Source of the DNA: Colwellia polaris
GTDB taxonomy: Bacteria > Pseudomonadota > Gammaproteobacteria > Enterobacterales > Alteromonadaceae
NCBI RefSeq assembly: GCF_002104515.1
Contig: NZ_NBOE01000001.1
Coordinates: 744,001 to 808,000, forward strand
DNA: 64,000 bases
Direction: 5' to 3'
Shown here: piece after piece, positions 1-64,000 of the stretch
How the letters are laid out: each line of letters opens with the position of its first letter
Numbering within the stretch: the stretch's first letter is position 1
The notes under the pieces: generated by a model
The model's database searches: none
What the model was told of the DNA's origin: nothing
The model's input: the letters and a program-made list of their open reading frames with translations, nothing else
Translations under genes and position numbers: made by a program

Positions 1-413
1 TCTATCAGCAAAGTGATCGTTTGCCCGTACTCAGTTAGTCGTTGTTTGAGTGTATTATCTTGGCTTGTTTGCATAAGTTGTTCTGTTAAGTGCAATATTT
101 GCCTACTGTGCTCAAGATAATTTTCGGCTAATACAGGATCTCGCAAAACTAAATATTGTGCCGCGCTTCTTTCTAATTTTATTTGGCTGCTTTTGAGTAA
201 TTGTTGTTGATCTTGTATTTTTGTAATATCGGTGATGGCCTCGGCACTTTTATTCGCTAAGGTATTAACTTGAGAAGCCCCAAAAATTAGTGCGATAACC
301 AAAGGTAAAGCCACTAAGCCAAACCCTAATAAGGTTAATGACTTTATTGATAAGCTTTTTAGTGACCAAGCCCTTTTTTGCGCTTGACTGAACAATGTAA
401 TTAAATTCCCCAA
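1..413 (-). CDS. glrK: GlrK/QseE-like sensor histidine kinase, N-terminal part (runs off window)
   Basis: Open on the minus strand from about 413 to the window edge, so only the first ~137 residues are present. They show a short basic N-terminus, one membrane segment (LTLLGFGLVALPLVIALIF) and the start of a periplasmic helical domain containing LERSAAQYLVLRDPVLAENY. Order and spacing (E-R-S, Q-Y, V-L, D-P, L-A, Y) match the sensor region of E. coli GlrK/QseE, partner of the sigma-54 activator GlrR. The likely start is TTG at 413, with GGA about 9 nt upstream; an in-frame TAG lies further upstream. The kinase domain is outside the window, so the identity rests on the sensor part and on the TGTC-N10-GACA site just upstream. 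Another HAMP-type kinase is possible. Confidence 0.6.
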   Translation of the reverse strand, partial: MGNLITLFSQAQKRAWSLKSLSIKSLTLLGFGLVALPLVIALIFGASQVNTLANKSAEAITDITKIQDQQQLLKSSQIKLERSAAQYLVLRDPVLAENYLEHSRQILHLTEQLMQTSQDNTLKQRLTEYGQTITLLI

Positions 414-485
414 AATGGCTATTCCGGTCTCATTTCCATCAAAATACTGATGTAGTGTTAGCTAAAAACGCGAAAAAAACAACGG

Positions 486-503
486 TGTCTCAAAATGGAG
501 ACA
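486..503. promoter_or_regulatory. Candidate GlrR binding site (TGTC-N10-GACA)
   Basis: TGTCTCAAAATGGAGACA is a perfect TGTC-N10-GACA dyad with inner symmetry (TGTCTC/GAGACA). This is the published recognition motif of GlrR, the response regulator partnered with GlrK. It lies about 70 bp upstream of the glrK-like start and about 175 bp upstream of a sigma-54 promoter pointing the other way, a normal distance for an enhancer-binding activator. A second half-site-like GGTCTC lies near 427-432. Confidence 0.6.
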
Positions 504-676
504 AAGAAGTTTAAATGTTCTTTGTTTTTTAAGTTGTTGTTAATAAGGTGTTTTTGTTTGTTTTAATCGTTTTTGAAGCTTTGTTATTTTAATTATTCCA
601 ATAAGTTGTTGCTTAATGGTGACACTTATATAGGTCTGTTTTTTTTAATTTCCTTTAAAATCATGTGGTTATGTTG

Positions 677-692
677 TGGCATGACATGTGCA
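677..692 (+). promoter_or_regulatory. Sigma-54 (-24/-12) promoter of the EF-hand gene
   Basis: TGGCATGACATGTGCA carries the invariant GG (678-679) and GC (690-691) separated by exactly 10 nt, as in the TGGCAC-N5-TTGC consensus. Transcription would start near 702, giving a 5' leader of about 80 nt before the ATG at 781. Together with the upstream TGTC-N10-GACA site this implies GlrR-type, RpoN-dependent expression. Confidence 0.6.
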
Positions 693-780
693 ATACCTTC
701 GGAGTTAGTCGTATTTCTATACACGACACATTTGGCATATTAAATATATGTTGTCTTAATTAAAAATAAAGGATTCAGGT

Positions 781-1086
781 ATGAATAATTTTAGCTTAAA
801 AACACTTTCAATTTCGGTTATTGCTGCATCATTAGTTTCAAGTTTAGTATTTGCCGGAAACGACATGACTAAATCATTACCTAAAGTGGCTGAAAAAGCA
901 GCATCTTTCTCTCAATTTGTAGCCGACTACGATAAAGATAAGAGCAATACATTAAGTACAGCAGAAGTCGCTAAAAACGATGTTTTAACGAAAAACTTCG
1001 CTAAAATCGATGAAAATGGCGATAAAGAGATAAATAAAGAAGAATTTAAACAGTATTTAGCAAATATGAAAAAAACTTTGCTATAG
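781..1086 (+). CDS. Secreted EF-hand calcium-binding protein
   Basis: A 101-residue protein with a Sec signal peptide (hydrophobic SVIAASLVSSLVFA, cleavage after ...VFA). Two EF-hand loops follow: DKDKSNTLSTAE near residue 51 and DENGDKEINKEE near residue 77, with Asp/Asn/Ser at the calcium positions and Glu at position 12. It is probably a periplasmic or secreted calcium-binding protein. The ATG is preceded by AAGGATTCAGGT. It is monocistronic, with a sigma-54 promoter upstream and a hairpin terminator downstream. The substrate or partner cannot be told. No enzyme domain is present, so a calcium sensor or buffer at the cell surface is the safest reading. Confidence 0.8.
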   Translation: MNNFSLKTLSISVIAASLVSSLVFAGNDMTKSLPKVAEKAASFSQFVADYDKDKSNTLSTAEVAKNDVLTKNFAKIDENGDKEINKEEFKQYLANMKKTLL

Positions 1087-1118
1087 TCGCTATCTTATGA
1101 CTTAATAGATTATTTTTT

Positions 1119-1159
1119 CGACTGTCTGCGTTATTCCCAACCAAACAGTCGGTTTTTTT
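1119..1159 (+). terminator. Intrinsic terminator after the EF-hand gene
   Basis: Inverted arms CGACTGT (1119-1125) and ACAGTCG (1145-1151), with a 19-nt loop, are followed by G and seven T residues. Confidence 0.7.
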
Positions 1160-1179
1160 ACTTAACTTAAGGCCCCCCC

Positions 1180-1530
1180 ATGAAAGATCAACCTTCCTCG
1201 GAAACATTATCTCGTTACGTTCAAATTGATAAATGGATTTTTGAAGTAAAGTCAGTACGCGCAATACGTGTAGATGATTTTGGTAAACCATATTCAGCTG
1301 TTGCTAATTTTGCTTTAAATGGCAATAGTGCATATATTGATGGTTTATTAACCAGGGAAGATGAAGATTTTACTCGTGAAGATTACCAAACATTTGTAAA
1401 AATGAGTCAACAATTAGGATTAGATACCGTTAACTTTGATCGCTTTAAGCAAAAACAAAGAGTATCAGACATTGTTAAAGTTCCGCCAGTTAATGGCGCT
1501 AAACCTGAATTAAAGTTAGTTAAAGTATAG
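1180..1530 (+). CDS. Conserved hypothetical protein, 116 aa
   Basis: A soluble-looking protein without signal peptide, membrane segment or cysteines. I do not recognise the family. The N-terminal half resembles a small beta-rich domain (YVQIDKWIFEVKSVRAIRVDDFGKPYSAVANFALNG). The second half is acidic and helical (TREDEDFTREDYQTFVKMSQQLGL) and ends in a basic, Pro/Val-rich tail. The ATG at 1180 follows AAGG within a run of C. It reads in the same direction as the FAH-family gene 58 bp downstream and may be co-transcribed with it. Codon use looks like its neighbours and there is no sign of truncation. The function is unknown. Confidence 0.7.
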   Translation: MKDQPSSETLSRYVQIDKWIFEVKSVRAIRVDDFGKPYSAVANFALNGNSAYIDGLLTREDEDFTREDYQTFVKMSQQLGLDTVNFDRFKQKQRVSDIVKVPPVNGAKPELKLVKV

Positions 1531-1588
1531 AAAATAGATCATATTAAGCTTTAGAATGGTGCTTTAACTTATTTGAAAGGGCTGTCAA

Positions 1589-2200
1589 ATGAATTCGGTT
1601 AAAGTTGTTAATAGTAATATTACACCATCTAAAATAGTCTGTGTTGGGCGTAACTATGTCGAACATATCAGTGAACTTGGGAATGAAGTTCCTGATAATA
1701 TGGTGTTATTTATTAAACCCAATGCTGCAATATCAGCACAACTTTGCTCTTATCATCAAGAAACTCTGCATTATGAAGCAGAGTTATGTTTTCTGTATAA
1801 GCAAGGCAAGTTTTGCGCGGTTGCTGTAGGATTAGACTTAACTAAAAGAGCATTACAATCTCAGTTAAAAGCAAAAGGTTTACCTTGGGAACGTGCAAAA
1901 TCGTTCACAGGCTCTGCACTATTTAGTGACTTTGTTACATTAGACATAATTGACGATGATTTAGCATTAGCCTTATATATCAATGGCGAATGTCGACAGT
2001 CTGGCTCTGTTGCTAAAATGATATACTCTCCGCAAGAAATTCTTACTGAAATTCAATCTTTTATATCCCTTGAAGATGGTGATATTGTAATGACCGGCAC
2101 ACCTGCAGGTGTGGGTGAAGTTGTTTCTGGTGACACTTTTGAAGCACAAGTGCTGCATCGAAGTGAGGTTTTAGTCGCTAAACAATGGCAAGCAATTTAA
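1589..2200 (+). CDS. Fumarylacetoacetate hydrolase (FAH) family protein
   Basis: 203 residues, the length of the short FAH-fold enzymes (YcgM/FAHD1 type) that hydrolyse or decarboxylate acylpyruvate or oxaloacetate-like substrates with Mg2+. Visible family features are the start KIVCVGRNYVEHISE, the metal-ligand pair HYEAELCFLY (Glu-x-Glu), GLDLTKRALQ with the third acidic ligand, and KGLPWERAKSFTGSALFSDF. The C-terminal block DGDIVMTGTPAGVGEV is diagnostic. No signal peptide is present, so it is cytoplasmic. The ATG at 1589 has AAAGGG upstream. The exact substrate cannot be read from the sequence. Confidence 0.88.
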   Translation: MNSVKVVNSNITPSKIVCVGRNYVEHISELGNEVPDNMVLFIKPNAAISAQLCSYHQETLHYEAELCFLYKQGKFCAVAVGLDLTKRALQSQLKAKGLPWERAKSFTGSALFSDFVTLDIIDDDLALALYINGECRQSGSVAKMIYSPQEILTEIQSFISLEDGDIVMTGTPAGVGEVVSGDTFEAQVLHRSEVLVAKQWQAI

Positions 2201-2289
2201 TCTATTTAACGCAGGAAAAGGTCATATTTTTTACTTTAAGATATGCGATAATTAAACTCAATTAACCCCTTCAATAATTATTTATTATT

Positions 2290-2520
2290 ATGAAACGTAT
2301 AATCCTCTACACCATGAGTAACTGCCCGCATTGTCAAACGGCTAAGCGCTATATGGAAGATAAAAATATTCCTTTTCGATTGTGTAATATAAAAACGCCA
2401 GCCGGGCAAAAAGAATTTTCAAAGTTGAATTTGCGTGGTGTACCTGTTGTAAAAGTTGGCGATCAAATACTGAAAGGTTTTGACGTTAAACGTTTTAATC
2501 AACTGCTGAAAAATGATTAA
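2290..2520 (+). CDS. Glutaredoxin-family protein (CPHC)
   Basis: A 76-residue single-domain glutaredoxin fold. The dithiol active site is CPHC near residues 12-15, the cis-Pro loop is GVPVVKVG and the terminal helix follows GFD. The size fits small NrdH/Grx-like redoxins that reduce disulfides in the cytoplasm. The dithiol motif separates it from CGFS monothiol glutaredoxins. It stands alone between the FAH-family gene and the diguanylate cyclase. The reductant (glutathione or thioredoxin reductase) cannot be decided from the sequence. Confidence 0.85.
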   Translation: MKRIILYTMSNCPHCQTAKRYMEDKNIPFRLCNIKTPAGQKEFSKLNLRGVPVVKVGDQILKGFDVKRFNQLLKND

Positions 2521-2784
2521 GCAATTTCATTAGTACTCGCTAGTTTTAGCCATTATGAGTTTTTTAGCCAGATACTATGGCGCGAGAGTATAAAATTTAT
2601 ATTTCACTGGTTTTAAAACTAATGTGGTTGCTTAACACGAGTGGTTAATTTTTTTGTTGTTTGTACTGTTAATCAATGGCTCATTATCCCGAATTAAAGC
2701 AGTTTCAGGTAACTGCATAAACGGTTTACTCTTATTTATGAGCACTATTAAATATGTACGCTATTTGATATTTCGTTATGGTGT

Positions 2785-4722
2785 ATGATTTTTGATCGTT
2801 CATTTTATATTTTTGTGGTAGTTTACTTACTCGTATATATATATTCTTTCCATGGGCCTTTTATGAATCAAGCTTTGCAAGCTATTTATGTAAGTATCGT
2901 CATAATATTGTTAAGCTTCTCTGTAGCATCAATAGCGAATGAGACTATTGATTTTGAAAACATGGAACATGAAATTTACCTTAAACCTTGGCAGTCTTAT
3001 CAAAAAATTATTGCTGTAGAGTCAGCAGCACAATCTTATAACGAACTAACCTACCTGTGGTGGCTTGTACGCAAAGCACAAACAGAAAATTTAATTTACT
3101 TTTACGATGATTTTAGTCATACCGTTACTCTAGCGAGCGGGTTAGTTTCATCGAAAACTCCGTTGGAAATTACAGCGCGTTTAAGTTTATATCAAGGGCT
3201 TATAGACCGAAGAAATGGTCATTACAAATCATCTAGTGTCGCTCTCTCTAAAGGCTTAATGCAGGCTAAAGAAGCTAAACTAAGTAGGCTGTATATCTAC
3301 ACTAAACAAGAGCTTGCCTACACCAAAACATTAACCGAACTCTTTGACACATCACTCGTCGACATCCAAGAGGCTTATGTTGAGGCTTTTGCGCTTAAAG
3401 ATCAGTTTTTAATTGCTTCAATTAATGAAACTTATGGTGCTATCTACGGATACTTAAATGATTATAAAAAATCAATAGAGTACTACCACAGAGCTTATGA
3501 TGCCTATCAAAATTTACAATATCCTGCTCATATTGCCGAAGCAATTTATGGTTTAGCTTCAACTTATCGTTATTGGGAAAAGTATGACTTAGCCATTGAG
3601 TATTTCGAAAAGTATCAACAACAAATTAATTATACCCCTAATGCCAATATCAATTTCTTTGCTGAATATGGCCTAGGTATGACCTTAGCAGAGAAGGGCG
3701 ACTGCCTTGAAGCGATTACAATAATAAATAGAGCTTTGAAGCTTAAAGGTGTAATTGATTACAATGCAGAATTATATAAACGAAAAGCCAGTTGTTTGAT
3801 TGAACTAGGGCAACTTGACGCTGCTGAAGAAGCTATTTTTGAAGCAGCGAGTATCTTTGCTAATATTCCAGAGTTAATAGGCACCACTTGGCAACTTGAA
3901 GTGATAAAACTATCTAGCGTATTAGCTTATGCACGTAAGCAATATGATATTGGCTACAATATGCTCAATAAATATCATATTGAACATACAGATTTACTGA
4001 TAAAAAACTCTTCAGATAGACTCTTAAAAGTGAGAGCAAGGATGGAAGTTGAGCGTCATAAAATAGCACAAAACCTGGCAGAAAAACGTTCTCAAGTTCA
4101 ACTGCTTGAGCTCGAAAAACAACAGAATGATAATGTCATTCAAATCTATTTTAATATTTTTATAATTACGGCTATTTTCATCGTTATCGTTGTTATGGTC
4201 GCTCAATATAAAACCAACAAAAAAATGCATTTATTGTCGATAAAAGACTCTTTAACTGGGTTATTTAACCGACGCTACATTTTTGAATATTTAGAAGAAG
4301 CTATTCAAGGACGTGATCCTGATAAATTTTCCACAACAGTTGTGTTAATAGATATTGATGATTTTAAAGTAATAAATGATACTTATGGTCATCCTGTGGG
4401 CGATGATGTTATCAGAAAGGTTGCTCAAGTGGGCCGAGATGTTTTTCGTCAAGGAGATATCTTCGGACGTATTGGTGGTGAGGAGTTTTTATGCATTCTA
4501 CCAAGAACAACGGTGCTTGAAGCGACAAAAATAGCAGAGCGATTTTTGGCATTAGTTTCATCATCAACTATGGTTGAAGGTCAGCAAGATAAGATTACGG
4601 TAAGTATAGGAATTGCCGCATTATCTTCTCAATGCCAAGATATAAATCAATTATATATCAATGCCGATCAGGCGCTTTACCAGGCAAAGCACTCTGGAAA
4701 AAATCAAGTTCATGTTTTTTAA
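2785..4722 (+). CDS. TPR-repeat membrane diguanylate cyclase (GGDEF)
   Basis: 645 residues. The layout is an N-terminal hydrophobic segment, an extracytoplasmic helical region with TPR-like repeats (about residues 140-400, e.g. YHRAYDAYQNLQYPAHIAEAIYGLAS), a coiled-coil stretch before a membrane helix (about 455-478, IYFNIFIITAIFIVIVVMV), then a GGDEF domain starting at DSLTGLFNRR. The active site is GGEEF (residues 564-568). The inhibitory I-site RQGD sits five residues before it, so the enzyme should make c-di-GMP and be feedback-inhibited. An internal ATG at 2863 would give a cleaner signal peptide (MNQALQAIYVSIVIILLSFS) and may be the real start. The sensed signal is unknown. Confidence 0.87.
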   Translation: MIFDRSFYIFVVVYLLVYIYSFHGPFMNQALQAIYVSIVIILLSFSVASIANETIDFENMEHEIYLKPWQSYQKIIAVESAAQSYNELTYLWWLVRKAQTENLIYFYDDFSHTVTLASGLVSSKTPLEITARLSLYQGLIDRRNGHYKSSSVALSKGLMQAKEAKLSRLYIYTKQELAYTKTLTELFDTSLVDIQEAYVEAFALKDQFLIASINETYGAIYGYLNDYKKSIEYYHRAYDAYQNLQYPAHIAEAIYGLASTYRYWEKYDLAIEYFEKYQQQINYTPNANINFFAEYGLGMTLAEKGDCLEAITIINRALKLKGVIDYNAELYKRKASCLIELGQLDAAEEAIFEAASIFANIPELIGTTWQLEVIKLSSVLAYARKQYDIGYNMLNKYHIEHTDLLIKNSSDRLLKVRARMEVERHKIAQNLAEKRSQVQLLELEKQQNDNVIQIYFNIFIITAIFIVIVVMVAQYKTNKKMHLLSIKDSLTGLFNRRYIFEYLEEAIQGRDPDKFSTTVVLIDIDDFKVINDTYGHPVGDDVIRKVAQVGRDVFRQGDIFGRIGGEEFLCILPRTTVLEATKIAERFLALVSSSTMVEGQQDKITVSIGIAALSSQCQDINQLYINADQALYQAKHSGKNQVHVF

Positions 4723-4850
4723 TCCAAAATCATCTTCATTACGTATAACCACTCATTAATAAAAAAACTTGTTGTCTGTTTAGTTCAAAGTACAGAAAAG
4801 TTAAGTTTTTCAGGTTAAACGTAAACTAAAAATTCAAACATTTATCAATT

Positions 4851-5981
4851 ATGAATAATTTACATCGGCTTGCTGAAGCCATTATTTTAAGTTTACAAGA
4901 ATATATTAACCAGCGAAGGTTTCGTGCATTAATACATTTTGAGTTAGAAGGGTGTTTTCAAAAGCCAGTAAATAAAACCCTTGATTATAGCCAGGTGAAT
5001 AAAAAACTATTAACACTGGGAATAGATGGTGAGGTAGTGGCTGAATATTGGAGTAATCAATGGGAGTATATTTCTCTTTTTAATGGTCAGTCGCCATTAA
5101 AAGAAGCCAGAAATTTACATCGTGCTATTTACTATCTACCGAAATTATTTGCCGAACAAGGGGTTACTAGAACGCTTATCAAACCTGTGGTTTGGGCGGG
5201 TGATCACGGCAAGTTGGCTACAGGATGTGAGAATATCTTTAGTGGTGATAATCGTGCGGTTCATATACCTAATGCGGTTCAAATTAATGTTAGTGTGCAA
5301 GACTTAGCGGGAAATAACTTGTTGGTATCAGGTAATTTTGCTGAACGTTTGCAGCAGCACTTTTTAAACACTAGTTTAGCTTGTAGCCTGATTTATTTAC
5401 CTGAGGAAGAAGCTTTTGAGCGCTTAGCACTGAAATCTAAATATGGCTTGGCAGAAGAGCTATGTTCACCTGTAGATCTGTCAGGTGGTCATCAAGGCAG
5501 CATCGCGCTTTATCGTGATATAGGTAAACATAATCAGAAAATGGGGGTTGAGCCCTTACTATATGATGATAAAAATAATGTTATTGCTAGTCAAAATAAC
5601 TGGCACAAAACAGCGCGCATAGAGCATAGATTAGGGGCATCAAGCGAGCACTATAATCCTTACTTAAATGTGATTTTTGCTTTGTTGAATGTGATTGATG
5701 CTATTGATGAAACCACAATTAGTGGTGCGCAAGCCCAAAATGAAAATGGGCAGCTACCGAGTTCGTTATATGATATGGATAATACGCTTGGTGCTATTTC
5801 ATTATTTGCTAACAGTGAATGGTTCAGTCGCAGTATTGATCAGGTAATTTGTAAGACAAGTTTTAACATTGAAGATTTAAACCTTAACTTAAACTTTAAT
5901 AACGCTAGCGAGTTAACCGTTGGGCAATTATTACAGCAGTATTATTTAACACTTTTTCAACCGCCGAGTATCGTTACATAA
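4851..5981 (+). CDS. Glutamine-synthetase-like (GS-fold) protein of the ovothiol operon
   Basis: 376 residues, without signal peptide. I see no close named family, but the order of motifs follows the catalytic domain of glutamine synthetases: FELEG (E31, E33; compare E-x-E of GS), QWE (70-72; compare GQxE), GVTRTLIKPVVWAGDHG (104-120; compare the KP...H stretch), and RIEHR...NPYL (256-272; compare RxExR...NPYL). The GS N-terminal beta-grasp domain is absent and the protein is about 100 residues shorter than GSI. It is the first gene of a tight cluster (55 bp to ovoA, then 40 bp to ovoB), so an ATP-dependent ligase or amide-forming role on ovothiol or a precursor is inferred, not shown. No strong Shine-Dalgarno precedes the ATG. 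Confidence 0.6.
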   Translation: MNNLHRLAEAIILSLQEYINQRRFRALIHFELEGCFQKPVNKTLDYSQVNKKLLTLGIDGEVVAEYWSNQWEYISLFNGQSPLKEARNLHRAIYYLPKLFAEQGVTRTLIKPVVWAGDHGKLATGCENIFSGDNRAVHIPNAVQINVSVQDLAGNNLLVSGNFAERLQQHFLNTSLACSLIYLPEEEAFERLALKSKYGLAEELCSPVDLSGGHQGSIALYRDIGKHNQKMGVEPLLYDDKNNVIASQNNWHKTARIEHRLGASSEHYNPYLNVIFALLNVIDAIDETTISGAQAQNENGQLPSSLYDMDNTLGAISLFANSEWFSRSIDQVICKTSFNIEDLNLNLNFNNASELTVGQLLQQYYLTLFQPPSIVT

Positions 5982-6035
5982 ATATTTTGATTTAAATACA
6001 CCGGTAAAACGATAATAAAATTTAGTGAATATTAC

Positions 6036-8144
6036 ATGATAAATCAATTAAATACGCCAACTCTTAATGGAACGTCAATAAAGGAAAAAAGAGCAGAGTT
6101 AAGCTCTTACTTTAAAAATACCTGGTCGACTTACGAGTCATTGTTCTCTTTAATTAATGATGATGAAGCTTACTTTTTACGACCTGAATCGCTAAGACAT
6201 CCATTAGTGTTTTATTTTGGACATACGGCGACTTTTTATATCAATAAATTGATTTTAGGAAAGTTTATTCCACAACGGGTTAACAACCAAATAGAAGCTA
6301 TTTGTGCAGTAGGTGTTGACGAAATGAGTTGGGATGATCTCAACAGCGAACACTATGATTGGCCAAGCATTGATGAAGTTAGAGCGTATCGCCAGGAAGT
6401 GTACAATTTAGTTTTAAATTTAATCGACACCATGGAGTTAAGTTTACCGATAACTCAAGACTCATTGGCGTGGATTATTTTAATGGGTTGTGAACATGAG
6501 CGTATTCACCTTGAAACGTCTTCGGTGATCATGAGAATGTTGCCATTAAAGTGGCTAACAAATAATGCGCAATGGCAACCTTGTATACATTCATCGAGTG
6601 CGCCAGCAAATGAACTTGTCTCTGTGAAAGCACAATCCTTAAACTTAGGAAAAAAGCAAACAGACAGTACCTTTGGCTGGGATAATGAGTATGGGCAACA
6701 AACCGTTGACGTTGAAGCATTTAGTGCCGGCAAGTTTTTAGTGTCTAATCAAGAATACATGGAATTTGTTGAAGCTGATGGCTATCACTCTAAGCAGTTT
6801 TGGTGTGAAGAAGGTCAAGCATGGTTAGCCTATACGCAAGCGAAAATGCCGAGATTCTGGCGCTACAATAATGGTAAATATAGCCAACGTAACTTAGCAA
6901 ACGAAATGCCATTACCCTTAGATTGGCCGGTAGAAGTTAATTGTTTAGAAGCTAAAGCATTTTGTCGATGGTTAGAACACAAAAGTGCCGACTACATTCG
7001 TTTGCCTACCGAAGCGCAGTGGTATTGTTTACGTGAGCAAGTTAAAGGAGATCAACATCAATGGCATGAAACGCCAGGCAATATTGATTTAGCCTACTTT
7101 GCTTCTTCTTGTCCGGTTAACCAATATAAAAATGGTGATTTTTTCGATGTTATTGGTAATGTCTGGCAATGGACCGAGTCAGCCATTGATGGCTTTTCTG
7201 GCTTCAAGGTTCATCCACTTTATGACGACTTTTCAACGCCAACTTTTGATGGCAAACACAATCTCATCAAAGGGGGCTCTTGGATTTCTACCGGAAATGA
7301 AACTTTAGCCTCTTCACGTTATGCTTTTAGGCGACACTTTTATCAGCATGCTGGTTTTAGGTATATTGCCAGTAAGCAACCTAGCAGCGGGCAAGTCAGT
7401 GTTAATAAATATGAAACCAGTAAAGATATTTGTCAGCAACTTGACTGTTATTTTGGTGCTAACAAACTTGGCTTTGAAAACTACGGACAACAAATAGCTC
7501 AACACGTTGTTAGTGCAATAACCAAGCAAAACAATGCAGCTAAACGTTTGTTGAACTTAGGTTGTAGTGTCGGGCGAGTGGCTTTTGAATTAAGTCAGTA
7601 TTTTCAACATATTGATGCCGTGGATTTTTCTGCACGTACAATACAGCATGGCGTGCAGTTGCAAGCGGGCGGTAGCGTGCGTTATACCGATACGATTGAA
7701 GGCGATATTTGTCAATTTAATGAGCTTTTTTTAGCGGATAAAGTGGCAGCAGTAAATCGCGAACGCATACTGTTTAGTCAAGCTGATGGCGGTAATTTAA
7801 AAGATAAATTTAATCATTATGATGTTATTTTAATTCAGCATGCACTAGAGCAAAGTTATGATCCTAAACGCTTATTGGCCAATGCTGTTAGTCGTTTAAA
7901 TACTTCGGGTTTATTGATTATAGTTTCAGATTATAATTTTCAAACACAAATCACAGAAAAGTCTAAATGGCTAAGTGGTATAAAAGTTAATGGCGAAAAT
8001 TTATCAGGCATTGATGCGTTAACCAGTGAGCTTCAAGACAGTTTTGAACAAGTTCTCCTGACAGACTTAACCCGGGTGATTGCTGATGCTGCACGTAACT
8101 TTAATGTTAGCCAATGCCAGCTTAGTGTATGGCGAGCGTTATGA
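6036..8144 (+). CDS. ovoA: 5-histidylcysteine sulfoxide synthase / mercaptohistidine methyltransferase OvoA
   Basis: 702 residues with the three-domain OvoA layout. The N-terminal DinB-like domain carries the iron-binding H-x3-H-x-E (H154, H158, E160 in MGCEHERIHLE). A central formylglycine-generating/sulfatase-modifying domain follows (about 200-450, with GNVWQWTES, KGGSW and the AGFRYIAS end). The C-terminal SAM methyltransferase has motif I LLNLGCSVGRVAFEL near 505. OvoA joins cysteine to histidine with O2 to give the C5 sulfoxide and later N-methylates the imidazole, making ovothiol A. The separate C-terminal methyltransferase distinguishes it from most EgtB proteins. It is cytoplasmic and is followed by the lyase gene needed for the middle step. 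Confidence 0.93.
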   Translation: MINQLNTPTLNGTSIKEKRAELSSYFKNTWSTYESLFSLINDDEAYFLRPESLRHPLVFYFGHTATFYINKLILGKFIPQRVNNQIEAICAVGVDEMSWDDLNSEHYDWPSIDEVRAYRQEVYNLVLNLIDTMELSLPITQDSLAWIILMGCEHERIHLETSSVIMRMLPLKWLTNNAQWQPCIHSSSAPANELVSVKAQSLNLGKKQTDSTFGWDNEYGQQTVDVEAFSAGKFLVSNQEYMEFVEADGYHSKQFWCEEGQAWLAYTQAKMPRFWRYNNGKYSQRNLANEMPLPLDWPVEVNCLEAKAFCRWLEHKSADYIRLPTEAQWYCLREQVKGDQHQWHETPGNIDLAYFASSCPVNQYKNGDFFDVIGNVWQWTESAIDGFSGFKVHPLYDDFSTPTFDGKHNLIKGGSWISTGNETLASSRYAFRRHFYQHAGFRYIASKQPSSGQVSVNKYETSKDICQQLDCYFGANKLGFENYGQQIAQHVVSAITKQNNAAKRLLNLGCSVGRVAFELSQYFQHIDAVDFSARTIQHGVQLQAGGSVRYTDTIEGDICQFNELFLADKVAAVNRERILFSQADGGNLKDKFNHYDVILIQHALEQSYDPKRLLANAVSRLNTSGLLIIVSDYNFQTQITEKSKWLSGIKVNGENLSGIDALTSELQDSFEQVLLTDLTRVIADAARNFNVSQCQLSVWRAL

Positions 8145-8184
8145 GAAAATATATCATCAAATTGTTGCGTATAAATTATTCGTT

Positions 8185-9354
8185 ATGACGACACACTCAT
8201 TACCAAAGCATATTGCTTTTAGCCAAAGCCTTGCGAGTTATACAAAATATAATTTAAGTGACTCTACCGCTCAGGCTTTAACACTAAACCAGCTCTGTAT
8301 TTTGGCGGACAGTAAAGTAGATAAAAGCAATACTCAACACGCTAACTTAGGTGACACTCTGCTGCAATATTCCCCTTTGCAGGGGGATCTAGTATTGCGC
8401 CAAGAAATCATTAATTTTCATCAAGCGCTAAATAGTCATACAAGTAAAATTGGTGTTGATAACGCGATAACCTTTTGCGGAGCACAGGAAGCATTATCGG
8501 CTATTTATCAATCGTTGCTCAGTGCTGAAGATGAAATTGTTGTGATGACACCAAGCTACCCTTCATTAGTTAACATGGCAAAGTCGATGGGCGTTATTGT
8601 TAGGGAAATACCACTTTGTGCTGATAATAATTGGCAAGTCAATATTGATGATTTTAAACGTACAGTAAACGATAAAACTAAGCTTATAGTGATGAACTCG
8701 CCGCATAACCCAACGGGCAGTGTTATAGCTACAGAGCTAGCTGAAGAAATACTGCAATTGGCGCAACAATATCAGTGCTACCTATTAAGTGATGACGTCT
8801 CCCAAGCAAGCAATTATTATGGTTTAGCGTTAGCGCATCGTTACTTAGATTATCAAAAGAGTATTGTTGTTGGTGTTATGTCAAAAAGTTTGGGTTTAGC
8901 TGGCATTCGCATTGGCTGGGCTGTTACCCCAAATAACAAACTACGTGATCAGCTGCTAGCTATTAAAGCGGTCAATTCTATTTGTTGCTCTAAAATAGAC
9001 GAAAAGTTAGCAGTATTAGCCTTACAAAATCGCAGCGAAATTTTAGCTAATAATAATCAGACTATTCTCGATAATATTTCACTGTTCAAGGCTTTTATAG
9101 ACAGACATTCAGACAAGCTCGGCTGGCAACCACCTAAGGCAGGTATGCTATCGTTAGTTGAAGTAAAAAATATTAGCTCAATAACATCATGGGCTGCTCA
9201 GGTTACTCAAGAAAGTGGCGTGCTTTTACTGCCAAGTGAATTGTTTGGTATGACTGGCAATTATTTTCGTTTGGGGTTGGGGCAAAAAAGTTTTGCTCAT
9301 ACGTTATTGGTTTTTGAACGTCAGTTGTTATCAATGGATAATGGTATTGTTTAA
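8185..9354 (+). CDS. ovoB: PLP-dependent aminotransferase-fold lyase, probable OvoB
   Basis: About 389 residues of fold-type I PLP enzyme. Motifs: FCGAQEALSAIY (cofactor-binding helix), MTPSYPSL, NSPHNPTG, the Schiff-base lysine in VMSKSLGLAGIRIGW, and YFRLGLG near the end. Its place 40 bp after ovoA makes it the candidate sulfoxide lyase that releases 5-mercaptohistidine from histidylcysteine sulfoxide. Family similarity alone would say only class I/II aminotransferase. A longer reading frame begins at 8080 inside ovoA. I chose ATG 8185 because the extra 35 residues overlap ovoA and look non-domain; the Shine-Dalgarno there is weak. Confidence 0.8.
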   Translation: MTTHSLPKHIAFSQSLASYTKYNLSDSTAQALTLNQLCILADSKVDKSNTQHANLGDTLLQYSPLQGDLVLRQEIINFHQALNSHTSKIGVDNAITFCGAQEALSAIYQSLLSAEDEIVVMTPSYPSLVNMAKSMGVIVREIPLCADNNWQVNIDDFKRTVNDKTKLIVMNSPHNPTGSVIATELAEEILQLAQQYQCYLLSDDVSQASNYYGLALAHRYLDYQKSIVVGVMSKSLGLAGIRIGWAVTPNNKLRDQLLAIKAVNSICCSKIDEKLAVLALQNRSEILANNNQTILDNISLFKAFIDRHSDKLGWQPPKAGMLSLVEVKNISSITSWAAQVTQESGVLLLPSELFGMTGNYFRLGLGQKSFAHTLLVFERQLLSMDNGIV

Positions 9355-9437
9355 CTGCTGACTTTAGCGTGAAATTCAGCAGTTAACTTTTTAAAGCACT
9401 TAGGTTTTAAGTACGTAGGTTTTAAAGTAAATAGGTT

Positions 9438-10073
9438 TTAAAGTACGTAGAAAAATATCATAAAAAAGTGACAAACAGCGGCAGAAAATACAAAAAAGTG
9501 CCAAATTGCATGGCTGTACTTTGCGTTCTTTCTAACATAGAAGATAGTACCTAAGCCATAAATTATCCCGCCTAAAGCGAGTAAGAACATGCCTTCAGTG
9601 GCAAGTTTATCATTTAACTTATCAATAAAAGTTAGTGATATTAAGCCTAAGCCTAAGTATGTTGCCAATGAGAGCTTTTTAAATCTACTGCCAAATTTAA
9701 CTTTAAAAACAATACCTAAGATTGCCAATACCCAGATAATAGCGAGTACTATTGGGCCAATATCGTCTGCTAATGTGACCAACATCAGTGGCGTATAAGT
9801 ACCAGCAATTAATAAATAAATCGCGCAATGATCGAGTAGTTTAAAAATGCGCTTCGCTTTTTCATGTAATAACGCATGATATAAGGTTGAGGCGCTAAAT
9901 AATAAAACTAGGCTTATGCCATAAACGCTAAAACTTGCAACCTTTACCATATCAGCCTGTAACCAAGCTAAGGTTACTAGCAGTGTTAAGCCAGCAACGC
10001 TGAGTAATGCTGCTAGCCCATGACTAACCGCATTAATAATTTCTTCTGCTAAACCGTAAGCCTGATTTTGCAT
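9438..10073 (-). CDS. trhA: Hemolysin III family membrane protein TrhA/YqfA
   Basis: About 211 residues with seven predicted membrane helices, of the hemolysin III / PAQR-like family. Landmarks are the early EEIINAVSHGLAALLS motif, DHCAIYLLIAGTYTPL in the middle and a late His in AIWHFFVFSAAVCHFF, which together form the conserved His/Asp metal site. E. coli YqfA (TrhA) affects membrane energetics and fatty-acid homeostasis; hemolysis itself is not established for this group. The start at ATG 10073 has AGGA nine bases upstream and is preferred over a TTG at 10100. It is a single gene, convergent with ovoB. Confidence 0.9.
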   Translation of the reverse strand: MQNQAYGLAEEIINAVSHGLAALLSVAGLTLLVTLAWLQADMVKVASFSVYGISLVLLFSASTLYHALLHEKAKRIFKLLDHCAIYLLIAGTYTPLMLVTLADDIGPIVLAIIWVLAILGIVFKVKFGSRFKKLSLATYLGLGLISLTFIDKLNDKLATEGMFLLALGGIIYGLGTIFYVRKNAKYSHAIWHFFVFSAAVCHFFMIFFYVL

Positions 10074-10435
10074 GTTTAATATTCCTATTTCAGTGTACAA
10101 GTGTACGCCGAGTATAATATCAAACCATAAAATGAAATGCTAGTGGTCTGACCTTTTGAGATTTTAAGCAATAAAGATAGATTAAGAATGTATAAATAAA
10201 GCTTAATGAAACTGTCGATAGCTTGAAGCTATATTCTTTTAAAAAGCCGTGTTTCGCTATTAAGTAAGCTGTTTTGAAAAGCTGAAACTAAGGAAAACTT
10301 AAGTTATTAGCGTAGATGAAAAATAATTAAATATAGGCGAGATAGGGTAAATTTACCTACAAGAGAATGAGTGTAAGTAATTATGGCAGTACTTTACTGA
10401 CCTTGTAAAAATGCCAAAGATTAAACATCAGCGTG
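10074..10435. other. Intergenic stretch without recognised gene
   Basis: About 360 bp between trhA (leftward) and the terminator of the next leftward gene. I see only a short perfect hairpin, ATAGCTT-G-AAGCTAT near 10218-10232, without a T-run, and no convincing open frame or promoter. Confidence 0.4.
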
Positions 10436-10476
10436 AAAATTTGCGCTTATAAATGCGAGTAAAATATAAGCGCAAA
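10436..10476 (-). terminator. Terminator of the small EF-hand gene
   Basis: Perfect 12-bp inverted arms, TTTGCGCTTATA (10440-10451) and TATAAGCGCAAA (10465-10476). Read leftward, the hairpin is followed by four T. It lies just past the stop of the minus-strand EF-hand gene. Confidence 0.6.
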
Positions 10477-10482
10477 TAAGCG

Positions 10483-10701
10483 TTATAATGCTAGGTCTAT
10501 AACCATGTCACGTAACTCGTCTTTGGAAATTGAGTTATCATGATTTTTATCAAAACGATTGAATATGGTTTCACACATGCGAATGCCCTTATCTTGTAAC
10601 AAGCAGTCAATCAATTCAACAAATTCACTTCTATTGATGACGCCGTCCTTATCTTCATCAAACACTTCAAATAATTCATCTACCCACTGATTTAATTCCA
10701 T
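10483..10701 (-). CDS. Small cytoplasmic EF-hand protein
   Basis: 72 residues without signal peptide. It consists of a pair of EF-hands: DEDKDGVINRSE near residue 15 and DKNHDNSISKDE near residue 51. Both have acidic or polar residues at the Ca2+ positions and Glu at position 12. The size and pairing are those of a calmodulin-like half-molecule, so a cytoplasmic calcium sensor is plausible; no target is visible. The ATG at 10701 has a good AGAGGAT upstream. It is monocistronic with its own terminator. Unlike the EF-hand protein at 781 it is not exported, and the two share no similarity beyond the loops. Confidence 0.8.
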   Translation of the reverse strand: MELNQWVDELFEVFDEDKDGVINRSEFVELIDCLLQDKGIRMCETIFNRFDKNHDNSISKDELRDMVIDLAL

Positions 10702-11104
10702 CAGTCATCCTCTTGTTTTGCGGCTAATTGCTGTAATAGACTTTATCGTTATTTTAAGAGTAAGTGAATGATTAATTCTATTATTTCGTTTAATAGTTTT
10801 TAACGCATACACTAATTATTTACCCTAAGGTGGAATGTAGATTACCAATATCAATATTCATGAGTAAGCCAGATTAGTGACACTCGATGTTAATAACACT
10901 AGTTATTTTAAATTTAATCACTTTTAGCTACCTAATGAACCCGATTTTATGTGTTTTATTGTGCAAGTAGCATGAAGGCAAATATCGCGATACATTTGGA
11001 ATTAAGCCGTGTTGGTAAGATAAGTTTTTATAAAAAAATAGATAAAATAGTCCAGATAAAAAATTAATTTTAAAAAAGTGTAATAAAATCTAACTTGTTC
11101 AGAC

Positions 11105-11243
11105 TAAGTAGCCTGAACTCTGGATAATGAGTGTTTGATACTCAAGTGGATCAAAAGCTTAGGTGGTAAAGTAAATGCTATATCAAGTTGAAGATCACAA
11201 ATTTACACCATCAATGTGCTTATTCAGAGTTCAGGTTAAGTAG
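11105..11243. repeat. MITE-like element or structured leader upstream of the peptidase gene
   Basis: A 16-nt inverted repeat, CCTGAACTCTGGATAA (11112-11127) and TTATTCAGAGTTCAGG (11220-11235), pairs fully if one G-U is allowed and encloses 92 nt. Inside are further small arms (GAGT...ACTC; GGTGGTAAA...TTTACACC). The direct 7-mer TAAGTAG lies immediately left (11105-11111) and one base to the right (11237-11243), like a target-site duplication. Both a small non-autonomous transposable element and a folded 5' leader of the gene at 11268 fit. The rest of the 10702-11267 intergenic region shows nothing else I recognise. Confidence 0.55.
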
Positions 11244-11267
11244 TTAATATTTTAAAAGGAAGTCAAA

Positions 11268-12800
11268 ATGAAGATAAATTGGAAAGCTTTATTTAGCGCG
11301 AGCTTACTTATTGCATTGTCTAGTAGCGCATTATCTAACAGCGCTTTTGCTGAAGATATCGAACAACCACAATTGTTATTAGAGAGTTGTCATATAAAAG
11401 GCATTAGACAGCAAGTACAATGTGGTACTTATTCTACTCCTGAAAACTATGCCAAGCCTAACGGTGCAAAAGTAGATATTAATTTTGTCGTTTTACCGGC
11501 GATAGATAATAGCCAAGAAAAACTCCCTCTCATGTTTCTTGCTGGCGGCCCAGGCCAGGCAGCGGCTGAACTGTCTGCACAGATTTATCGTGGTTTTAAT
11601 GAGATCAGAAAAACCCGTGATTTAATTTTAGTTGACCAACGCGGTACGGGTAAGTCTAACCCCTTACAATGTGAAGACTCACTAGAGGTTGACCCATACA
11701 TTAGTTTGCCTGAAGAGTTTTCCATTGCTGATATTGAGCAATGTGTGGCAAAGCTTAGTGGCGATTTAAGCCAGTATAATTCAGAGAATGCCATTCGAGA
11801 TTTCGACGCCATTCGAGCTGCACTTGGGCATAAGCAAATACATATTTATGGCGGTTCATATGGCACACGTGCGGGTTTAGTGTATATGCGTATGTTTCCA
11901 AAGTCGTTAAAGAGTGTAGTACTCGACAGTGTTGGTCCTATCGAAGTACCTATTGGCTTGTTTGGTAAAAGTGCAGAGCAATCTTTTAAAAAGTTAATGA
12001 GTAACTGCCAAAATGAGAAAAGTTGTGCGGCGCAATATCCAGCATTATTAAAAGAGTTCAATGTTGTTGTTGAGCGCTTAACACAAGCACCGGCTAGCGT
12101 TGAAATTGCACACCCAAGATTAGGCACCAATACCATTTTTAACATCAGTAACGATAAATTTATTTCTAGCTTACAAATGCAACTTTACTCCATGGAAACA
12201 CGTGGGTTAGTGCCGCTGTTAATTCACCAAGCTTACTTAGGTAACTATAAACCCTTGGCGGGGCTAATTGCGCAAAATGAAGGTGGCATGGGCATTTATG
12301 TTGGTCTGCACTTTAATATTGTTTGTAATGAAGATTTACCAAGAATATCTAATGAGATGAAAACCGCAGACGCTGATAATAGTTTTGCTAAAGGCATGAG
12401 TTTAGATATGGTCGCCAAGGTGTGTTCTGTCTGGCCTAAATACCAGCCAAGTGAAGCGTTTTATCAAACGGTTGATGCTGATATTCCAACCCTGGTTATG
12501 TCGGGCGATTTAGATCCCGTTACGCCTGTCAGTAATGGCGAAAAATCGCATGAAAACTTGCCAAATAGCCATCACATTATTTCTAAAAACAATGCTCATA
12601 TAGTCGCCTCTACTGTTTGTGGTATTAAAATTGTGAATGAGTTTTTAGAGCAACAAAAGCCAACAGAACTCGACGAGTCATGCTTGGAAGAGATTCCCGC
12701 TGAGTCATTTATGGTGGGCTTAAATGGTGGTGCATTACCTCAAAAAACGCCGAAAGCTATGTTAGATATGCCAACTAAGCCAAGCAAAGAAAAGGAATAA
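11268..12800 (+). CDS. Exported alpha/beta-hydrolase peptidase (S33, TAP-like)
   Basis: 510 residues. A signal peptide (to about residue 28, ...SNSAFA) is followed by an alpha/beta-hydrolase with oxyanion motif LAGGPGQAAAEL, LVDQRGTGKSNPL and nucleophile elbow GGSYGTR (Ser near 195). A C-terminal TAP-like region contains the acid loop MSGDLDPVTPVSNG and the catalytic His in NNAHIV. Family members are proline iminopeptidases and tripeptidyl aminopeptidases acting on peptides in the periplasm. It is preceded by AAAAGGAAGTCAAA and the inverted-repeat element at 11105-11243. An ABC ATPase and permease follow after 3 bp and a 4-bp overlap, so the three are one operon. The substrate is unknown. Confidence 0.85.
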   Translation: MKINWKALFSASLLIALSSSALSNSAFAEDIEQPQLLLESCHIKGIRQQVQCGTYSTPENYAKPNGAKVDINFVVLPAIDNSQEKLPLMFLAGGPGQAAAELSAQIYRGFNEIRKTRDLILVDQRGTGKSNPLQCEDSLEVDPYISLPEEFSIADIEQCVAKLSGDLSQYNSENAIRDFDAIRAALGHKQIHIYGGSYGTRAGLVYMRMFPKSLKSVVLDSVGPIEVPIGLFGKSAEQSFKKLMSNCQNEKSCAAQYPALLKEFNVVVERLTQAPASVEIAHPRLGTNTIFNISNDKFISSLQMQLYSMETRGLVPLLIHQAYLGNYKPLAGLIAQNEGGMGIYVGLHFNIVCNEDLPRISNEMKTADADNSFAKGMSLDMVAKVCSVWPKYQPSEAFYQTVDADIPTLVMSGDLDPVTPVSNGEKSHENLPNSHHIISKNNAHIVASTVCGIKIVNEFLEQQKPTELDESCLEEIPAESFMVGLNGGALPQKTPKAMLDMPTKPSKEKE

Positions 12801-12803
12801 GTC

Positions 12804-13550
12804 ATGATCGAAGTAAATAACTTACATAAAAGTTTTGTTAGTAAGAAAAATACGGTTAAAGCCTTAGATGGATTGTCTTTTACTGCTAAAGATGGCGAAA
12901 TTACCGGCATATTGGGGCCTAATGGCGCTGGTAAAACTACCTGCCTTCGCACACTTTATGGCTTATTACGCGCCGATGAAGGCTATGCGACAATTGACGG
13001 TATCAAAGTTACTGAAGAACCCATTAAAGCACGTAAACTGTTAGGTATTTTCCCTGATAAATTTGGTTTATACGAGCGCTTAACCGCCTATGAACAAATT
13101 GATTATTTCGCCAGTATTCATGGAATGAAAGGTGCCAATAAACACGCTGCTATTGAGCAAATACTGATTGATCTAGAAATGACAGAACTAGCGCACCGTA
13201 AAACAGTAGGCTTCTCTCAAGGTCAAAGAATGAAGGTTACATTAGCCCAAGCACTCGTACATCAACCAAAAAACTTTGTTCTTGACGAACCTACTCGCGG
13301 TTTAGATGTAATGAGCACACGTATATTGCGCAATCATTTAGCTAAATTTAAAGAGAAAGGTCACTGTATTTTATTTTCTTCGCATGTAATGCAAGAAGTA
13401 GCGGCGTTATGTGATCGCGTTATTATTGTTTCAAATGGCAAGCTAGCCGCTCAAGGCACACCACAAGAGTTATGTGATTTAGCCGGAGAAAAGCAACTTG
13501 AAGAAGCGTTTGTAAAACTAATCGGCTCAGATGAAGGAGTAGCAGCATGA
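12804..13550 (+). CDS. ABC transporter ATP-binding protein (NatA-like)
   Basis: 248 residues of a single nucleotide-binding domain. Walker A is GPNGAGKTT, the signature-type loop GFSQGQRMKVTLAQAL, Walker B FVLDEPTRGLD and the switch His lies in LFSSHVMQEV. The closest functional group is NatA/CcmA-type exporters. The ATG follows AAGGAATAAGTC, 3 bp after the peptidase gene, and the stop overlaps the permease start. It is predicted to energise the permease encoded next. The cargo is unknown; Na+ is only the precedent from NatAB. Confidence 0.9.
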   Translation: MIEVNNLHKSFVSKKNTVKALDGLSFTAKDGEITGILGPNGAGKTTCLRTLYGLLRADEGYATIDGIKVTEEPIKARKLLGIFPDKFGLYERLTAYEQIDYFASIHGMKGANKHAAIEQILIDLEMTELAHRKTVGFSQGQRMKVTLAQALVHQPKNFVLDEPTRGLDVMSTRILRNHLAKFKEKGHCILFSSHVMQEVAALCDRVIIVSNGKLAAQGTPQELCDLAGEKQLEEAFVKLIGSDEGVAA

Positions 13551-14710
13551 TGCAGCTTAAAGCCTTAATGGTGAAAGAATTTAAAGAGGCCTTTCGTGAT
13601 CGCCGTGCCTTAATGGTTGCAATGAGCATGGCATTATTAATGCCGGTAATGATCATGGTAATGCTAAAAGTAGCGATTAAAGAAGCGGTGGATAACCCTG
13701 CGGTATATGTAAAGTACAGTGGTGAACAACATGCACCTAAGTTAATTGAAGCATTAAAAGACGAAAATATTTTATCTTTTAGTGACGTGCCAAAAGACGA
13801 AGAACGTAACTGGAATGAGCGTAACATTGAGTTAACTATTCCTGACACCTTTGCCGCGGATATGGCGGCAGGTAAACCAATAGAGTTAACTTTACGGGCC
13901 GATTACAATGAGAAATCATTATCAACCCCTATTCGTCGAATTAAAGATGTGGTTAACCAACACTCGCTAGCTATTGGATACAAGCGTTTATTAGTGCGCG
14001 GTGTTGATATTAAATTATTACAGCCGATTAAATTGCTTGAACAAGATACGGCGCTACCCAGTAGTAATGCCATGATGATCACCTTGATTTTAGGCGTCTA
14101 CTTAATGATGGCGGCATTTATGTCAGGCTTGCCTGTTGCTATTGACTCAAGTGCGGGTGAGCGAGAGCGCAATGTTTTAGAAATGCTATTGTGTCAGCCA
14201 GTGAGTACGCTAAAAATAGTATTAGCAAAGTTAAGTTGTGCCAGTTCAATTTCTATTATCTCTATTATATTAATGTTGGTACTAACCTCGATAGCGATGA
14301 ACTTTGTTGATCTGACCAAAATAGGGGCAACTTTTAGTATTGATGCTCAAACCTTCGTTATTTTATTGTTATTGTTAATTCCTATTTGCTTTTTAGCCGC
14401 GTCATTACAATTGTTATTTGCCTTTCAAGCTAAAAGTTTTAAAGAAGCGCAATCAACAGTCACCATGTTGATCATGGCACCTAGTTTTATCCCTTTTGCG
14501 TTAATGATGATGGATGACAAACCTGCTTGGGTTGAGTGGATGCCTATTTCAGGACAGTCGCTATTAATGGAAGACGTTTTTAAAGGCTTACCTATTGATT
14601 GGAATGCCTTATTATTCACAAGTGTTGCAACCATAGTGCTGACAGTTGGCTTAGTGTTAATTTTAGCAAAAAGACTAACCTCAGAAAAAGTTGTAATGTC
14701 GTTGAGTTAG
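13547..14710 (+). CDS. ABC transporter permease (NatB-like)
   Basis: 387 residues. A membrane helix near the N-terminus (LMVAMSMALLMPVMIMVML) is followed by a large extracytoplasmic domain of about 140 residues, then five helices (about 180-380), the ABC-2/NatB topology. Start ATGATG overlaps the ATPase stop by 4 nt, with GGAGTAGCAGC upstream. Together with the ATPase it should form a homodimeric exporter. Linkage to a secreted peptidase suggests peptide or cell-envelope work, but this is inference. Confidence 0.87.
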   Translation: MMQLKALMVKEFKEAFRDRRALMVAMSMALLMPVMIMVMLKVAIKEAVDNPAVYVKYSGEQHAPKLIEALKDENILSFSDVPKDEERNWNERNIELTIPDTFAADMAAGKPIELTLRADYNEKSLSTPIRRIKDVVNQHSLAIGYKRLLVRGVDIKLLQPIKLLEQDTALPSSNAMMITLILGVYLMMAAFMSGLPVAIDSSAGERERNVLEMLLCQPVSTLKIVLAKLSCASSISIISIILMLVLTSIAMNFVDLTKIGATFSIDAQTFVILLLLLIPICFLAASLQLLFAFQAKSFKEAQSTVTMLIMAPSFIPFALMMMDDKPAWVEWMPISGQSLLMEDVFKGLPIDWNALLFTSVATIVLTVGLVLILAKRLTSEKVVMSLS

Positions 14711-14809
14711 TCACTCAGCGTCTATGTTGTATAAAATGGATAACCCAGTAGAATTGGCCTATAAAAAAAAGACTGTTTCCAAGCAGTTAAACCAAAGCAG
14801 GGTTATTCA

Positions 14810-15352
14810 TTGAACAACCAAGATATATTTATTAACTGGATCACTGAGCACGAAAAGCTTTTGCGTCATATCATTAATGGTTTCGAAGCTATGCCGTCAA
14901 TTCAGGAAGAGCTGTTTCAAGAAATTGCTTTGAATATTTGGCGAGCTTTACCAAGTTTTCGTGCCGACTCAGCAGTAAAAACGTTTATTGCTCGTATAGC
15001 GCATAATGTTTTAGCTACTCATGTAGCAAAAGCGGTTAAAACGATAAAAACAGAGCCAAGTACAAGGTCGTTAACGGACACTGAATTACATCAAGCACAG
15101 GCAAGTGATAACAATATCCCTGTTTGTCCCCAGCCAACACCATATCAATCATTAGATCAAAATCAAAGACAACAAAAACTTGCACAAGCCATTCGGCTAT
15201 TAAAACTTGAACATCAACAAGTGCTCACCTTGGCACTCGAAGGTATGAGTTATCAAGAAATTGCTGACGTTTTAGCAATAACCACCACATCAGTGGGCGT
15301 TAGGTTACAACGAGCTAAGGCTAAATTAATGCAATTGTTGGAGGCAGTATGA
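14810..15352 (+). CDS. ECF-type RNA polymerase sigma factor
   Basis: 180 residues. Region 2 (LLRHIINGFEAMPSIQEELFQEIALNIWRALPSF...TFIARIAHNV) and region 4 (LEHQQVLTLALEGMSYQEIADVLAITTTSVGVRLQRAKAKL) are separated by a Gln-rich linker, which is the ECF sigma layout. The start is TTG at 14810 with AGCAGGG eight bases upstream. Its stop overlaps the next gene by 4 nt. The downstream membrane protein is the natural candidate for its anti-sigma factor. An inverted ACTGTTTCCAAGCAGT lies within the leader just upstream. Confidence 0.85.
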   Translation: MNNQDIFINWITEHEKLLRHIINGFEAMPSIQEELFQEIALNIWRALPSFRADSAVKTFIARIAHNVLATHVAKAVKTIKTEPSTRSLTDTELHQAQASDNNIPVCPQPTPYQSLDQNQRQQKLAQAIRLLKLEHQQVLTLALEGMSYQEIADVLAITTTSVGVRLQRAKAKLMQLLEAV

Positions 15353-15990
15353 GACCCGAAAACGAAAAAAATAAACCTGTTATAGAAGCGTCAACAACCA
15401 GTAAAAAAGACCAGCCTTCTGAAAGCTCGCAAGAAGCTCTTGATAATACCTGGGCTGAGCTTACTCAAGACTGGCAAAGCCAACCTTATGAAAAAGTTGA
15501 TGTGCAGGCGTTATTAAGCCAAACCAAAAAGCGCACTTTCTGGGCGAAATTCTTATTAGCTTTAAATATTCTGGCAACTGTTTGCTTTATTGTTGTGGTT
15601 ATTGTTATGTGGCTCAGCAACTCGCAAGATAAAACTACGATGACCTATCTTATTTTCGCTGCTGTAGGCTCAGTTATATTTGTTTATTATGAAATTAAAA
15701 TTCGTTTAATTGCATGGCAGCAAGTTTCAGCAAGCCCAGATATGGCGGTTAAAAATGCCATAAAGGGTATAGAGTCTTCAATTAACTATATAAGGCTAAC
15801 TAAATTTTCATGTTGGTTTTTAGTGCCTGCAGGTAGTTGGTACGTAATCGAAATGGCAAAACAAAATGACAAATCTATGTGGCTCGGCTTAATTATTATG
15901 AACGTTTCAGTCGGTGTTATGTGGGGAATAACGCATTTATTTCATCGCAAACGAAAAGCGGAATTAGCTAAATTAAAAAACACCGCCTAA
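15349..15990 (+). CDS. Membrane protein, probable anti-sigma partner
   Basis: 213 residues. A hydrophilic cytoplasmic N-terminus of about 70 residues (TWAELTQDWQSQPYEKVDVQALLSQ) is followed by four hydrophobic segments in two pairs (about 66-90, 97-112, 146-160, 170-195) and a basic tail. I see no Cys/His zinc anti-sigma motif. The assignment as sigma regulator rests on the ATGA overlap with the ECF sigma gene and on the soluble N-terminal domain facing the cytoplasm. It could also be a target gene of the sigma factor. Confidence 0.65.
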   Translation: MRPENEKNKPVIEASTTSKKDQPSESSQEALDNTWAELTQDWQSQPYEKVDVQALLSQTKKRTFWAKFLLALNILATVCFIVVVIVMWLSNSQDKTTMTYLIFAAVGSVIFVYYEIKIRLIAWQQVSASPDMAVKNAIKGIESSINYIRLTKFSCWFLVPAGSWYVIEMAKQNDKSMWLGLIIMNVSVGVMWGITHLFHRKRKAELAKLKNTA

Positions 15991-16107
15991 TGAATAAAAA
16001 GTTGTTTTATTTGGTTGTCCAGAATTTAATTTGTATAATTATGTAAAAATCTGTTTTAAATTTGTTGTTTTATTGCCTAATAAGAAGTATGTTGTTTTAA
16101 TTGTTTA

Positions 16108-16145
16108 TTGAAGTGAGCTATAAAAGTTTTTATGCCTCACTTCAA
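16108..16145. repeat. Long imperfect palindrome upstream of glyA
   Basis: TTGAAGTGAG (16108-16117) and CTCACTTCAA (16136-16145) are perfect arms. Inside them ATAAAA and TTTTAT pair again, leaving a 2-nt mismatch and a tiny loop. There is no T-run on either side, so it does not look like a terminator. It lies 140 bp before glyA and may be an operator or a mobile palindrome. Confidence 0.5.
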
Positions 16146-16288
16146 AGTATATTTGATTGCAAAATGAACTAACGCAGCGCAGTTTTTGCGTGTACAAGCA
16201 GCCTAAGTTCAGGCAAAATATGCCGCAATTAATTTTGAAATTACGCCACCCTAGCAATTGCCAATGGCAAACTATTTGAGGATAAAAC

Positions 16289-17545
16289 ATGTTTACACGT
16301 GATATGAATATTGCAGATTTTGATCCAGAACTTTATCAAGCAATGAGCAATGAAGTTGTTCGTCAAGAAGAGCACATTGAACTCATCGCTTCAGAAAACT
16401 ACTGTAGTCCACGTGTACTTGAAGCTCAAGGTTCACAACTTACCAACAAGTATGCTGAAGGTTACCCTGGTAAGCGTTACTACGGTGGTTGTGAATATGT
16501 TGATATTGCAGAGCAACTGGCTATAGATCGCGCGAAAGAACTTTTTGGTGCTACTTATGCTAACGTACAGCCACATGCTGGCTCTCAAGCTAACTCAGCT
16601 GTTTTTCAAGCGTTAGTTTCTCCAGGTGGTAAAGTATTGGGCATGAGCTTAGCGCATGGTGGTCATTTAACGCATGGTTCGCATGTTAACTTTTCAGGAA
16701 AGTCATACGAAGCTATTCAATATGGTTTACACCCAGAAACTGGCGATATTGATTACGCTGAATTAGAGCGTTTAGCTTTAGAGCATAAGCCTGAGATGAT
16801 CATTGGTGGTTTCTCTGCGTTCTCTGGTGTGGTTGATTGGGCTCGTATGCGTGAAATTGCTGATAAAGTTGGCGCATACTTCTTCGTAGATATGGCTCAC
16901 GTTGCTGGTTTAGTTGCTGCTGGTTTATATCCAAACCCAGTACCACATGCCCATGTAGTTACAACGACAACACATAAAACATTAGCTGGCCCACGTGGCG
17001 GTTTAATTGTTTCTGGTTGTAATGATGAAGATGTTTACAAAAAATTAAATAGTGCAGTATTCCCAGGTGGCCAAGGCGGACCATTAATGCATATTATTGC
17101 TGCAAAAGCCGTAGCATTTAAAGAAGCATTAGCACCTGAGTTTAAAGCTTATCAACAAAGTGTTTTAGATAACGCTAAAGCTATGGTTGAAGTGTTACAA
17201 GAGCGTGGCTATAAAGTTGTTTCAAACGGTACTGACAACCACTTGTTATTATTAGACTTAATAGACAAAGACATTACAGGTAAAGATGCTGATGCCGCCT
17301 TAGGTCGCGCACATATCACGGTAAATAAAAACTCTGTGCCTAATGATCCGCGTTCACCATTTGTTACTTCAGGCCTTCGTCTTGGTACACCAGCAATTAC
17401 TCGTCGTGGTTTTGGCGTAGAAGAAACTAAAACAACCACGAACTGGATTTGTGATATTTTAGATGATATCGAAAACGATGATGTTATTGCTAAAGTTCAA
17501 GCAGGCGTTAGTGAGCTTTGCGCTCGTTTCCCTGTTTATAAGTAA
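16289..17545 (+). CDS. glyA: Serine hydroxymethyltransferase
   Basis: 418 residues, the usual length. The enzyme interconverts serine and glycine with tetrahydrofolate and PLP. Visible motifs: [20 protein letters not shown] near the N-terminus, [30 protein letters not shown], and the PLP lysine in [16 protein letters not shown] near residue 230. [12 protein letters not shown] closes the fold. The ATG follows TTGAGGATAAAAC. It is a single gene with its own terminator. It also precedes nrdR and the riboflavin genes in related genomes. Confidence 0.97.
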
Positions 17546-17618
17546 CTGTTTAGCGCTAAGCACTCGAGATAAAAGGAGTGTTTAGCCGTGTTACTTAAGC
17601 TAAATGAACATCTAAAAG

Positions 17619-17644
17619 TGGTCACAATTGTGGCCATTTTTTTT
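17619..17644 (+). terminator. glyA terminator
   Basis: TGGTCAC-AATT-GTGGCCA hairpin (one G-U pair), directly followed by eight T. Confidence 0.8.
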
Positions 17645-17674
17645 GACTGTTTTTTATTTGTTAAATTTTTAGTA

Positions 17675-17744
17675 ATACCAAATATAATAAGTTATTGACG
17701 ATTTAAACCGCCGTAAAATGAACGATTATTTATTTCAATGGTAT
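17675..17744 (+). repeat. Dispersed 70-bp repeat, copy A
   Basis: The sequence runs from ATACCAAATATAATAAG to ATTTCAATGGTAT and has a core TTATTGACGATTTAAACCGCC. A copy in the opposite orientation lies at 45246-45316 with only a few differences. The ends (ATACCAA.../...TGGTAT) are inverted relative to each other. Copy A sits between glyA and nrdR, which are about 300 bp apart. It is non-coding and MITE-like or REP-like. Confidence 0.8.
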
Positions 17745-17848
17745 AAGTTATATTGCGAATAATAATAAGTTATTTCGCTTAATGATCTGTTTTCCATTAA
17801 AATACTGACAATAAAATGTCTATGACATGTTAACTACGGAATATTTCA

Positions 17849-18304
17849 ATGTATTGCCCCTTTTGTTCAGCTAACGATACTAAAGTTATTGACTCTAGAT
17901 TAGTCTCAGATGGCCATCAAGTTCGTCGTCGTCGTGAATGTTTAGCATGTCACGAGAGATATACTACGTTTGAAAGTGCTGAGTTAGTTATGCCACGTAT
18001 TATTAAGCGTGATGGCTCTCGTGAACCTTTCAACGAAGATAAAATGCGTAATGGTCTGCTGCGTGCTTTAGAGAAAAGACCCGTAAGCACCGAAGAAATG
18101 GAACTATCGATTAACAAATTAAAATCTCAGTTGCGAGCAACCGGCGAGCGCGAAGTATCGAGTGAAATGCTTGGTACTATTATTATGGAGCAACTGAAAA
18201 GTTTAGACAAAGTGGCTTATATTCGTTTTGCTTCCGTTTATCGCTCGTTTGAAGATATTAAAGAATTTGGTGAAGAAATTGCCCGCTTAGGTGATATTGA
18301 TTAA
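17849..18304 (+). CDS. nrdR: Transcriptional repressor NrdR
   Basis: 151 residues. An N-terminal zinc ribbon ([17 protein letters not shown]...[12 protein letters not shown]; Cys 3, 6, 31, 34) is followed by an ATP-cone domain beginning at [22 protein letters not shown]. NrdR binds ATP/dATP and represses ribonucleotide reductase genes through NrdR boxes. The length and the N-terminus match the family exactly. It heads the riboflavin cluster, as in many gammaproteobacteria, 48 bp before ribD. Confidence 0.97.
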
Positions 18305-18352
18305 CTTTTATTTTGTCATCAGCAGGCAGAAAATTTAACCCTGAGTCCATAA

Positions 18353-19480
18353 ATGAATAAATTTTCGTTACAAGATCATCAGTTTATGCAACGTGCTATT
18401 TATTTAGCAAAACGTGGTCATTACACTACATCGCCTAACCCAAGAGTTGGCTGTGTTATTGTGCTTAATGGTGAAGTGGTTGGTGAAGGCTTTCATGAAA
18501 TATCAGGGCAAGGTCACGCAGAGGTTCATGCATTAAAACAAGCTGGCGCTAAAGCTAAAGGTGCCACAGCGTATGTTACGTTAGAGCCTTGTAGCCATTT
18601 TGGCTTAACACCGCCGTGCGCAGAAGCATTAATAAAAGCACAAGTGGGCCATGTTATTGCCGCTATGGTTGATCCCAACCCACAAGTATCAGGCCGTGGT
18701 CTTGAACGCTTAAAAAGTGCAGGTATAACCACAGAGTTTGGTTTATTAGAGCAAGATGCTCGAGACTTAAATCCGGGTTTTATTCGTTTGATGACCACTA
18801 AGTTGCCTTATGTTCGTTGTAAATTAGCCGCAAGCTTAGACGGTAAAACGGCGATGGCTAGCGGTGAAAGCCAATGGATAACATCGGATCATGCGCGCGA
18901 AGATGTTCAACGACTAAGAGCCCAAAGCTGTGGCGTTATTTGTGGTGCAGATTCCGTAATTTTTGACGACGCTAAAATGACCGTGCGTTGGAACGCTTTG
19001 GGTGAGCTAAAAAACAGCTACGAAGAGGCTAAAGTTAGGCAGCCTATTCGTATTGTTATTGATAGTAAAAATAGGCTCACGCCTGATCTCGCTATCTTTA
19101 ATACAGCAAGTAAAATAATATTAATTAGAACATCTATTGAAAATGAGCAAACATGGCCGCATTTCGTAGAGCAGGTAGTTATTTCTAAAGCTAAAGATAG
19201 CGAGCAAATTAGCCTTAAACACTTACTTATTTATCTGGCTCAACAAGGGTTAAATGACATATTAATAGAGTCAGGCGCTAAGTTAGCCGGTGCTTTTATG
19301 AGCGAAAATTTGGTCGATGAATTGATATTATACCAAGCACCAAAACTTATCGGCAGCGAAGGTAAAAGTTTGGTAGATATACCGGCTATATTGCAGTTAT
19401 CAGAGGCTAAAGACCTTAATATTACTGATATCAGTATGGTTGGTAAAGATATTAGAATAACGGCCATGTTCAGTCGTTAA
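18353..19480 (+). CDS. ribD: Bifunctional riboflavin deaminase/reductase RibD
   Basis: 375 residues. The N-terminal deaminase has the zinc motif HAEVHAL and PCSHFGLTPPC. The C-terminal reductase starts near LPYVRCKLAASLDGKTAMASGESQWITSD and binds NADPH. It converts the pyrimidine product of GTP cyclohydrolase II by deamination and side-chain reduction. I see no FMN riboswitch upstream. It is followed 66 bp later by riboflavin synthase, in one transcription unit with ribB. Confidence 0.96.
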   Translation: MNKFSLQDHQFMQRAIYLAKRGHYTTSPNPRVGCVIVLNGEVVGEGFHEISGQGHAEVHALKQAGAKAKGATAYVTLEPCSHFGLTPPCAEALIKAQVGHVIAAMVDPNPQVSGRGLERLKSAGITTEFGLLEQDARDLNPGFIRLMTTKLPYVRCKLAASLDGKTAMASGESQWITSDHAREDVQRLRAQSCGVICGADSVIFDDAKMTVRWNALGELKNSYEEAKVRQPIRIVIDSKNRLTPDLAIFNTASKIILIRTSIENEQTWPHFVEQVVISKAKDSEQISLKHLLIYLAQQGLNDILIESGAKLAGAFMSENLVDELILYQAPKLIGSEGKSLVDIPAILQLSEAKDLNITDISMVGKDIRITAMFSR

Positions 19481-19546
19481 TTTATAAGATTGTATTACAC
19501 TAATTAACATTTAAATTATCAGCATACAGAAAATGAGACACACAAC

Positions 19547-20206
19547 ATGTTTACAGGGATCATAGAAGCCGTAGGGCGTTTAAGCGCTATCAATAGTTCA
19601 GGTGACGGCGCGCGCGTTACCATCGATACGGCAGCACTAGACTTATCTGATGTAAAGTTGGGTGACTCAATAGCCACAAATGGTATCTGCTTAACGGTAG
19701 TATCTCTTGGTGGTGCTAATTTTAGTGCTGATGTCTCTAGCGAGACTTTAACGCGAACAGGATTAGCGCATTATAAAATAGGCGATAGTGTCAACCTTGA
19801 GAAAGCTATGCTGCCAACAACACGATTTGGTGGTCATATGGTTTCTGGCCATGTTGATGCAGTTAGCGAAATATGTGCGATTGAGCATAAAGGTAATAGC
19901 ATAGATTACTGGCTAACAATGCCGGAAGAATTATCAGCATATATCGCCGAAAAAGGCTCAATTACAATTGATGGAACTAGCCTAACGGTTAATAGTTTAA
20001 GCAACGATAAATTTCGCTTAACCATAGTTCCTCATACCACAGGCCAAACAATTATTAGTCAATACCAAGTGGGCACGAAAGTGAATCTAGAAGTAGATTT
20101 AATTGCCCGCTACATAGAAAGATTACTTACAAAGCAAACAGCCGATGAGACTCAAACGTCAGGTGTTACGCATGCGTTATTAGCGCGCAATGGTTTTATT
20201 AAATAA
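19547..20206 (+). CDS. ribE: Riboflavin synthase alpha subunit
   Basis: 219 residues with the two tandem lumazine-binding barrels of the family. They begin [12 protein letters not shown] and near residue 97 ([15 protein letters not shown]), each with the conserved GDS and NGICLTV/DGTSLTV blocks. The enzyme dismutates two 6,7-dimethyl-8-ribityllumazine molecules to riboflavin. It is cytoplasmic, a trimer in known homologues. Its 3' end closely precedes the ribB start. Confidence 0.96.
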
Positions 20207-20216
20207 AGAGGTTGTC

Positions 20217-21326
20217 ATGAATTTACACACGCCACAAGAGATTATCGACGATATAGCTCAAGGTAAAATGGTTATCCTAATGGATGACGAAGATCGCGAA
20301 AATGAAGGCGACTTCATTATGGCTGCAGAAAAAGTTACACCAGAAGCCATTAACTTCATGGCAACGCACGGCCGTGGCCTTATTTGTATGCCGATGTCTG
20401 CTGAACGTTGTGAAATTTTAAAATTACCTTTAATGGTTGATAAAAACGACGCACAATTTACCACTAACTTTACTGTTTCAATTGAAGCGGCTGAAGGGGT
20501 AACTACTGGTATTTCTGCTGCCGACCGTGCAACCACTGTATTAGCGGCTGTAGGTAAAAATTCTGATCATAATTCGATTGTGCAACCAGGACATATTTTT
20601 CCGTTAATCGCTAAAGATGGCGGGGTATTAAATCGTGCTGGACATACCGAAGCAGGTGTCGATTTAGCGCGTTTAGCCGGCTTAGAAGCCGCTGCAGTTA
20701 TTGTAGAAATTTTAAATGAAGACGGCACCATGGCGCGTCGTCCAGATTTAGAAGTTATTGCTGAAAAACACGGTATAAAAATGGGCACTATTGCCGACTT
20801 AATCGAATACCGAAATGCTAATGAAACAACGATTGAGCGTGTATCGCAATGTAAGCTTCCTACAGCATTTGGTGACTTTGACTTAACCGTATTTAAAGAC
20901 ACCATAGACGGCCAAGCACATTTTGCCCTTACCAAAGGTGAAATTAAGCCTGAAGAGCCAACCTTAGTGCGTGTACACCTAGAAAATACCTTTAGGGACT
21001 TACTATTTAGCCAACGTGAAAGCGTAGCTAAATGGCCAATCGCAAATGCTTTAGAAAAAATTGGTAAAGAGGGCGGCGTGCTAGTGTTATTAGGCAAGCA
21101 CGAATCACCGCTTGAGTTAATTGCTCAAGTGCAAAAATACGCTAAGCTTGATGGCGGTGAAACAGTAAAAGAAGTTAAACGTCATGTTGGATCGCGAAAT
21201 GTTGGCGTAGGCTCACAAATTTTAGCTAACTTAGGTGTTAGCAAAATGCGCTTACTAAGCTCACAAACGAAATATCATTCACTTTCAGGTTTTGGCCTTG
21301 AAGTGGTTGAATATATTGCTGATTAA
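20217..21326 (+). CDS. ribB: 3,4-dihydroxy-2-butanone-4-phosphate synthase with degenerate GTP cyclohydrolase II-like domain (RibBX type)
   Basis: 369 residues. The first ~205 are a complete DHBP synthase: [16 protein letters not shown] acidic loop, [22 protein letters not shown] and [21 protein letters not shown]. It makes the four-carbon unit of lumazine from ribulose 5-phosphate. The rest aligns in position with GTP cyclohydrolase II but lacks the zinc cysteine cluster and the EGRG motif, so it should not hydrolyse GTP. This matches the RibBX type known from Shewanella. The ATG at 20217 has AAAGAGG seven bases upstream, better than the in-frame ATG at 20190. ribH and nusB, which often follow, are absent here. 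Confidence 0.93.
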
Positions 21327-21397
21327 GAGTTATCAACTCATAAAATATAGCTCAGCTTTGATGACTTAGAAGTTCTACACTAGCTGACAAATAAACA

Positions 21398-21429
21398 AGC
21401 GATTTGAAAATATTCAAGTCGCTTTTTTT
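21398..21429 (+). terminator. Terminator after the riboflavin operon
   Basis: AGCGATTTGAA-AATA-TTCAAGTCGCT hairpin (one mismatch), followed by a T7 run. Confidence 0.8.
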
Positions 21430-21596
21430 ATACTAATCATCTTTTAATGTCTGTTGATTTTTGTTATTTACTGACAAGTGCCCAAAATAATTATCAGTAC
21501 TTGCCCATTTATTTTAAAGTATAAATATTTTTAATAATAAAAAAACAGCCAGATGCTTTAGCAAGTGACTGTTGTTATGTCGTTGTGATTTGTATT

Positions 21597-23480
21597 TTAT
21601 CGTTTGATAAACTGACTTATTTGCTCAATTATACCAGCAGCATCAAGCCCAAGTTCTTGATGGATCTCGGTTTGCGTACCGTGCTTAATAAAGTTATCTG
21701 GTAAGCCAATATTAAGAATTTTCTTAGCTATGCCTTGGCTTAATATATATTCATTTACGCCTGAACCAGCACCGCCAGCAATAGCATTATCTTCAACAGT
21801 AACAATATAATCATGGCTTTCACATAAGGTATTAATAAGCGTTTGATCTAATGGTTTAACAAAGCGCATATCCACTAAAGTAGCGTTAAGCGTTTCAGCC
21901 GTAATTTTAGCTTCGCCTAATATTGTGCCAAAATTTAAAATTGCTATTTTATTGCTAGCTTGGTCGTTGTCTATTGTGCGAATAACGTTGGCCTTACCTA
22001 GCTCAATGGTTTCATCAACACTTGGCAGTTCTGCACCATTACCACTACCACGTGGGTAACGAACAGCCGCAGGCGCATTTAATTGATAGCCCGTATTAAA
22101 CATTAACTGACACTCACGTTCATCAGAAGGCGTCATAATGGTCATATTAGGAATACAGCGCATAAAGCTTAAATCAAAGGCGCCTTGATGCGTGGCACCA
22201 TCAGCGCCAACAATACCCGCTCTATCAATAGCAAATAAAACGGGTAAATTCTGAATGGCTACATCATGAATAAATTGATCGTAACCACGTTGTAAAAAGC
22301 TTGAATAGATGGCGACAACGGGCTTTTGTCCGCCAATTGCTAAACCAGCAGCAAACGTTACTGCATGTTGTTCTGCGATAGCAACATCATAATATTGATT
22401 AGGGAAACGTTGGCTAAACTGCACCATACCTGAGCCTTCACGCATTGCTGGCGTTATCGCAGCAAGTTTAGGGTCTTGTTCTGCGACTTTACATAACCAA
22501 TCACCAAAAATTGCCGAGTAGGTTGGAAGGCTTGGCGCACTCTTAGGTAAGCTAGTTTCTGTATGATCAAATTTAGGTACAGCATGGTACTTAATTGGAT
22601 CTTGCTCTGCTTGCTGGTAACCCTTACCTTTTGTTGTTGCAATGTGAAGCAACTGCGGCCCTTTAAGGTTACGCATATTCGTAATAGTGTCGACTAAGCC
22701 ATTAACGTCATGACCATCAATTGGGCCGATGTAATTAAAACCAAGCTCTTCAAAGAAAGTGCTAGGTACAACCATACCCTTTAAGTGTTCTTCGGCTCTG
22801 CTGGCGAGTTCTTTGATTGGCGGAATGTTGTTAAGTATGCGCTTACTACCTTCACGAAGGCCAGTATATAGGCTTCCTGATAACATTTTAGCTAAATGAT
22901 TATTTAACGCGCCAACATTTTCTGAAATCGACATTTCGTTGTCATTTAAAATAACTAGCATGTCTTTATTGATATCGCCAGCGTGGTTTAAGGCTTCAAA
23001 TGCCATACCTGCTGTCATGGCGCCGTCACCAATAACAGCAACAACTTTACGATTTTTCGCTTCTTGTTCAGCTGATACGGCTAAACCTAATGCGGCAGAG
23101 ATAGAGGTGCTTGAATGACCAACGCTTAAAACGTCGTACTCACTTTCTTCACGCCAAGGAAAAGGGTGCAAACCGTCTTTTTGTCGAATGGTATGTAGTT
23201 GGTCACGTCGGCCGGTTAGTATTTTATGAGGATATGCTTGATGACCTACATCCCAAATTAAATGGTCAAAGGGAGTGTCGTACACATAATGTAAAGCGAC
23301 CGTTAATTCAATTGTGCCTAAACCAGAAGCAAAATGTCCGCTACTTTTACTGACAGAATTTAACAGATAACGTCTTAACTCTTCGCTGGTTTTTGTTAAT
23401 TGATTTTTATCTAATTTGCGCAAATCATTCGGACAATCAATATTGGCCAGTAAAGGATATTCAGCTAGGTTTATAGTCAT
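21597..23480 (-). CDS. dxs: 1-deoxy-D-xylulose-5-phosphate synthase
   Basis: 627 residues. This thiamine-diphosphate enzyme joins pyruvate and glyceraldehyde 3-phosphate, the first step of the MEP isoprenoid pathway. Motifs: [19 protein letters not shown], the ThDP-binding [15 protein letters not shown]...NDNEMSIS, and transketolase-type [11 protein letters not shown] in the C-terminal half. Its start lies 22 bp after ispA, in the order xseB-ispA-dxs, the classic gammaproteobacterial isoprenoid operon. Confidence 0.97.
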
Positions 23481-23502
23481 ATTATTCTATTAAATTTTTA
23501 AA

Positions 23503-24393
23503 TTAATTTTTGCGGCTTACAATAAAAGTCGCAAAGTCGGACAAACTTTGTGTATTGTAAGGCAAAGTGTCTAAAGCTTGAAGTGCTTGTTGATATAAGT
23601 TTTCAGCTTTTTCTTGCGCACCTGTTAAACCGAGCAATGCAGGATAGGTACTTTTATTAGCCGCTAGGTCTGAGCCAGCAGGCTTGCCTAGCTCTTCTTC
23701 TGTTGATGTAATATCAATTATATCGTCTCGAACTTGGTAAGCTAAGCCGACAAGCTTTGCATAAAGTGCTAACTGCTCTTTATCATATGCGGTGGCATTG
23801 TTACTACATTCTGCCGCCATTTTTACTGCTGCTTCTAATAACGCACCCGTTTTTAATGAGTGTAAATGTTCTAACTCAGCTAATGAAATTGCTTTGTCTG
23901 TTCCTGATAAATCAAGCGCCTGACCGCCACACATTCCTTGATAACCTGATGCACTTACTAAATAACGTAATAAGTTTATACGTTTGTTATCTACGGCTGC
24001 TGAAAAATCGTGATTCGCAATAATATCAAATGCTAATGTTTGTAAACTATCACCAGCGAGGATAGCCGTTGCTTCATCAAACGCTTTATGACAGGTTAAT
24101 TGGCCACGACGCAAATCATCATCATCCATGGCTGGTAAATCGTCATGTAAAAGTGAATAAGCATGAATACATTCTATAGCGGCCGCAACACCATCTATAT
24201 CACTTTGTTCTGCATCTAAGGTTGCGCCGGTAATATACGCCAAATAAGGTCGCATACGTTTGCCACCAATAAGCAAACCATAGCGCATAGCGTCTAAAAG
24301 TTTCTCATCGTTAATAACTAAGCTGTCGAGCTTTTTAGTTAGGTAATCGTTAATGCGTGTTTGTACATCGTCAATAAAGGCAAGTTTAGTCAA
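23503..24393 (-). CDS. ispA: Farnesyl diphosphate synthase
   Basis: 296 residues. A trans-isoprenyl diphosphate synthase with both Asp-rich motifs: LLHDDLPAMDDDDLRRG (first, near 85) and YQVRDDIIDI (second, near 225). The short type I spacing and size fit bacterial IspA, which makes C15 farnesyl diphosphate. It overlaps the 3' end of xseB by 8 bp, indicating translational coupling. It supplies substrate for quinone and undecaprenyl synthesis downstream of Dxs. Confidence 0.95.
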   Translation of the reverse strand: MTKLAFIDDVQTRINDYLTKKLDSLVINDEKLLDAMRYGLLIGGKRMRPYLAYITGATLDAEQSDIDGVAAAIECIHAYSLLHDDLPAMDDDDLRRGQLTCHKAFDEATAILAGDSLQTLAFDIIANHDFSAAVDNKRINLLRYLVSASGYQGMCGGQALDLSGTDKAISLAELEHLHSLKTGALLEAAVKMAAECSNNATAYDKEQLALYAKLVGLAYQVRDDIIDITSTEEELGKPAGSDLAANKSTYPALLGLTGAQEKAENLYQQALQALDTLPYNTQSLSDFATFIVSRKN

Positions 24394-24646
24394 AGCTTTC
24401 AGTCTCGTTAGTATTAAATTTCTCTAATGTCGCTTGGCCATTTTTTTCGAGTAAAATATTGATTTGCTGTTCAGCACCTTTGAGCTTTTCTTGGTTATGC
24501 TGACTCAAATGTAAACCACGTTCAAACAACGTCATAGATTCTTCGAGGTTTAGATCGCCTTGTTCTAAATTTTGCACAATTACTTCTAATTCTACTAATG
24601 ATTCTTCGAAGCTTAGATTTTCTATTTTCTTTTTGGCCATGGGCAT
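24386..24646 (-). CDS. xseB: Exodeoxyribonuclease VII small subunit
   Basis: 86 residues, predicted all helical, with the family core FEESLVELEVIVQNLEQGDLNLEESMTLFERGLHLSQ. XseB binds the large subunit XseA to form exonuclease VII, a single-strand-specific DNase. Two possible ATG codons (24646, 24640) lie two codons apart and neither has a clear Shine-Dalgarno. It is the first gene of the xseB-ispA-dxs operon. Confidence 0.93.
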   Translation of the reverse strand: MPMAKKKIENLSFEESLVELEVIVQNLEQGDLNLEESMTLFERGLHLSQHNQEKLKGAEQQINILLEKNGQATLEKFNTNETESFD

Positions 24647-24889
24647 TTTTTAGCGTGATATGAACTCTAGGCGCAAACTTACCTTAGCTGGGGCGCTGGG
24701 TCAATTAATGATGAATTTAAGACAATATTGCAAATACTCACAATATCTACTTAAGTTATTGACAGTATGGACGATAATAGAGCTATAACTAAGACTATAA
24801 GTATTCGCGTAAGACCTATTCATCAGGTATTATCAAACAAGAAATACCATTTGGTAAAAATATAGTTAAGAAACTTTTCGGAGGCATTT

Positions 24890-25654
24890 GTGGATTTAGC
24901 AACGTTAATAGGCATAGTCGGTGCAATAGGCTTACTGATTATGGCAATGTTACTCGCTGGTGACATTGGCATGTTTATGGATGCTCAGTCGGTGATCATC
25001 GTATTTGGTGGTTCAATTTTTGTTGTTTTATCAAATTATAACTTAGGTCAGTTTTTCGGTATTGGAAAAATTATCGGCAAATCTTTTATGTTTAAGCTGG
25101 AATCACCTGAAGAGCTAATTGAAAAATCAGTTGAAATGGCTGATGCGGCACGAAAAGGTGGTTTTTTGGCATTAGAAGAAGCTGAAATATCGAACGCTTT
25201 TATGCAAAAAGGTGTTGATATGTTGGTTGATGGCCACGATGCAGATGTAGTTCGAGCTACGATGCAAAAAGATATCGACCTAACGACCGAACGACATGAA
25301 ACCGGCTCTAATATGATGATGGCATTAGCCGATGTTGCTCCTGCAATGGGTATGATAGGTACTTTAATTGGTTTAGTTGCCATGTTATCGAATATGGATG
25401 ATCCTAAAGCCATTGGACCAGCGATGGCGGTAGCGCTTTTAACTACTTTATATGGCGCATTTTTAGCTAACGTTATTGCGATACCGATTGCTGCCAAGTT
25501 GAAGTTACGTTTAGCGGAAGAAAAAATGAACCAAGAATTAGTACTAGATGCTGTTCTAGGTATTCAAGATGGTCAAAATCCGCGAGTTATTGAAGGTTTA
25601 TTAAAAAATTACCTTGCTGAAGGTAAGCGTGCTGTTAATACCACTGAAGAATAG
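24890..25654 (+). CDS. pomA: Na+-driven flagellar motor stator protein PomA
   Basis: 254 residues with four membrane helices (about 5-25, 33-52, 148-170, 180-200) and a cytoplasmic loop between helices 2 and 3, the MotA/PomA layout. Start MDLATLIGIVGAIGLLIMA and the VAPAMGMIGTLIGLVAMLSNM region fit PomA rather than MotA. The start is GTG at 24890 with CGGAGG upstream. PomB follows after 12 bp. With PomB it forms the sodium channel that drives the polar flagellum. Confidence 0.95.
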   Translation: MDLATLIGIVGAIGLLIMAMLLAGDIGMFMDAQSVIIVFGGSIFVVLSNYNLGQFFGIGKIIGKSFMFKLESPEELIEKSVEMADAARKGGFLALEEAEISNAFMQKGVDMLVDGHDADVVRATMQKDIDLTTERHETGSNMMMALADVAPAMGMIGTLIGLVAMLSNMDDPKAIGPAMAVALLTTLYGAFLANVIAIPIAAKLKLRLAEEKMNQELVLDAVLGIQDGQNPRVIEGLLKNYLAEGKRAVNTTEE

Positions 25655-25666
25655 CAGGAGTTAATT

Positions 25667-26602
25667 ATGGCCGATAAATGTAAATGTCCACCTCCTGGGT
25701 TACCGGCATGGATGGGCACATTTGCTGATTTAATGTCGCTGCTGATGTGTTTTTTCGTGTTGCTTTTGTCATTTTCAGAAATGGACGTTTTAAAGTTTAA
25801 GCAAATTGCTGGCTCGATGAAGTTTGCCTTTGGTGTGCAAAACAAAATTGAAGTAAAAGATATTCCTAAGGGCACGAGCATAATCGCGCAAGAATTTCGA
25901 CCAGGCAAGCCGGAACCAACACCGATTGAAGTTATTCAACAGCAAACCATGGAAATGACGCAACAAATGTTGGAATTTCAGGCGGGTGATGAAACTGAAG
26001 CGGGCGGTAGACAAGAGCAACGTGGTGCTGAACGTGGTGGGCAATCACAAAGCACGGCAGATGCAATGTCGCAAGAGGCTATTCAGCAGGCAAAAGATGC
26101 AATAGAGCAAGCATCACAAGAAGAAGTGAATGAACTTGTGAAGAAAATAGCCGAGCAACTAGAGCAACAAATTCAAGACGGTGCTATTGAGTTGGAGTCG
26201 TTAGGTCAACAAGTGATTATTCGTATTCGCGAAAATGGCTCATTTCCATCGGGCTCTGCGTTTCTACAGCCACAGTTTAAGCCTATTATGCGAGAAATTG
26301 GCCTGTTATTAAATACTGTTCCAGGTGAGATAATGATTTCAGGTAATACTGATAACCAAGGTATAAGCTCTGAACTCTTTACGTCAAATTGGGATTTATC
26401 AAGTAAACGTGCGGTCGCTATTGCGCATGAAATCATTAAAGTACCGGGTTTTGATCAATCGAGGTTACTTGTTGTAGGTCATGCCGACACTCGGCCTTTA
26501 GTGCCTAACACTACTCGATTAAATCGACGATTAAACCGACGTGTTGAAATTGCCATTAATCAAGGTAAAGCAAAAGAAACTGACCCAATATCTATTCGAT
26601 AG
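25667..26602 (+). CDS. pomB: Na+-driven flagellar motor stator protein PomB
   Basis: 311 residues. The N-terminal CKCPPPGLPAWMGTFADLMSLL leads into the single membrane helix with the ion-binding Asp (FADLM). A long Gln/Glu-rich linker follows (about 95-170), then a C-terminal OmpA-like peptidoglycan-binding domain (SGNTDNQG...RLLVVGHADTRPLVPN...LNRRVEI). The CKCPPPG start is typical of PomB. AGGAG precedes the ATG. It is followed by a strong terminator, so pomAB is its own operon. Confidence 0.95.
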   Translation: MADKCKCPPPGLPAWMGTFADLMSLLMCFFVLLLSFSEMDVLKFKQIAGSMKFAFGVQNKIEVKDIPKGTSIIAQEFRPGKPEPTPIEVIQQQTMEMTQQMLEFQAGDETEAGGRQEQRGAERGGQSQSTADAMSQEAIQQAKDAIEQASQEEVNELVKKIAEQLEQQIQDGAIELESLGQQVIIRIRENGSFPSGSAFLQPQFKPIMREIGLLLNTVPGEIMISGNTDNQGISSELFTSNWDLSSKRAVAIAHEIIKVPGFDQSRLLVVGHADTRPLVPNTTRLNRRLNRRVEIAINQGKAKETDPISIR

Positions 26603-26650
26603 TTATTCGATAGTAATGTTAAATAACATTAGCTATTAATCTTTATGCCA

Positions 26651-26678
26651 AGGAGCACAAAAAGTGTGCTCCTTTTTT
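26651..26678 (+). terminator. pomAB terminator
   Basis: AGGAGCAC (26651-26658) and GTGCTCCT (26666-26673) arms with a T6 run. Confidence 0.85.
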
Positions 26679-26778
26679 ATACCCAAAGCCCAATAATACT
26701 CATTTAAAGCCCTAACTATTTATCTATATTGAGCTTTTATTTCACTAACATTTGTCAACTACGCCATGTGCTGAACTT

Positions 26779-26808
26779 TTGCAAATTACAGTCGATCGGG
26801 TATATAAT
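26779..26808 (+). promoter_or_regulatory. Sigma-70 promoter of thiI
   Basis: TTGCAA (26779-26784), an 18-bp spacer and a perfect TATAAT (26803-26808), placing the start of transcription near 26815, about 26 nt before the thiI ATG. Confidence 0.65.
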
Positions 26809-26840
26809 GCGCGCCATTCTAAGTGTGGGTATTATTGTTA

Positions 26841-28295
26841 ATGAAATTTATTGTTAAATTACAGGCTGAAATTACGATTAAAAGCCGTCCGGTACGAAAG
26901 CGTTTTACTAAGATTTTAGAGTCGAGTGTGAAAAACGTTTTACGTCGTGTTGATGACCAAGTAACAACACGCATGAACTGGGATAACATCGAAGTTAACA
27001 CTGCTAATAATACGCCAGAAAATCGCTTAAAATTAATCGATACACTAAAGTCGATCCCTGGCATTCCAATGTTTCTTGAAGTGCAACAAACGAACTTTAC
27101 TGATTTGCATGATATTTATGAAAAAACAGCAGCGGTACATGCAAAAAACATTGAAAATAAAACTTTCTGTGTACGTGTAAAACGAACAGGCAAACACGAG
27201 TTTAACTCGATAAAAGCTGAACAATATGTCGGCGGCGGTTTAAACCAACTTGTAGAGTCGGCGAGTGTAAAACTATCAAAGCCTGATTTCACCGTACACC
27301 TTGAAATTAAAAATGAAAATTTATTTATCGTTACCGAACGCCATAAAGGTATGGGCGGTTTTCCTATCGCTACCCAAGAAGATGTGTTGTCTTTGATGTC
27401 GGGTGGTTTTGATTCTGGTGTTGCCAGTTATCAAATGATCAAAAAAGGTGCTCGTACACATTATTGTTTCTTTAACTTAGGTGGTGCAGCGCACGAAGTT
27501 GGTGTTAAACAAGTAAGTTACTACTTATGGAATAAATTTGGCGCGTCGCATCGTGTTAAGTTTTTTGCCGTTGATTTCGAACCTGTAGTAGAAGAAATAT
27601 TAGAAAATATTGAAAATGGTTTAATGGGCGTTGTGCTTAAGCGCATGATGATGCGTGCTGCAGAAAAAATTGCCAACAAAATGGGCATTCAAGCATTAGT
27701 GACAGGCGAGGCCGTTGGGCAAGTATCGAGCCAAACACTGACTAACTTAAATGTTATTGACCGTGTTACCGAAACCTTAATTCTTAGACCATTAGCGGCT
27801 TACGATAAACAAGATATTATTGATATTGCCCGTAAAATTGGTACGGAAGATTTTGCCAAAACTATTCCTGAATATTGTGGTGTTATTTCTAAAAAACCGA
27901 CAGTTAAAGCGGTTTTATCTAAAGTAGAAGCGGAAGAAGCTAATTTTGATTTTTCAATTTTAGACAAAGTCATTGAAGACGCGCGTATTTATGATATTCG
28001 TGATATTGGTAAAGAAAGCGAAGAAGAAATTCATGCGGTAGACACGCTTGATAATATTCCTGACAACGCTATAGTGCTCGACATTCGCAGCCCTGAAGAA
28101 GAAGATGAAAACCCTTTAGCGCTAGATGATGTAGAAATATTGCATATACCATTTTACAAGTTATCAACGCAATTTGGTGACTTAGACAAATCTAAAGACT
28201 ACTTATTATATTGCGACCAAGGTGTTATGAGTAAACTACAAGCGCTATATTTATTAGGCGCAGGTTTTACTAATGTAAAAGTTTATCGCCCTTAA
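26841..28295 (+). CDS. thiI: tRNA 4-thiouridine synthase ThiI
   Basis: 484 residues, close to E. coli ThiI throughout. It has an N-terminal ferredoxin-like/THUMP region ([26 protein letters not shown]), the PP-loop [13 protein letters not shown] that adenylates U8 of tRNA, and a C-terminal rhodanese domain with active Cys in [13 protein letters not shown]. It transfers sulfur for s4U and feeds thiazole synthesis for thiamine. I chose the ATG at 26841 because [15 protein letters not shown] is the family N-terminus; a GTG 18 bases upstream is also in frame. Confidence 0.96.
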
Positions 28296-28331
28296 GTTTT
28301 CAAGTTAACGCAACGCATAACGAAAAATTAA

Positions 28332-28362
28332 AACCCTTAAATAACAATTTAAGGGTTTTTTT
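28332..28362. terminator. Terminator between thiI and panE (likely bidirectional)
   Basis: AACCCTTAAAT...ATTTAAGGGTT arms with a T-run to the right and A residues to the left, between convergent genes. Confidence 0.75.
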
Positions 28363-28380
28363 ATACTTGCTATTTACCGA

Positions 28381-29283
28381 TCACTTCATTATTTCTAGTG
28401 CTTTAATTTGTTGTAGCAGTTTTTCATTTTCAGGCACCAAAAATGCCATTTTATTCGCAACAGCGACAACGTAGCCATTAATATAGTCAACTTCAGTTTT
28501 TCGTTTTTGCAAAATATCGCTGCGCATTGATGAGCTATTTCTCGCTGTTTTTTCTGCGACAGTGAGTATTTTTTTTAGCAAGTCATCAAATGTAAACCTT
28601 ATGTTTTCAAAGGCGGCAACCGCTATAATTTCGTGAATTAATGCTGCTATTTGTCTTTGAAACTTATCATTGAGTAATTCACCATTATCAACGTTTTCTA
28701 ATGCTGTTATGGGGTTAATCACACAATTAATGGCTAACTTAAGCCATTGTTTTTCTTTTATGGCATCGCTAGAGGTTACCGTTGGCAAGCTATTATTGAA
28801 TACCGTCGTTATTTCATTAAGCGCCGAGTTTGAAATATTGCCATATATAAGCCCTAAGTCACTTTGTCCCAAGCCAGTATGTTGTGCATGAAAAGGGTGC
28901 TTTATTTTACAGCCATGTGTTGTTAGTAGCGCTAAACAGGTGTGCTTTAGGGTAGAAAAATCATTGAAGGCACCTAAGCCATTATGACAAAAAACTATCA
29001 CGGCATTGGTAGGTATTTTATTTTTTAACGCTTCAATAGCAGCATTGACTTGGTATGACTTTACACACAGTAATATTACGTCAGCTTTAGCAAACGCTAT
29101 TTCATCCGCTACATTTAATGCAAAGCGGCCATACAGTTGCTCAATATCAGTAAATTCGTAATATGTAGGCGCTGAGGAAATACTAGAAGAGCAGCTTAAA
29201 CTAACCCGGTTATCTGTAGATTGAACTAAATGATGATACCAGAGAAGCCCAATAGCACCTTGGCCAATAACAACAATATTCAT
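28381..29283 (-). CDS. panE: 2-dehydropantoate 2-reductase
   Basis: 300 residues of the ketopantoate reductase family. The N-terminal NADPH-binding loop is MNIVVIGQGAIGLLW. LLCVKSYQVNAAIEAL and CHNGLG follow, and the catalytic Lys is expected in KEKQWLKLAINCVINPITALENVDNG. PanE reduces ketopantoate to pantoate for coenzyme A synthesis. The protein is somewhat divergent in its C-terminal half (SMRSDILQKRKTEVDYINGYV is well conserved). It abuts the VanZ-like gene by one base, so the two are co-transcribed. Confidence 0.9.
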   Translation of the reverse strand: MNIVVIGQGAIGLLWYHHLVQSTDNRVSLSCSSSISSAPTYYEFTDIEQLYGRFALNVADEIAFAKADVILLCVKSYQVNAAIEALKNKIPTNAVIVFCHNGLGAFNDFSTLKHTCLALLTTHGCKIKHPFHAQHTGLGQSDLGLIYGNISNSALNEITTVFNNSLPTVTSSDAIKEKQWLKLAINCVINPITALENVDNGELLNDKFQRQIAALIHEIIAVAAFENIRFTFDDLLKKILTVAEKTARNSSSMRSDILQKRKTEVDYINGYVVAVANKMAFLVPENEKLLQQIKALEIMK

Positions 29284-29663
29284 TAACCTGATCTTTGACT
29301 AGAGCGATTACGGTACATAAGAATTGACCATCGAATAATAGCAAACAAGCCAATACCGATTAAATCAGCAATAAAGTCACTGACTTGTGCACTACGAAAG
29401 CCTAAGTAATATTGCCCTAACTCAGTTAGTACACCATAAAATGCCACGGTTAGCATGGTATTTAATAGTGGTAATTTCAATATGCTATGTAGTACCCAAG
29501 TTAAACAAAAAAAGCTAATAATATGGCCAATAGAATCAATTTCGGCACTGCGAAAAGCTATTCGTCTGAAATCGGCTGAGCTAAAGTAAAGGCAGAAGAA
29601 CAGTATAACGATAATAGCGAGAATGGATAAATGATAGCGACTTTTCATTGAGGTGTTAGTCAT
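29283..29663 (-). CDS. VanZ-like family membrane protein
   Basis: 126 residues with four hydrophobic helices. The family pattern is visible: DSIGHIISFFCLTWVL in helix 2, VLTELGQYYLGFRSAQVSDFIADLIGIGLFAI in helices 3-4 (Glu, Gln, Arg and Asp of the VanZ motif). VanZ gives low-level teicoplanin resistance in enterococci, but the role of proteobacterial relatives is not established. The end overlaps panE by one base. An internal ATG at 29648 is an alternative start. Confidence 0.8.
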   Translation of the reverse strand: MTNTSMKSRYHLSILAIIVILFFCLYFSSADFRRIAFRSAEIDSIGHIISFFCLTWVLHSILKLPLLNTMLTVAFYGVLTELGQYYLGFRSAQVSDFIADLIGIGLFAIIRWSILMYRNRSSQRSG

Positions 29664-29841
29664 TTAACTTTAAAAATTAGATAAGATTCATCATATCAGG
29701 GCTAAGCACCGAAAACTATCACTGTTCAACCACACAAAATAAATTACTTTTATTAAACTTAATTTATAGCAAAGATCGTCAATGGAATTAAATTTAATTA
29801 ATTGATAATATATCACTAATTTTTTTAGCTAGAGAACTATC

Positions 29842-30324
29842 ATGCCTTCAATGGATATTGTTTCCGAAATTAATTTGGAAGAAGTAAAAAACGCGACTGA
29901 CAATTCTACTCGTGAACTTGCGACACGTTACGATTTTCGTGGTGTTGCAGCAAGCTTTGAATGGAAAAGCCCAAAAGTAACCATGAAAGGTGATTCAGAG
30001 CAACGCTTAAAGCAAATGGCTGATGTATTGCGCGGGCAATTGGTTAAACGCAATGTTGATGCAAAAGCATTAACCTTAGAAAAAATGGAAAGCTCAGGTC
30101 GAAACTTTAGCCAAGTAGCAACTTTTAAAGAAGGTATTGAGCAACCGGTTGCTAAAAAAGTAGTTAAATTGATCAAAGACAGTAAGTTAAAAGTGCAAGC
30201 GTCAATTCAAGGTGAGCAAGTTCGAGTTGCCGGAAAAAAACGTGACGACCTGCAAGCTGTAATGCAGTTATTAAGAGAGACTGAGTTAGAGCAATCTTTT
30301 CAATTTAATAACTTTAAAGACTAA
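29842..30324 (+). CDS. yajQ: YajQ family nucleotide-binding protein
   Basis: 160 residues, the full length of the family. The start [18 protein letters not shown] and [12 protein letters not shown] are diagnostic, as is the end [17 protein letters not shown]. The fold is two ferredoxin-like halves. Homologues bind nucleotides, and a Xanthomonas member binds c-di-GMP as a transcription co-regulator; whether this one does cannot be told. It is monocistronic with a UUCG-loop terminator. Confidence 0.95.
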
Positions 30325-30362
30325 CTCGCCTACGATTTAGTGCAGTTCATTATTATAACGAA

Positions 30363-30387
30363 AAGAGGCTTCGGTCTCTTTTTTTTT
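30363..30387 (+). terminator. yajQ terminator
   Basis: AAGAGGC-TTCG-GTCTCTT hairpin with a stable TTCG loop and a long T-run. Confidence 0.85.
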
Positions 30388-30591
30388 GCTTAACATTTAA
30401 GATCAAAAACTTTCCGTATTATTCTGTGAAGTATCACCGATGATTTGACTGTAATTTAACCAGTAATGAATTCTTTACGGAGTAAATGTTCATTAAAAGT
30501 ACTTTTGAGGTGATTTTTGCCAATAAACGCTGTTTTTTTCTTAATAGAAAAAGTAAATTAACTTATTCAATAATAATAATGATGATTTTAA

Positions 30592-31938
30592 ATGGCTGCT
30601 TCTAGAGGTGCGTTCAGTTCTCGTATAGGTTTTATTATGGCTGCTGCGGGTTCTGCCGTAGGGTTAGGTAATATATGGGGTTTTCCAACACAAACAGCAA
30701 GTAACGGCGGTGCCGCATTTGTTCTGGTTTATTTGGTGCTGGCATTTTGTCTAGCGTATCCTGCTTTTATGGCTGAGTTGCTCATTGGCCGATATGGCCA
30801 AGCGAACGCGGTAACGTCACTACAAAAAATATCGCGAAATATTTTCCATAAACGTTTTGCCTTTATTGTCGGCTTTGGCGGTATTATATGTGCAGCAATA
30901 ATTTTAAGCTTTTATGGTATTTTAGCTGGTTGGATGATGTCATTTGCAATTGAGCCTGTTACTTCATTATTAGGCTTTAATGAAACATCAAGCTGGCTAA
31001 CATCACAATCTATAGCGCGTAATTTGATTTTTACCGCGTTATTTATGCTACTGACTATATCTATCATTCGCCGTGGTGTTGAGCAAGGAATTGAGAAATG
31101 GTCAAAGCGCTTAATGCCGATGTTAATCGGCTTACTAATTTTATTAATTTTTTATGTTTTTACTTTGGAAGGCTCAAGCGAAGGTTTTTCAGCGTATTTA
31201 AATCCTGATATTTCACGAGTATTTGAACCTGATTTATTAATAAGCGCACTAGGACAGGCTTTCTTTTCATTGTCGTTAGGTACCAGCGTGATGGTAATTT
31301 ACGGCTCATATATTTCCAAAAAAGAAAATCTAGTGTCACTTGGCGCGCAAGTTACCTTAATTGATGTTTCAATCGCCTTTTTAGCTGGCTTATTAATTAT
31401 CCCATCTATGTATGTTGCACAGGCACAAGGTGTTGCTATTTTTGATGCGAATGGTGGATTAATATCTGGACCTAATTTAGTGTTTGATGTGTTACCAACT
31501 TTATTTGAAGGTATGGGAGCTATAGGGTTATTTGTTGGTTTTGGCTTCTTTGTTTTAATGTCTATTGCCGCATTAACTTCTAGTATTTCAATGTTAGAAG
31601 GACCGGTTTCTTTTGTCGTAGAGCGACACAAGGTTGAACGTAAGAAAGCGACTACTTTTATTGGTTTAGGTATCTTTATTTTAAGCACCTTAATTGTTTT
31701 AAATTTTGATACTTTGTTTGGTTTGGCGATTTCAATTTCGACTGTTTATGGTCAACCATTAATTGCGATGTTGTGTTGTGTGTTTGTCGGATGGATTTGG
31801 TTTAGAAACGACATTTTAACTGAATTAAAGCAAGGTAATGATATGGTTGAACACTCCTTATTTTGGAAAATTTGGCCTTGGTATACTAAATTTGTTTGTC
31901 CAACGGCTATCGGCATTGTTTTCTGGCATTCATTATAA
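30592..31938 (+). CDS. Sodium-dependent transporter (NSS/SNF family)
   Basis: 448 residues with about 11-12 helices. The N-terminus has the NSS Na+/substrate site in AAAGSAVGLGNIWGFPTQTASNGGAAFVLVY. Helix 6 carries SALGQAFFSLSLGTSVM. Members are Na+ symporters of amino acids, such as LeuT or TnaT/MhsT. Eleven-helix bacterial forms are common. The substrate is not readable. It is a single gene followed by a terminator. Confidence 0.92.
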   Translation: MAASRGAFSSRIGFIMAAAGSAVGLGNIWGFPTQTASNGGAAFVLVYLVLAFCLAYPAFMAELLIGRYGQANAVTSLQKISRNIFHKRFAFIVGFGGIICAAIILSFYGILAGWMMSFAIEPVTSLLGFNETSSWLTSQSIARNLIFTALFMLLTISIIRRGVEQGIEKWSKRLMPMLIGLLILLIFYVFTLEGSSEGFSAYLNPDISRVFEPDLLISALGQAFFSLSLGTSVMVIYGSYISKKENLVSLGAQVTLIDVSIAFLAGLLIIPSMYVAQAQGVAIFDANGGLISGPNLVFDVLPTLFEGMGAIGLFVGFGFFVLMSIAALTSSISMLEGPVSFVVERHKVERKKATTFIGLGIFILSTLIVLNFDTLFGLAISISTVYGQPLIAMLCCVFVGWIWFRNDILTELKQGNDMVEHSLFWKIWPWYTKFVCPTAIGIVFWHSL

Positions 31939-32007
31939 AATTAGTTTGTTTGAAATAGGTTATTAATTGAAAGTTTGCCACTAATAACAAACAAGTTTAA
32001 ATAGCAA

Positions 32008-32034
32008 AAGAGAGCTTAAATGCTCTCTTTTTTT
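32008..32034. terminator. Terminator between NSS gene and RluA-family gene
   Basis: AAGAGAGC-TTAAAT-GCTCTCTT followed by further T, between convergent genes. Confidence 0.8.
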
Positions 32035-32063
32035 ATAATAAAATTTAATTATTTCAATGTGCC

Positions 32064-32768
32064 TTATATCTTAGGCCAACTAATATTCCAGGGGGGAGTT
32101 ATCTTACTGATAGTCTCTTTTGTACTGTCACAAGTGAAATAGTCACCTGTGTTGGGGGCAATACAATACTGAAACTGTTCATTATTTAAACTAAATTTTA
32201 AAGCAAAAGCGTGTAAATAACCGCGATCTGATTTTTTACCTGTACTGTAAAGTGGGTCGCCTAAAATTGGTACGCCTATGCTGTTCAATGCCACTCTAAT
32301 TTGATGGGTTTTTCCCGAATGAGGTTTAATTAAATAAAGCCTTTGTTTTGGTATATTCGCGAAAGATAGAAACTGACTTATTGCAGGATTATTCATGCTC
32401 CTTAATAGCTTCCACATACCTCTGCGACTTTTTTCCATATCGCCCTTTATTAAGCCTTGTTTTTTTTTCGGCTTACCTTCAGCAATAGCAAGATAATATT
32501 TTTCAACTTGATGCTGTTCAAACATCTGCTGAAAAGCTCTGGCTGTTGTACTATTTTTTGCAACAATAATAAGTCCTGAGGTCATTTTATCTAATCGATG
32601 AACAGGATAAAGTTCGGTAAGTAAAAGCTGACGCTTGAGCTGGGCTTTTATTGTCGAGAAAAAACCACTGCCGATCAGGTCTTCATCATGAAAGCCCATG
32701 CCCTGAGGCTTGTTAATAATAAGGAAGTCAGCTTGGTTATCTATAATGGTTAATCGGTGCTCTGTCAT
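32064..32768 (-). CDS. RluA-family pseudouridine synthase
   Basis: 234 residues of an RluA-type catalytic domain without an S4 domain. The catalytic Asp lies in VHRLDKMTSGLIIVAK, and KPHSGKTHQIRVALNSIGVPILGDPLY is the conserved C-terminal block. The short stand-alone form resembles the TIGR01621/YqcB-like group, whose RNA target I cannot assign (tRNA or 23S rRNA). The start overlaps the stop of the NhaC gene (TAATG), so it is translationally coupled to a transporter without obvious functional link. Confidence 0.88.
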   Translation of the reverse strand: MTEHRLTIIDNQADFLIINKPQGMGFHDEDLIGSGFFSTIKAQLKRQLLLTELYPVHRLDKMTSGLIIVAKNSTTARAFQQMFEQHQVEKYYLAIAEGKPKKKQGLIKGDMEKSRRGMWKLLRSMNNPAISQFLSFANIPKQRLYLIKPHSGKTHQIRVALNSIGVPILGDPLYSTGKKSDRGYLHAFALKFSLNNEQFQYCIAPNTGDYFTCDSTKETISKITPPWNISWPKI

Positions 32769-34135
32769 TAAAAGCTCAAACCGATAAGAATATAAATAAA
32801 TAAGGTTAAAACCCCACCAAATAACGCGTAAGGTAATTGTGTTTTTACATGTTCAAAGTGATCACAACCACTGGCAATTGACGCTACCACGGTAGTGTCT
32901 GAAATAGGTGATGCATGGTCGCCAAATATACCACCGCCTAGCACAGCAGCAACTAAAAACTCAATTGGCAAACCACTTTGCTGCGCAATAGGTACAGCGA
33001 TAGGAATAAGTATTGCAAACGTGCCCCATGATGTGCCCGTTGCAAAAGCCATAACCGCTGCAGCAATGAACAGAATTGGCGCTATTAAATATAAAGGTAC
33101 TTCAACATTTATTAATTGGCTAACATAAACGCCAGTACCTAATGCCTTTATTGCATCGCCAAATGCAAATGAAAGCACTAAAATTGCCACGGCTGGCGAC
33201 ATGTACTTAATGCCGGTAATCATAGTTTTAAATACTACCGAAAGTGACATTAACTTATTGCGCATAATTAATATAACTAAAAGCGCGAGGGCGATAACTT
33301 CTGACCAAAATACAGAAAAAGCACCTGAGCCTCGACGAATATCACCGTTACCGGTAAACCACAGGAAAATAAAGGTACCAATAAGTAGTGTTAACATCGG
33401 AATCCACATGATATGCGCGGGGGCAACATGCTCAACTGTCGTTTTTTGTTCATCTTTAATTACAGATTCTGCGTGTTTTAATGGTCCAAAAACTCGCCCA
33501 CTAAATGCAGTGTAATAAGCAAGAACTACGGCAATAATCGCGTAGAAGTTATAGCCAATAGTACCAATTAAAATACCGACAGGGTCATTAAATGAATAAC
33601 CATCTAACAAACCCAAAACATAAGCACCCCAACCATTAATTAAAAATAAAATACTGATTGGAGCACAGGTTGAATCAATTAGATAAGCTAACCTAGCTCG
33701 GCTAAGACGATGTTGATCAAATAGTTTTTGACTCGCCATCCCTGCGGTAAACATACTTAAATTGGTATCGGTAAATATAGTAGTACCAATAACGGTAGGT
33801 AAAATACTGGCTTGTCGACTATTTTTAACCAAATTTAGCGAAGCAAGATGATTAATAAAGCCGTTCACCGCGCCCGATTGATTCATTAATGTAACTAAAG
33901 CCCCAATCAATAAACTGAAACTAATAATGTAAACGTTACCTACCGATGAGAAAACACCGCCAATACCAAAAACTGTTTCGGTTAACCCATTTATAGGATT
34001 GCCATTTACGACCATTAAATAACAAAGCATTACGCCACAGAGCAGGGCAAAAAGTGCATTTCTTCGCCAGATAGCAATAACAATAGCAACTAAGGGAGGA
34101 AGTAAACTGAAAGCGCTGTCTTGCATATCTTGCAT
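32768..34135 (-). CDS. Na+/H+ antiporter, NhaC family
   Basis: 455 residues with about 11 helices. Family hallmarks: SLLIGALVTLMNQSGAVNGF, TIFTDTNLSMFTAGMASQKLFDQHRLSRARLAYLIDSTCAPISI and, near the end, ATGTSWGTFAILIPIAVPIAQQ and GGGIFGDHASPISDTTVVAS. NhaC proteins exchange Na+ (or a metabolite pair, as in malate/lactate MleN) for protons. This suits a sodium-based marine cell with PomAB and an NSS transporter nearby. It is the first gene of a two-gene unit. Confidence 0.92.
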   Translation of the reverse strand: MQDMQDSAFSLLPPLVAIVIAIWRRNALFALLCGVMLCYLMVVNGNPINGLTETVFGIGGVFSSVGNVYIISFSLLIGALVTLMNQSGAVNGFINHLASLNLVKNSRQASILPTVIGTTIFTDTNLSMFTAGMASQKLFDQHRLSRARLAYLIDSTCAPISILFLINGWGAYVLGLLDGYSFNDPVGILIGTIGYNFYAIIAVVLAYYTAFSGRVFGPLKHAESVIKDEQKTTVEHVAPAHIMWIPMLTLLIGTFIFLWFTGNGDIRRGSGAFSVFWSEVIALALLVILIMRNKLMSLSVVFKTMITGIKYMSPAVAILVLSFAFGDAIKALGTGVYVSQLINVEVPLYLIAPILFIAAAVMAFATGTSWGTFAILIPIAVPIAQQSGLPIEFLVAAVLGGGIFGDHASPISDTTVVASIASGCDHFEHVKTQLPYALFGGVLTLFIYILIGLSF

Positions 34136-34497
34136 AGTAAACCTTTATTATTATTTTAGAATTTGGGTGTGCAGACGATTATAACGTAAAAAATTAATAT
34201 TTATGATAACTTTAGTGGATGTATATGTAATATGAAACACCATGGTTAACTGCGCATAGCAGCTGCCGTTAATATAAAATAAAACATCAAGCTATTGCAG
34301 AACAATCAATATTTTCATATTTATGCAATAACATGCTGTAACAGTCGGTCTACATTTTTATGTTAATATTAAAGTGTTTTGTTTTGGTTTGTGCTTTTGC
34401 ATAAATAGACAATAATAAATCATTGTAGGCATTGAAAAATTGATTTTTCACCCTTAAATAGTTGGTTACTCACTGGCGTTTCGCATCAGGAATTATT
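34136..34497. other. Divergent intergenic region NhaC/gshA
   Basis: About 360 bp of AT-rich DNA holding the promoters of two divergent genes. I see a short TGAAAAA-TTGA-TTTTTCA hairpin at about 34433-34450 just before gshA and no convincing consensus promoter or hidden gene. Confidence 0.4.
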
Positions 34498-36066
34498 TTG
34501 ACTTTATCATTAAACGAATATATCTCGGCTTTCTCTCAATTTGAGCACTTATCCAGTTTTAGCCAATTTGGTCGAGGCATAGAACGCGAAGCACTACGAG
34601 TGCTGCCACAAGGGCGTTTATCTGATCGCGAACACAGTGTACTTATCGGCTCTGCTTTAACACACCCGAATATAACTACCGATTATTCAGAAACCTTGCT
34701 TGAATTTATTACGCCTGTTAGCCAAGTACCTGAAATGGCAATCGCACAGCTAGAAGATGTACAAAAATTCACCTTAAGCCAACTTGACGGTGAATTGTTA
34801 TGGCCAATGAGTATGCCATGTTTTGTTGAAGACGATGACAAAATACCTTTAGCGCAGTTTGGAAAATCCAATATTGGTAAAATGAAAACGGTTTATCGAC
34901 AAGGATTGAAAAACCGTTATGGCAGTATGATGCAAGTTATTTCGGGTATTCATTTTAATTTTTCTTTTCCACGTAGCTTCTTTCAGTCGATGCAAACGAT
35001 AGAAAAAAACACTGATAACCTTGATGACTATATTTCTGATAAATATTTTTCCTTGCTCAGAAACTATAAACGATTTTGTTGGTTGATTCCCTATTTGTAT
35101 GGCAGTTCACCTGCTATTTGCAGCTCCTTTTTAAAGAACAAACCGACCGACTTACCGTTTAAAAAGTCTGAAAAAGGCTACATGTACCTTGAGCATGCAA
35201 CGTCATTAAGAATGAGTGACTTAGGTTATACTAATAGCGAACAATCATCGTTACAAATTTGCTATAACAATTTATCGGGGTATTTAGATGGTGTGAAAAA
35301 CGCGATTAACTTACCGTCGAAGAAATTCGAGAAAATTGGCATTAAAGTAGACGGTAAATACCAACAGCTAAATAGTAACGTATTACAAATTGAAAACGAG
35401 TTATACGCACCAGTACGCCCAAAGTGTGTTGCTAAACCAGGTGAAAAACCATCTGAAGCGTTAAAAAATCGAGGCGTAGAATACATAGAAGTGCGAGCGC
35501 TTGATGTTAACCCCGATTCGGCAACAGGTATCAGCGTTGAACAAATTCGATTCTTAGATATTTTCCTGACGTTCTGTATGTTAGAAAATAGCCCTACTTT
35601 GAGCTGTAACGAACAGGGGATCTGTGAGGAAAATATGGATGAAGTTGTTGTGCGAGGCCGTGACCCACAATTATTGTTACGTGATGGTGAGCAAGATAAA
35701 TCAGTACAACAATGGGGCGGTGAGCTATTTGCTAAAATGACTAAAGTTGCAGATCTACTAGATGAAGCGAATCAAAGTAAACGCTATATGAATGCACTTA
35801 ATTGTGAAGCCGAAAAAATAACTCACTCGAAACTAACCCCATCGGCAAAAATATTATCTGCCATTGTTGATGAAAATCAATCATTAACGAAAATGGCATT
35901 AGCGAAAGCAACAAACTACCGCCAACAGCTATTAGCCAATGACTACCAAGCGTTTAATGCACAATATTTTAGCGACACAGTGGCTACCTCATTGCAAAAA
36001 CAGTTGGAAATAGAACAAAGTGACAAGGTAGATTTTGACACTTTTCTTCAAGATTACTTTGCTTAA
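34498..36066 (+). CDS. gshA: Glutamate-cysteine ligase
   Basis: About 522 residues, similar in length to E. coli GshA (518). Conserved stretches: GRGIEREALRVLPQG, TTDYSETLLEFITP, ELLWPMSMPCFVEDD, QVISGIHFNFSFP, GSSPAICSSFL, and YIEVRALDVNPDSATGISVEQIRFLD. It makes gamma-glutamylcysteine, the first step of glutathione. The start is TTG at 34498 with AGGA seven bases upstream; the frame is open to 34462 but the extra residues do not fit the family. In Vibrio and Shewanella it precedes luxS and corB. Confidence 0.95.
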   Translation: MTLSLNEYISAFSQFEHLSSFSQFGRGIEREALRVLPQGRLSDREHSVLIGSALTHPNITTDYSETLLEFITPVSQVPEMAIAQLEDVQKFTLSQLDGELLWPMSMPCFVEDDDKIPLAQFGKSNIGKMKTVYRQGLKNRYGSMMQVISGIHFNFSFPRSFFQSMQTIEKNTDNLDDYISDKYFSLLRNYKRFCWLIPYLYGSSPAICSSFLKNKPTDLPFKKSEKGYMYLEHATSLRMSDLGYTNSEQSSLQICYNNLSGYLDGVKNAINLPSKKFEKIGIKVDGKYQQLNSNVLQIENELYAPVRPKCVAKPGEKPSEALKNRGVEYIEVRALDVNPDSATGISVEQIRFLDIFLTFCMLENSPTLSCNEQGICEENMDEVVVRGRDPQLLLRDGEQDKSVQQWGGELFAKMTKVADLLDEANQSKRYMNALNCEAEKITHSKLTPSAKILSAIVDENQSLTKMALAKATNYRQQLLANDYQAFNAQYFSDTVATSLQKQLEIEQSDKVDFDTFLQDYFA

Positions 36067-36136
36067 ATAATGTATCGCTAATTTAGGCAATACATTCACT
36101 TTAAAGATCAAGAATATATTTTTTCAAATTTTAGGC

Positions 36137-36232
36137 AAAAAAATAGCGCGTTAAGGTAACGCGCTGTAAATAATAAGAAAGCAGTCCAGGGAGGTTTAGC
36201 TTTCATAAGTTAGGACCACTGGAATTCTCAAT
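36137..36232 (-). ncRNA. Candidate small RNA, leftward, with orphan terminator
   Basis: A perfect terminator for leftward transcription lies at 36137-36165: AGCGCGTTA-loop-TAACGCGCT, then a U-run. No leftward gene ends there. Upstream on the same strand is a plausible promoter, TTAACA (36267-36262), 17 bp, GATAAG (36244-36239). The predicted RNA is about 95 nt. Its middle contains CTAAACCTCCCTGG, complementary to Shine-Dalgarno sequences, between arms CAGTGGTCC and GGACTG that can pair with a bulge. An open frame MKAKPPWTAF... runs through the terminator and is probably fortuitous. Confidence 0.45.
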
Positions 36233-36319
36233 AGTTCACTTATCGTTCAATTAAAATTTATTGTTAATTATCGCTTTTATTTTCTAATAGATGCTTATAC
36301 AGAAAGCTGTTAATTAAAG

Positions 36320-36350
36320 CGCACCTATCTATACCTATCTATACCTAACT
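36320..36350. repeat. Short tandem repeat (10-bp unit)
   Basis: ACCTATCTAT occurs twice in a row, followed by ACCTAAC, within the 36.07-36.64 kb intergenic region. Apart from this and the candidate RNA, that region holds no recognised gene. Confidence 0.6.
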
Positions 36351-36641
36351 CTTGGTTATCTAATAACAAGCCAGATATTACCCGTTATCAATCTACTTAA
36401 GGAAAAGTTTTATTTTACTCGCCATGCTAGATTTAGCGTATAGAAGAAATAACATTGAAAATATTTAAATTAACTCAAATGAGTTAGTTTAATTTAATAA
36501 AATAAGACTGATTATATAAATATATTTAAACTTATCTTTAAACACTTAAAGAATAAAAGTGAAATATATGATGACTTTAACCTGAAAACCTTGAAATATT
36601 CTGGCATGATATTGTTAACTCAACTCTAAGTGTCAGCATTC

Positions 36642-37265
36642 ATGACTTTTTTCAAAACATTATTTATTTCTGCTTTAGCTTGTATAACTTTATCGAGTTG
36701 TGCAACTAGCCCGCCCAAAAATCCTGAAAACCTTTGTGAAATATTTCGTGAACACCGAGGTTGGTACTTCGCTGCAAAAGACATGCGTGAGCGTTGGGGA
36801 GTTCCTATCCATGTTCCTATGAGTATGATGTATCAAGAAAGCTCATTTAAAGCCGGTGCTTTGCCTCCAAGAGACTATCTGTTGGGGTTTATTCCTTGGG
36901 GCCGTGTAAGCACGGCTTATGGTTATTCACAGGCAAAAACCATGACTTGGGAAGATTACATCAGAGAAACAGATAATTCTGGTGCTGATCGTGATGACTT
37001 TGACGATGCCATGGATTTTATGGGGTGGTTTATTTTTAAAACTCAAAAGATTAATAAAGTATCTAAATGGGACGCCTATAGCCAATACTTAAATTATCAC
37101 GAAGGCTGGGGCGGCTATAAGCGCAAAAGTTATAAGAAAAAGGCTTGGCTAGTTAAAGTGGCAAGAAAGGTTGATAATCGTGCTAAGCGTTACGGTAGCC
37201 AGCTTAAAAGCTGTGAAGAAGAATTAAATCATAGTTGGTTATGGCGCTTGTTTTTCGGTGACTAG
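36642..37265 (+). CDS. Lipoprotein with lytic-transglycosylase-like (SLT) domain
   Basis: About 207 residues. A lipoprotein signal peptide (TLFISALACITLSSC, lipidated Cys near residue 20) precedes a domain with the SLT-like catalytic pattern SMMYQESSFKAGA (Glu in Q-E-S) and, later, AYGYSQAKTMTWEDYIRETD and QYLNYHEGWGGY. This suggests an outer-membrane lytic transglycosylase cleaving peptidoglycan. The tail is basic and Trp-rich. The ATG at 36642 is preferred over a GTG at 36630; neither has a clear Shine-Dalgarno. It lies where luxS sits in related genomes. Confidence 0.78.
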   Translation: MTFFKTLFISALACITLSSCATSPPKNPENLCEIFREHRGWYFAAKDMRERWGVPIHVPMSMMYQESSFKAGALPPRDYLLGFIPWGRVSTAYGYSQAKTMTWEDYIRETDNSGADRDDFDDAMDFMGWFIFKTQKINKVSKWDAYSQYLNYHEGWGGYKRKSYKKKAWLVKVARKVDNRAKRYGSQLKSCEEELNHSWLWRLFFGD

Positions 37266-37441
37266 TTAATCAAATATCAGAGGTTAACGATATTGCTTAA
37301 CCTCTGAATAATTCTCATACTCCTTTGTTGTCCTAGCCTTGCTTGTGTACCCAATGTCTGCGATTTTGTGATTAAGTTCCGCTTAAACGAAAAAACTAAT
37401 CGCTGAGAAAATATTGACTTAAGCTTTCCCCGAACAAACGG

Positions 37442-37678
37442 TTACTTGCAAGAACATGCTATTTTATTATTTCTAGTCCACTGCTTATAATCGCTCCCAC
37501 ACGAAGATTTGAACTGATTACATGTGGCTTCATTGCCATAAGATATCTTTTTACCTGTAATAAGTGACGTTATAGCTGTATCTAAAAAACTTTCTATTGT
37601 TGGAGGCGTTGTCGAGCAACCGGATATTAAAAGTATTAAAATACTCATTCTTACCATCACTGATAGAGTTTTCATCAT
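37442..37678 (-). CDS. Small lipoprotein, 78 aa
   Basis: Signal peptide MKTLSVMVRMSILILLISGC with lipobox LISGC and a mature part of about 58 residues rich in Ser, Thr and Lys. The mature part contains four further cysteines (ATCNQF, SSCGSD and a final ACSCK). I do not recognise a family. The cysteines suggest a disulfide-stabilised periplasmic domain. It stands near two other minus-strand exported proteins of unknown function and an insertion sequence. Confidence 0.6.
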   Translation of the reverse strand: MMKTLSVMVRMSILILLISGCSTTPPTIESFLDTAITSLITGKKISYGNEATCNQFKSSCGSDYKQWTRNNKIACSCK

Positions 37679-37733
37679 TGCTGCCTATTTAGTTAAAGTT
37701 TTTAATCAAATGCATTATAAAATTGAGGCTGCT

Positions 37734-38228
37734 TTAGAATTGGTAGCCAAGTTGGAAGTACCAGCCATGATTGTCATCATATTCAGCATTAGTTACATGA
37801 AAAGATACGCCATAGTTTAAATCAGACGCTAATAATCCGTCTTTAAAGTATGTATAACTTATCCCTGCGCCGTAAACATCTTGTTTCTTAGTTGTATATA
37901 TGTCTTGATTATAAATAGCTTCAGTTTCTTCATCTACTTTGCCGATATAAATACCAATTCCGTGCTTATCATTATCGACGTCGAATAGGTCTGTTTTAAT
38001 CCATCCTAATCCAAAGCCGCATGTCGAACTATGGCTAGAACTAATTTTAGTACACCCAGCAGAAATGTATTTCATCTCATGTTGAGAAATGGAAGCGAAA
38101 TTTGCACCTACACCACTATAGGCAGAGCCAAAACCAAGGCCAAGAGAGTATCGCTGCTCGCTATTTTCTTCTGCAATAGCATTTAAAGATAAAGATAAAG
38201 ATAAAATTGTACTAGTGAAAATTTTCAA
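37734..38228 (-). CDS. Predicted small outer-membrane beta-barrel protein
   Basis: About 164 residues with a signal peptide ending ...LSLNAIAEE. Short alternating amphipathic strands rich in Gly, Tyr and Ser (YSLGLGFGSAYSG, CGFGLGWIKTDLF, HGIGIYIGKV, VYGAGISYTYF, GWYFQLGYQF) end in a C-terminal Phe, as in outer-membrane barrels. I do not recognise a named family. I chose TTG at 38228 because AGGTGG lies eight bases upstream; a GTG at 38240 overlaps that Shine-Dalgarno. It is followed by the small lipoprotein gene. Confidence 0.65.
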   Translation of the reverse strand: MKIFTSTILSLSLSLNAIAEENSEQRYSLGLGFGSAYSGVGANFASISQHEMKYISAGCTKISSSHSSTCGFGLGWIKTDLFDVDNDKHGIGIYIGKVDEETEAIYNQDIYTTKKQDVYGAGISYTYFKDGLLASDLNYGVSFHVTNAEYDDNHGWYFQLGYQF

Positions 38229-38303
38229 AATATTTACCACCTAATTCATACTTTTTAATCACGTATTTGTAGTCATTTATCAAGCTACAAATACGTGGAC
38301 TAT

Positions 38304-39332
38304 TTAGTGAACATCACCACATTGATTGCGTGGACAATTATCACCACCAGCAAACATAACATATCCTAATGTGGTTGTTTGTGAAAATTTGCCATCATTT
38401 ATTCTAGCTTTTACCTTATATTCACCTGAGTAACGTGGGTTATAATTAATGTACGGCGTTTCTGTAATCACTACCTCATTTGGTGATGACGGTAAGTCAA
38501 TATTGTCAAAAGTCCATGTAAAAGTAATTTGTTTATTGTTTTTGGCGGCGTAAGAATATTTCGTATCGTATGAATAATTAACATCGGCATACATAGCTTC
38601 TCCTTTTTTAACAAATGAGGGTAACGTTCTTTTGGTAATTACTGGGGGGTTCTGAACATGAATTTTAATGGTGTCACACATGGGGATAAATGCATTTTGG
38701 TCAGGTATACTGCCATCACTTGCTTCTGAGCTAATTAAACTCTCAATTCCACTCCAAAGTTTATCATTTAACCATTCGTTATTTTGGAGGTAAGGCAGAT
38801 GTGGCCACTCATAAGACATATCTTCTGGCAAACTCGTCTTTGGCGCAGGTTGACCTCTACGAACCATAGTTTTAAAGTTTTTTTCAAGAACAATACTTGT
38901 TAAGTATTTGGTTCCTCTAGAATTAGGTTTATACTGAAAGTCTCGTGCGTCTCTATTACCTATTCCATCTTTTTGGAAGTCATTCACTAACACAGGGGTA
39001 GAGTAAGGCTGCCCATTTCCTTCCCAAAAAGCGTACTCACCTGTTCCATATAAGCAATCAGATGCATTAAAGTTAGGGACCTCACAGTAGTACTGTTTTT
39101 TATTTGAAATTTGTTTTTTTGTACCTAATAGTATATGTGATATGTCAGAATTTTTAATTAAATGAAAGTTTACCATACTTCCTAGTATGTCTTCTTTACC
39201 AGTATCTTGCTTTATTTTATAGCCATCTATATTTGAACAAGCAGTGAGTTTATTATCATAATTTAGGCTATCTATAGCTTGGGTAGTAAAGGTTGTGAAT
39301 AAAATATTCGCAAGTAGTATTCGTTTAAACAT
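38304..39332 (-). CDS. Secreted protein with a C-terminal PKD/Ig-like domain, unknown function
   Basis: 342 residues with a short signal peptide (MFKRILLANILFTTFTTQA). The central region is rich in Asn, Tyr and Trp with several Cys (YYCEVPNFNASDCLYG) and has no motif I know. The last ~100 residues look like a PKD/Ig-like beta sandwich (AMYADVNYSY...ITFTWTFDN...NPRYSGEYKVKARINDGKFSQTTTL). AAAGGACGCTC precedes the ATG. Exported and possibly adhesive or surface-bound; this is inference. The insertion sequence starts 142 bp upstream of its start codon and may have displaced its promoter. Confidence 0.65.
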   Translation of the reverse strand: MFKRILLANILFTTFTTQAIDSLNYDNKLTACSNIDGYKIKQDTGKEDILGSMVNFHLIKNSDISHILLGTKKQISNKKQYYCEVPNFNASDCLYGTGEYAFWEGNGQPYSTPVLVNDFQKDGIGNRDARDFQYKPNSRGTKYLTSIVLEKNFKTMVRRGQPAPKTSLPEDMSYEWPHLPYLQNNEWLNDKLWSGIESLISSEASDGSIPDQNAFIPMCDTIKIHVQNPPVITKRTLPSFVKKGEAMYADVNYSYDTKYSYAAKNNKQITFTWTFDNIDLPSSPNEVVITETPYINYNPRYSGEYKVKARINDGKFSQTTTLGYVMFAGGDNCPRNQCGDVH

Positions 39333-39407
39333 GAGCGTCCTTTGTGTATTGATGTTTAAATAGTAAAGAAAGGAAAAAGAAACTTATGAAAGTATAAAAT
39401 CCTTTTA

Positions 39408-40616
39408 TTACTTTGATGAGCCGCGGATTATACATATATTTTTGACCTGTGCAACTAAATTCAGAGGCTCTAGCAGGGCAATATTACGAGTGTTCAAAAA
39501 AACAAGCTGAAGAACCTTGTCAGCATAATCGGTATCTAAAGCTGCTTTAAATCGCTTAGCTTTTAGCCCTTTTTTAAAACTTGTTTCTTCTCTTAATAAA
39601 TTGAGTACTAAATGTCTTAATACTGACATGTTTTCTGCTACATTACCGCGCCTTACTCGGCTTAAATCTTCATTAAAACTGATATCTAGCACCCAGTGTA
39701 ACTGATTCTCGATACTCCAGTGCTTTCGCACGGCTTGAGCAAAAATTTTAGCGTTTGCTTTAATTGAGCAAATGAAGTCGCGTACTTCTTTGCGGGTTTT
39801 ACCATTAATATGTCGTTCTGACTCAGCCATTCCTATGCTAATTAAACCACTCCACTTCAAGGTTAAGTCTTTGATACTTAAGGTCTCACTTATCCAATAT
39901 TTACGGGACTCGACTCTGCCATGACCACTATCTATTTCTTCATGATATTGGTGAGATACCTTTGAAAATTCTTTCTCATGAAATATCTCAAAAAAGTCTT
40001 TGATAGATTGGTGTAAATGCCCTTGATTACCTTTAACCGCGATCACATAGTCAGCCTCTTTCTCTTTGATTTTAGTGGCTATAGCTCTTTGACGCCCTAT
40101 TGCATCAATCGTCACTATACTGTCCTTAATATCTAATAAATCGAGCAGTTGGGGTATCGCGGTAATTTCATTGGACTTTTCAGCGATCTTAATTTGCCCT
40201 AGCACAACACCGTTATTTGCAGCAAAAGCACTCACCATATGAATGGCATTTTTCTTTGATTTTTTATCATAAGATCCACGAACTGTTTTACCATCAATCG
40301 CAATAACTTCCCCCTTGGTAGCAATATGTGCTGCTTTCATCCAACTAATAAAACATTGCTGCAATTTATCAGGAGCTATCGCTGAAGTTACACGAGCGAT
40401 GGTGTCATGGACTGGGATACCATTTTCAAATGAACCATATTTCTTAAGTAAGATTACTTTATGATGAGCCACTTCTTCTATAGCTTCCCAGCCATCTGCG
40501 CCACAGATAACGCTGACAACCAATGTTAATAAAATATCGTGAAGTTTATGTTCGACTTTAGACTGTTGTCTAGCATCCGGAATTGTTGAAAAATGTTCAT
40601 TGAAAGCAGATAGCAT
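39408..40616 (-). CDS. ISAs1-family transposase
   Basis: 402 residues. The family opening is MLSAFNEHFSTIPDARQQSKVEHKL with HDILLTLVVSVICGADGWEAIEE. A DDE domain follows: AIDGKTVRGSYDKK, VTIDAIGRQRAIATKI...YVIAVKGNQ, and the Glu-containing RKHWSIENQLHWVLDISFNEDLSRVR. The frame is intact, so the enzyme may be active. Judged from the inverted repeats, the element ends at 39474, so the last 21 residues are read from flanking host DNA. That makes a non-native C-terminal tail. Confidence 0.92.
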   Translation of the reverse strand: MLSAFNEHFSTIPDARQQSKVEHKLHDILLTLVVSVICGADGWEAIEEVAHHKVILLKKYGSFENGIPVHDTIARVTSAIAPDKLQQCFISWMKAAHIATKGEVIAIDGKTVRGSYDKKSKKNAIHMVSAFAANNGVVLGQIKIAEKSNEITAIPQLLDLLDIKDSIVTIDAIGRQRAIATKIKEKEADYVIAVKGNQGHLHQSIKDFFEIFHEKEFSKVSHQYHEEIDSGHGRVESRKYWISETLSIKDLTLKWSGLISIGMAESERHINGKTRKEVRDFICSIKANAKIFAQAVRKHWSIENQLHWVLDISFNEDLSRVRRGNVAENMSVLRHLVLNLLREETSFKKGLKAKRFKAALDTDYADKVLQLVFLNTRNIALLEPLNLVAQVKNICIIRGSSK

Positions 40617-40689
40617 AGTGACTCCTATTTATTAGAAGTCTATTTGGTCATACTTTACGCTAAAAATAAAAGTTCGTGATCTTGCCCTA
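39474..40689 (-). mobile_element. ISAs1-family insertion sequence with imperfect terminal repeats and target duplication
   Basis: Left end CAGGGCAATATTACGAG (from 39474) and right end, read inward, TAGGGCAAGATCACGAA (from 40689) match at 13 of 17 positions. The flanks are GAGGCTCTAG (39464-39473) and GAGGATCTAG (40690-40699), a 10-bp target duplication with one difference. That fits the 8-10 bp typical of the family. Length 1216 bp. It is inserted between the secreted-protein gene and the corB region. Confidence 0.75.
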
Positions 40690-41222
40690 GAGGATCTAGT
40701 TAAGTTCGTTAGACTGCCTTCAAGTCTATTTTTTTACTTTTAAATTCACTAAAGCATTTTGGTTTTGTTGAATTCTGCATAGTTTTTGCCAAAGTTAATA
40801 AAAATTGCACTCTTTTTCAACAGTTCAAGCGTGAATAGGGGCTAGAAAATAAGCAAGATTATTTCAAAAAATAATTTCTATTTTTTTGCAAAAATCGATT
40901 GCAAAATACAAAGCCTATTTCTTAGTGGCTTTGCTTTTGTTATCCACAGAAATTGTGGAAACTTGATCCTTAGATCTAAAGCTGTGCATAACTTTGTTAT
41001 TAACTTTCGATGATGCATATTCTATCCACAAAATACAGTGAGATAGAATAAAGTTAGCTATTAATGTTGTTTTTAGGGGCGTTAGTTGCGAAGTGGTGCT
41101 AAATAAATAGCAATGTAATGACCAGCAAGTAAAGGTTTTGATCAGAACATTATTGCTGGCCAAATGCGAAAAAGCACTGCTGAATTAGGTCAACAGTGCT
41201 TCTAAAGTATAGTGTTTAGGTA
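40690..41222. other. Non-coding AT-rich region with DnaA-box cluster
   Basis: 533 bp between the insertion sequence and corB. A small hairpin TAGACT...AGTCTA with a T-run lies at 40710-40735. A cluster of DnaA-box-like 9-mers spans 40940-41030: TTATCCACA (perfect, 40940), TGTGCATAA (perfect on the minus strand, 40983) and CTATCCACA (one mismatch, 41022). AT-rich DNA lies to the left. An 82-codon minus frame here has no protein-like features. Confidence 0.5.
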
Positions 41223-42506
41223 TTAGGATTCTGCAGCTTCACCGTCGTAAAAGTCAGGTAGAATTCTTACCGTTTTGATCATATTGTCTTTCACTTCAAT
41301 TATCTCAAGTGGGTAGCCTGATATTCTAACGCTTAAGTTGGCTTCTGGAATATCCTCAAGATATTCCAATATTAGTCCGTTGATGGTTTTTGGACCATCT
41401 GTTGGGAAGCTCCAGGTCATTTCTTTGTTTACATCACGCACGGTGGCACTACCGTCGACTAAGTAGCTGCCGTCTGGCTGAATATTAACTTCGTCACTGG
41501 TGGTTGGTGTCATGGTCGTTGTAAAATCACCAACAATTTCTTCAAGTATATCTTCTAATGTTACTAAACCTTGAATATCGCCATATTCATCAACAACTAA
41601 ACCAAGGCGCTCTTTTGCATGCTGAAACTTTAATAGTTGAACATTAAGTGGCGTGCCTTCAGGAATAAAGTAAATTTCTCGCACGGCACGCAACAAAGTG
41701 GCTTTAGTGAATTGCTCTTTTGAAACAAGCCTTAAAGCATCACGAACATGAACATAACCGACAACATCATCGATATTGTCACGGTATAACAACACGCGAG
41801 TATGGTTTGACTGGGTTAATTGTTTTTGAATACGTTTCCACTCATTATTTATATCAATACCAACGAGTTCATTGCGTGGGATCATAATATCTTCAACGGT
41901 AACGTTTTCTAAATCAAGAATACCTACCAGCATATCTTGATCTTTAGATTTTAATAACGCACCAGATTCATTGACCACAGTTCTCAGTTCTTCAGAGCTA
42001 AGACTGTGTTGCTCTCGCTGTTCTGAACTAATGCCTAATAAGGCTAGAATGCCATTGGTGATCCAATTAACAGCAATAACGAACGGATATAATAACTTTA
42101 GCAGTAAAGTTAGCAGCAATGAGCTAGGAAATGCGACTTTTTCAGGGTATAACGCGGCTAATGTTTTTGGTGTAATTTCAGCAAAAATTAAAATAACTAG
42201 CGTAAGTATTAAGCCCGAATAGAAAACGCCGGCATCACCATATAAACGCTGAGCAATAATACCCGTAATAAGGGTTGCGAAAATATTAACAAGGTTATTG
42301 CCAATTAAAATTAAACCGATTAATTTATCAGGTTTTGCCAGTAATTTACTGACTCGCTTAGCGCCTCGGTGATGTTGTTTTTCAAGATGTTTTAAACGAT
42401 ATCGATTTATCGACATCATGCCTGTTTCTGAACCAGAGAAATAGGCAGATATAAATATGAGAATGCCAAGTACGACAAACAGCATATCGGTAGAGATGTT
42501 ATCCAA
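41223..42506 (-). CDS. corB: CorB/HlyC-family membrane protein with CBS pair
   Basis: 427 residues. An N-terminal DUF21/CNNM transmembrane domain (SAYFSGSETGMMSINRYRLKHL, LIGLILIGNNLVNIFATL, FAEITPKTLAALYPEKV) is followed by a CBS-domain pair (VEDIMIPRNELVGID..., VDEYGDIQGLVTLEDILEEIVGDF) and a C-terminal CorC_HlyC domain. This is the YfjD type, related to CNNM Mg2+ transporters. The start is TTG at 42506 with AGGA about six bases upstream. It neighbours ypjD and ffh as in E. coli and Vibrio. Confidence 0.92.
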   Translation of the reverse strand: MDNISTDMLFVVLGILIFISAYFSGSETGMMSINRYRLKHLEKQHHRGAKRVSKLLAKPDKLIGLILIGNNLVNIFATLITGIIAQRLYGDAGVFYSGLILTLVILIFAEITPKTLAALYPEKVAFPSSLLLTLLLKLLYPFVIAVNWITNGILALLGISSEQREQHSLSSEELRTVVNESGALLKSKDQDMLVGILDLENVTVEDIMIPRNELVGIDINNEWKRIQKQLTQSNHTRVLLYRDNIDDVVGYVHVRDALRLVSKEQFTKATLLRAVREIYFIPEGTPLNVQLLKFQHAKERLGLVVDEYGDIQGLVTLEDILEEIVGDFTTTMTPTTSDEVNIQPDGSYLVDGSATVRDVNKEMTWSFPTDGPKTINGLILEYLEDIPEANLSVRISGYPLEIIEVKDNMIKTVRILPDFYDGEAAES

Positions 42507-42586
42507 AATGGATCCTATATATTAATTGAAATCAGCATTACAGTAAAAGTTGAAACGTAATACAAAGGTAACTTATACGCTAAAAT

Positions 42587-43387
42587 TTATAATAAGAGAA
42601 ACTCTTTCACAAATCGGCTACCAAAATAAGCCAATGTAAGCAGAAAAGTCGCAATTAGTGTTAATGTAAGCACGCGCTGTCCTCGCCAACCTAGTTTGAA
42701 ATGCCCCCATAACGTAGCAAAATAAATTACGCATGCGATCAACGATAATACTGTTTTATGAGCGTTTTCTTTCGAGATCATGCCATCAAGAAATATAAAG
42801 CCAATGATTTGGCTAAGTAGCAAACAGATACTGCCCATTAATAAAATAACAAATAGTTGTTGCTCTACCTGCATTAATGGCGGTAAATGATGAACAGCTT
42901 GGAAGTTCTTACTCTTTAGTTTTTGATTGATATAGGCAACTTGGAAGGCATAAAGCGAAGCAATCACCAGAATACAATAGGCGATAAGTGCAAGTGTAAT
43001 ATGACTTAGCATTGCGACTTTATCTGACACAATTTCTAGGTTACCAACCGGAGAAATAAAAATCATACTAAGTTGCCAAAGACCCGCAAAGCCATAAATA
43101 CCCGGCAGCAATAAATTCACCTTAAAACGCAGTGCAACAGTTGAGATAACAAGTGTAATAATTAAACTAACAAGCGAAACAACATTAGGTAATGAAAAAT
43201 TAAGGTGATTATGAGAATTTAAAAACTGAGTACTGCTTAAAACATGGAAAATAATTGCTAAAGAAGCAAAAATTAACGTAATGATAATATTCGGGCCTTT
43301 AGGATGAAACAAGCGAGATAAAATTGATATCGTCGCTACGCTATAACAAACAAAGGCAGTAAAAGCAGTGATACTTGAAAATTCCAC
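42587..43387 (-). CDS. ypjD: Inner-membrane protein YpjD (CcsA-like fold)
   Basis: About 266 residues with eight membrane helices, of the cytochrome c assembly (CcsA/CcmC-like) superfamily. The LSHITLALIAYCILVIASLYAFQVAYINQKLK block and the later HKTVLSLIACVIYFATLWGHFKLGWRGQRVLTLTL block carry the conserved His and Trp-Gly-Arg. Function in E. coli is not settled. The start is GTG at 43387 with GGAG six bases upstream, giving the E. coli length (263); a TTG at 43420 is a poorer choice. It diverges from ffh. Confidence 0.9.
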   Translation of the reverse strand: MEFSSITAFTAFVCYSVATISILSRLFHPKGPNIIITLIFASLAIIFHVLSSTQFLNSHNHLNFSLPNVVSLVSLIITLVISTVALRFKVNLLLPGIYGFAGLWQLSMIFISPVGNLEIVSDKVAMLSHITLALIAYCILVIASLYAFQVAYINQKLKSKNFQAVHHLPPLMQVEQQLFVILLMGSICLLLSQIIGFIFLDGMISKENAHKTVLSLIACVIYFATLWGHFKLGWRGQRVLTLTLIATFLLTLAYFGSRFVKEFLLL

Positions 43388-43730
43388 AAAATGCTCCGAA
43401 AAAAGAAAAACTGTTATCAATTAGATTACACAGCGATTCTAGCAGAATAGCTATAAGACACCATAACTAATGCTTATTTTATATCAAGCATTTAGCTTGT
43501 TTTGCAATTGTTAAGTAGAGCCCATGCTATTTGCAGTTAGCACTCACAATACATTGTCTGATTATCAGTAGTTTATAAAAAAAATCAGGGTGATATCGTA
43601 CGATATGTCAGTTTTCTACTTTCTTTAAAGCTAAGTCTTTACCTTAAAAGCATAACTTCTACTTTCGCTAATTAATTGTACGGGTATAATAGAGCTAATT
43701 TTTTGCGCAAAGTTAATATTTGAGTCATTT
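43388..43730. promoter_or_regulatory. Divergent promoter region ypjD/ffh
   Basis: About 340 bp without a gene. A perfect -10 element TATAAT lies at 43685-43690, 40 bp before the ffh ATG; a matching -35 is weak. Nothing else was recognised. Confidence 0.4.
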
Positions 43731-45116
43731 ATGTTTGAAAATCTTTCCGATCGTTTAACGAAAACACTAAAAAATATCAGTGGCCGTGGTCGCTTAACTG
43801 AAGACAATATAAAAGAAACTTTACGCGAAGTGCGCATGGCATTATTAGAAGCCGATGTTGCATTACCGGTTATTCGCGAGTTTATTGCTAAAGTAAAAGA
43901 AAGTGCGGTTGGGCAAGATGTTTCAAAAAGCCTAACGCCAGGACAAGTTTTTGTAAAAATTGTCCAAAAAGAGCTTGAAGCAGCAATGGGTGAAGTTAAT
44001 GAAGCACTTGACTTAAAAGCCACTCCACCAGCTGTAGTACTAATGGCTGGCTTACAAGGTGCTGGTAAAACTACCTCGGTTGCAAAATTAGCGAAGTTTT
44101 TAACTGAACGCGAAAAGAAAAAAGTACTTGTGGTGAGTGCTGATGTATATCGTCCTGCCGCAATTAAACAGCTTGAAACATTAGCAAACGAGATTAACGT
44201 TGGCTTTTTCCCAAGTGACATTAAACAAAAGCCAATTGATATTGCTAATGCGGCTATTGACCACGCCAAGAAAAATTTCTTTGATGTGTTAATTGTTGAT
44301 ACTGCCGGTCGTTTGCATATCGACGGCGATATGATGGCTGAAATCCAAGAACTACATTCAGCAATCAAACCGATTGAAACATTATTTACCGTTGACGCAA
44401 TGACAGGTCAAGATGCGGCAAATACGGCGAAAGCATTTAACGATGCGTTACCATTAACCGGCGTTATTTTAACGAAAACTGATGGTGATGCACGCGGTGG
44501 TGCTGCGCTATCTATTCGTCATATTACCGGTAAGCCTATCAAGTTTATGGGGGTTGGCGAAAAAATTGAAGCGTTAGAGCCTTTCCATCCAGACCGTATT
44601 GCTTCGCGTATATTGGGTATGGGCGATGTACTTTCTTTAATTGAAGAAGTAGAGCAAAAAGTTGATCGTAAACAAGCTGAAAAACTAGCTAAAAAAGTTA
44701 AAAGCGGCAAAGGCTTTGATTTAGAAGATTTTCGTGACCAACTTGTGCAAATGAAAAGCATGGGCGGCATGATGGGCTTAATGGACAAGTTACCAGGAAT
44801 GGGAAATATGTCTGAACAAGTTAAAGGTCAAATGGATGACAAAGTAACCATACGTATGGAAGCTATGATCAACTCTATGACTCCAGCAGAACGTCAACGA
44901 CCAGAAATCATTAAAGGCTCGCGCAAGCGTCGTATTGCTGCTGGTTCAGGTACGCAAATACAAGACGTAAATAAGTTATTAAAACAATTTACGCAAATGC
45001 AAAAAATGATGAAGAAAATGTCTGGCAAAGGTGGCATGCAAAAAATGATGCGCTCAATGAAGGGCATGATGCCGCCAGGTGGTGGCATGGGTGGCGGCGG
45101 TATGTTTGGCCGTTAA
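43731..45116 (+). CDS. ffh: Signal recognition particle protein Ffh
   Basis: 461 residues. The N domain begins MFENLSDRLTKTLKNISGRGRLTEDNI. The GTPase has G1 GLQGAGKTTSVAKLA, DVYRPAAIKQL, DTAGRLHID and TKTDGDARGGAAL. The Met-rich M domain (KSMGGMMGLMDKLPGMGN..., MQKMMKKMSGKGGMQKMMRSMKGMM) binds 4.5S RNA and signal sequences. It delivers inner-membrane proteins to FtsY co-translationally. It is followed by a terminator, so it is separate from the rpsP operon. Confidence 0.97.
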   Translation: MFENLSDRLTKTLKNISGRGRLTEDNIKETLREVRMALLEADVALPVIREFIAKVKESAVGQDVSKSLTPGQVFVKIVQKELEAAMGEVNEALDLKATPPAVVLMAGLQGAGKTTSVAKLAKFLTEREKKKVLVVSADVYRPAAIKQLETLANEINVGFFPSDIKQKPIDIANAAIDHAKKNFFDVLIVDTAGRLHIDGDMMAEIQELHSAIKPIETLFTVDAMTGQDAANTAKAFNDALPLTGVILTKTDGDARGGAALSIRHITGKPIKFMGVGEKIEALEPFHPDRIASRILGMGDVLSLIEEVEQKVDRKQAEKLAKKVKSGKGFDLEDFRDQLVQMKSMGGMMGLMDKLPGMGNMSEQVKGQMDDKVTIRMEAMINSMTPAERQRPEIIKGSRKRRIAAGSGTQIQDVNKLLKQFTQMQKMMKKMSGKGGMQKMMRSMKGMMPPGGGMGGGGMFGR

Positions 45117-45148
45117 CAACCCGTATTGAACTTAATATTGATAGATAG

Positions 45149-45172
45149 AAGGTAGCGAATAGCTACCTTTTT
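45149..45172 (+). terminator. ffh terminator
   Basis: AAGGTAGC-GAATA-GCTACCTT with a T5 run. Confidence 0.85.
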
Positions 45173-45245
45173 GCTTTCTGTTGTTTGATTTTTTGAGAAA
45201 TACCAGTATATCTTGGTTTTAAATAATTAAACGAAAGTTACTTTT

Positions 45246-45316
45246 ATACCAATTGAAATAAATAATCGATCATTTTAAGGCGGTTTAAATCGTCAATAAC
45301 TTATTCCATTTGGTAT
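45246..45316 (-). repeat. Dispersed 71-bp repeat, copy B
   Basis: Inverse-orientation copy of the element at 17675-17744. Its reverse complement contains TTATTGACGATTTAAACCGCC identically, and the ends are ATACC and GGTAT. It lies between the ffh terminator and the end of the EamA gene, overlapping that gene's stop region. Confidence 0.8.
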
Positions 45317-46293
45317 TAGCTGACTTTCTTAAACCCCAAATAATATTTCAATGCGTTAATGTTTTTTCTATTCACTATTCTGTCACCTAGAGCAGTTAGC
45401 ATTGAACCGCACACCACTAAACCTGCTCCAATATAAGCAAGAATATTTAAATGCTGGGCTTGGAAGTTTGTAGGCCAAATTAACTCTGCGATAGTTGCAA
45501 AAATTACCGTCAGTAGCGGGGTAACGGCCAATGTCGCGCTTACTTTTGCCGTGGGTAAGTATTCTAATGATTTAGCAAAAGTGCCATAAGCAATAAGCGT
45601 GTTTGCACAGCAAAATAATAACAGCAGCAAAGCGGTGTTATCTAATGTGGCTATTTGTAGCGGACTTGCTAACGGTAAAAAGAATACGGCGCTTAATAAA
45701 TAGATACACCACATAATTTGATTTGAGCTGTAGTAACCCAACAGTTGTTTTTGAATAATAGCATAAGCTGCCCACGTTACTGCCGCGCCAAATATAATCA
45801 CAAACCCCAGTAAAAAGTCACTGTTATCAAGGCCTACATTATTAATAAATTGTTGATTAAAAAATAATACTAAACCTGAAACTAATACCAAGGAGCCAAG
45901 CATTTGTCCTCGACTGAAATGTTCTTTTAATATCAGAACACTGCCAAGTAACATGAAAAAAGGCGCCATTTGTATCAGCATTTGTGCGGTTTCAGCCGGA
46001 ATATAATGCAATGAAATCAAATAGAGAATGTAGTTTAAGCTCAGTAATATGGCGGCAAATAAAAGTTGCTTCATTCTACTGGGGCTTTTCAAAGCAGAGT
46101 TGGGGATTTTATTTTTTACAGATAATAATATGCCAACGAAGAAAGCCGCGAACAAGAAGCGATACCAAGTAATGGTATAAGCATCCATTAAAAGCAAAAC
46201 AGACTTTAGCGCTAGGGGCAAAATTCCCCACATTATTGCTGTGACCATAGCTAGCGTTAATCCTTTTGCACTATTGTTGACGAGTTTGGTCAT
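45316..46293 (-). CDS. EamA-family (DMT) transporter
   Basis: 325 residues with ten membrane helices in two EamA repeats. The first is about residues 12-145 (AMVTAIMWGILPLALKSVL..., YIPAETAQMLIQMAPFFMLLGSVLILKE). The second is about 160-300 (AAVTWAAYAIIQKQLLGYYSS..., YLPTAKVSATLAVTPLLTVIFATIAELIW). These drug/metabolite transporters export amino acids, purines or other metabolites; the cargo is unknown. It is oriented against ffh and rpsP, two genes that are adjacent in E. coli and Vibrio, so it looks like an insertion in the conserved block. Confidence 0.9.
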   Translation of the reverse strand: MTKLVNNSAKGLTLAMVTAIMWGILPLALKSVLLLMDAYTITWYRFLFAAFFVGILLSVKNKIPNSALKSPSRMKQLLFAAILLSLNYILYLISLHYIPAETAQMLIQMAPFFMLLGSVLILKEHFSRGQMLGSLVLVSGLVLFFNQQFINNVGLDNSDFLLGFVIIFGAAVTWAAYAIIQKQLLGYYSSNQIMWCIYLLSAVFFLPLASPLQIATLDNTALLLLLFCCANTLIAYGTFAKSLEYLPTAKVSATLAVTPLLTVIFATIAELIWPTNFQAQHLNILAYIGAGLVVCGSMLTALGDRIVNRKNINALKYYLGFKKVS

Positions 46294-46432
46294 TTTTATC
46301 CAGCCAGAAAGGTAAGTTAAGCGTAAGTGAAGTTGCGCTCGATTATTATATTATTGAGGGCAGAATTATAGCGCTAATAATACTAATAACGTTACTGATT
46401 TGCGAAATAATTAATCAATCACGCGCTTTAGG

Positions 46433-46460
46433 TTGCTTTATCAGCAGGAAAGCGTAAAAT
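46433..46460 (+). promoter_or_regulatory. Promoter of the rpsP operon
   Basis: TTGCTT (46433-46438), 16-bp spacer, TAAAAT (46455-46460), followed by the GC-rich discriminator ACGCGAGC. A GC-rich discriminator is typical of stringently controlled ribosomal promoters. Confidence 0.6.
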
Positions 46461-46469
46461 ACGCGAGCT

Positions 46470-46493
46470 TTTCTGTCGCTGAGGCGATAGAAA
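46470..46493 (+). promoter_or_regulatory. Leader hairpin of the rpsP operon
   Basis: TTTCTGTCGC-TGAG-GCGATAGAAA forms a 10-bp stem (one G-U) near the 5' end of the predicted transcript, 45 nt before the S16 start codon. It has no T-run. It could be a protein-binding or 5'-stabilising element. Confidence 0.5.
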
Positions 46494-46538
46494 TGTCTGG
46501 AAAATTCGTTTTAACACTTAAATTATATAGAGGACGAT

Positions 46539-46787
46539 ATGGTTACCATTCGTTTAGCTCGTGGCGGCGCAAAGAAGCGTCCATTCTATCAGGTTGTTGT
46601 TGCAGATAGCCGTAACTCTCGCGATGGTCGTTTCATCGAGAAAGTTGGTTTCTTCAACCCTACAGCGCAAGGTCAAGCGGAAAAATTACGTTTAGACCTA
46701 GACCGTGTCAACCATTGGGTTGGTCAAGGTGCAACTGTATCTGATCGTGTGGCCAAATTAGTTAAAGATGCTCAAAAAGCAGCTTAA
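46539..46787 (+). CDS. rpsP: 30S ribosomal protein S16
   Basis: 82 residues, beginning [20 protein letters not shown] and with [19 protein letters not shown], the S16 signature. It binds 16S rRNA early in 30S assembly. The ATG follows AGAGGACGAT. It is the first gene of rpsP-rimM-trmD-rplS, an operon order conserved from E. coli to Vibrio. Confidence 0.98.
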
Positions 46788-46816
46788 TTAACTTTGGTAG
46801 GTTTTAGGAGTTTGTT

Positions 46817-47347
46817 GTGGAAGTAATAGGTAAAGATGTCACTTTAGGTAAAGTAGGCGCAGTCTACGGTATCAAAGGTTGGTTGAAGATTCATTCATTC
46901 ACAGATGACCAAGAAGCCATACTAGACTATTTTCCTTGGTCTTTAAAATTAGGAAATAAAGTTCAATCAGTAGAAATTACCGATTGGCGTAAACATAACA
47001 ATGGTCTTGTTGTTAAAGTTGCAGGTATTGATGATCGTGACATAGCTCAAAAGCTTGTTGGCTCTGAAATATTTGTTAGCGAAGACGCGTTATCAGACTT
47101 GCCTGAGGGTGAGTTTTATTGGCGTGATCTTATCGGCATGACAGTAGTTACTGACAAAGGTTACGACCTAGGTCAGGTTTCCGACATAATGGAAACGGGC
47201 GCTAACGATGTACTGGTTGTAAAGGCTAACTTGAAAGATGGCTTCGGGAAAAAAGAAAGGTTAATTCCTTACTTAATGGACCAAGTTATACTTTCAGTGA
47301 GCACTGAAAATAAACAAATTTGTGTTGACTGGGACCCAGGTTTCTAA
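46817..47347 (+). CDS. rimM: Ribosome maturation factor RimM
   Basis: 176 residues. An N-terminal barrel ([21 protein letters not shown]) and a C-terminal PRC barrel ([37 protein letters not shown]...[10 protein letters not shown]) form the RimM layout. It binds S19 and assists maturation of the 30S head. The start is GTG at 46817, with AGGAG seven bases upstream. Its stop lies just before the trmD start. Confidence 0.96.
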
Positions 47348-47348
47348 C

Positions 47349-48200
47349 TTGAGTAATAGTGTATCAACAGACATGCTTAGCAATAAGAAACTGTGGATAG
47401 GGGTGATAAGCCTTTTTCCCGACATGTTTGACGCAATTACTGAGTATGGGGTGACAGGCCGAGCGATTCGTAATGGCTTAATTGAGTTTCACAAGTGGAA
47501 CCCAAGAGACTTTACTCATGATAAACATCGCACTGTGGACGACCGACCTTACGGCGGCGGACCAGGCATGCTTATGATGGTACAACCATTACGAGATGCT
47601 ATTCAAGCTGCAAGAAAAGCTGCAGATGAAAATAGCAGCCCAGAGCTTATTAAAGCAAAGGGTAAAGCAAAGGTTATTTATTTGTCGCCGCAAGGACGGA
47701 AATTGGACCAAGCTGGTGTACGCGAATTAGCACAACATGACCGACTGATATTTATAGCAGGACGTTATGAAGGCATAGACGAACGATTAATTGAGTCAGA
47801 AATTGACGAAGAATGGTCGGTCGGTGATTACGTATTAAGTGGTGGGGAATTACCTGCTATGAACGTAATTGATGCCGTAGCACGCTTTGTGCCCGGAGTA
47901 TTAGGACATCAACAATCAGCTGAGCAGGATTCATTTTCTGACGGTTTATTAGATTGTCCACATTACACTAGGCCAGAAGTTATGGACGTTTCAGATAACG
48001 AAACTAAGTCTGTTCCTAAAGTGCTATTAAGTGGTAATCACGAACATATAAGGCAATGGCGCCAATATCAGTCTTTAGAAAGAACATGGACTAGAAGACC
48101 AGAACTATTAACTAACCTAGCTCTGACAGCAGAGCAGCAGAAAATGTTAACAGCCATAAAAGCTGATATCAAAAATGCTACTGATGACTGTGAACCCTAG
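47349..48200 (+). CDS. trmD: tRNA (guanine-N1-)-methyltransferase TrmD
   Basis: About 283 residues. A SPOUT-fold enzyme that makes m1G37 in tRNAs and so prevents frameshifting. Motifs: [44 protein letters not shown], the knot [35 protein letters not shown] and the C-terminal helical domain. The start is uncertain. TTG 47349 has CCCAGG eight bases upstream and avoids overlap with rimM; ATG 47373 is the other option. Confidence 0.95.
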
Positions 48201-48212
48201 GAAGAAGGTATT

Positions 48213-48566
48213 ATGAGTAATATTATTAAGCAGCTTGAAGCTGAGCAAATGAAAAAAGATGTACCAGCGTATAGCCCAGGCGATACAGTTGTTGTACAAG
48301 TAAAAGTTACAGAAGGTGATAAATCACGTCTTCAAGCATTTGAAGGTGTTGTAATTGCTATTAAAAACCGCGGCATCAATTCTGCATTCACTGTTCGTAA
48401 AATCTCTAACGGTGTTGGTGTAGAGCGTGTATTCCAGACACATAGCCCAATCGTTGATTCAATTGAAATCAAACGTCGCGGTGATGTGCGTCAAGCTAAA
48501 CTTTACTACCTTCGTGAGCGTTCAGGTAAATCTGCACGTATCAAAGAGAAATTGGCAAAAAGATAA
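48213..48566 (+). CDS. rplS: 50S ribosomal protein L19
   Basis: 117 residues with the family opening [23 protein letters not shown] and the core [42 protein letters not shown]19 sits at the 30S-50S interface. AGGAAGAAGGTATT precedes the ATG. It is the last gene of the operon and is followed by a strong terminator. Confidence 0.98.
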
Positions 48567-48623
48567 TTACGCTTTTGTAAGCTTAATTTCTGCTAGTTTT
48601 TTAGTAAAGAAAGATGATGCGAA

Positions 48624-48655
48624 AAACCTGCTTGGGAAACCAAGCAGGTTTTTTT
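48624..48655 (+). terminator. Terminator of the rpsP-rplS operon
   Basis: AACCTGCTTGG-GAAA-CCAAGCAGGTT, an 11-bp perfect stem with a GAAA loop and a T-run. The rest of 48567-48922 holds no recognised gene. Confidence 0.9.
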
Positions 48656-48922
48656 GTGTGTTTTATTTGCTAAGTAACCTTAAATAATGAAATTGGTATA
48701 ACTTAATCAATCAGCATGATATAAATTTTTTTGCCTATAGTCGGTAATGAACGCATGTAAGTTGCAGATTTTACAAGCAGAAAAGTCACTTCCTATTGCA
48801 AGTGTAACTAAATGTGTGTAAATTCGTAACCGAAATGTTAACAGGTAGCGAGTTTATTAACGTTTCTATGTTTATATAGATGAATTAATAACAAAAATAA
48901 AAATATTCGAGGAAGAAAACTC

Positions 48923-49615
48923 ATGCGCAGTATCCTTTTTATCAAGTTACTATTTGTAACGGGCTTATTCTCATTAAACGCCTCCGCCTCATTAATTGAA
49001 CGAGACTATTTAGGTGTTACAGGCGGTGTTACTTATGACACCGAGAGCCAATTAGAATGGCTTGATCTATCATTCACTCGAACCATGGATTTCAATGAAT
49101 ATCAAGATTACCTTTTGTCATTAAATGATGAATGGAACTTTGCAAGTAGTGACTTAGTAGCAAATTTATTTAGCAACTTTGATTTAAATGACGAAGTTAA
49201 TGATGACTTCGGCACTGCCAAAGTAGGAAATGGTTATCATTATTACAGCTCACCTGAAAGTGCATTTATTAATGTGGTTAATAGTTTAGTTATATTGGGT
49301 GAATCGATGAGTGAAGGCTCAAACTTCTTTGGTGTTAAGGGTTTCACTAGCGATAATGTAGGCAATGGTTATGAGCAATATATGGCTTACTACAGTAACA
49401 GCCAGAGTATTGGGGTGGTAGCACTTGCAGATTATGTTAGAGCGCCAACAGGTAAAGGCATACAATCATTTTTTACATATCGTCAAAGTAACGCAATGCC
49501 TGTAAGCAACGTTAATGGACCTAGTTTGCCTGCTACTGCAGTACCCGAGCCTGCTACTTTAGGTTTATTTGCTATGTTACTGTCTTTTATGGTCTTTCGT
49601 CGAATTAAACGTTAA
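48923..49615 (+). CDS. PEP-CTERM sorted exported protein
   Basis: 230 residues. A Sec signal peptide (LFIKLLFVTGLFSLNASA) precedes an acidic, Asn/Ser/Tyr-rich body without other motifs. A canonical PEP-CTERM tail ends the protein: VPEPATLGLFAMLLSFMVFRRIKR (Val-Pro-Glu-Pro, hydrophobic helix, basic end). Such tails are cut by exosortase, and the proteins usually belong to the extracellular matrix or biofilm. The opening TYDTESQLEWLDLSFT resembles other PEP-CTERM proteins of Alteromonadales. GAGGAAGAAAACTC precedes the ATG. No exosortase gene is in the window. Confidence 0.87.
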   Translation: MRSILFIKLLFVTGLFSLNASASLIERDYLGVTGGVTYDTESQLEWLDLSFTRTMDFNEYQDYLLSLNDEWNFASSDLVANLFSNFDLNDEVNDDFGTAKVGNGYHYYSSPESAFINVVNSLVILGESMSEGSNFFGVKGFTSDNVGNGYEQYMAYYSNSQSIGVVALADYVRAPTGKGIQSFFTYRQSNAMPVSNVNGPSLPATAVPEPATLGLFAMLLSFMVFRRIKR

Positions 49616-49633
49616 CCAAAACTTTACTTTATA

Positions 49634-49655
49634 GCCTCAATTGTTCAATTGAGGC
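49634..49655. terminator. Hairpin after the PEP-CTERM gene
   Basis: Perfect GCCTCAATTG-TT-CAATTGAGGC stem, 18 nt after the stop codon. There is no T-run on either strand, so termination is uncertain. Confidence 0.45.
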
Positions 49656-49907
49656 ATCTCAACTTCCTGAAATTTTGCACAATTTTTTGTTAATAACGCT
49701 ATTAATAATACTTTTAGCTGCAATCTAATTACGTGATTTTTGTCCAATATTAATAAGAAAGATCTATTAATATTCGACTTTAGTGGTGTATTACAACGTT
49801 AAAACTTGAGTTATGATGTTGGTAAGTTAAATTAACAAGATGGTTGAGCAAACCCATTGCTCGTTGGTACAAATAAACCATTAAATTCAAGATTTCAAGG
49901 ATTAAGC

Positions 49908-51851
49908 ATGCAAGAACTAAAAAGCCATTATCCAGTATTAGAGCAAGCCAAAGCTCACACGCATATCGATGCAGCGAAATATGACGCTATGTATAAGCAG
50001 TCAATTGAACAACCTGATGTGTTTTGGGCAGAACAAGCTGAAGAGTTTCTTGATTGGTATAAACCTTGGGATAGTGTTTCAGATGTAGATTTGCAATCAG
50101 CTAAAATTAACTGGTTTACTGGCGGTAAATTAAACGTTAGCTATAACTGTATTGATCGTCACTTAGCGACTAAAGCTAACGATACGGCAATTATCTGGGA
50201 AGGTGATGACCCGAGTGAAGATAAAAATATTACGTATCAAGAATTACACGACCATGTTTGTCGTTTTGCGAACTTATTAAAAGCACGTGGCGTTAAAAAA
50301 GGCGATCGTGTTTGTATTTATATGCCGATGATCCCCGAAATTGGCTACGCGATGTTAGCCTGTGCACGTATTGGGGCAGTACACTCCGTTGTTTTTGGTG
50401 GCTTTTCAACTGAAGCTATTCGTTCACGTATTATTGACGCAGATTGTAAAGTTGTTATTACTTCTGATGAAAGTCTTCGTGGTGGTCGTGTTATACCACT
50501 TAAAGTTAATGTTGATGCGGCAATAGCTGAATGTCCTAGTGTTCATTCTGTCATTGTTGTTGAACGTACTGGCGGCGACGTTGCTTGGAATGACAAAGTA
50601 GATATTAAATATCAAGCAGAAGTTGCCAAACTTCCGGCTATTTGTGAGCCAGAAGTTATGGATGCTGAAGACCCTCTCTTTATCTTATATACCTCAGGCT
50701 CAACAGGCACTCCAAAAGGGGTTTTGCATACTTGTGGTGGTTATTTACTTTATGCCGCAATGACCCATAAATATGTCTTTGACTATAAAGAAGGCGAAAT
50801 CTATTGGTGTACAGCCGATGCGGGTTGGATTACTGGTCATTCTTATATTTTTTATGGCCCACTAGCTAATGGCGCAACAACACTAGTATTTGAAGGGGTT
50901 CCTACTTACCCTGATGCTGGCCGCTTTTGGCAAGTATGTGATAAACACCAAGTTAATATTTTTTATACCGCACCAACCGCTATTCGCGCACTAATGAGTG
51001 TAGGTGATAGTTTTGTAGAGAACGCAAACTTATCATCGCTACGCTTATTGGGTACAGTTGGCGAGCCAATTAACCCTGAAGCATGGCAATGGTATTATAA
51101 AGTTGTAGGTAAAAGTCAGTGCCCAATTGTTGATACTTGGTGGCAGACAGAAACGGGAGGGATTTTAATAACGTCTTTACCTGGCGCGGTTGATATGAAA
51201 CCAGGCGCAGCGGGCAAACCATTTTTTGGTGTTAAACCTGCCTTATTTGATAAAGATGGCAATACCTTAGAAGGTGAAAACCAAGGTTTGTTAATGGTAA
51301 CAGGCAGCTGGCCTGGACAATTGCGCAGTGTTTATGGTGATCATGACCGCTTTTATCAAACGTATTTAAGTCAATACCCTGGAAATTACTTTACTGGCGA
51401 TGGTGCAAGAAGAGACGAAGATGGCTTCTATTGGATCACCGGACGTGTTGATGACGTATTAAATGTTTCTGGACACCGTTTAGGTACTGCTGAAATTGAA
51501 AGTGCTTTAGTCTTGCACCCTGCGGTTGCTGAGGCTGCGGTAGTAGGTTATCCACACGAAATTAAAGGTCAAGGTGTTTACGCTTATGTCACTTTAATGA
51601 ATAACGCGGCTGAATCTGATGCATTACTAAAAGAGTTAACTGAATTTGTTGCTAAAGAGCTAGGTCGCTTTGCTAAACCTGATTACATACAATATGCGCC
51701 AGGTTTACCTAAAACACGCTCTGGAAAAATTATGCGACGAATTTTACGTAAAATTGCTGAGAATGATCTAGACACTTTGGGCGATACTTCAACATTAGCA
51801 GATCCTGCTGTTGTAGATAACTTAGTAAGTAATCGCATTGTGCATGGCTAG
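49908..51851 (+). CDS. acs: Acetyl-CoA synthetase
   Basis: 647 residues, close to E. coli Acs. AMP-binding enzyme converting acetate, ATP and CoA to acetyl-CoA. Motifs: N-terminal cap ([12 protein letters not shown]...[11 protein letters not shown]), P-loop [56 protein letters not shown] and the catalytic/acetylated Lys in [16 protein letters not shown] 49908 has AAGGA seven bases upstream; an upstream TTG at 49857 is in frame but unlikely. It is a single gene with its own terminator. Confidence 0.97.
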
Positions 51852-51871
51852 CATTTAGTGAAATTTTATAG

Positions 51872-51896
51872 AAAGCGCCGAAAGGCGTTTTTTTTT
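51872..51896 (+). terminator. acs terminator
   Basis: GCGCC-GAAA-GGCGT hairpin (one G-U) followed by nine T. Confidence 0.75.
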
Positions 51897-51938
51897 ATCC
51901 AAATTTTAATAATAGGGCTGTACCGAGGTAAATTATAG

Positions 51939-51979
51939 TGTAATATAAACGATACAAAATAAGTAAACATAAATTTACA
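51939..51979. promoter_or_regulatory. Tandem TyrR boxes of aroF-tyrA
   Basis: AGTAAA-CATAAA-TTTACA (51962-51979) differs at one position from the TyrR consensus TGTAAA-N6-TTTACA. A weaker box, TGTAAT-N6-GATACA, lies at 51939-51956, with centres 23 bp apart, like the paired strong/weak boxes of E. coli. They lie just before the leader peptide. Confidence 0.6.
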
Positions 51980-51997
51980 TTGAGAAAGGTTTAAAAA

Positions 51998-52045
51998 GTG
52001 CACAATCTGCAATACCGATATTATTACCTCCCATACTTTATCTAG
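51998..52045 (+). CDS. Tyrosine leader peptide of the aroF-tyrA operon
   Basis: A 15-codon frame, MHNLQYRYYYLPYFI, starts at GTG with GAGAAAGG eight bases upstream and ends in TAG. Five of the 15 codons are Tyr, three of them consecutive, and one is Phe. It lies 136 bp before the DAHP synthase gene and after TyrR-like boxes. This is the form of an attenuation leader, where ribosome stalling at Tyr codons reports tyrosyl-tRNA supply. It is too short for usual gene callers. Confidence 0.75.
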   Translation: MHNLQYRYYYLPYFI

Positions 52046-52086
52046 TCGCTTTTTGCGGCCTAGTTATTAGCAGGCATACCTGCTAA
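52042..52086 (+). promoter_or_regulatory. Attenuator-region hairpins after the Tyr leader
   Basis: Hairpin 1, CTAGTCGC-TTTTT-GCGGCCTAG (52042-52064), overlaps the leader stop codon, so a ribosome would melt it. Hairpin 2 is a perfect TTAGCAGG-CATA-CCTGCTAA (52067-52086). An alternative pairing CCTA-GTTAT-TAGCAGG links the two. No long T-run follows hairpin 2, so the mechanism (terminator or translational) is open. Confidence 0.5.
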
Positions 52087-52180
52087 CCGAAAATGTTTTA
52101 CTTAACAGCTTAGTTCACTACACAGATTAACTATTTATATTAACAGCTTACTTTAATTGCTCTCTATTCAGGAAAGAACC

Positions 52181-53290
52181 ATGTCAAACTCAAGCTCAAC
52201 TGCGTCAAACGCAACCGAAATACCTAAAAGCAGATTGAACGATGTTCATGTGAATGCCGAAGACGTTTTAATTACCCCTAATGCATTGCGAGAAGAATTA
52301 CCTTTACCTGAATCAGGAAGGGTTTTTGTCAAAAATGCTCGCACAATTATTGCTAATATCATTCACAAAAAAGATCATAGATTATTAGTAATTTCTGGCC
52401 CTTGTTCTGTGCATGACTTAGATGCAGCAAAAGCATACGCGAGAAAGTTAAAAGTATTGCATGATAAGTACCAAGATAGTTTATACATTGTAATGCGAGT
52501 ATATTTTGAAAAGCCTCGTACTACTGTTGGTTGGAAAGGTTTGATTAACGATCCGCATATGGATGGTTCGTTTGATGTAGAAAGTGGTTTGCGTAAAGCA
52601 CGAGAATTATTAATCTATTTAACAAAGTTAGGTTTACCTCTAGCCACTGAAGCACTAGATCCAATTAGCCCACAGTACTTAGCTGAATTATTTAGTTGGT
52701 CGGCAATTGGTGCGCGAACAACTGAGTCACAAACTCACCGTGAAATGGCCAGTGGGTTATCTATGCCTATTGGTTTTAAAAATGGCACGAGTGGTGGCTT
52801 AGGTGTCGCTATAAATGCTTTACAATCTGCGGCTTCTTCACATAGGTTTATGGGAATTAACCGTTTAGGGCAAGTGGCACTAATTAAAACGTCTGGTAAT
52901 CCAGATGGCCATGTCATTTTACGTGGTGGTAAAAAGCCCAATTATGATGCGGAAAATGTTGCGTTATGTGAAGCGGAATTAGCCAAGCAAAATTTAGAGC
53001 CTGGCATTGTGGTTGATTGTTCACACGGAAATTCAAATAAAGATTACCGTCGACAACCTATCGTGGCAGACAATGTATTTGATCAAATTTGTGCCGGTAA
53101 TAAAACAATTATTGGTATTATGCTTGAAAGTCATATTAATGAAGGTAACCAAAGTGCAGATTTACCATTTAGTGAACTTAAATATGGTGTTTCGGTGACT
53201 GATGCTTGTATTGATTTTGAAACCACTGAACAACTTATTGCTGCCGCAAGTGCTAAGCTTGAAGTGGCTTTAAAGAAACGAATCGATTAA
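52181..53290 (+). CDS. aroF: 3-deoxy-7-phosphoheptulonate (DAHP) synthase
   Basis: 369 residues of class I DAHP synthase. LLVISGPCSVHDLDAAKAYARKL, YFEKPRTTVGWKGLINDPHMDGSF, GARTTESQTHREMASGLSMPIGFKNGT and VDCSHGNSNKDY carry the PEP, E4P and metal sites. It makes the first committed intermediate of aromatic synthesis. Because it is coupled to tyrA and preceded by a Tyr-rich leader and TyrR boxes, the Tyr-regulated isozyme (AroF) is the best guess. ATG 52181 has AGGAAAG upstream; an upstream TTG at 52157 is less likely. Confidence 0.94.
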   Translation: MSNSSSTASNATEIPKSRLNDVHVNAEDVLITPNALREELPLPESGRVFVKNARTIIANIIHKKDHRLLVISGPCSVHDLDAAKAYARKLKVLHDKYQDSLYIVMRVYFEKPRTTVGWKGLINDPHMDGSFDVESGLRKARELLIYLTKLGLPLATEALDPISPQYLAELFSWSAIGARTTESQTHREMASGLSMPIGFKNGTSGGLGVAINALQSAASSHRFMGINRLGQVALIKTSGNPDGHVILRGGKKPNYDAENVALCEAELAKQNLEPGIVVDCSHGNSNKDYRRQPIVADNVFDQICAGNKTIIGIMLESHINEGNQSADLPFSELKYGVSVTDACIDFETTEQLIAAASAKLEVALKKRID

Positions 53291-53313
53291 CTGTTATTGC
53301 ATAGGAATAGTTA

Positions 53314-54462
53314 TTGCCAATGAACAATGAACTTACATTTGAACAACAGCTAGGCGAGTTGCGTAACGAAATTGACGATATTGATAGTCAACTCGTAGCG
53401 CTTCTGGCTAAACGTCGCGCCGTAACCACTAAGGTTGGTTTACTTAAAAGCGCGGTAGGTATGCCAATTTTTGCTCCAGAACGCGAAGCTAATTTATTAA
53501 AAGTTCGCCGTGAGCAAGCGATAGAAGCAGGCTTATCACCCGAGTTAATAGAAGATATTCTTCGCAGGTTAATGCAAGATTCTTATATAAGCCAAGATGC
53601 TAGCGGTTATCGTTGTGTAAACCCTGATTGCAAAAAAGTGGTTGTTATTGGTGGAGAAGGGCAATTAGGACGAATATTTGTTGATTTATTTAAGCGTTCT
53701 CAATATCAAGTGCATTCTTTAGAACAAGACGATTGGCCAGACAGTGCACAGATTTTAGCGGATGCTGGTTTGGTCATTGTTGCGGTACCTATTCGATTAA
53801 CTGCGCCAGTAATTCAAAAACTAGGTACTTTACCTAAAAACTGTATTCTGGCCGATGTTACGAGTGTAAAAGAAGCACCTTTGTACGAAATGATGAAAGT
53901 GCATGCTGGACCTGTAGTGGGTTTGCATCCAATGTTTGGTCCTGATGTTACCGGCTTAGTTAAACAAACTATTATCGCCTGTGAAGGACGTTTTGAAGAC
54001 CAATACCACTGGCTGCTTGAGCAGTTTAGAGTATGGGGCGCTAAAATTCATCCTGTTGAAGCTCATACTCACGACCAAGCAATGTCTATGGTGCAAGTAA
54101 TGCGACATTTTTCTACTATTGCTTATGGTTATCATTTAATGGCTGAAGGTGCCGATATTGCTCAGTTGGTAGAAATGAGCTCTCCTATTTATCGCTTAGA
54201 ATTGATTATGGTAGGACGCTTATTCGCCCAGAATCCGATACTTTACACCGATATTATTTTTGCCAACCAAGATAATATTGCTATGATGAAACGCTTCGCT
54301 TATCGGTTTTTAGAATTGCTTGAAGATGTGCAACTTGATGATAAAGAAGCTTTTACAAAAATGTTTTCTCAAGTTGCTGAGTGGTTTGGTGACTATGCGG
54401 ATGTTTTTATGCAGGAAAGTAAAGAAATGTTAATAAAAGCCGATCAGCTTAAAAAGCACTAA
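53314..54462 (+). CDS. tyrA: Chorismate mutase / prephenate dehydrogenase
   Basis: 382 residues. The N-terminal AroQ-type chorismate mutase helices (LRNEIDDIDSQLVALLAKRRAVTTKVG...FAPERE) are fused to an NAD-dependent prephenate dehydrogenase (VVVIGGEGQLGRIFVDLF, GLHPMFGPD, HDQAMSMVQVMRHFSTIAYG, SSPIYRLELIMVGRLFAQ). It is colinear with E. coli TyrA. It leads from chorismate to 4-hydroxyphenylpyruvate for tyrosine. TTG 53314 has AGGA seven bases upstream; ATG 53320 is also possible. It follows aroF by 23 bp in one operon. Confidence 0.95.
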   Translation: MPMNNELTFEQQLGELRNEIDDIDSQLVALLAKRRAVTTKVGLLKSAVGMPIFAPEREANLLKVRREQAIEAGLSPELIEDILRRLMQDSYISQDASGYRCVNPDCKKVVVIGGEGQLGRIFVDLFKRSQYQVHSLEQDDWPDSAQILADAGLVIVAVPIRLTAPVIQKLGTLPKNCILADVTSVKEAPLYEMMKVHAGPVVGLHPMFGPDVTGLVKQTIIACEGRFEDQYHWLLEQFRVWGAKIHPVEAHTHDQAMSMVQVMRHFSTIAYGYHLMAEGADIAQLVEMSSPIYRLELIMVGRLFAQNPILYTDIIFANQDNIAMMKRFAYRFLELLEDVQLDDKEAFTKMFSQVAEWFGDYADVFMQESKEMLIKADQLKKH

Positions 54463-54517
54463 ATAAATCATAGTAACTAAAGCGTGTTAATTTAGTTAAT
54501 CAAGGTTAAGGAATTAA

Positions 54518-54991
54518 ATGAAAAATATTTCATCAATACTGTTCAGCTTTTTTATCGTCGTGCTTTCTGCATGTGCAAATAGCGAATCAAAAAGTTCTGG
54601 TATGGTAATAGGCGAAATAGGTCAAGAACAACTATTGAGCGAATATCAATACTTTCAGCAAAGTTATCGTATGTATAACTTGTCTGAAGAAGAAATACTT
54701 GAAATAAAGCGCTGGCCTAAAGGCTTACACGTTGAGGTTTATTTTGGCACATGGTGTCATGATAGTCAGCGAGAAGTGCCTAGGTTTTTAAAGGTTTTGA
54801 GCGAAAACGCCGATATGACATCTCGTTTAATCGGTCTTGACTATAATAAATCTGAGCCTAAAGGCACAGCTAAAATACATGATATAAAGTTTACGCCCAC
54901 TTTTATTGTTTATCGGGATAATAAAGAGATTGGCCGAATTATTGAGCGCCCTAAAATCTCACTAACAGCAGATATTTCTAGCATGCTATAG
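54518..54991 (+). CDS. Thioredoxin-like lipoprotein with CxxS site
   Basis: 157 residues. Lipoprotein signal SFFIVVLSAC (Cys near 19) and a thioredoxin fold with the active-site helix FGTWCHDSQREVPRF and cis-Pro FTPTFIVYRD. The site is Cys-His-Asp-Ser: the resolving Cys is replaced by Ser, so it should form mixed disulfides or act as a binding or isomerase-type protein rather than a dithiol oxidoreductase. It is envelope-located. It follows tyrA in the same direction but with no functional link. Confidence 0.82.
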   Translation: MKNISSILFSFFIVVLSACANSESKSSGMVIGEIGQEQLLSEYQYFQQSYRMYNLSEEEILEIKRWPKGLHVEVYFGTWCHDSQREVPRFLKVLSENADMTSRLIGLDYNKSEPKGTAKIHDIKFTPTFIVYRDNKEIGRIIERPKISLTADISSML

Positions 54992-55008
54992 CAACAGAAA
55001 ATAAACAT

Positions 55009-55047
55009 AAAAAAATCGCATCGAAGCCAGCTTCAATGCGATTTTTT
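55009..55047. terminator. Bidirectional terminator
   Basis: A-run, ATCGCATCGAAGC-CA-GCTTCAATGCGAT (one mismatch), T-run, between convergent genes. Confidence 0.85.
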
Positions 55048-55121
55048 ATTTTACAGTTTTAACTTATTGAGCTTAAACTAAAACAGTTGAAACTCATTGG
55101 CTATATGTATAGTGCTAAAGT

Positions 55122-55718
55122 TTAAAACTTGTAGGCAATACCAACCGTAATCGAGCTATCAATCCATAATGAATCTTTGAAGTTCGCACTACAAAGCTCT
55201 TGTTGACAAAACATAGCATCATCTTCATCAATGAGTGTTGCATATGCACGTAACTCGGTTACTAGCGCCACTTGTTTAGAAAATTCATAACGAGTGCCAA
55301 AAGCAACGCTTGCAGAAGGGTAAACTTCATCACCACCTTGATCTGCATCGAAATACGCACCACCAAAACCTAAACTTAAAGTCGTTACATAGTTTTGTTG
55401 GCGAAATAAAGCTACGCCGTTAAAGTGGGCATAAGTGATGTCTAGCGAGTTATTTTCAGCGTTTTCGCCAACAAAGTCGTGGCTAACACGATTTAACAAC
55501 ACTTGGCCTTGGCCATTTACATTTTCTTCCCAAGCAATACCAATGGCAATATTACTTCCTGAATCTGTGCTGATATCACTATTGTCGCTTGCAACTAGGT
55601 CAGAGCCAAACATTTGTCCAACCATAACGCTTAATTCAAGCTGGTTTGCATGCACGGTTTTTGAAACAATTAAAGAGCAAAGCATTGTTATTACTATTAA
55701 CTGGCAGTTCACTTTCAT
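55122..55718 (-). CDS. Predicted outer-membrane beta-barrel protein
   Basis: 198 residues. The signal peptide ends ...VSKTVHA. Alternating strands follow (LELSVMVGQMFGSDL, GSNIAIGIAWEENV, GQGQVLLNRVSHDF, YVTTLSLGFGGAYF, SASVAFGTRYEF, SLWIDSSITVGIAYKF), with a C-terminal Phe as in Bam substrates. Two Cys (MFCQQELC) form a likely disulfide loop. It resembles small OmpW/Opacity-type barrels by pattern only; the function is unknown. AGGATAAG lies upstream of the ATG. Confidence 0.75.
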   Translation of the reverse strand: MKVNCQLIVITMLCSLIVSKTVHANQLELSVMVGQMFGSDLVASDNSDISTDSGSNIAIGIAWEENVNGQGQVLLNRVSHDFVGENAENNSLDITYAHFNGVALFRQQNYVTTLSLGFGGAYFDADQGGDEVYPSASVAFGTRYEFSKQVALVTELRAYATLIDEDDAMFCQQELCSANFKDSLWIDSSITVGIAYKF

Positions 55719-55804
55719 TACAACTTATCCTATGGTTTTTATTTTTATAATCCTAGCTAATGCCATCACTGGATTTAGCTAGGGTTACCACTCAAGATTT
55801 AAAA

Positions 55805-56539
55805 TTAGCCAAATAAATCAGTTAATTTCTTTTTCGCTTTTTCTTTAAGCTTTTCTTTAGCATCATCGGTTAGTTTTTTCTTTTGTGTTTCTTTTGCTTG
55901 TTGCCAAATTTTAGATAAAGCTTGTTTAACTATTTCACTACCTAGTTGGCTAGCAGGCAAGCCAGCTTCACCACCAACATTGCTTAACGTAATGTCAGGT
56001 AATGAAGCGCTGTGTTCTTTATTACCAAAAGCACTTAAATCAATAGTGAGTGCAGTTCCTGCAAGTATAATTTTACTGACTTTTATTTTAGGTTCTTCAC
56101 CGCCAGTAGACTCTGTGGTATTTGCATCGCCTTTAGGAGTGTTACGCTCAATAGCATCTAAAATATCTTGAATGTTAGAGCCGCCAGTTTGTGTAAACTG
56201 AACAAACGCTTGAGGCGATTTAATCACAATAGCGTCAATAATAATGGGAGAAGACGTTAAGCTTTCTAAGTTAATATCAAGCGTAACTTCTTCTAAAGCG
56301 AAAGCATTAGGTTGGCTATAGCTCTTTGGATTAGCTAAATTAACACCTAAAATACTCCCTGCGCCACTTGCTAATTTAATGTCGACAGCCTTTACAGATA
56401 CAGTTTGCTCTGTAACTTGTGTACCCACTGTTTCAATTTGATTTTTAATATAATCGTTAAGCGAGCCATTAGCTAAAAACCAAAGAGCTCCACCGCCAAG
56501 TAATAATAAAATAACAATAATTGAGGCAATAATTTTCAC
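55805..56539 (-). CDS. AsmA-like membrane-anchored protein
   Basis: 244 residues. One N-terminal membrane helix (IIASIIVILLLLGGGALWFLA) precedes a periplasmic domain with AsmA/DUF748-type repeats (VSVKAVDIKLASGAGSILGVNLANPKSYSQPNAFALEEVTLDINLESL..., IIIDAIVIKSPQAFVQF...). It ends in a Lys-rich helical tail (KKKLTDDAKEKLKEKAKKKLTDLFG). Members are linked to lipid transport or outer-membrane assembly; the role here is unknown. The start is GTG at 56539 with AAGGA upstream. It is transcribed away from the RND genes. Confidence 0.75.
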   Translation of the reverse strand: MKIIASIIVILLLLGGGALWFLANGSLNDYIKNQIETVGTQVTEQTVSVKAVDIKLASGAGSILGVNLANPKSYSQPNAFALEEVTLDINLESLTSSPIIIDAIVIKSPQAFVQFTQTGGSNIQDILDAIERNTPKGDANTTESTGGEEPKIKVSKIILAGTALTIDLSAFGNKEHSASLPDITLSNVGGEAGLPASQLGSEIVKQALSKIWQQAKETQKKKLTDDAKEKLKEKAKKKLTDLFG

Positions 56540-56762
56540 GAATTCAATCCTTAAATGTAAAGTGTGAAGTTATAGCAAATAGTGCTAATTCTTCATCTGG
56601 TGTATGTATAATTAAATTATATCTTAATAATCACAAAGTTAATTAATTTTTTATGATTTGCGACCAAAGCCTTAAATCTTAGGCTAAGTTGTATCGAGCA
56701 GTACTATTTTCTAGGTTATAGTAATACTACTGTAATTTTTCGCAAATTTAGAGATTTTGATT

Positions 56763-57821
56763 ATGTCTGCCGCTATAAGTCGTCGTATACCTTTGTTTTT
56801 ACTCGTTGGCGTATTAATCGCATTAATTGTTTATTTACAATGGCCAAAACAGGTATCTAATCAAACTAAGCATCAGCGTGTCGTTTCGGTTAAAACAACC
56901 AAAATTGCTTTAGCTGAGTTTAAAGATGCTGTTGAGGCTGTTGGTACTTCACGTGCGAATGAAGAAGTTATTATTACCAGTAAATATTCAGACGTAATAG
57001 ATGAAGTTTTATTTCAAGATGGTGAAAGCGTTAAAAAAGGTGCAGAGCTGGTTCGCCTTAATAGTCGTGAAGAAGCTGCAAAAGTAAAAGAACTTAAAGC
57101 TAACCTTGAAGAATCAGAGTCGCAGCTGAATCGTTTTCAAGATTTATACAAACAAAAAGCCACATCTAAGTCATTGGTAGATCAACAAGAAGCAAAAACT
57201 AAAGCGATTTCGGCACAATTGTTGAGCGCCGAAATAAAACTCGCAGAATTAACTATTAAAGCACCATTTTCAGGTGTTTTAGGTTTTCGTGAAATTAGTT
57301 TAGGTGCATTGATTAATGTCGGTGATGTGATCACAAGTTTAGATGACCTTAGTATTATAAAAGTAGACTTCTCTGTTCCTGAGCGGTATTTAACAACCGT
57401 ATCTATTGGTCATAGTATTGAAGCCACCAACACGGCATATAAAAATGAGGTGTTTATTGGTGAAATCACGTCAATAGACTCGCGTGTAGATAGCGTTACT
57501 AGAACGTTAAAAGTAAGGGCAAAAATTCCCAATGACGAAGGGAAGCTTCGTGCCGGAATGCTGTTAAACTTGCAAGTTGTTCGTAAAATAGAGCAAGTAT
57601 TACAAGTGCCTGAAAGTGCGGTTATTCCGATTGAAAATGATCACTTTGTTTTTGTGGTAGAAGACGATAAAGCCGTAAAAAAACAATTGCAAATTGGCCG
57701 ACGTTATCATGGTTACGTTGAGGTACTCAGTGGGCTGGAAGTCGGCGCTGATGTGGTTATTGAAGGCGCTTTAAAGCTGCGCGATGGTGTTGCGGTTACT
57801 ACTCAGGAGAGTAAATCGTGA
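56763..57821 (+). CDS. RND efflux periplasmic adaptor (membrane-fusion protein)
   Basis: About 352 residues. An N-terminal membrane anchor (RIPLFLLVGVLIALIVYL) leads into the HlyD/AcrA layout: lipoyl halves (VIDEVLFQDGESVKKGAELVRLNS and LTIKAPFSGVLGFREISLGALINVG) flanking a coiled-coil hairpin (about 105-155), then beta-barrel and membrane-proximal domains. It links the RND pump to an outer-membrane channel, which is not encoded nearby. A TTG at 56757 is an alternative start. The stop overlaps the pump gene by 4 nt. Confidence 0.92.
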   Translation: MSAAISRRIPLFLLVGVLIALIVYLQWPKQVSNQTKHQRVVSVKTTKIALAEFKDAVEAVGTSRANEEVIITSKYSDVIDEVLFQDGESVKKGAELVRLNSREEAAKVKELKANLEESESQLNRFQDLYKQKATSKSLVDQQEAKTKAISAQLLSAEIKLAELTIKAPFSGVLGFREISLGALINVGDVITSLDDLSIIKVDFSVPERYLTTVSIGHSIEATNTAYKNEVFIGEITSIDSRVDSVTRTLKVRAKIPNDEGKLRAGMLLNLQVVRKIEQVLQVPESAVIPIENDHFVFVVEDDKAVKKQLQIGRRYHGYVEVLSGLEVGADVVIEGALKLRDGVAVTTQESKS

Positions 57822-60800
57822 TTTTATCTGATCTTTCGGTTAAACGTCCTGTTTTTGCTACGGTAATAAATTTACTCTTAATTACTTTTGGTATTGTGGC
57901 ATTTTTAACTTTACCGCTGCGTGAATACCCTGATATTGACCCGCCAGTAGTGAGTATCAACACCACATATCCCGGCGCTTCAGCTGCGATAGTTGAAAGT
58001 AAAATAACACAAATTCTAGAAGATCGAATTAGCGGCATTGAAGGCGTGAAATCGATTAACTCGAATAGCCGTGTTGGTCGTTCAAATATCTCTATTGAGT
58101 TTGAATTAGACCGAGATATTGACGCGGCAACTAATGATGTTCGAGATAGAATATCACGTGCGCTTAACAACCTACCCGAACAAGCCGAACCGCCAGAAGT
58201 TTTTAAGGCGAATGATGATGAAAGCACCATTGTATGGTTTGTTTTACAAAGTGACGCTATGAGTACGTTACAGCTAACCGATTATGCAGAGCGCTATATT
58301 GTTGATCGATTTTCAGTCGTTGATGGTGTTGCACGCGTGCAAGTTGGTGGTGGTAGAACTTATGCGATGAATGTAGTACTGAACCGAAAAGCCATGGCTG
58401 CTAGAGGTGTAACGGTTAATGATATCGAGCAAACTTTACGTGCTGAAAATGTTGAACTCCCTGCAGGTAAAGTAGAGTCCATTGAACGAGATTTTTCAAT
58501 CAGGGTTGAACGTAGTTATTTAACAGTAGAAGACTTTACGACTATGGTGGTGGCGCGTAATGATACTAAATCATTAGTTTACCTTGGTGATGTTGCTAAG
58601 ATTTCTTTATCCGCCGAAGATGAAGAAAATATGTTTCGTGGCAACGGCAAAAACATGGTTGGCTTAGGTATCATTAAACAGTCAAAAGCGAATACTTTAG
58701 AAGTTGTTAAAGCGGCACGAAAAGAGATGACGTTAATACGTGAAGGACTACCTTTAGGTACAACTATCACCAACAGTTATGACTCATCAGTATTTATTCA
58801 AGGTTCTATTGATGAAGTATACAGTACTTTAGCTATTGCTATGTTAATGGTAGTGCTGGTGATATTTTTATTCTTAGGCAATGTTAGAGCAACGCTAATT
58901 CCTGCTGTTACTGTTCCTGTAGCACTTATTGGCTCTATGATGGTGCTTTCGTGGCTTGGCTTTTCTATCAACTTATTAACCTTACTTGCTATGGTGTTGG
59001 CCATTGGCTTGGTTGTTGATGACGCTATTGTTGTGTTAGAAAACATTTATCGTCGTATCGAAGGTGGGCAAACGCCTTTACTTGCCGCTTACGAAGGGGG
59101 GCGAGAAGTCGCATTTGCGGTTATTGCAACTACCTTAGTACTCGTTGCTGTATTTGTACCTTTGATCTTTTTATCAGGTAATGTCGGACGTTTATTCACA
59201 GAATTTGCGATTGCTATTGCTGCTGCGGTAATTTTTTCGAGCTTAACTGCTTTATCATTAACGCCGATGATGTGTTCAAAAATGTTGAGGCATAAAAAGC
59301 GTAGCTCATCATTTGGTCAGAAGTTGGATAAGGGATTTGCCAGTTTAGAAGCGGCTTATGGCCGCGCAATAAAAGCCAGTATTCATCAACCTTTGACTAT
59401 TTTCATTGTCATTATTTTATCTTTATTTGCAGTTTATACTTTATTTAGTGACCTGCCTTCAGAATATACCCCTAAAGAAGACCGCGGCAATTTCTTCGTG
59501 GTAATGCGAGGCGCAGAAGGTGCAAGTTATGAAAATAACGTTAGAAATATGCAACAAATCGAAGAAAAGCTCTTAACGCATCAAGAAAATGGTGAGCTTG
59601 ATCGCGTGCTGGTTCGTGTGCCAGGCTTTGGCGGTACTGGAGGAATTGCAATTGTTGGTATGCCGGCATGGAAAGATCGTGTTATCGATACTTTTCAATT
59701 TATTAACAAAATGAATGGCGAGTTATCTCAAGTAACCGATGTAAGAGCATTTGCCATGATGCGCCGAGGCTTGGGCGGCGGTGGCGGTTCTGCTTCGCCT
59801 GTAGAATTTGTGTTACAGGGTAATACTTATGAAGAACTTGCAAAGTGGCGCGATATTATTATCGCTAAAGCTCAAGAGAATCCAGGTCTGAGTGGTATAG
59901 ACAGTGATTACAAAGAAACTTATCCGCAACTATTAGTTAAAATTGATCATAATCGTGCGTTCGATCTCGGGGTGTCGGTTGGTGATATAGGGCGCACGCT
60001 TGAAACCATGCTGGGCCAGCGACGAGTTACAAACTTCGTAGAGCGCGGAGAAGAGTATTATGTAGTGGTTAAAGGTGAAAAAACCGATTTCTCTAACCCG
60101 AAAGATATTGATAATATTTTTGTTCGCTCAACCGTAAGTAATGAACTGGTTCCTCTTTCTAATTTGATCACCATAGAAGAGAATGCCACATCTTCAAGGC
60201 TGAATCGTTTTAACCGACTTCGTAGTGTTACCATTAGTGCTAATTTGGCTGATGGTTATGCCCTTGGTGAGGCGTTAAATTATTTAAATAATGCGGTGGC
60301 TGAACACTTACCAGAAGAAGTACAAGTTGCGTATAAAGGCCAGTCTCAATTACTCCAAGAGTCAGGTAACTCAATTGCATTTATCTTTATACTTGCATTA
60401 GTGATTACCTATTTAGTTTTATCTGCTCAGTTTGAAAGTTTTATTCATCCTTTTGTTATCATGTTGACTGTACCGTTAGCGTTAGTGGGCGCTTTAGCAG
60501 GTCTGAAGTTAATGGGCATGAGCCTGAATATTTACAGCCAAATTGGTATTGTTATGTTAATTGGTTTAGCAGCAAAAAATGGTATTTTAATCGTTGAGTT
60601 TGCTAACCAATTACGCGATAAAGGTATTGCTTTTGAAGAGGCAATAATTGCAGCAGCAACCCAGCGTTTAAGACCGATTGTAATGACCACATTTACAACG
60701 GTAACTACGTCTATTCCTTTAATTTTAGCGGCAGGGCCAGGTGCTGAAAGCAGAATGGTTATCGGTATTGTTATTTTTGCTGGTGTATCGTTAGCCAGCA

Positions 60801-60922
60801 TTTTTACACTCTTTATTGTACCAGGAGCTTACTATTGGCTTTGTAAAAATACCGGCTCACCACAAATTATTGCTCAAGAAATAGACCGACAACAAGCACT
60901 AATTAGCAATAATAAAATCTAG
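57818..60922 (+). CDS. RND efflux transporter permease (HAE1 type)
   Basis: 1034 residues, the full RND length, with 12 membrane helices and two large periplasmic loops. Begins SDLSVKRPVFATVINLLLITFGIVAFLTLPLREYPDIDPP. The helix-4 proton relay is in LLAMVLAIGLVVDDAIVVLENIYRRIE (two Asp), and GIVMLIGLAAKNGILIVEFANQL contains the conserved Lys of helix 10. It is probably a proton-driven exporter of hydrophobic compounds. The start is GTG at 57818, with AGGAG nine bases upstream, overlapping the adaptor. No local regulator gene is seen. Confidence 0.95.
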   Translation: MILSDLSVKRPVFATVINLLLITFGIVAFLTLPLREYPDIDPPVVSINTTYPGASAAIVESKITQILEDRISGIEGVKSINSNSRVGRSNISIEFELDRDIDAATNDVRDRISRALNNLPEQAEPPEVFKANDDESTIVWFVLQSDAMSTLQLTDYAERYIVDRFSVVDGVARVQVGGGRTYAMNVVLNRKAMAARGVTVNDIEQTLRAENVELPAGKVESIERDFSIRVERSYLTVEDFTTMVVARNDTKSLVYLGDVAKISLSAEDEENMFRGNGKNMVGLGIIKQSKANTLEVVKAARKEMTLIREGLPLGTTITNSYDSSVFIQGSIDEVYSTLAIAMLMVVLVIFLFLGNVRATLIPAVTVPVALIGSMMVLSWLGFSINLLTLLAMVLAIGLVVDDAIVVLENIYRRIEGGQTPLLAAYEGGREVAFAVIATTLVLVAVFVPLIFLSGNVGRLFTEFAIAIAAAVIFSSLTALSLTPMMCSKMLRHKKRSSSFGQKLDKGFASLEAAYGRAIKASIHQPLTIFIVIILSLFAVYTLFSDLPSEYTPKEDRGNFFVVMRGAEGASYENNVRNMQQIEEKLLTHQENGELDRVLVRVPGFGGTGGIAIVGMPAWKDRVIDTFQFINKMNGELSQVTDVRAFAMMRRGLGGGGGSASPVEFVLQGNTYEELAKWRDIIIAKAQENPGLSGIDSDYKETYPQLLVKIDHNRAFDLGVSVGDIGRTLETMLGQRRVTNFVERGEEYYVVVKGEKTDFSNPKDIDNIFVRSTVSNELVPLSNLITIEENATSSRLNRFNRLRSVTISANLADGYALGEALNYLNNAVAEHLPEEVQVAYKGQSQLLQESGNSIAFIFILALVITYLVLSAQFESFIHPFVIMLTVPLALVGALAGLKLMGMSLNIYSQIGIVMLIGLAAKNGILIVEFANQLRDKGIAFEEAIIAAATQRLRPIVMTTFTTVTTSIPLILAAGPGAESRMVIGIVIFAGVSLASIFTLFIVPGAYYWLCKNTGSPQIIAQEIDRQQALISNNKI

Positions 60923-60940
60923 ATTAACAAAACATTTTAA

Positions 60941-60974
60941 AACCCAATTAGCAGTAATGCTAGTTGGGTTTTTT
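60941..60974 (+). terminator. Terminator of the RND operon
   Basis: AACCCAATTAGCA-GTAA-TGCTAGTTGGGTT (one mismatch) with a T6 run. Confidence 0.85.
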
Positions 60975-61120
60975 GTTTTATAGCGCAACGTTTTTGGTCA
61001 TTAAGTTAACCGCTCTTTAATTTACAGCTATAGCTATGTATAAAAAAACATCGACTTGATTAAAAATTGAACATGAGATATAAAGTAGGAAAATAATAAT
61101 AATAAATAGTGGAAATAACC

Positions 61121-61522
61121 ATGTTCGACATTAATAAAAAGCTCTGGTCATTTAACTTTGGCTGTTTAATTGCGGGGTCTTTAGTTTGGTTAGTTCATGT
61201 GGGTAATTTAGCTCCTGTACCTAGTATCCTTCATCCCCATACCGATTTTATTCTTGATTATTATTCAGGTTCAATCACGGCGTTAAGTGCGATCATTGTT
61301 ACTATATTCATGCTAGTTTTTATGCATAAAGCTTTTAAAATATGTGCGAGTGAGCATACCTTTTGGTTGTTATTACCTACTTTATGTTTTCTAACATTAA
61401 CGCTGCTTATTGGTCAGTTTATGCTGGTTTCAGTGATGTTCGCTGCAGTACCAATATTAATTGTTCTGACATTTAGTGCGATTTTATTTCGTTTGAAAAA
61501 CAGGCGTAAAACTCTAGCGTGA
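61121..61522 (+). CDS. Small integral membrane protein, unknown function
   Basis: About 133 residues with four hydrophobic segments (about 10-28, 46-68, 76-95, 98-120) and a basic C-terminus (FRLKNRRKTLA). I do not recognise the family. Between helices 1 and 2 lies a conserved-looking NLAPVPSILHPHTDFILDYYSG loop. ATG 61121 has GGA seven bases upstream; an in-frame GTG at 61109 overlaps that element. It is monocistronic, facing pheA across a bidirectional terminator. Confidence 0.7.
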   Translation: MFDINKKLWSFNFGCLIAGSLVWLVHVGNLAPVPSILHPHTDFILDYYSGSITALSAIIVTIFMLVFMHKAFKICASEHTFWLLLPTLCFLTLTLLIGQFMLVSVMFAAVPILIVLTFSAILFRLKNRRKTLA

Positions 61523-61557
61523 AGATATTATTTCCGCGTAATTCAAATTTTCGATAG

Positions 61558-61585
61558 AAAAAAGGGCAGTTAAACTGCCCTTTTT
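61558..61585. terminator. Bidirectional terminator between the membrane-protein gene and pheA
   Basis: AAAGGGCAGT-TAA-ACTGCCCTTTTT with A-run and T-run on opposite sides. Confidence 0.85.
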
Positions 61586-61602
61586 AATATGCTTAATAAA
61601 TA

Positions 61603-62781
61603 CTAACTTATTGCGCTACTTGGCACATTTGTTGGGCTGATATGCTCAATCGGATAACAACCTAAAATTTTAATGAAATTAGTTTGCTCAGTAATTTGGC
61701 TAATAGCCTCTTGTAATGCTAAGTGCTTTAAATTCGCTTCTACATCAATATAAAACATTTCTTCCCAAGGTCGTCCTTGAATAGGGCGAGACTCAAGCTT
61801 ACACATATTAATACCTTTATTTTTTAATACTAAAAGACATTCAACAAGTGCGCCCGGTTTTTGTCCTGTAGCTATTACTAAAGTGGTTTTGGCTGGAATT
61901 TGTTCTGCTACGTCAATGGGCTTTCGTGCGACTAAAATAAAGCGGCTATGATTTTCAGTTTGATTAGCAATCGATTTTTCTAAGGCATGTAATTGATATA
62001 AGTTTCCGCCTTCTTCACTACCAATAACCGCGACGGTATCGTCTTGTAATTGATAAACTTTGGCCATAGCATCAGCGGTACTTTCACAATATTCAATACG
62101 AATATCGTTTTGTTTATCAAGGAAGTTACTACATTGAGTGAATGGCTGTCCATGAGCATAAATAGTTTTAATTTTATTTAGCTTAGTGTTCACCGCTGTT
62201 AGTAAGCAGTGTTCAATAGGCTGAGTTATTTCACCAACAATCGATAAATTTGTATGTTGAAGCACATCATAAACTTCATTAATGCTGCCAGAGCTGGTGT
62301 TTTCTACCGGTAACATGCCGTAATCGACTGATCCAGACTCAACTTGTTGCATAATTTCAGCAAAACTTTGACAACCGCTTTCAATAATTTTTTCAGCGCG
62401 GCGAGAAAAGTAACGGTGACTTGCTAAGTAGCTGTATGAGCCTTTATCTCCTAAAAAGGCAACACTTACGGTTGGCTCTTGTATATTAGGGTTTGCTAGT
62501 GTTTGCAGGTAAGCTTGCTGGTTTAGTACTGAGTCTTCAATAATGGTTTGAAAAACACTGGTAACGTAATGTGCATCTAGCCCAAGTGCTTTACCTTGCG
62601 TAATAAGGCGAATAAGTAACTCTTGCTCTCGCTGTTGATCCCGCACCGGGCGAATTTGATGTGCTTTGCTTTTGGCAACATTTAGCGTTAGGGCACGACG
62701 TTCAGCAAAAAGGGTCAGTAATTGCTGATCAAGGCTGGTAATCTTTTCACGTATTTTATTTAAGTCTAATGCTTCGTTCAC
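61603..62781 (-). CDS. pheA: Chorismate mutase / prephenate dehydratase (P-protein)
   Basis: 392 residues, close to E. coli PheA (386). The AroQ mutase (LNKIREKITSLDQQLLTLFAERRALTLNVAKSK) is followed by the dehydratase (VAFLGDKGSYSYLASHRYF, YGMLPVENTSSGSINEVYDVL, and ENHSRFILVAR). The ACT regulatory domain (TTLVIATGQKPGALVECLLVLKNKGINMCKLESRPIQGRPWEEMFYIDVE) carries GALV and ESRP for Phe binding. The start is GTG at 62781 with AGGA seven bases upstream. Expression is predicted to be controlled by the Phe leader peptide and attenuator upstream. Confidence 0.96.
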   Translation of the reverse strand: MNEALDLNKIREKITSLDQQLLTLFAERRALTLNVAKSKAHQIRPVRDQQREQELLIRLITQGKALGLDAHYVTSVFQTIIEDSVLNQQAYLQTLANPNIQEPTVSVAFLGDKGSYSYLASHRYFSRRAEKIIESGCQSFAEIMQQVESGSVDYGMLPVENTSSGSINEVYDVLQHTNLSIVGEITQPIEHCLLTAVNTKLNKIKTIYAHGQPFTQCSNFLDKQNDIRIEYCESTADAMAKVYQLQDDTVAVIGSEEGGNLYQLHALEKSIANQTENHSRFILVARKPIDVAEQIPAKTTLVIATGQKPGALVECLLVLKNKGINMCKLESRPIQGRPWEEMFYIDVEANLKHLALQEAISQITEQTNFIKILGCYPIEHISPTNVPSSAIS

Positions 62782-62876
62782 CGTGTTTTCCTAATTAGTT
62801 GATATGAATTTACGTACTATAAATAAAGTGTTTTAGTAACTTTTACTGATGAAGTCTATTTATTACCATTACTAAA

Positions 62877-62904
62877 ATTAAAAAACCTCCTAAAGGAGGT
62901 TTTC
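62877..62904 (-). terminator. pheA attenuator terminator
   Basis: Read leftward: AAAACCTCC-TTTA-GGAGGTTTT followed by more T, about 100 nt before the pheA start codon and after the Phe leader peptide. Its first arm overlaps the antiterminator. Confidence 0.8.
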
Positions 62905-62920
62905 TTAAATGCCAAAACCT
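62897..62920 (-). promoter_or_regulatory. pheA antiterminator
   Basis: AGGTTTT (62920-62914) pairs with AAAACCT (62903-62897), which is also the 5' arm of the terminator. The two structures are therefore mutually exclusive, as in classic attenuation. A separate CTCAG-TTTA-CTGAG hairpin covers the end of the leader peptide. Confidence 0.7.
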
Positions 62921-62929
62921 AAAAAGCGC

Positions 62930-62980
62930 TCAGTAAACTGAGAAAAAGAAAGTATTAAAGAGAAAAGGTGGTTTTGTCAT
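62930..62980 (-). CDS. pheL: Phenylalanine leader peptide PheL
   Basis: A 16-codon frame, MTKPPFLFNTFFFSVY, with AAGG eight bases upstream and a TGA stop. Five Phe codons, including three in a row, plus one Tyr. An ATG two codons earlier is in frame but too close to the Shine-Dalgarno. It lies directly before the antiterminator/terminator pair of pheA, matching E. coli pheL in role and position but not in sequence. Confidence 0.85.
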   Translation of the reverse strand: MTKPPFLFNTFFFSVY

Positions 62981-63149
62981 TTGCATAGCCTTACTTTAGC
63001 CACCATCAAGCAAGAGTACAACCGTTTCTTTATGCCTATTTTTAACTTACAGGATAAAAAAAGCTTATAGGCTGAATTTAATCGCCAGTATCTCAATAGT
63101 AATAGCCTGAGCTTGGCCGCGCTCAACTATGCGTTAATCTCAAATTCAA

Positions 63150-63533
63150 CTAAATACAGATATAGATAATACTGAAAGAACTAATAATTCCAGCAGCCCA
63201 TAATAAGCTTCGAATTAATGCGACATTGAGCAAGTAAGCAATATGATAAAGCACGCGAGCTACAACATGTATTATTGCTAACTGCTCGATAAAAGTACCA
63301 GTATTTTGTGTTGCTATGGCTAACAATACTGCTGGCGCAAATATAATAAGCGACTCAAAGGCATTTTGATGCCCAGCACAAGCTCTAGCGCCAAACCCAG
63401 TTAGTTTTGCTTGCTGAGCACGAGGATGGTTGTTGTCGTAACCGCCGAGTTTATTCATGGCAATAGCCATTGGGACTTTAGCTAAGTAAGGCAATAATGC
63501 TGCGATAAATAAGCAAATAATAAGTGTCGACAT
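63150..63533 (-). CDS. MAPEG-family membrane protein
   Basis: 127 residues with four membrane helices. The MAPEG pattern is visible in RAQQAKLTGFGARACAGHQNAFESLIIFAPAVLLA (Arg, Gln-Asn-x-Phe-Glu) and VVARVLYHIAYLLN. The superfamily includes microsomal glutathione transferase; bacterial short forms have no defined substrate. AAGGAAG precedes the ATG. It lies upstream of pheL in the same direction, but the ~170-bp gap and the pheL unit suggest separate transcription. Confidence 0.85.
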   Translation of the reverse strand: MSTLIICLFIAALLPYLAKVPMAIAMNKLGGYDNNHPRAQQAKLTGFGARACAGHQNAFESLIIFAPAVLLAIATQNTGTFIEQLAIIHVVARVLYHIAYLLNVALIRSLLWAAGIISSFSIIYICI

Positions 63534-63581
63534 TATTCTTCCTTTTTTTGTAGGTTATACGTGTAAGTTAGTTAAAAGTTG

Positions 63582-64000
63582 CTAATAACTTAATAAAGTT
63601 AATGTGTATTTACTTGGACCTGGCAGAAAAGGTGTTGTCTCTCCTTTAACCCAACTTTCATGACCTAAACCGTAATACGGACTCCAAGGATGTCCAGATT
63701 GGCTAGTCGGCATATGAAAAATCCCCGTTGCTTCGTGACCTGGAGAAACCGCCATACGTTGCGATGCACCAAATGATTGACCTTGCACTCTTGGCATATA
63801 ACTATCACCTGGTAACTCAACTTCAGGCATATCTAGCCACTGTCCGATAAAAGGGACTGCACGGCTTAAAGGGTGCTGAATTTTACTGATATTTTGCTTG
63901 CCCCAAGTCGCATCTTTAAGTGACGTTGATGTGGTCATATCGGCTAGCGTTTTTTCTAAGCTGGTTTCAAATAATGCCGCCCAGCTATCGTGACCACGCC
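63582..64000 (-). CDS. Penicillin-acylase-family protein, C-terminal part (runs off window)
   Basis: The minus frame is open from the window edge to a stop at 63582, so only the last ~138 residues are present. RGHDSWAALFETSLEKTLAD leads into SLKDATWGKQN, then GASQRMAVSP, the Ntn-hydrolase C-terminal motif MPTSQSGHPWSPYYGLGHESWVKGE and a short strand end. This is the end of the beta chain of penicillin acylase / acyl-homoserine-lactone acylase relatives. The signal peptide, nucleophile Ser and linker lie outside. The substrate (beta-lactam, AHL or other amide) cannot be decided. An internal ATG at 63938 is not the start. Confidence 0.85.
   Translation of the reverse strand, partial: RGHDSWAALFETSLEKTLADMTTSTSLKDATWGKQNISKIQHPLSRAVPFIGQWLDMPEVELPGDSYMPRVQGQSFGASQRMAVSPGHEATGIFHMPTSQSGHPWSPYYGLGHESWVKGETTPFLPGPSKYTLTLLSY

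Follow-up and report, generated by a model that had tools for sequence, protein, structure and literature searches.

A glutamine synthetase-like gene heads the ovothiol operon

The window, a 64,000-nucleotide stretch of the Colwellia polaris genome, carries an operon on its forward strand whose first gene (4851..5981, ATG start) encodes a 376-residue protein, here called GSL, directly 5' of ovoA. The nearest named relatives of GSL belong to Colwellia and Cognaticolwellia. The second gene, ovoA (6036..8144, +), encodes a full-length, 702-residue sulfoxide synthase and N-methyltransferase whose identity, first proposed in an earlier note made from the sequence, is borne out by both curated NCBIfam cut-offs (TIGR04344, 663.5 bits against a cut-off of 400; TIGR04345, 237.4 bits against 170) and by the match of residues 19-700 to the solved chain 8khq at 735.8 bits. 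That note had placed ovoA 55 bp downstream of GSL in the same direction; the direction stands, and the spacing is corrected to 54 bp, measured to the OvoA ATG at 6036. The third gene (8185..9354, +) encodes 389 residues from an ATG at 8185, the longest frame beginning at a TTG at 8080. Its product is PLP-dependent, probably a lyase, and falls into aminotransferase class I/II (Pfam Aminotran_1_2, E 4.9e-46). No NCBIfam cut-off was reached among the 25 of 104 families listed, and none of 53 solved-structure matches carries the name OvoB, so the name is based on enzyme class and position; the gene is probably ovoB.

Upstream of GSL lies a gene for a TPR-GGDEF protein, a diguanylate cyclase (2785-4722, +). 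Further along the window, gshA (34528-35646, +) is identified by Glu_cys_ligase (PF04262, E 1.1e-159), and with this gene in the same genome GSL is ruled out as a substitute for a missing GshA. The promoter scan stayed near chance (18 against 16.0), as did the terminator scan (6 against 3.9), and an Rfam search of positions 2500-10200 gave no match.

GSL is predicted to adopt the glutamine synthetase fold

The window GSL exceeds the cut-off of no Pfam family, including Gln-synt_C (PF00120), and of no NCBIfam family among the 25 of 104 listed; routine annotation is therefore likely to pass it over. As a single sequence it has no PDB match, and a 25-row GSL profile matched PDB entries at chance level only (best E 0.22, a methylaspartase). 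Only one of 30 GSL homologues touches PF00120 in Pfam, at E 0.19. The comparison of whole families used an alignment of 30 GSL rows with 44-81% identity to the window protein. Against a mixed alignment of glutamine synthetases (GS), 14 rows of GlnA and PuuA-type proteins, hhalign returned 93.5% (E 2.2e-7, score 61.7), and against a 9-row PuuA-type alignment 88.0% (score 53.3). Both real scores exceed every one of 100 column shuffles, which reached at most 32.5 (11.1%) for the mixed alignment and 24.2 for the PuuA-type alignment. Reversed alignments scored 15.0 and 15.7. None of 12 unrelated families taken from these neighbourhoods exceeded 0.7%. The earlier 25-row GSL alignment had reached 83.0-85.5% against GS. 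A profile of 21 close GlnA rows (Neff 1.7) returned 1.7-2.7%, so the signal is invisible with that profile alone.

The predicted structure agrees with the profile comparison: all 50 structures among the GSL matches listed are of the GS family, at 14-20% identity, and a loop at residues 202-213 is modeled with pLDDT below 50. These data suggest that GSL has the catalytic-domain fold of glutamine synthetase, as the earlier note had supposed from motifs. The same note had also drawn in the GCS superfamily and EgtA, and here no special kinship emerged: hhalign gave at most 0.5% against the GCS2 and GshA profiles, which are small at four rows each, and neither GCS2 (PF04107) nor Glu_cys_ligase (PF04262) is matched in Pfam by the window protein or its 30 homologues.

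The metal site appears intact and the substrate end remodelled

GS residues are given here in what we take to be E. coli GlnA numbering, in which E129, E131, E212, E220 and E357 are the metal-ligand glutamates and H269 is a further metal ligand. The motifs picked out by eye in the earlier note (E31/E33, Q70-W71-E72, R256-R260 and N269-L272) all lie at the positions it gave. The codons for E31-L32-E33 (4941..4949, +) align with E129 and E131, those for E65 to E72 (EYWSNQWE; 5043..5066, +) with E212 and E220, and those for R256 to L272 (RIEHR...NPYL; 5616..5666, +) with R355, E357 and R359 at R256, E258 and R260. In the hhalign mapping these seven residues, together with S273 and G265, are identical in all 30 GSL and all 14 GS rows. 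The GS motif H269-x-H271-x-S273 falls on Q144 to S148 (QINVS; 5280..5294, +), where Q144, N146 and S148 are invariant in 30/30 GSL rows; H269 is thus replaced by Gln and H271 by Asn. R321, R339 and R344 map to G199, Q229 and the variable E234, in parts of the mapping that are gapped and of low confidence and where the structure model is unsure too. The genome's own GlnA (L001) has E212, E220, R321, E327, R339, R344, E357 and R359 at exactly those positions. It is the product of the single PF00120 gene of the genome, which sits on another contig (C6), and housekeeping GlnA is accordingly rejected as the identity of GSL.

In an aligned GS-like protein the counterpart of GSL residue 1 is residue 102, and only 30 residues precede the first catalytic glutamate, compared with 128 in GlnA. 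From this alignment the N-terminal beta-grasp domain of GS is judged to be absent, which upholds the earlier note on this point and accords with the predicted structure. The superposed ranges of the structure matches (VIA), which give ends only, start at chain residue 13-40, so that a few residues were superposed in that part.

The metal chemistry of GSL thus appears intact, while its substrate end looks remodelled. With H269 exchanged for Gln and R321, R339 and R344 lacking an aligned Arg, GS-like binding of ATP or substrate is not assured. These same changes, together with the constant place of GSL beside OvoA, would fit a non-catalytic partner of OvoA, for example one that senses ovothiol or ATP or acts as its chaperone, having kept the GS fold for binding or regulation. 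We consider such a role improbable, as the five catalytic glutamates and the position of R359 are retained in 30/30 rows, in homologues down to 44% identity. A retained metal site beside an altered amino-acid site could also belong to a phosphotransferase that phosphorylates ovothiol or 5-thiohistidine itself and forms no amide; guanidino kinases share the GS catalytic fold. That all 50 structure matches listed are of the GS family argues against this reading, we know of no phospho-ovothiol, and we give it very little weight.

GSL is strictly linked to ovoA

In a draw of 246 genomes from the window's family, GSL was found in 59 and ovoA over the cut-off in 75, and all 59 GSL genomes fall within the 75 (hypergeometric P 2e-42, a value that ignores relatedness); the remaining 16 carry ovoA and lack GSL. 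In 59/59, ovoA lies 3' of GSL on the same contig and strand, with the matched parts 36-405 bases apart. A draw of 247 genomes from the order yielded nine with GSL, all among the 44 with ovoA, and in the loci fetched for these nine GSL adjoins OvoA. Four of the nine come from three other families, where the link is kept despite different flanking genes. No genome with GSL and without ovoA was seen in either draw. GSL occurs in 2/369 genomes of the class draw and 5/398 of the phylum draw, all within the window's family (the same genomes recur across draws), in 1/7 of the family of G629, and in none of the plasmids. The linkage is not due to chance, and the conserved ovoA neighbourhood foreseen in the earlier note is confirmed; fold and linkage were two of three points on which that note had set its idea at risk beforehand, and both tests were passed.

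Across 26 GSL loci the median gap between GSL and OvoA is 43.5 bp. L041 and L102 show a 4-base overlap of the two frames, and a gap of -110 in L116 probably arises because the longest frame was taken for the gene. OvoB follows OvoA in 15/26 loci, and the GGDEF gene lies 5' in 15/26 (in L044 with another gene between), so that only GSL and OvoA are common to all 26.

GSL is absent beside one OvoA of its usual type (genome G032, described below), and in G163 (locus L103) in-frame stops split GSL while OvoA is open, through natural loss or sequencing error; GSL is therefore dispensable in some strains. In L104 (G240) the converse is seen, with OvoA in two frames and GSL intact.

GSL accompanies a distinct OvoA lineage

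We compared 48 loci: the window, a further 13, and 34 that we selected, among them 12 of the 16 genomes of the window's family with ovoA alone and 10 of the 28 in the order's other families. The OvoA tree comprises 47 proteins, the broken OvoA of L104 having been removed by a length filter. One fully supported branch (100/98) parts 25 GSL-linked rows and one without GSL from 21 without GSL. The GSL side covers four families, and other genera of the window's family have the other OvoA type. In the loci compared, a set largely found via GSL, no other gene neighbours OvoA of this clade as constantly as GSL. The single member without it (L094, genome G032) still has the GGDEF gene upstream of OvoA, and no GSL remnant was found in the gap beside its OvoA (best E 0.27).

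Distances of GSL correlate with those of OvoA (r 0.947, 25 loci). The GGDEF protein (r 0.935, 14 loci) and OvoB (r 0.974, 14 loci) correlate likewise, so the GSL-OvoA value is no independent proof. Neighbours can stay together by descent, and with the GGDEF gene so often upstream and correlating nearly as well as OvoA, GSL might have an unrelated function and merely have kept its place. That reading is already weakened by the 59/59 linkage, with 0/59 GSL genomes lacking ovoA, and by the survival of the link in three other families among different flanking genes; we regard it as highly unlikely.

By our own thresholds, six columns distinguish OvoA of the GSL clade from the rest, and three of them (165, 166 and 168) lie just after the HERIH motif. 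Position 168 is Met in 25/25 of the GSL clade, compared with Gln in 19/21 others. These residues could signal a changed OvoA substrate, which keeps alive an alternative in which GSL acts on the substrate side. There it would turn cysteine (or histidine) into an amide, gamma-glutamyl or otherwise, for coupling by its partner OvoA, much as EgtA works for EgtB in ergothioneine synthesis (PMC9103826). The same paper reports for a characterised OvoA a strong preference for cysteine over gamma-glutamylcysteine. The genome moreover has its own GshA, GSL loci contain no conserved amidohydrolase-like partner, and the GCS2 and GshA profiles show no signal for GSL. We hold the substrate-side reading to be unlikely, albeit the foremost of the alternatives.

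A proposed amide-forming step on the product side

Direct observations on GSL are its predicted fold, the conservation of its catalytic glutamates and its strict linkage to ovoA; a catalytic role, as a ligase for which cysteine, histidine or ovothiol would be the substrate in line with the earlier note, is what we infer. A GS-fold gene directly 5' of ovoA in many marine bacteria suggests a further step that makes or modifies ovothiol. In an explanation that we judge evenly balanced between true and false, GSL is an active enzyme of the GS structural superfamily with a single domain, serves only one lineage of the ovothiol pathway and makes an amide conjugate. GSL would bind ATP and divalent metals, activate a carboxylate as the acyl phosphate and couple the acyl group to an amine, such that 5-thiohistidine or ovothiol would exit the pathway as an amide conjugate. 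The conjugate may carry an N-alpha-glutamyl or another aminoacyl group, or the amide may be formed at the metabolite's own carboxyl group; the acid that is joined could be one other than glutamate, because the GS residues that hold glutamate and the ATP phosphates appear changed. We favour the product side on several grounds: GshA is already encoded in the genome, the 26 GSL loci share no gene for deglutamylation, OvoA retains its full domain set, and a known ovoA-linked enzyme acylates the same alpha-amine (PMC12631010). The 16 ovoA genomes of the window's family that manage without GSL, and likewise G032 and G163, speak against this explanation.

We put it somewhat short of an even chance that GSL supplies Colwellia and its marine relatives with a class of thiol not seen before, in which 5-thiohistidine or ovothiol is conjugated through an amide bond. 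One example would be gamma-glutamyl-ovothiol, which would resemble glutathione but carry an aromatic thiol. Enzymes known to act on 5-thiohistidines are few. A 2025 study calls OvoA the only known enzyme besides 5THNAT to recognise a 5-thiohistidine derivative (PMC12631010); the separate methyltransferases OvoM and OvsM have PDB entries. If GSL is indeed a conserved ovoA-linked ligase of GS fold, it would add a reaction of a new type and offer a direct way to learn how bacteria use ovothiol. Our literature searches, by title, start of abstract or term counts and with subscription papers mostly outside their reach, returned no description of a GS-fold protein with ovoA. The GS superfamily is known as a kind; what looks new is the GSL family, with its architecture and its tie to the pathway.

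Comparison with known systems

Unlike GlnA, PuuA-type enzymes, GmaS and the 1-naphthylamine GS, GSL lacks a Pfam match over the cut-off. Its first catalytic glutamate stands at residue 31, compared with 129 in GlnA, and it departs from GS in the Gln at H269 and an identity of 14-20%, with no Arg aligned to Arg 321, 339 and 344 in the gapped parts of the mapping, while sharing the five metal-ligand glutamates and R359 in every row (30/30 GSL, 14/14 GS). From the gamma-glutamylcysteine ligases, GCS2 (PF04107) and Glu_cys_ligase (PF04262), it is set apart by profile values of at most 0.5% and by the separate GshA of its genome; a possible analogy to EgtA persists in the pairing of a ligase with a sulfoxide synthase of OvoA/EgtB type (PMC9103826). 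The 5-thiohistidine N-acetyltransferase of Proteiniphilum, 5THNAT, was likewise found via its linkage to ovoA (PMC12631010). It resembles GCN5-related N-acetyltransferases (GNAT) and uses acetyl-CoA (PMC12631010); no acetyltransferase is among the Pfam matches of the 30 GSL homologues, and GSL is predicted to have a GS fold instead. The metabolite proposed as the target of GSL is the same as that of 5THNAT.
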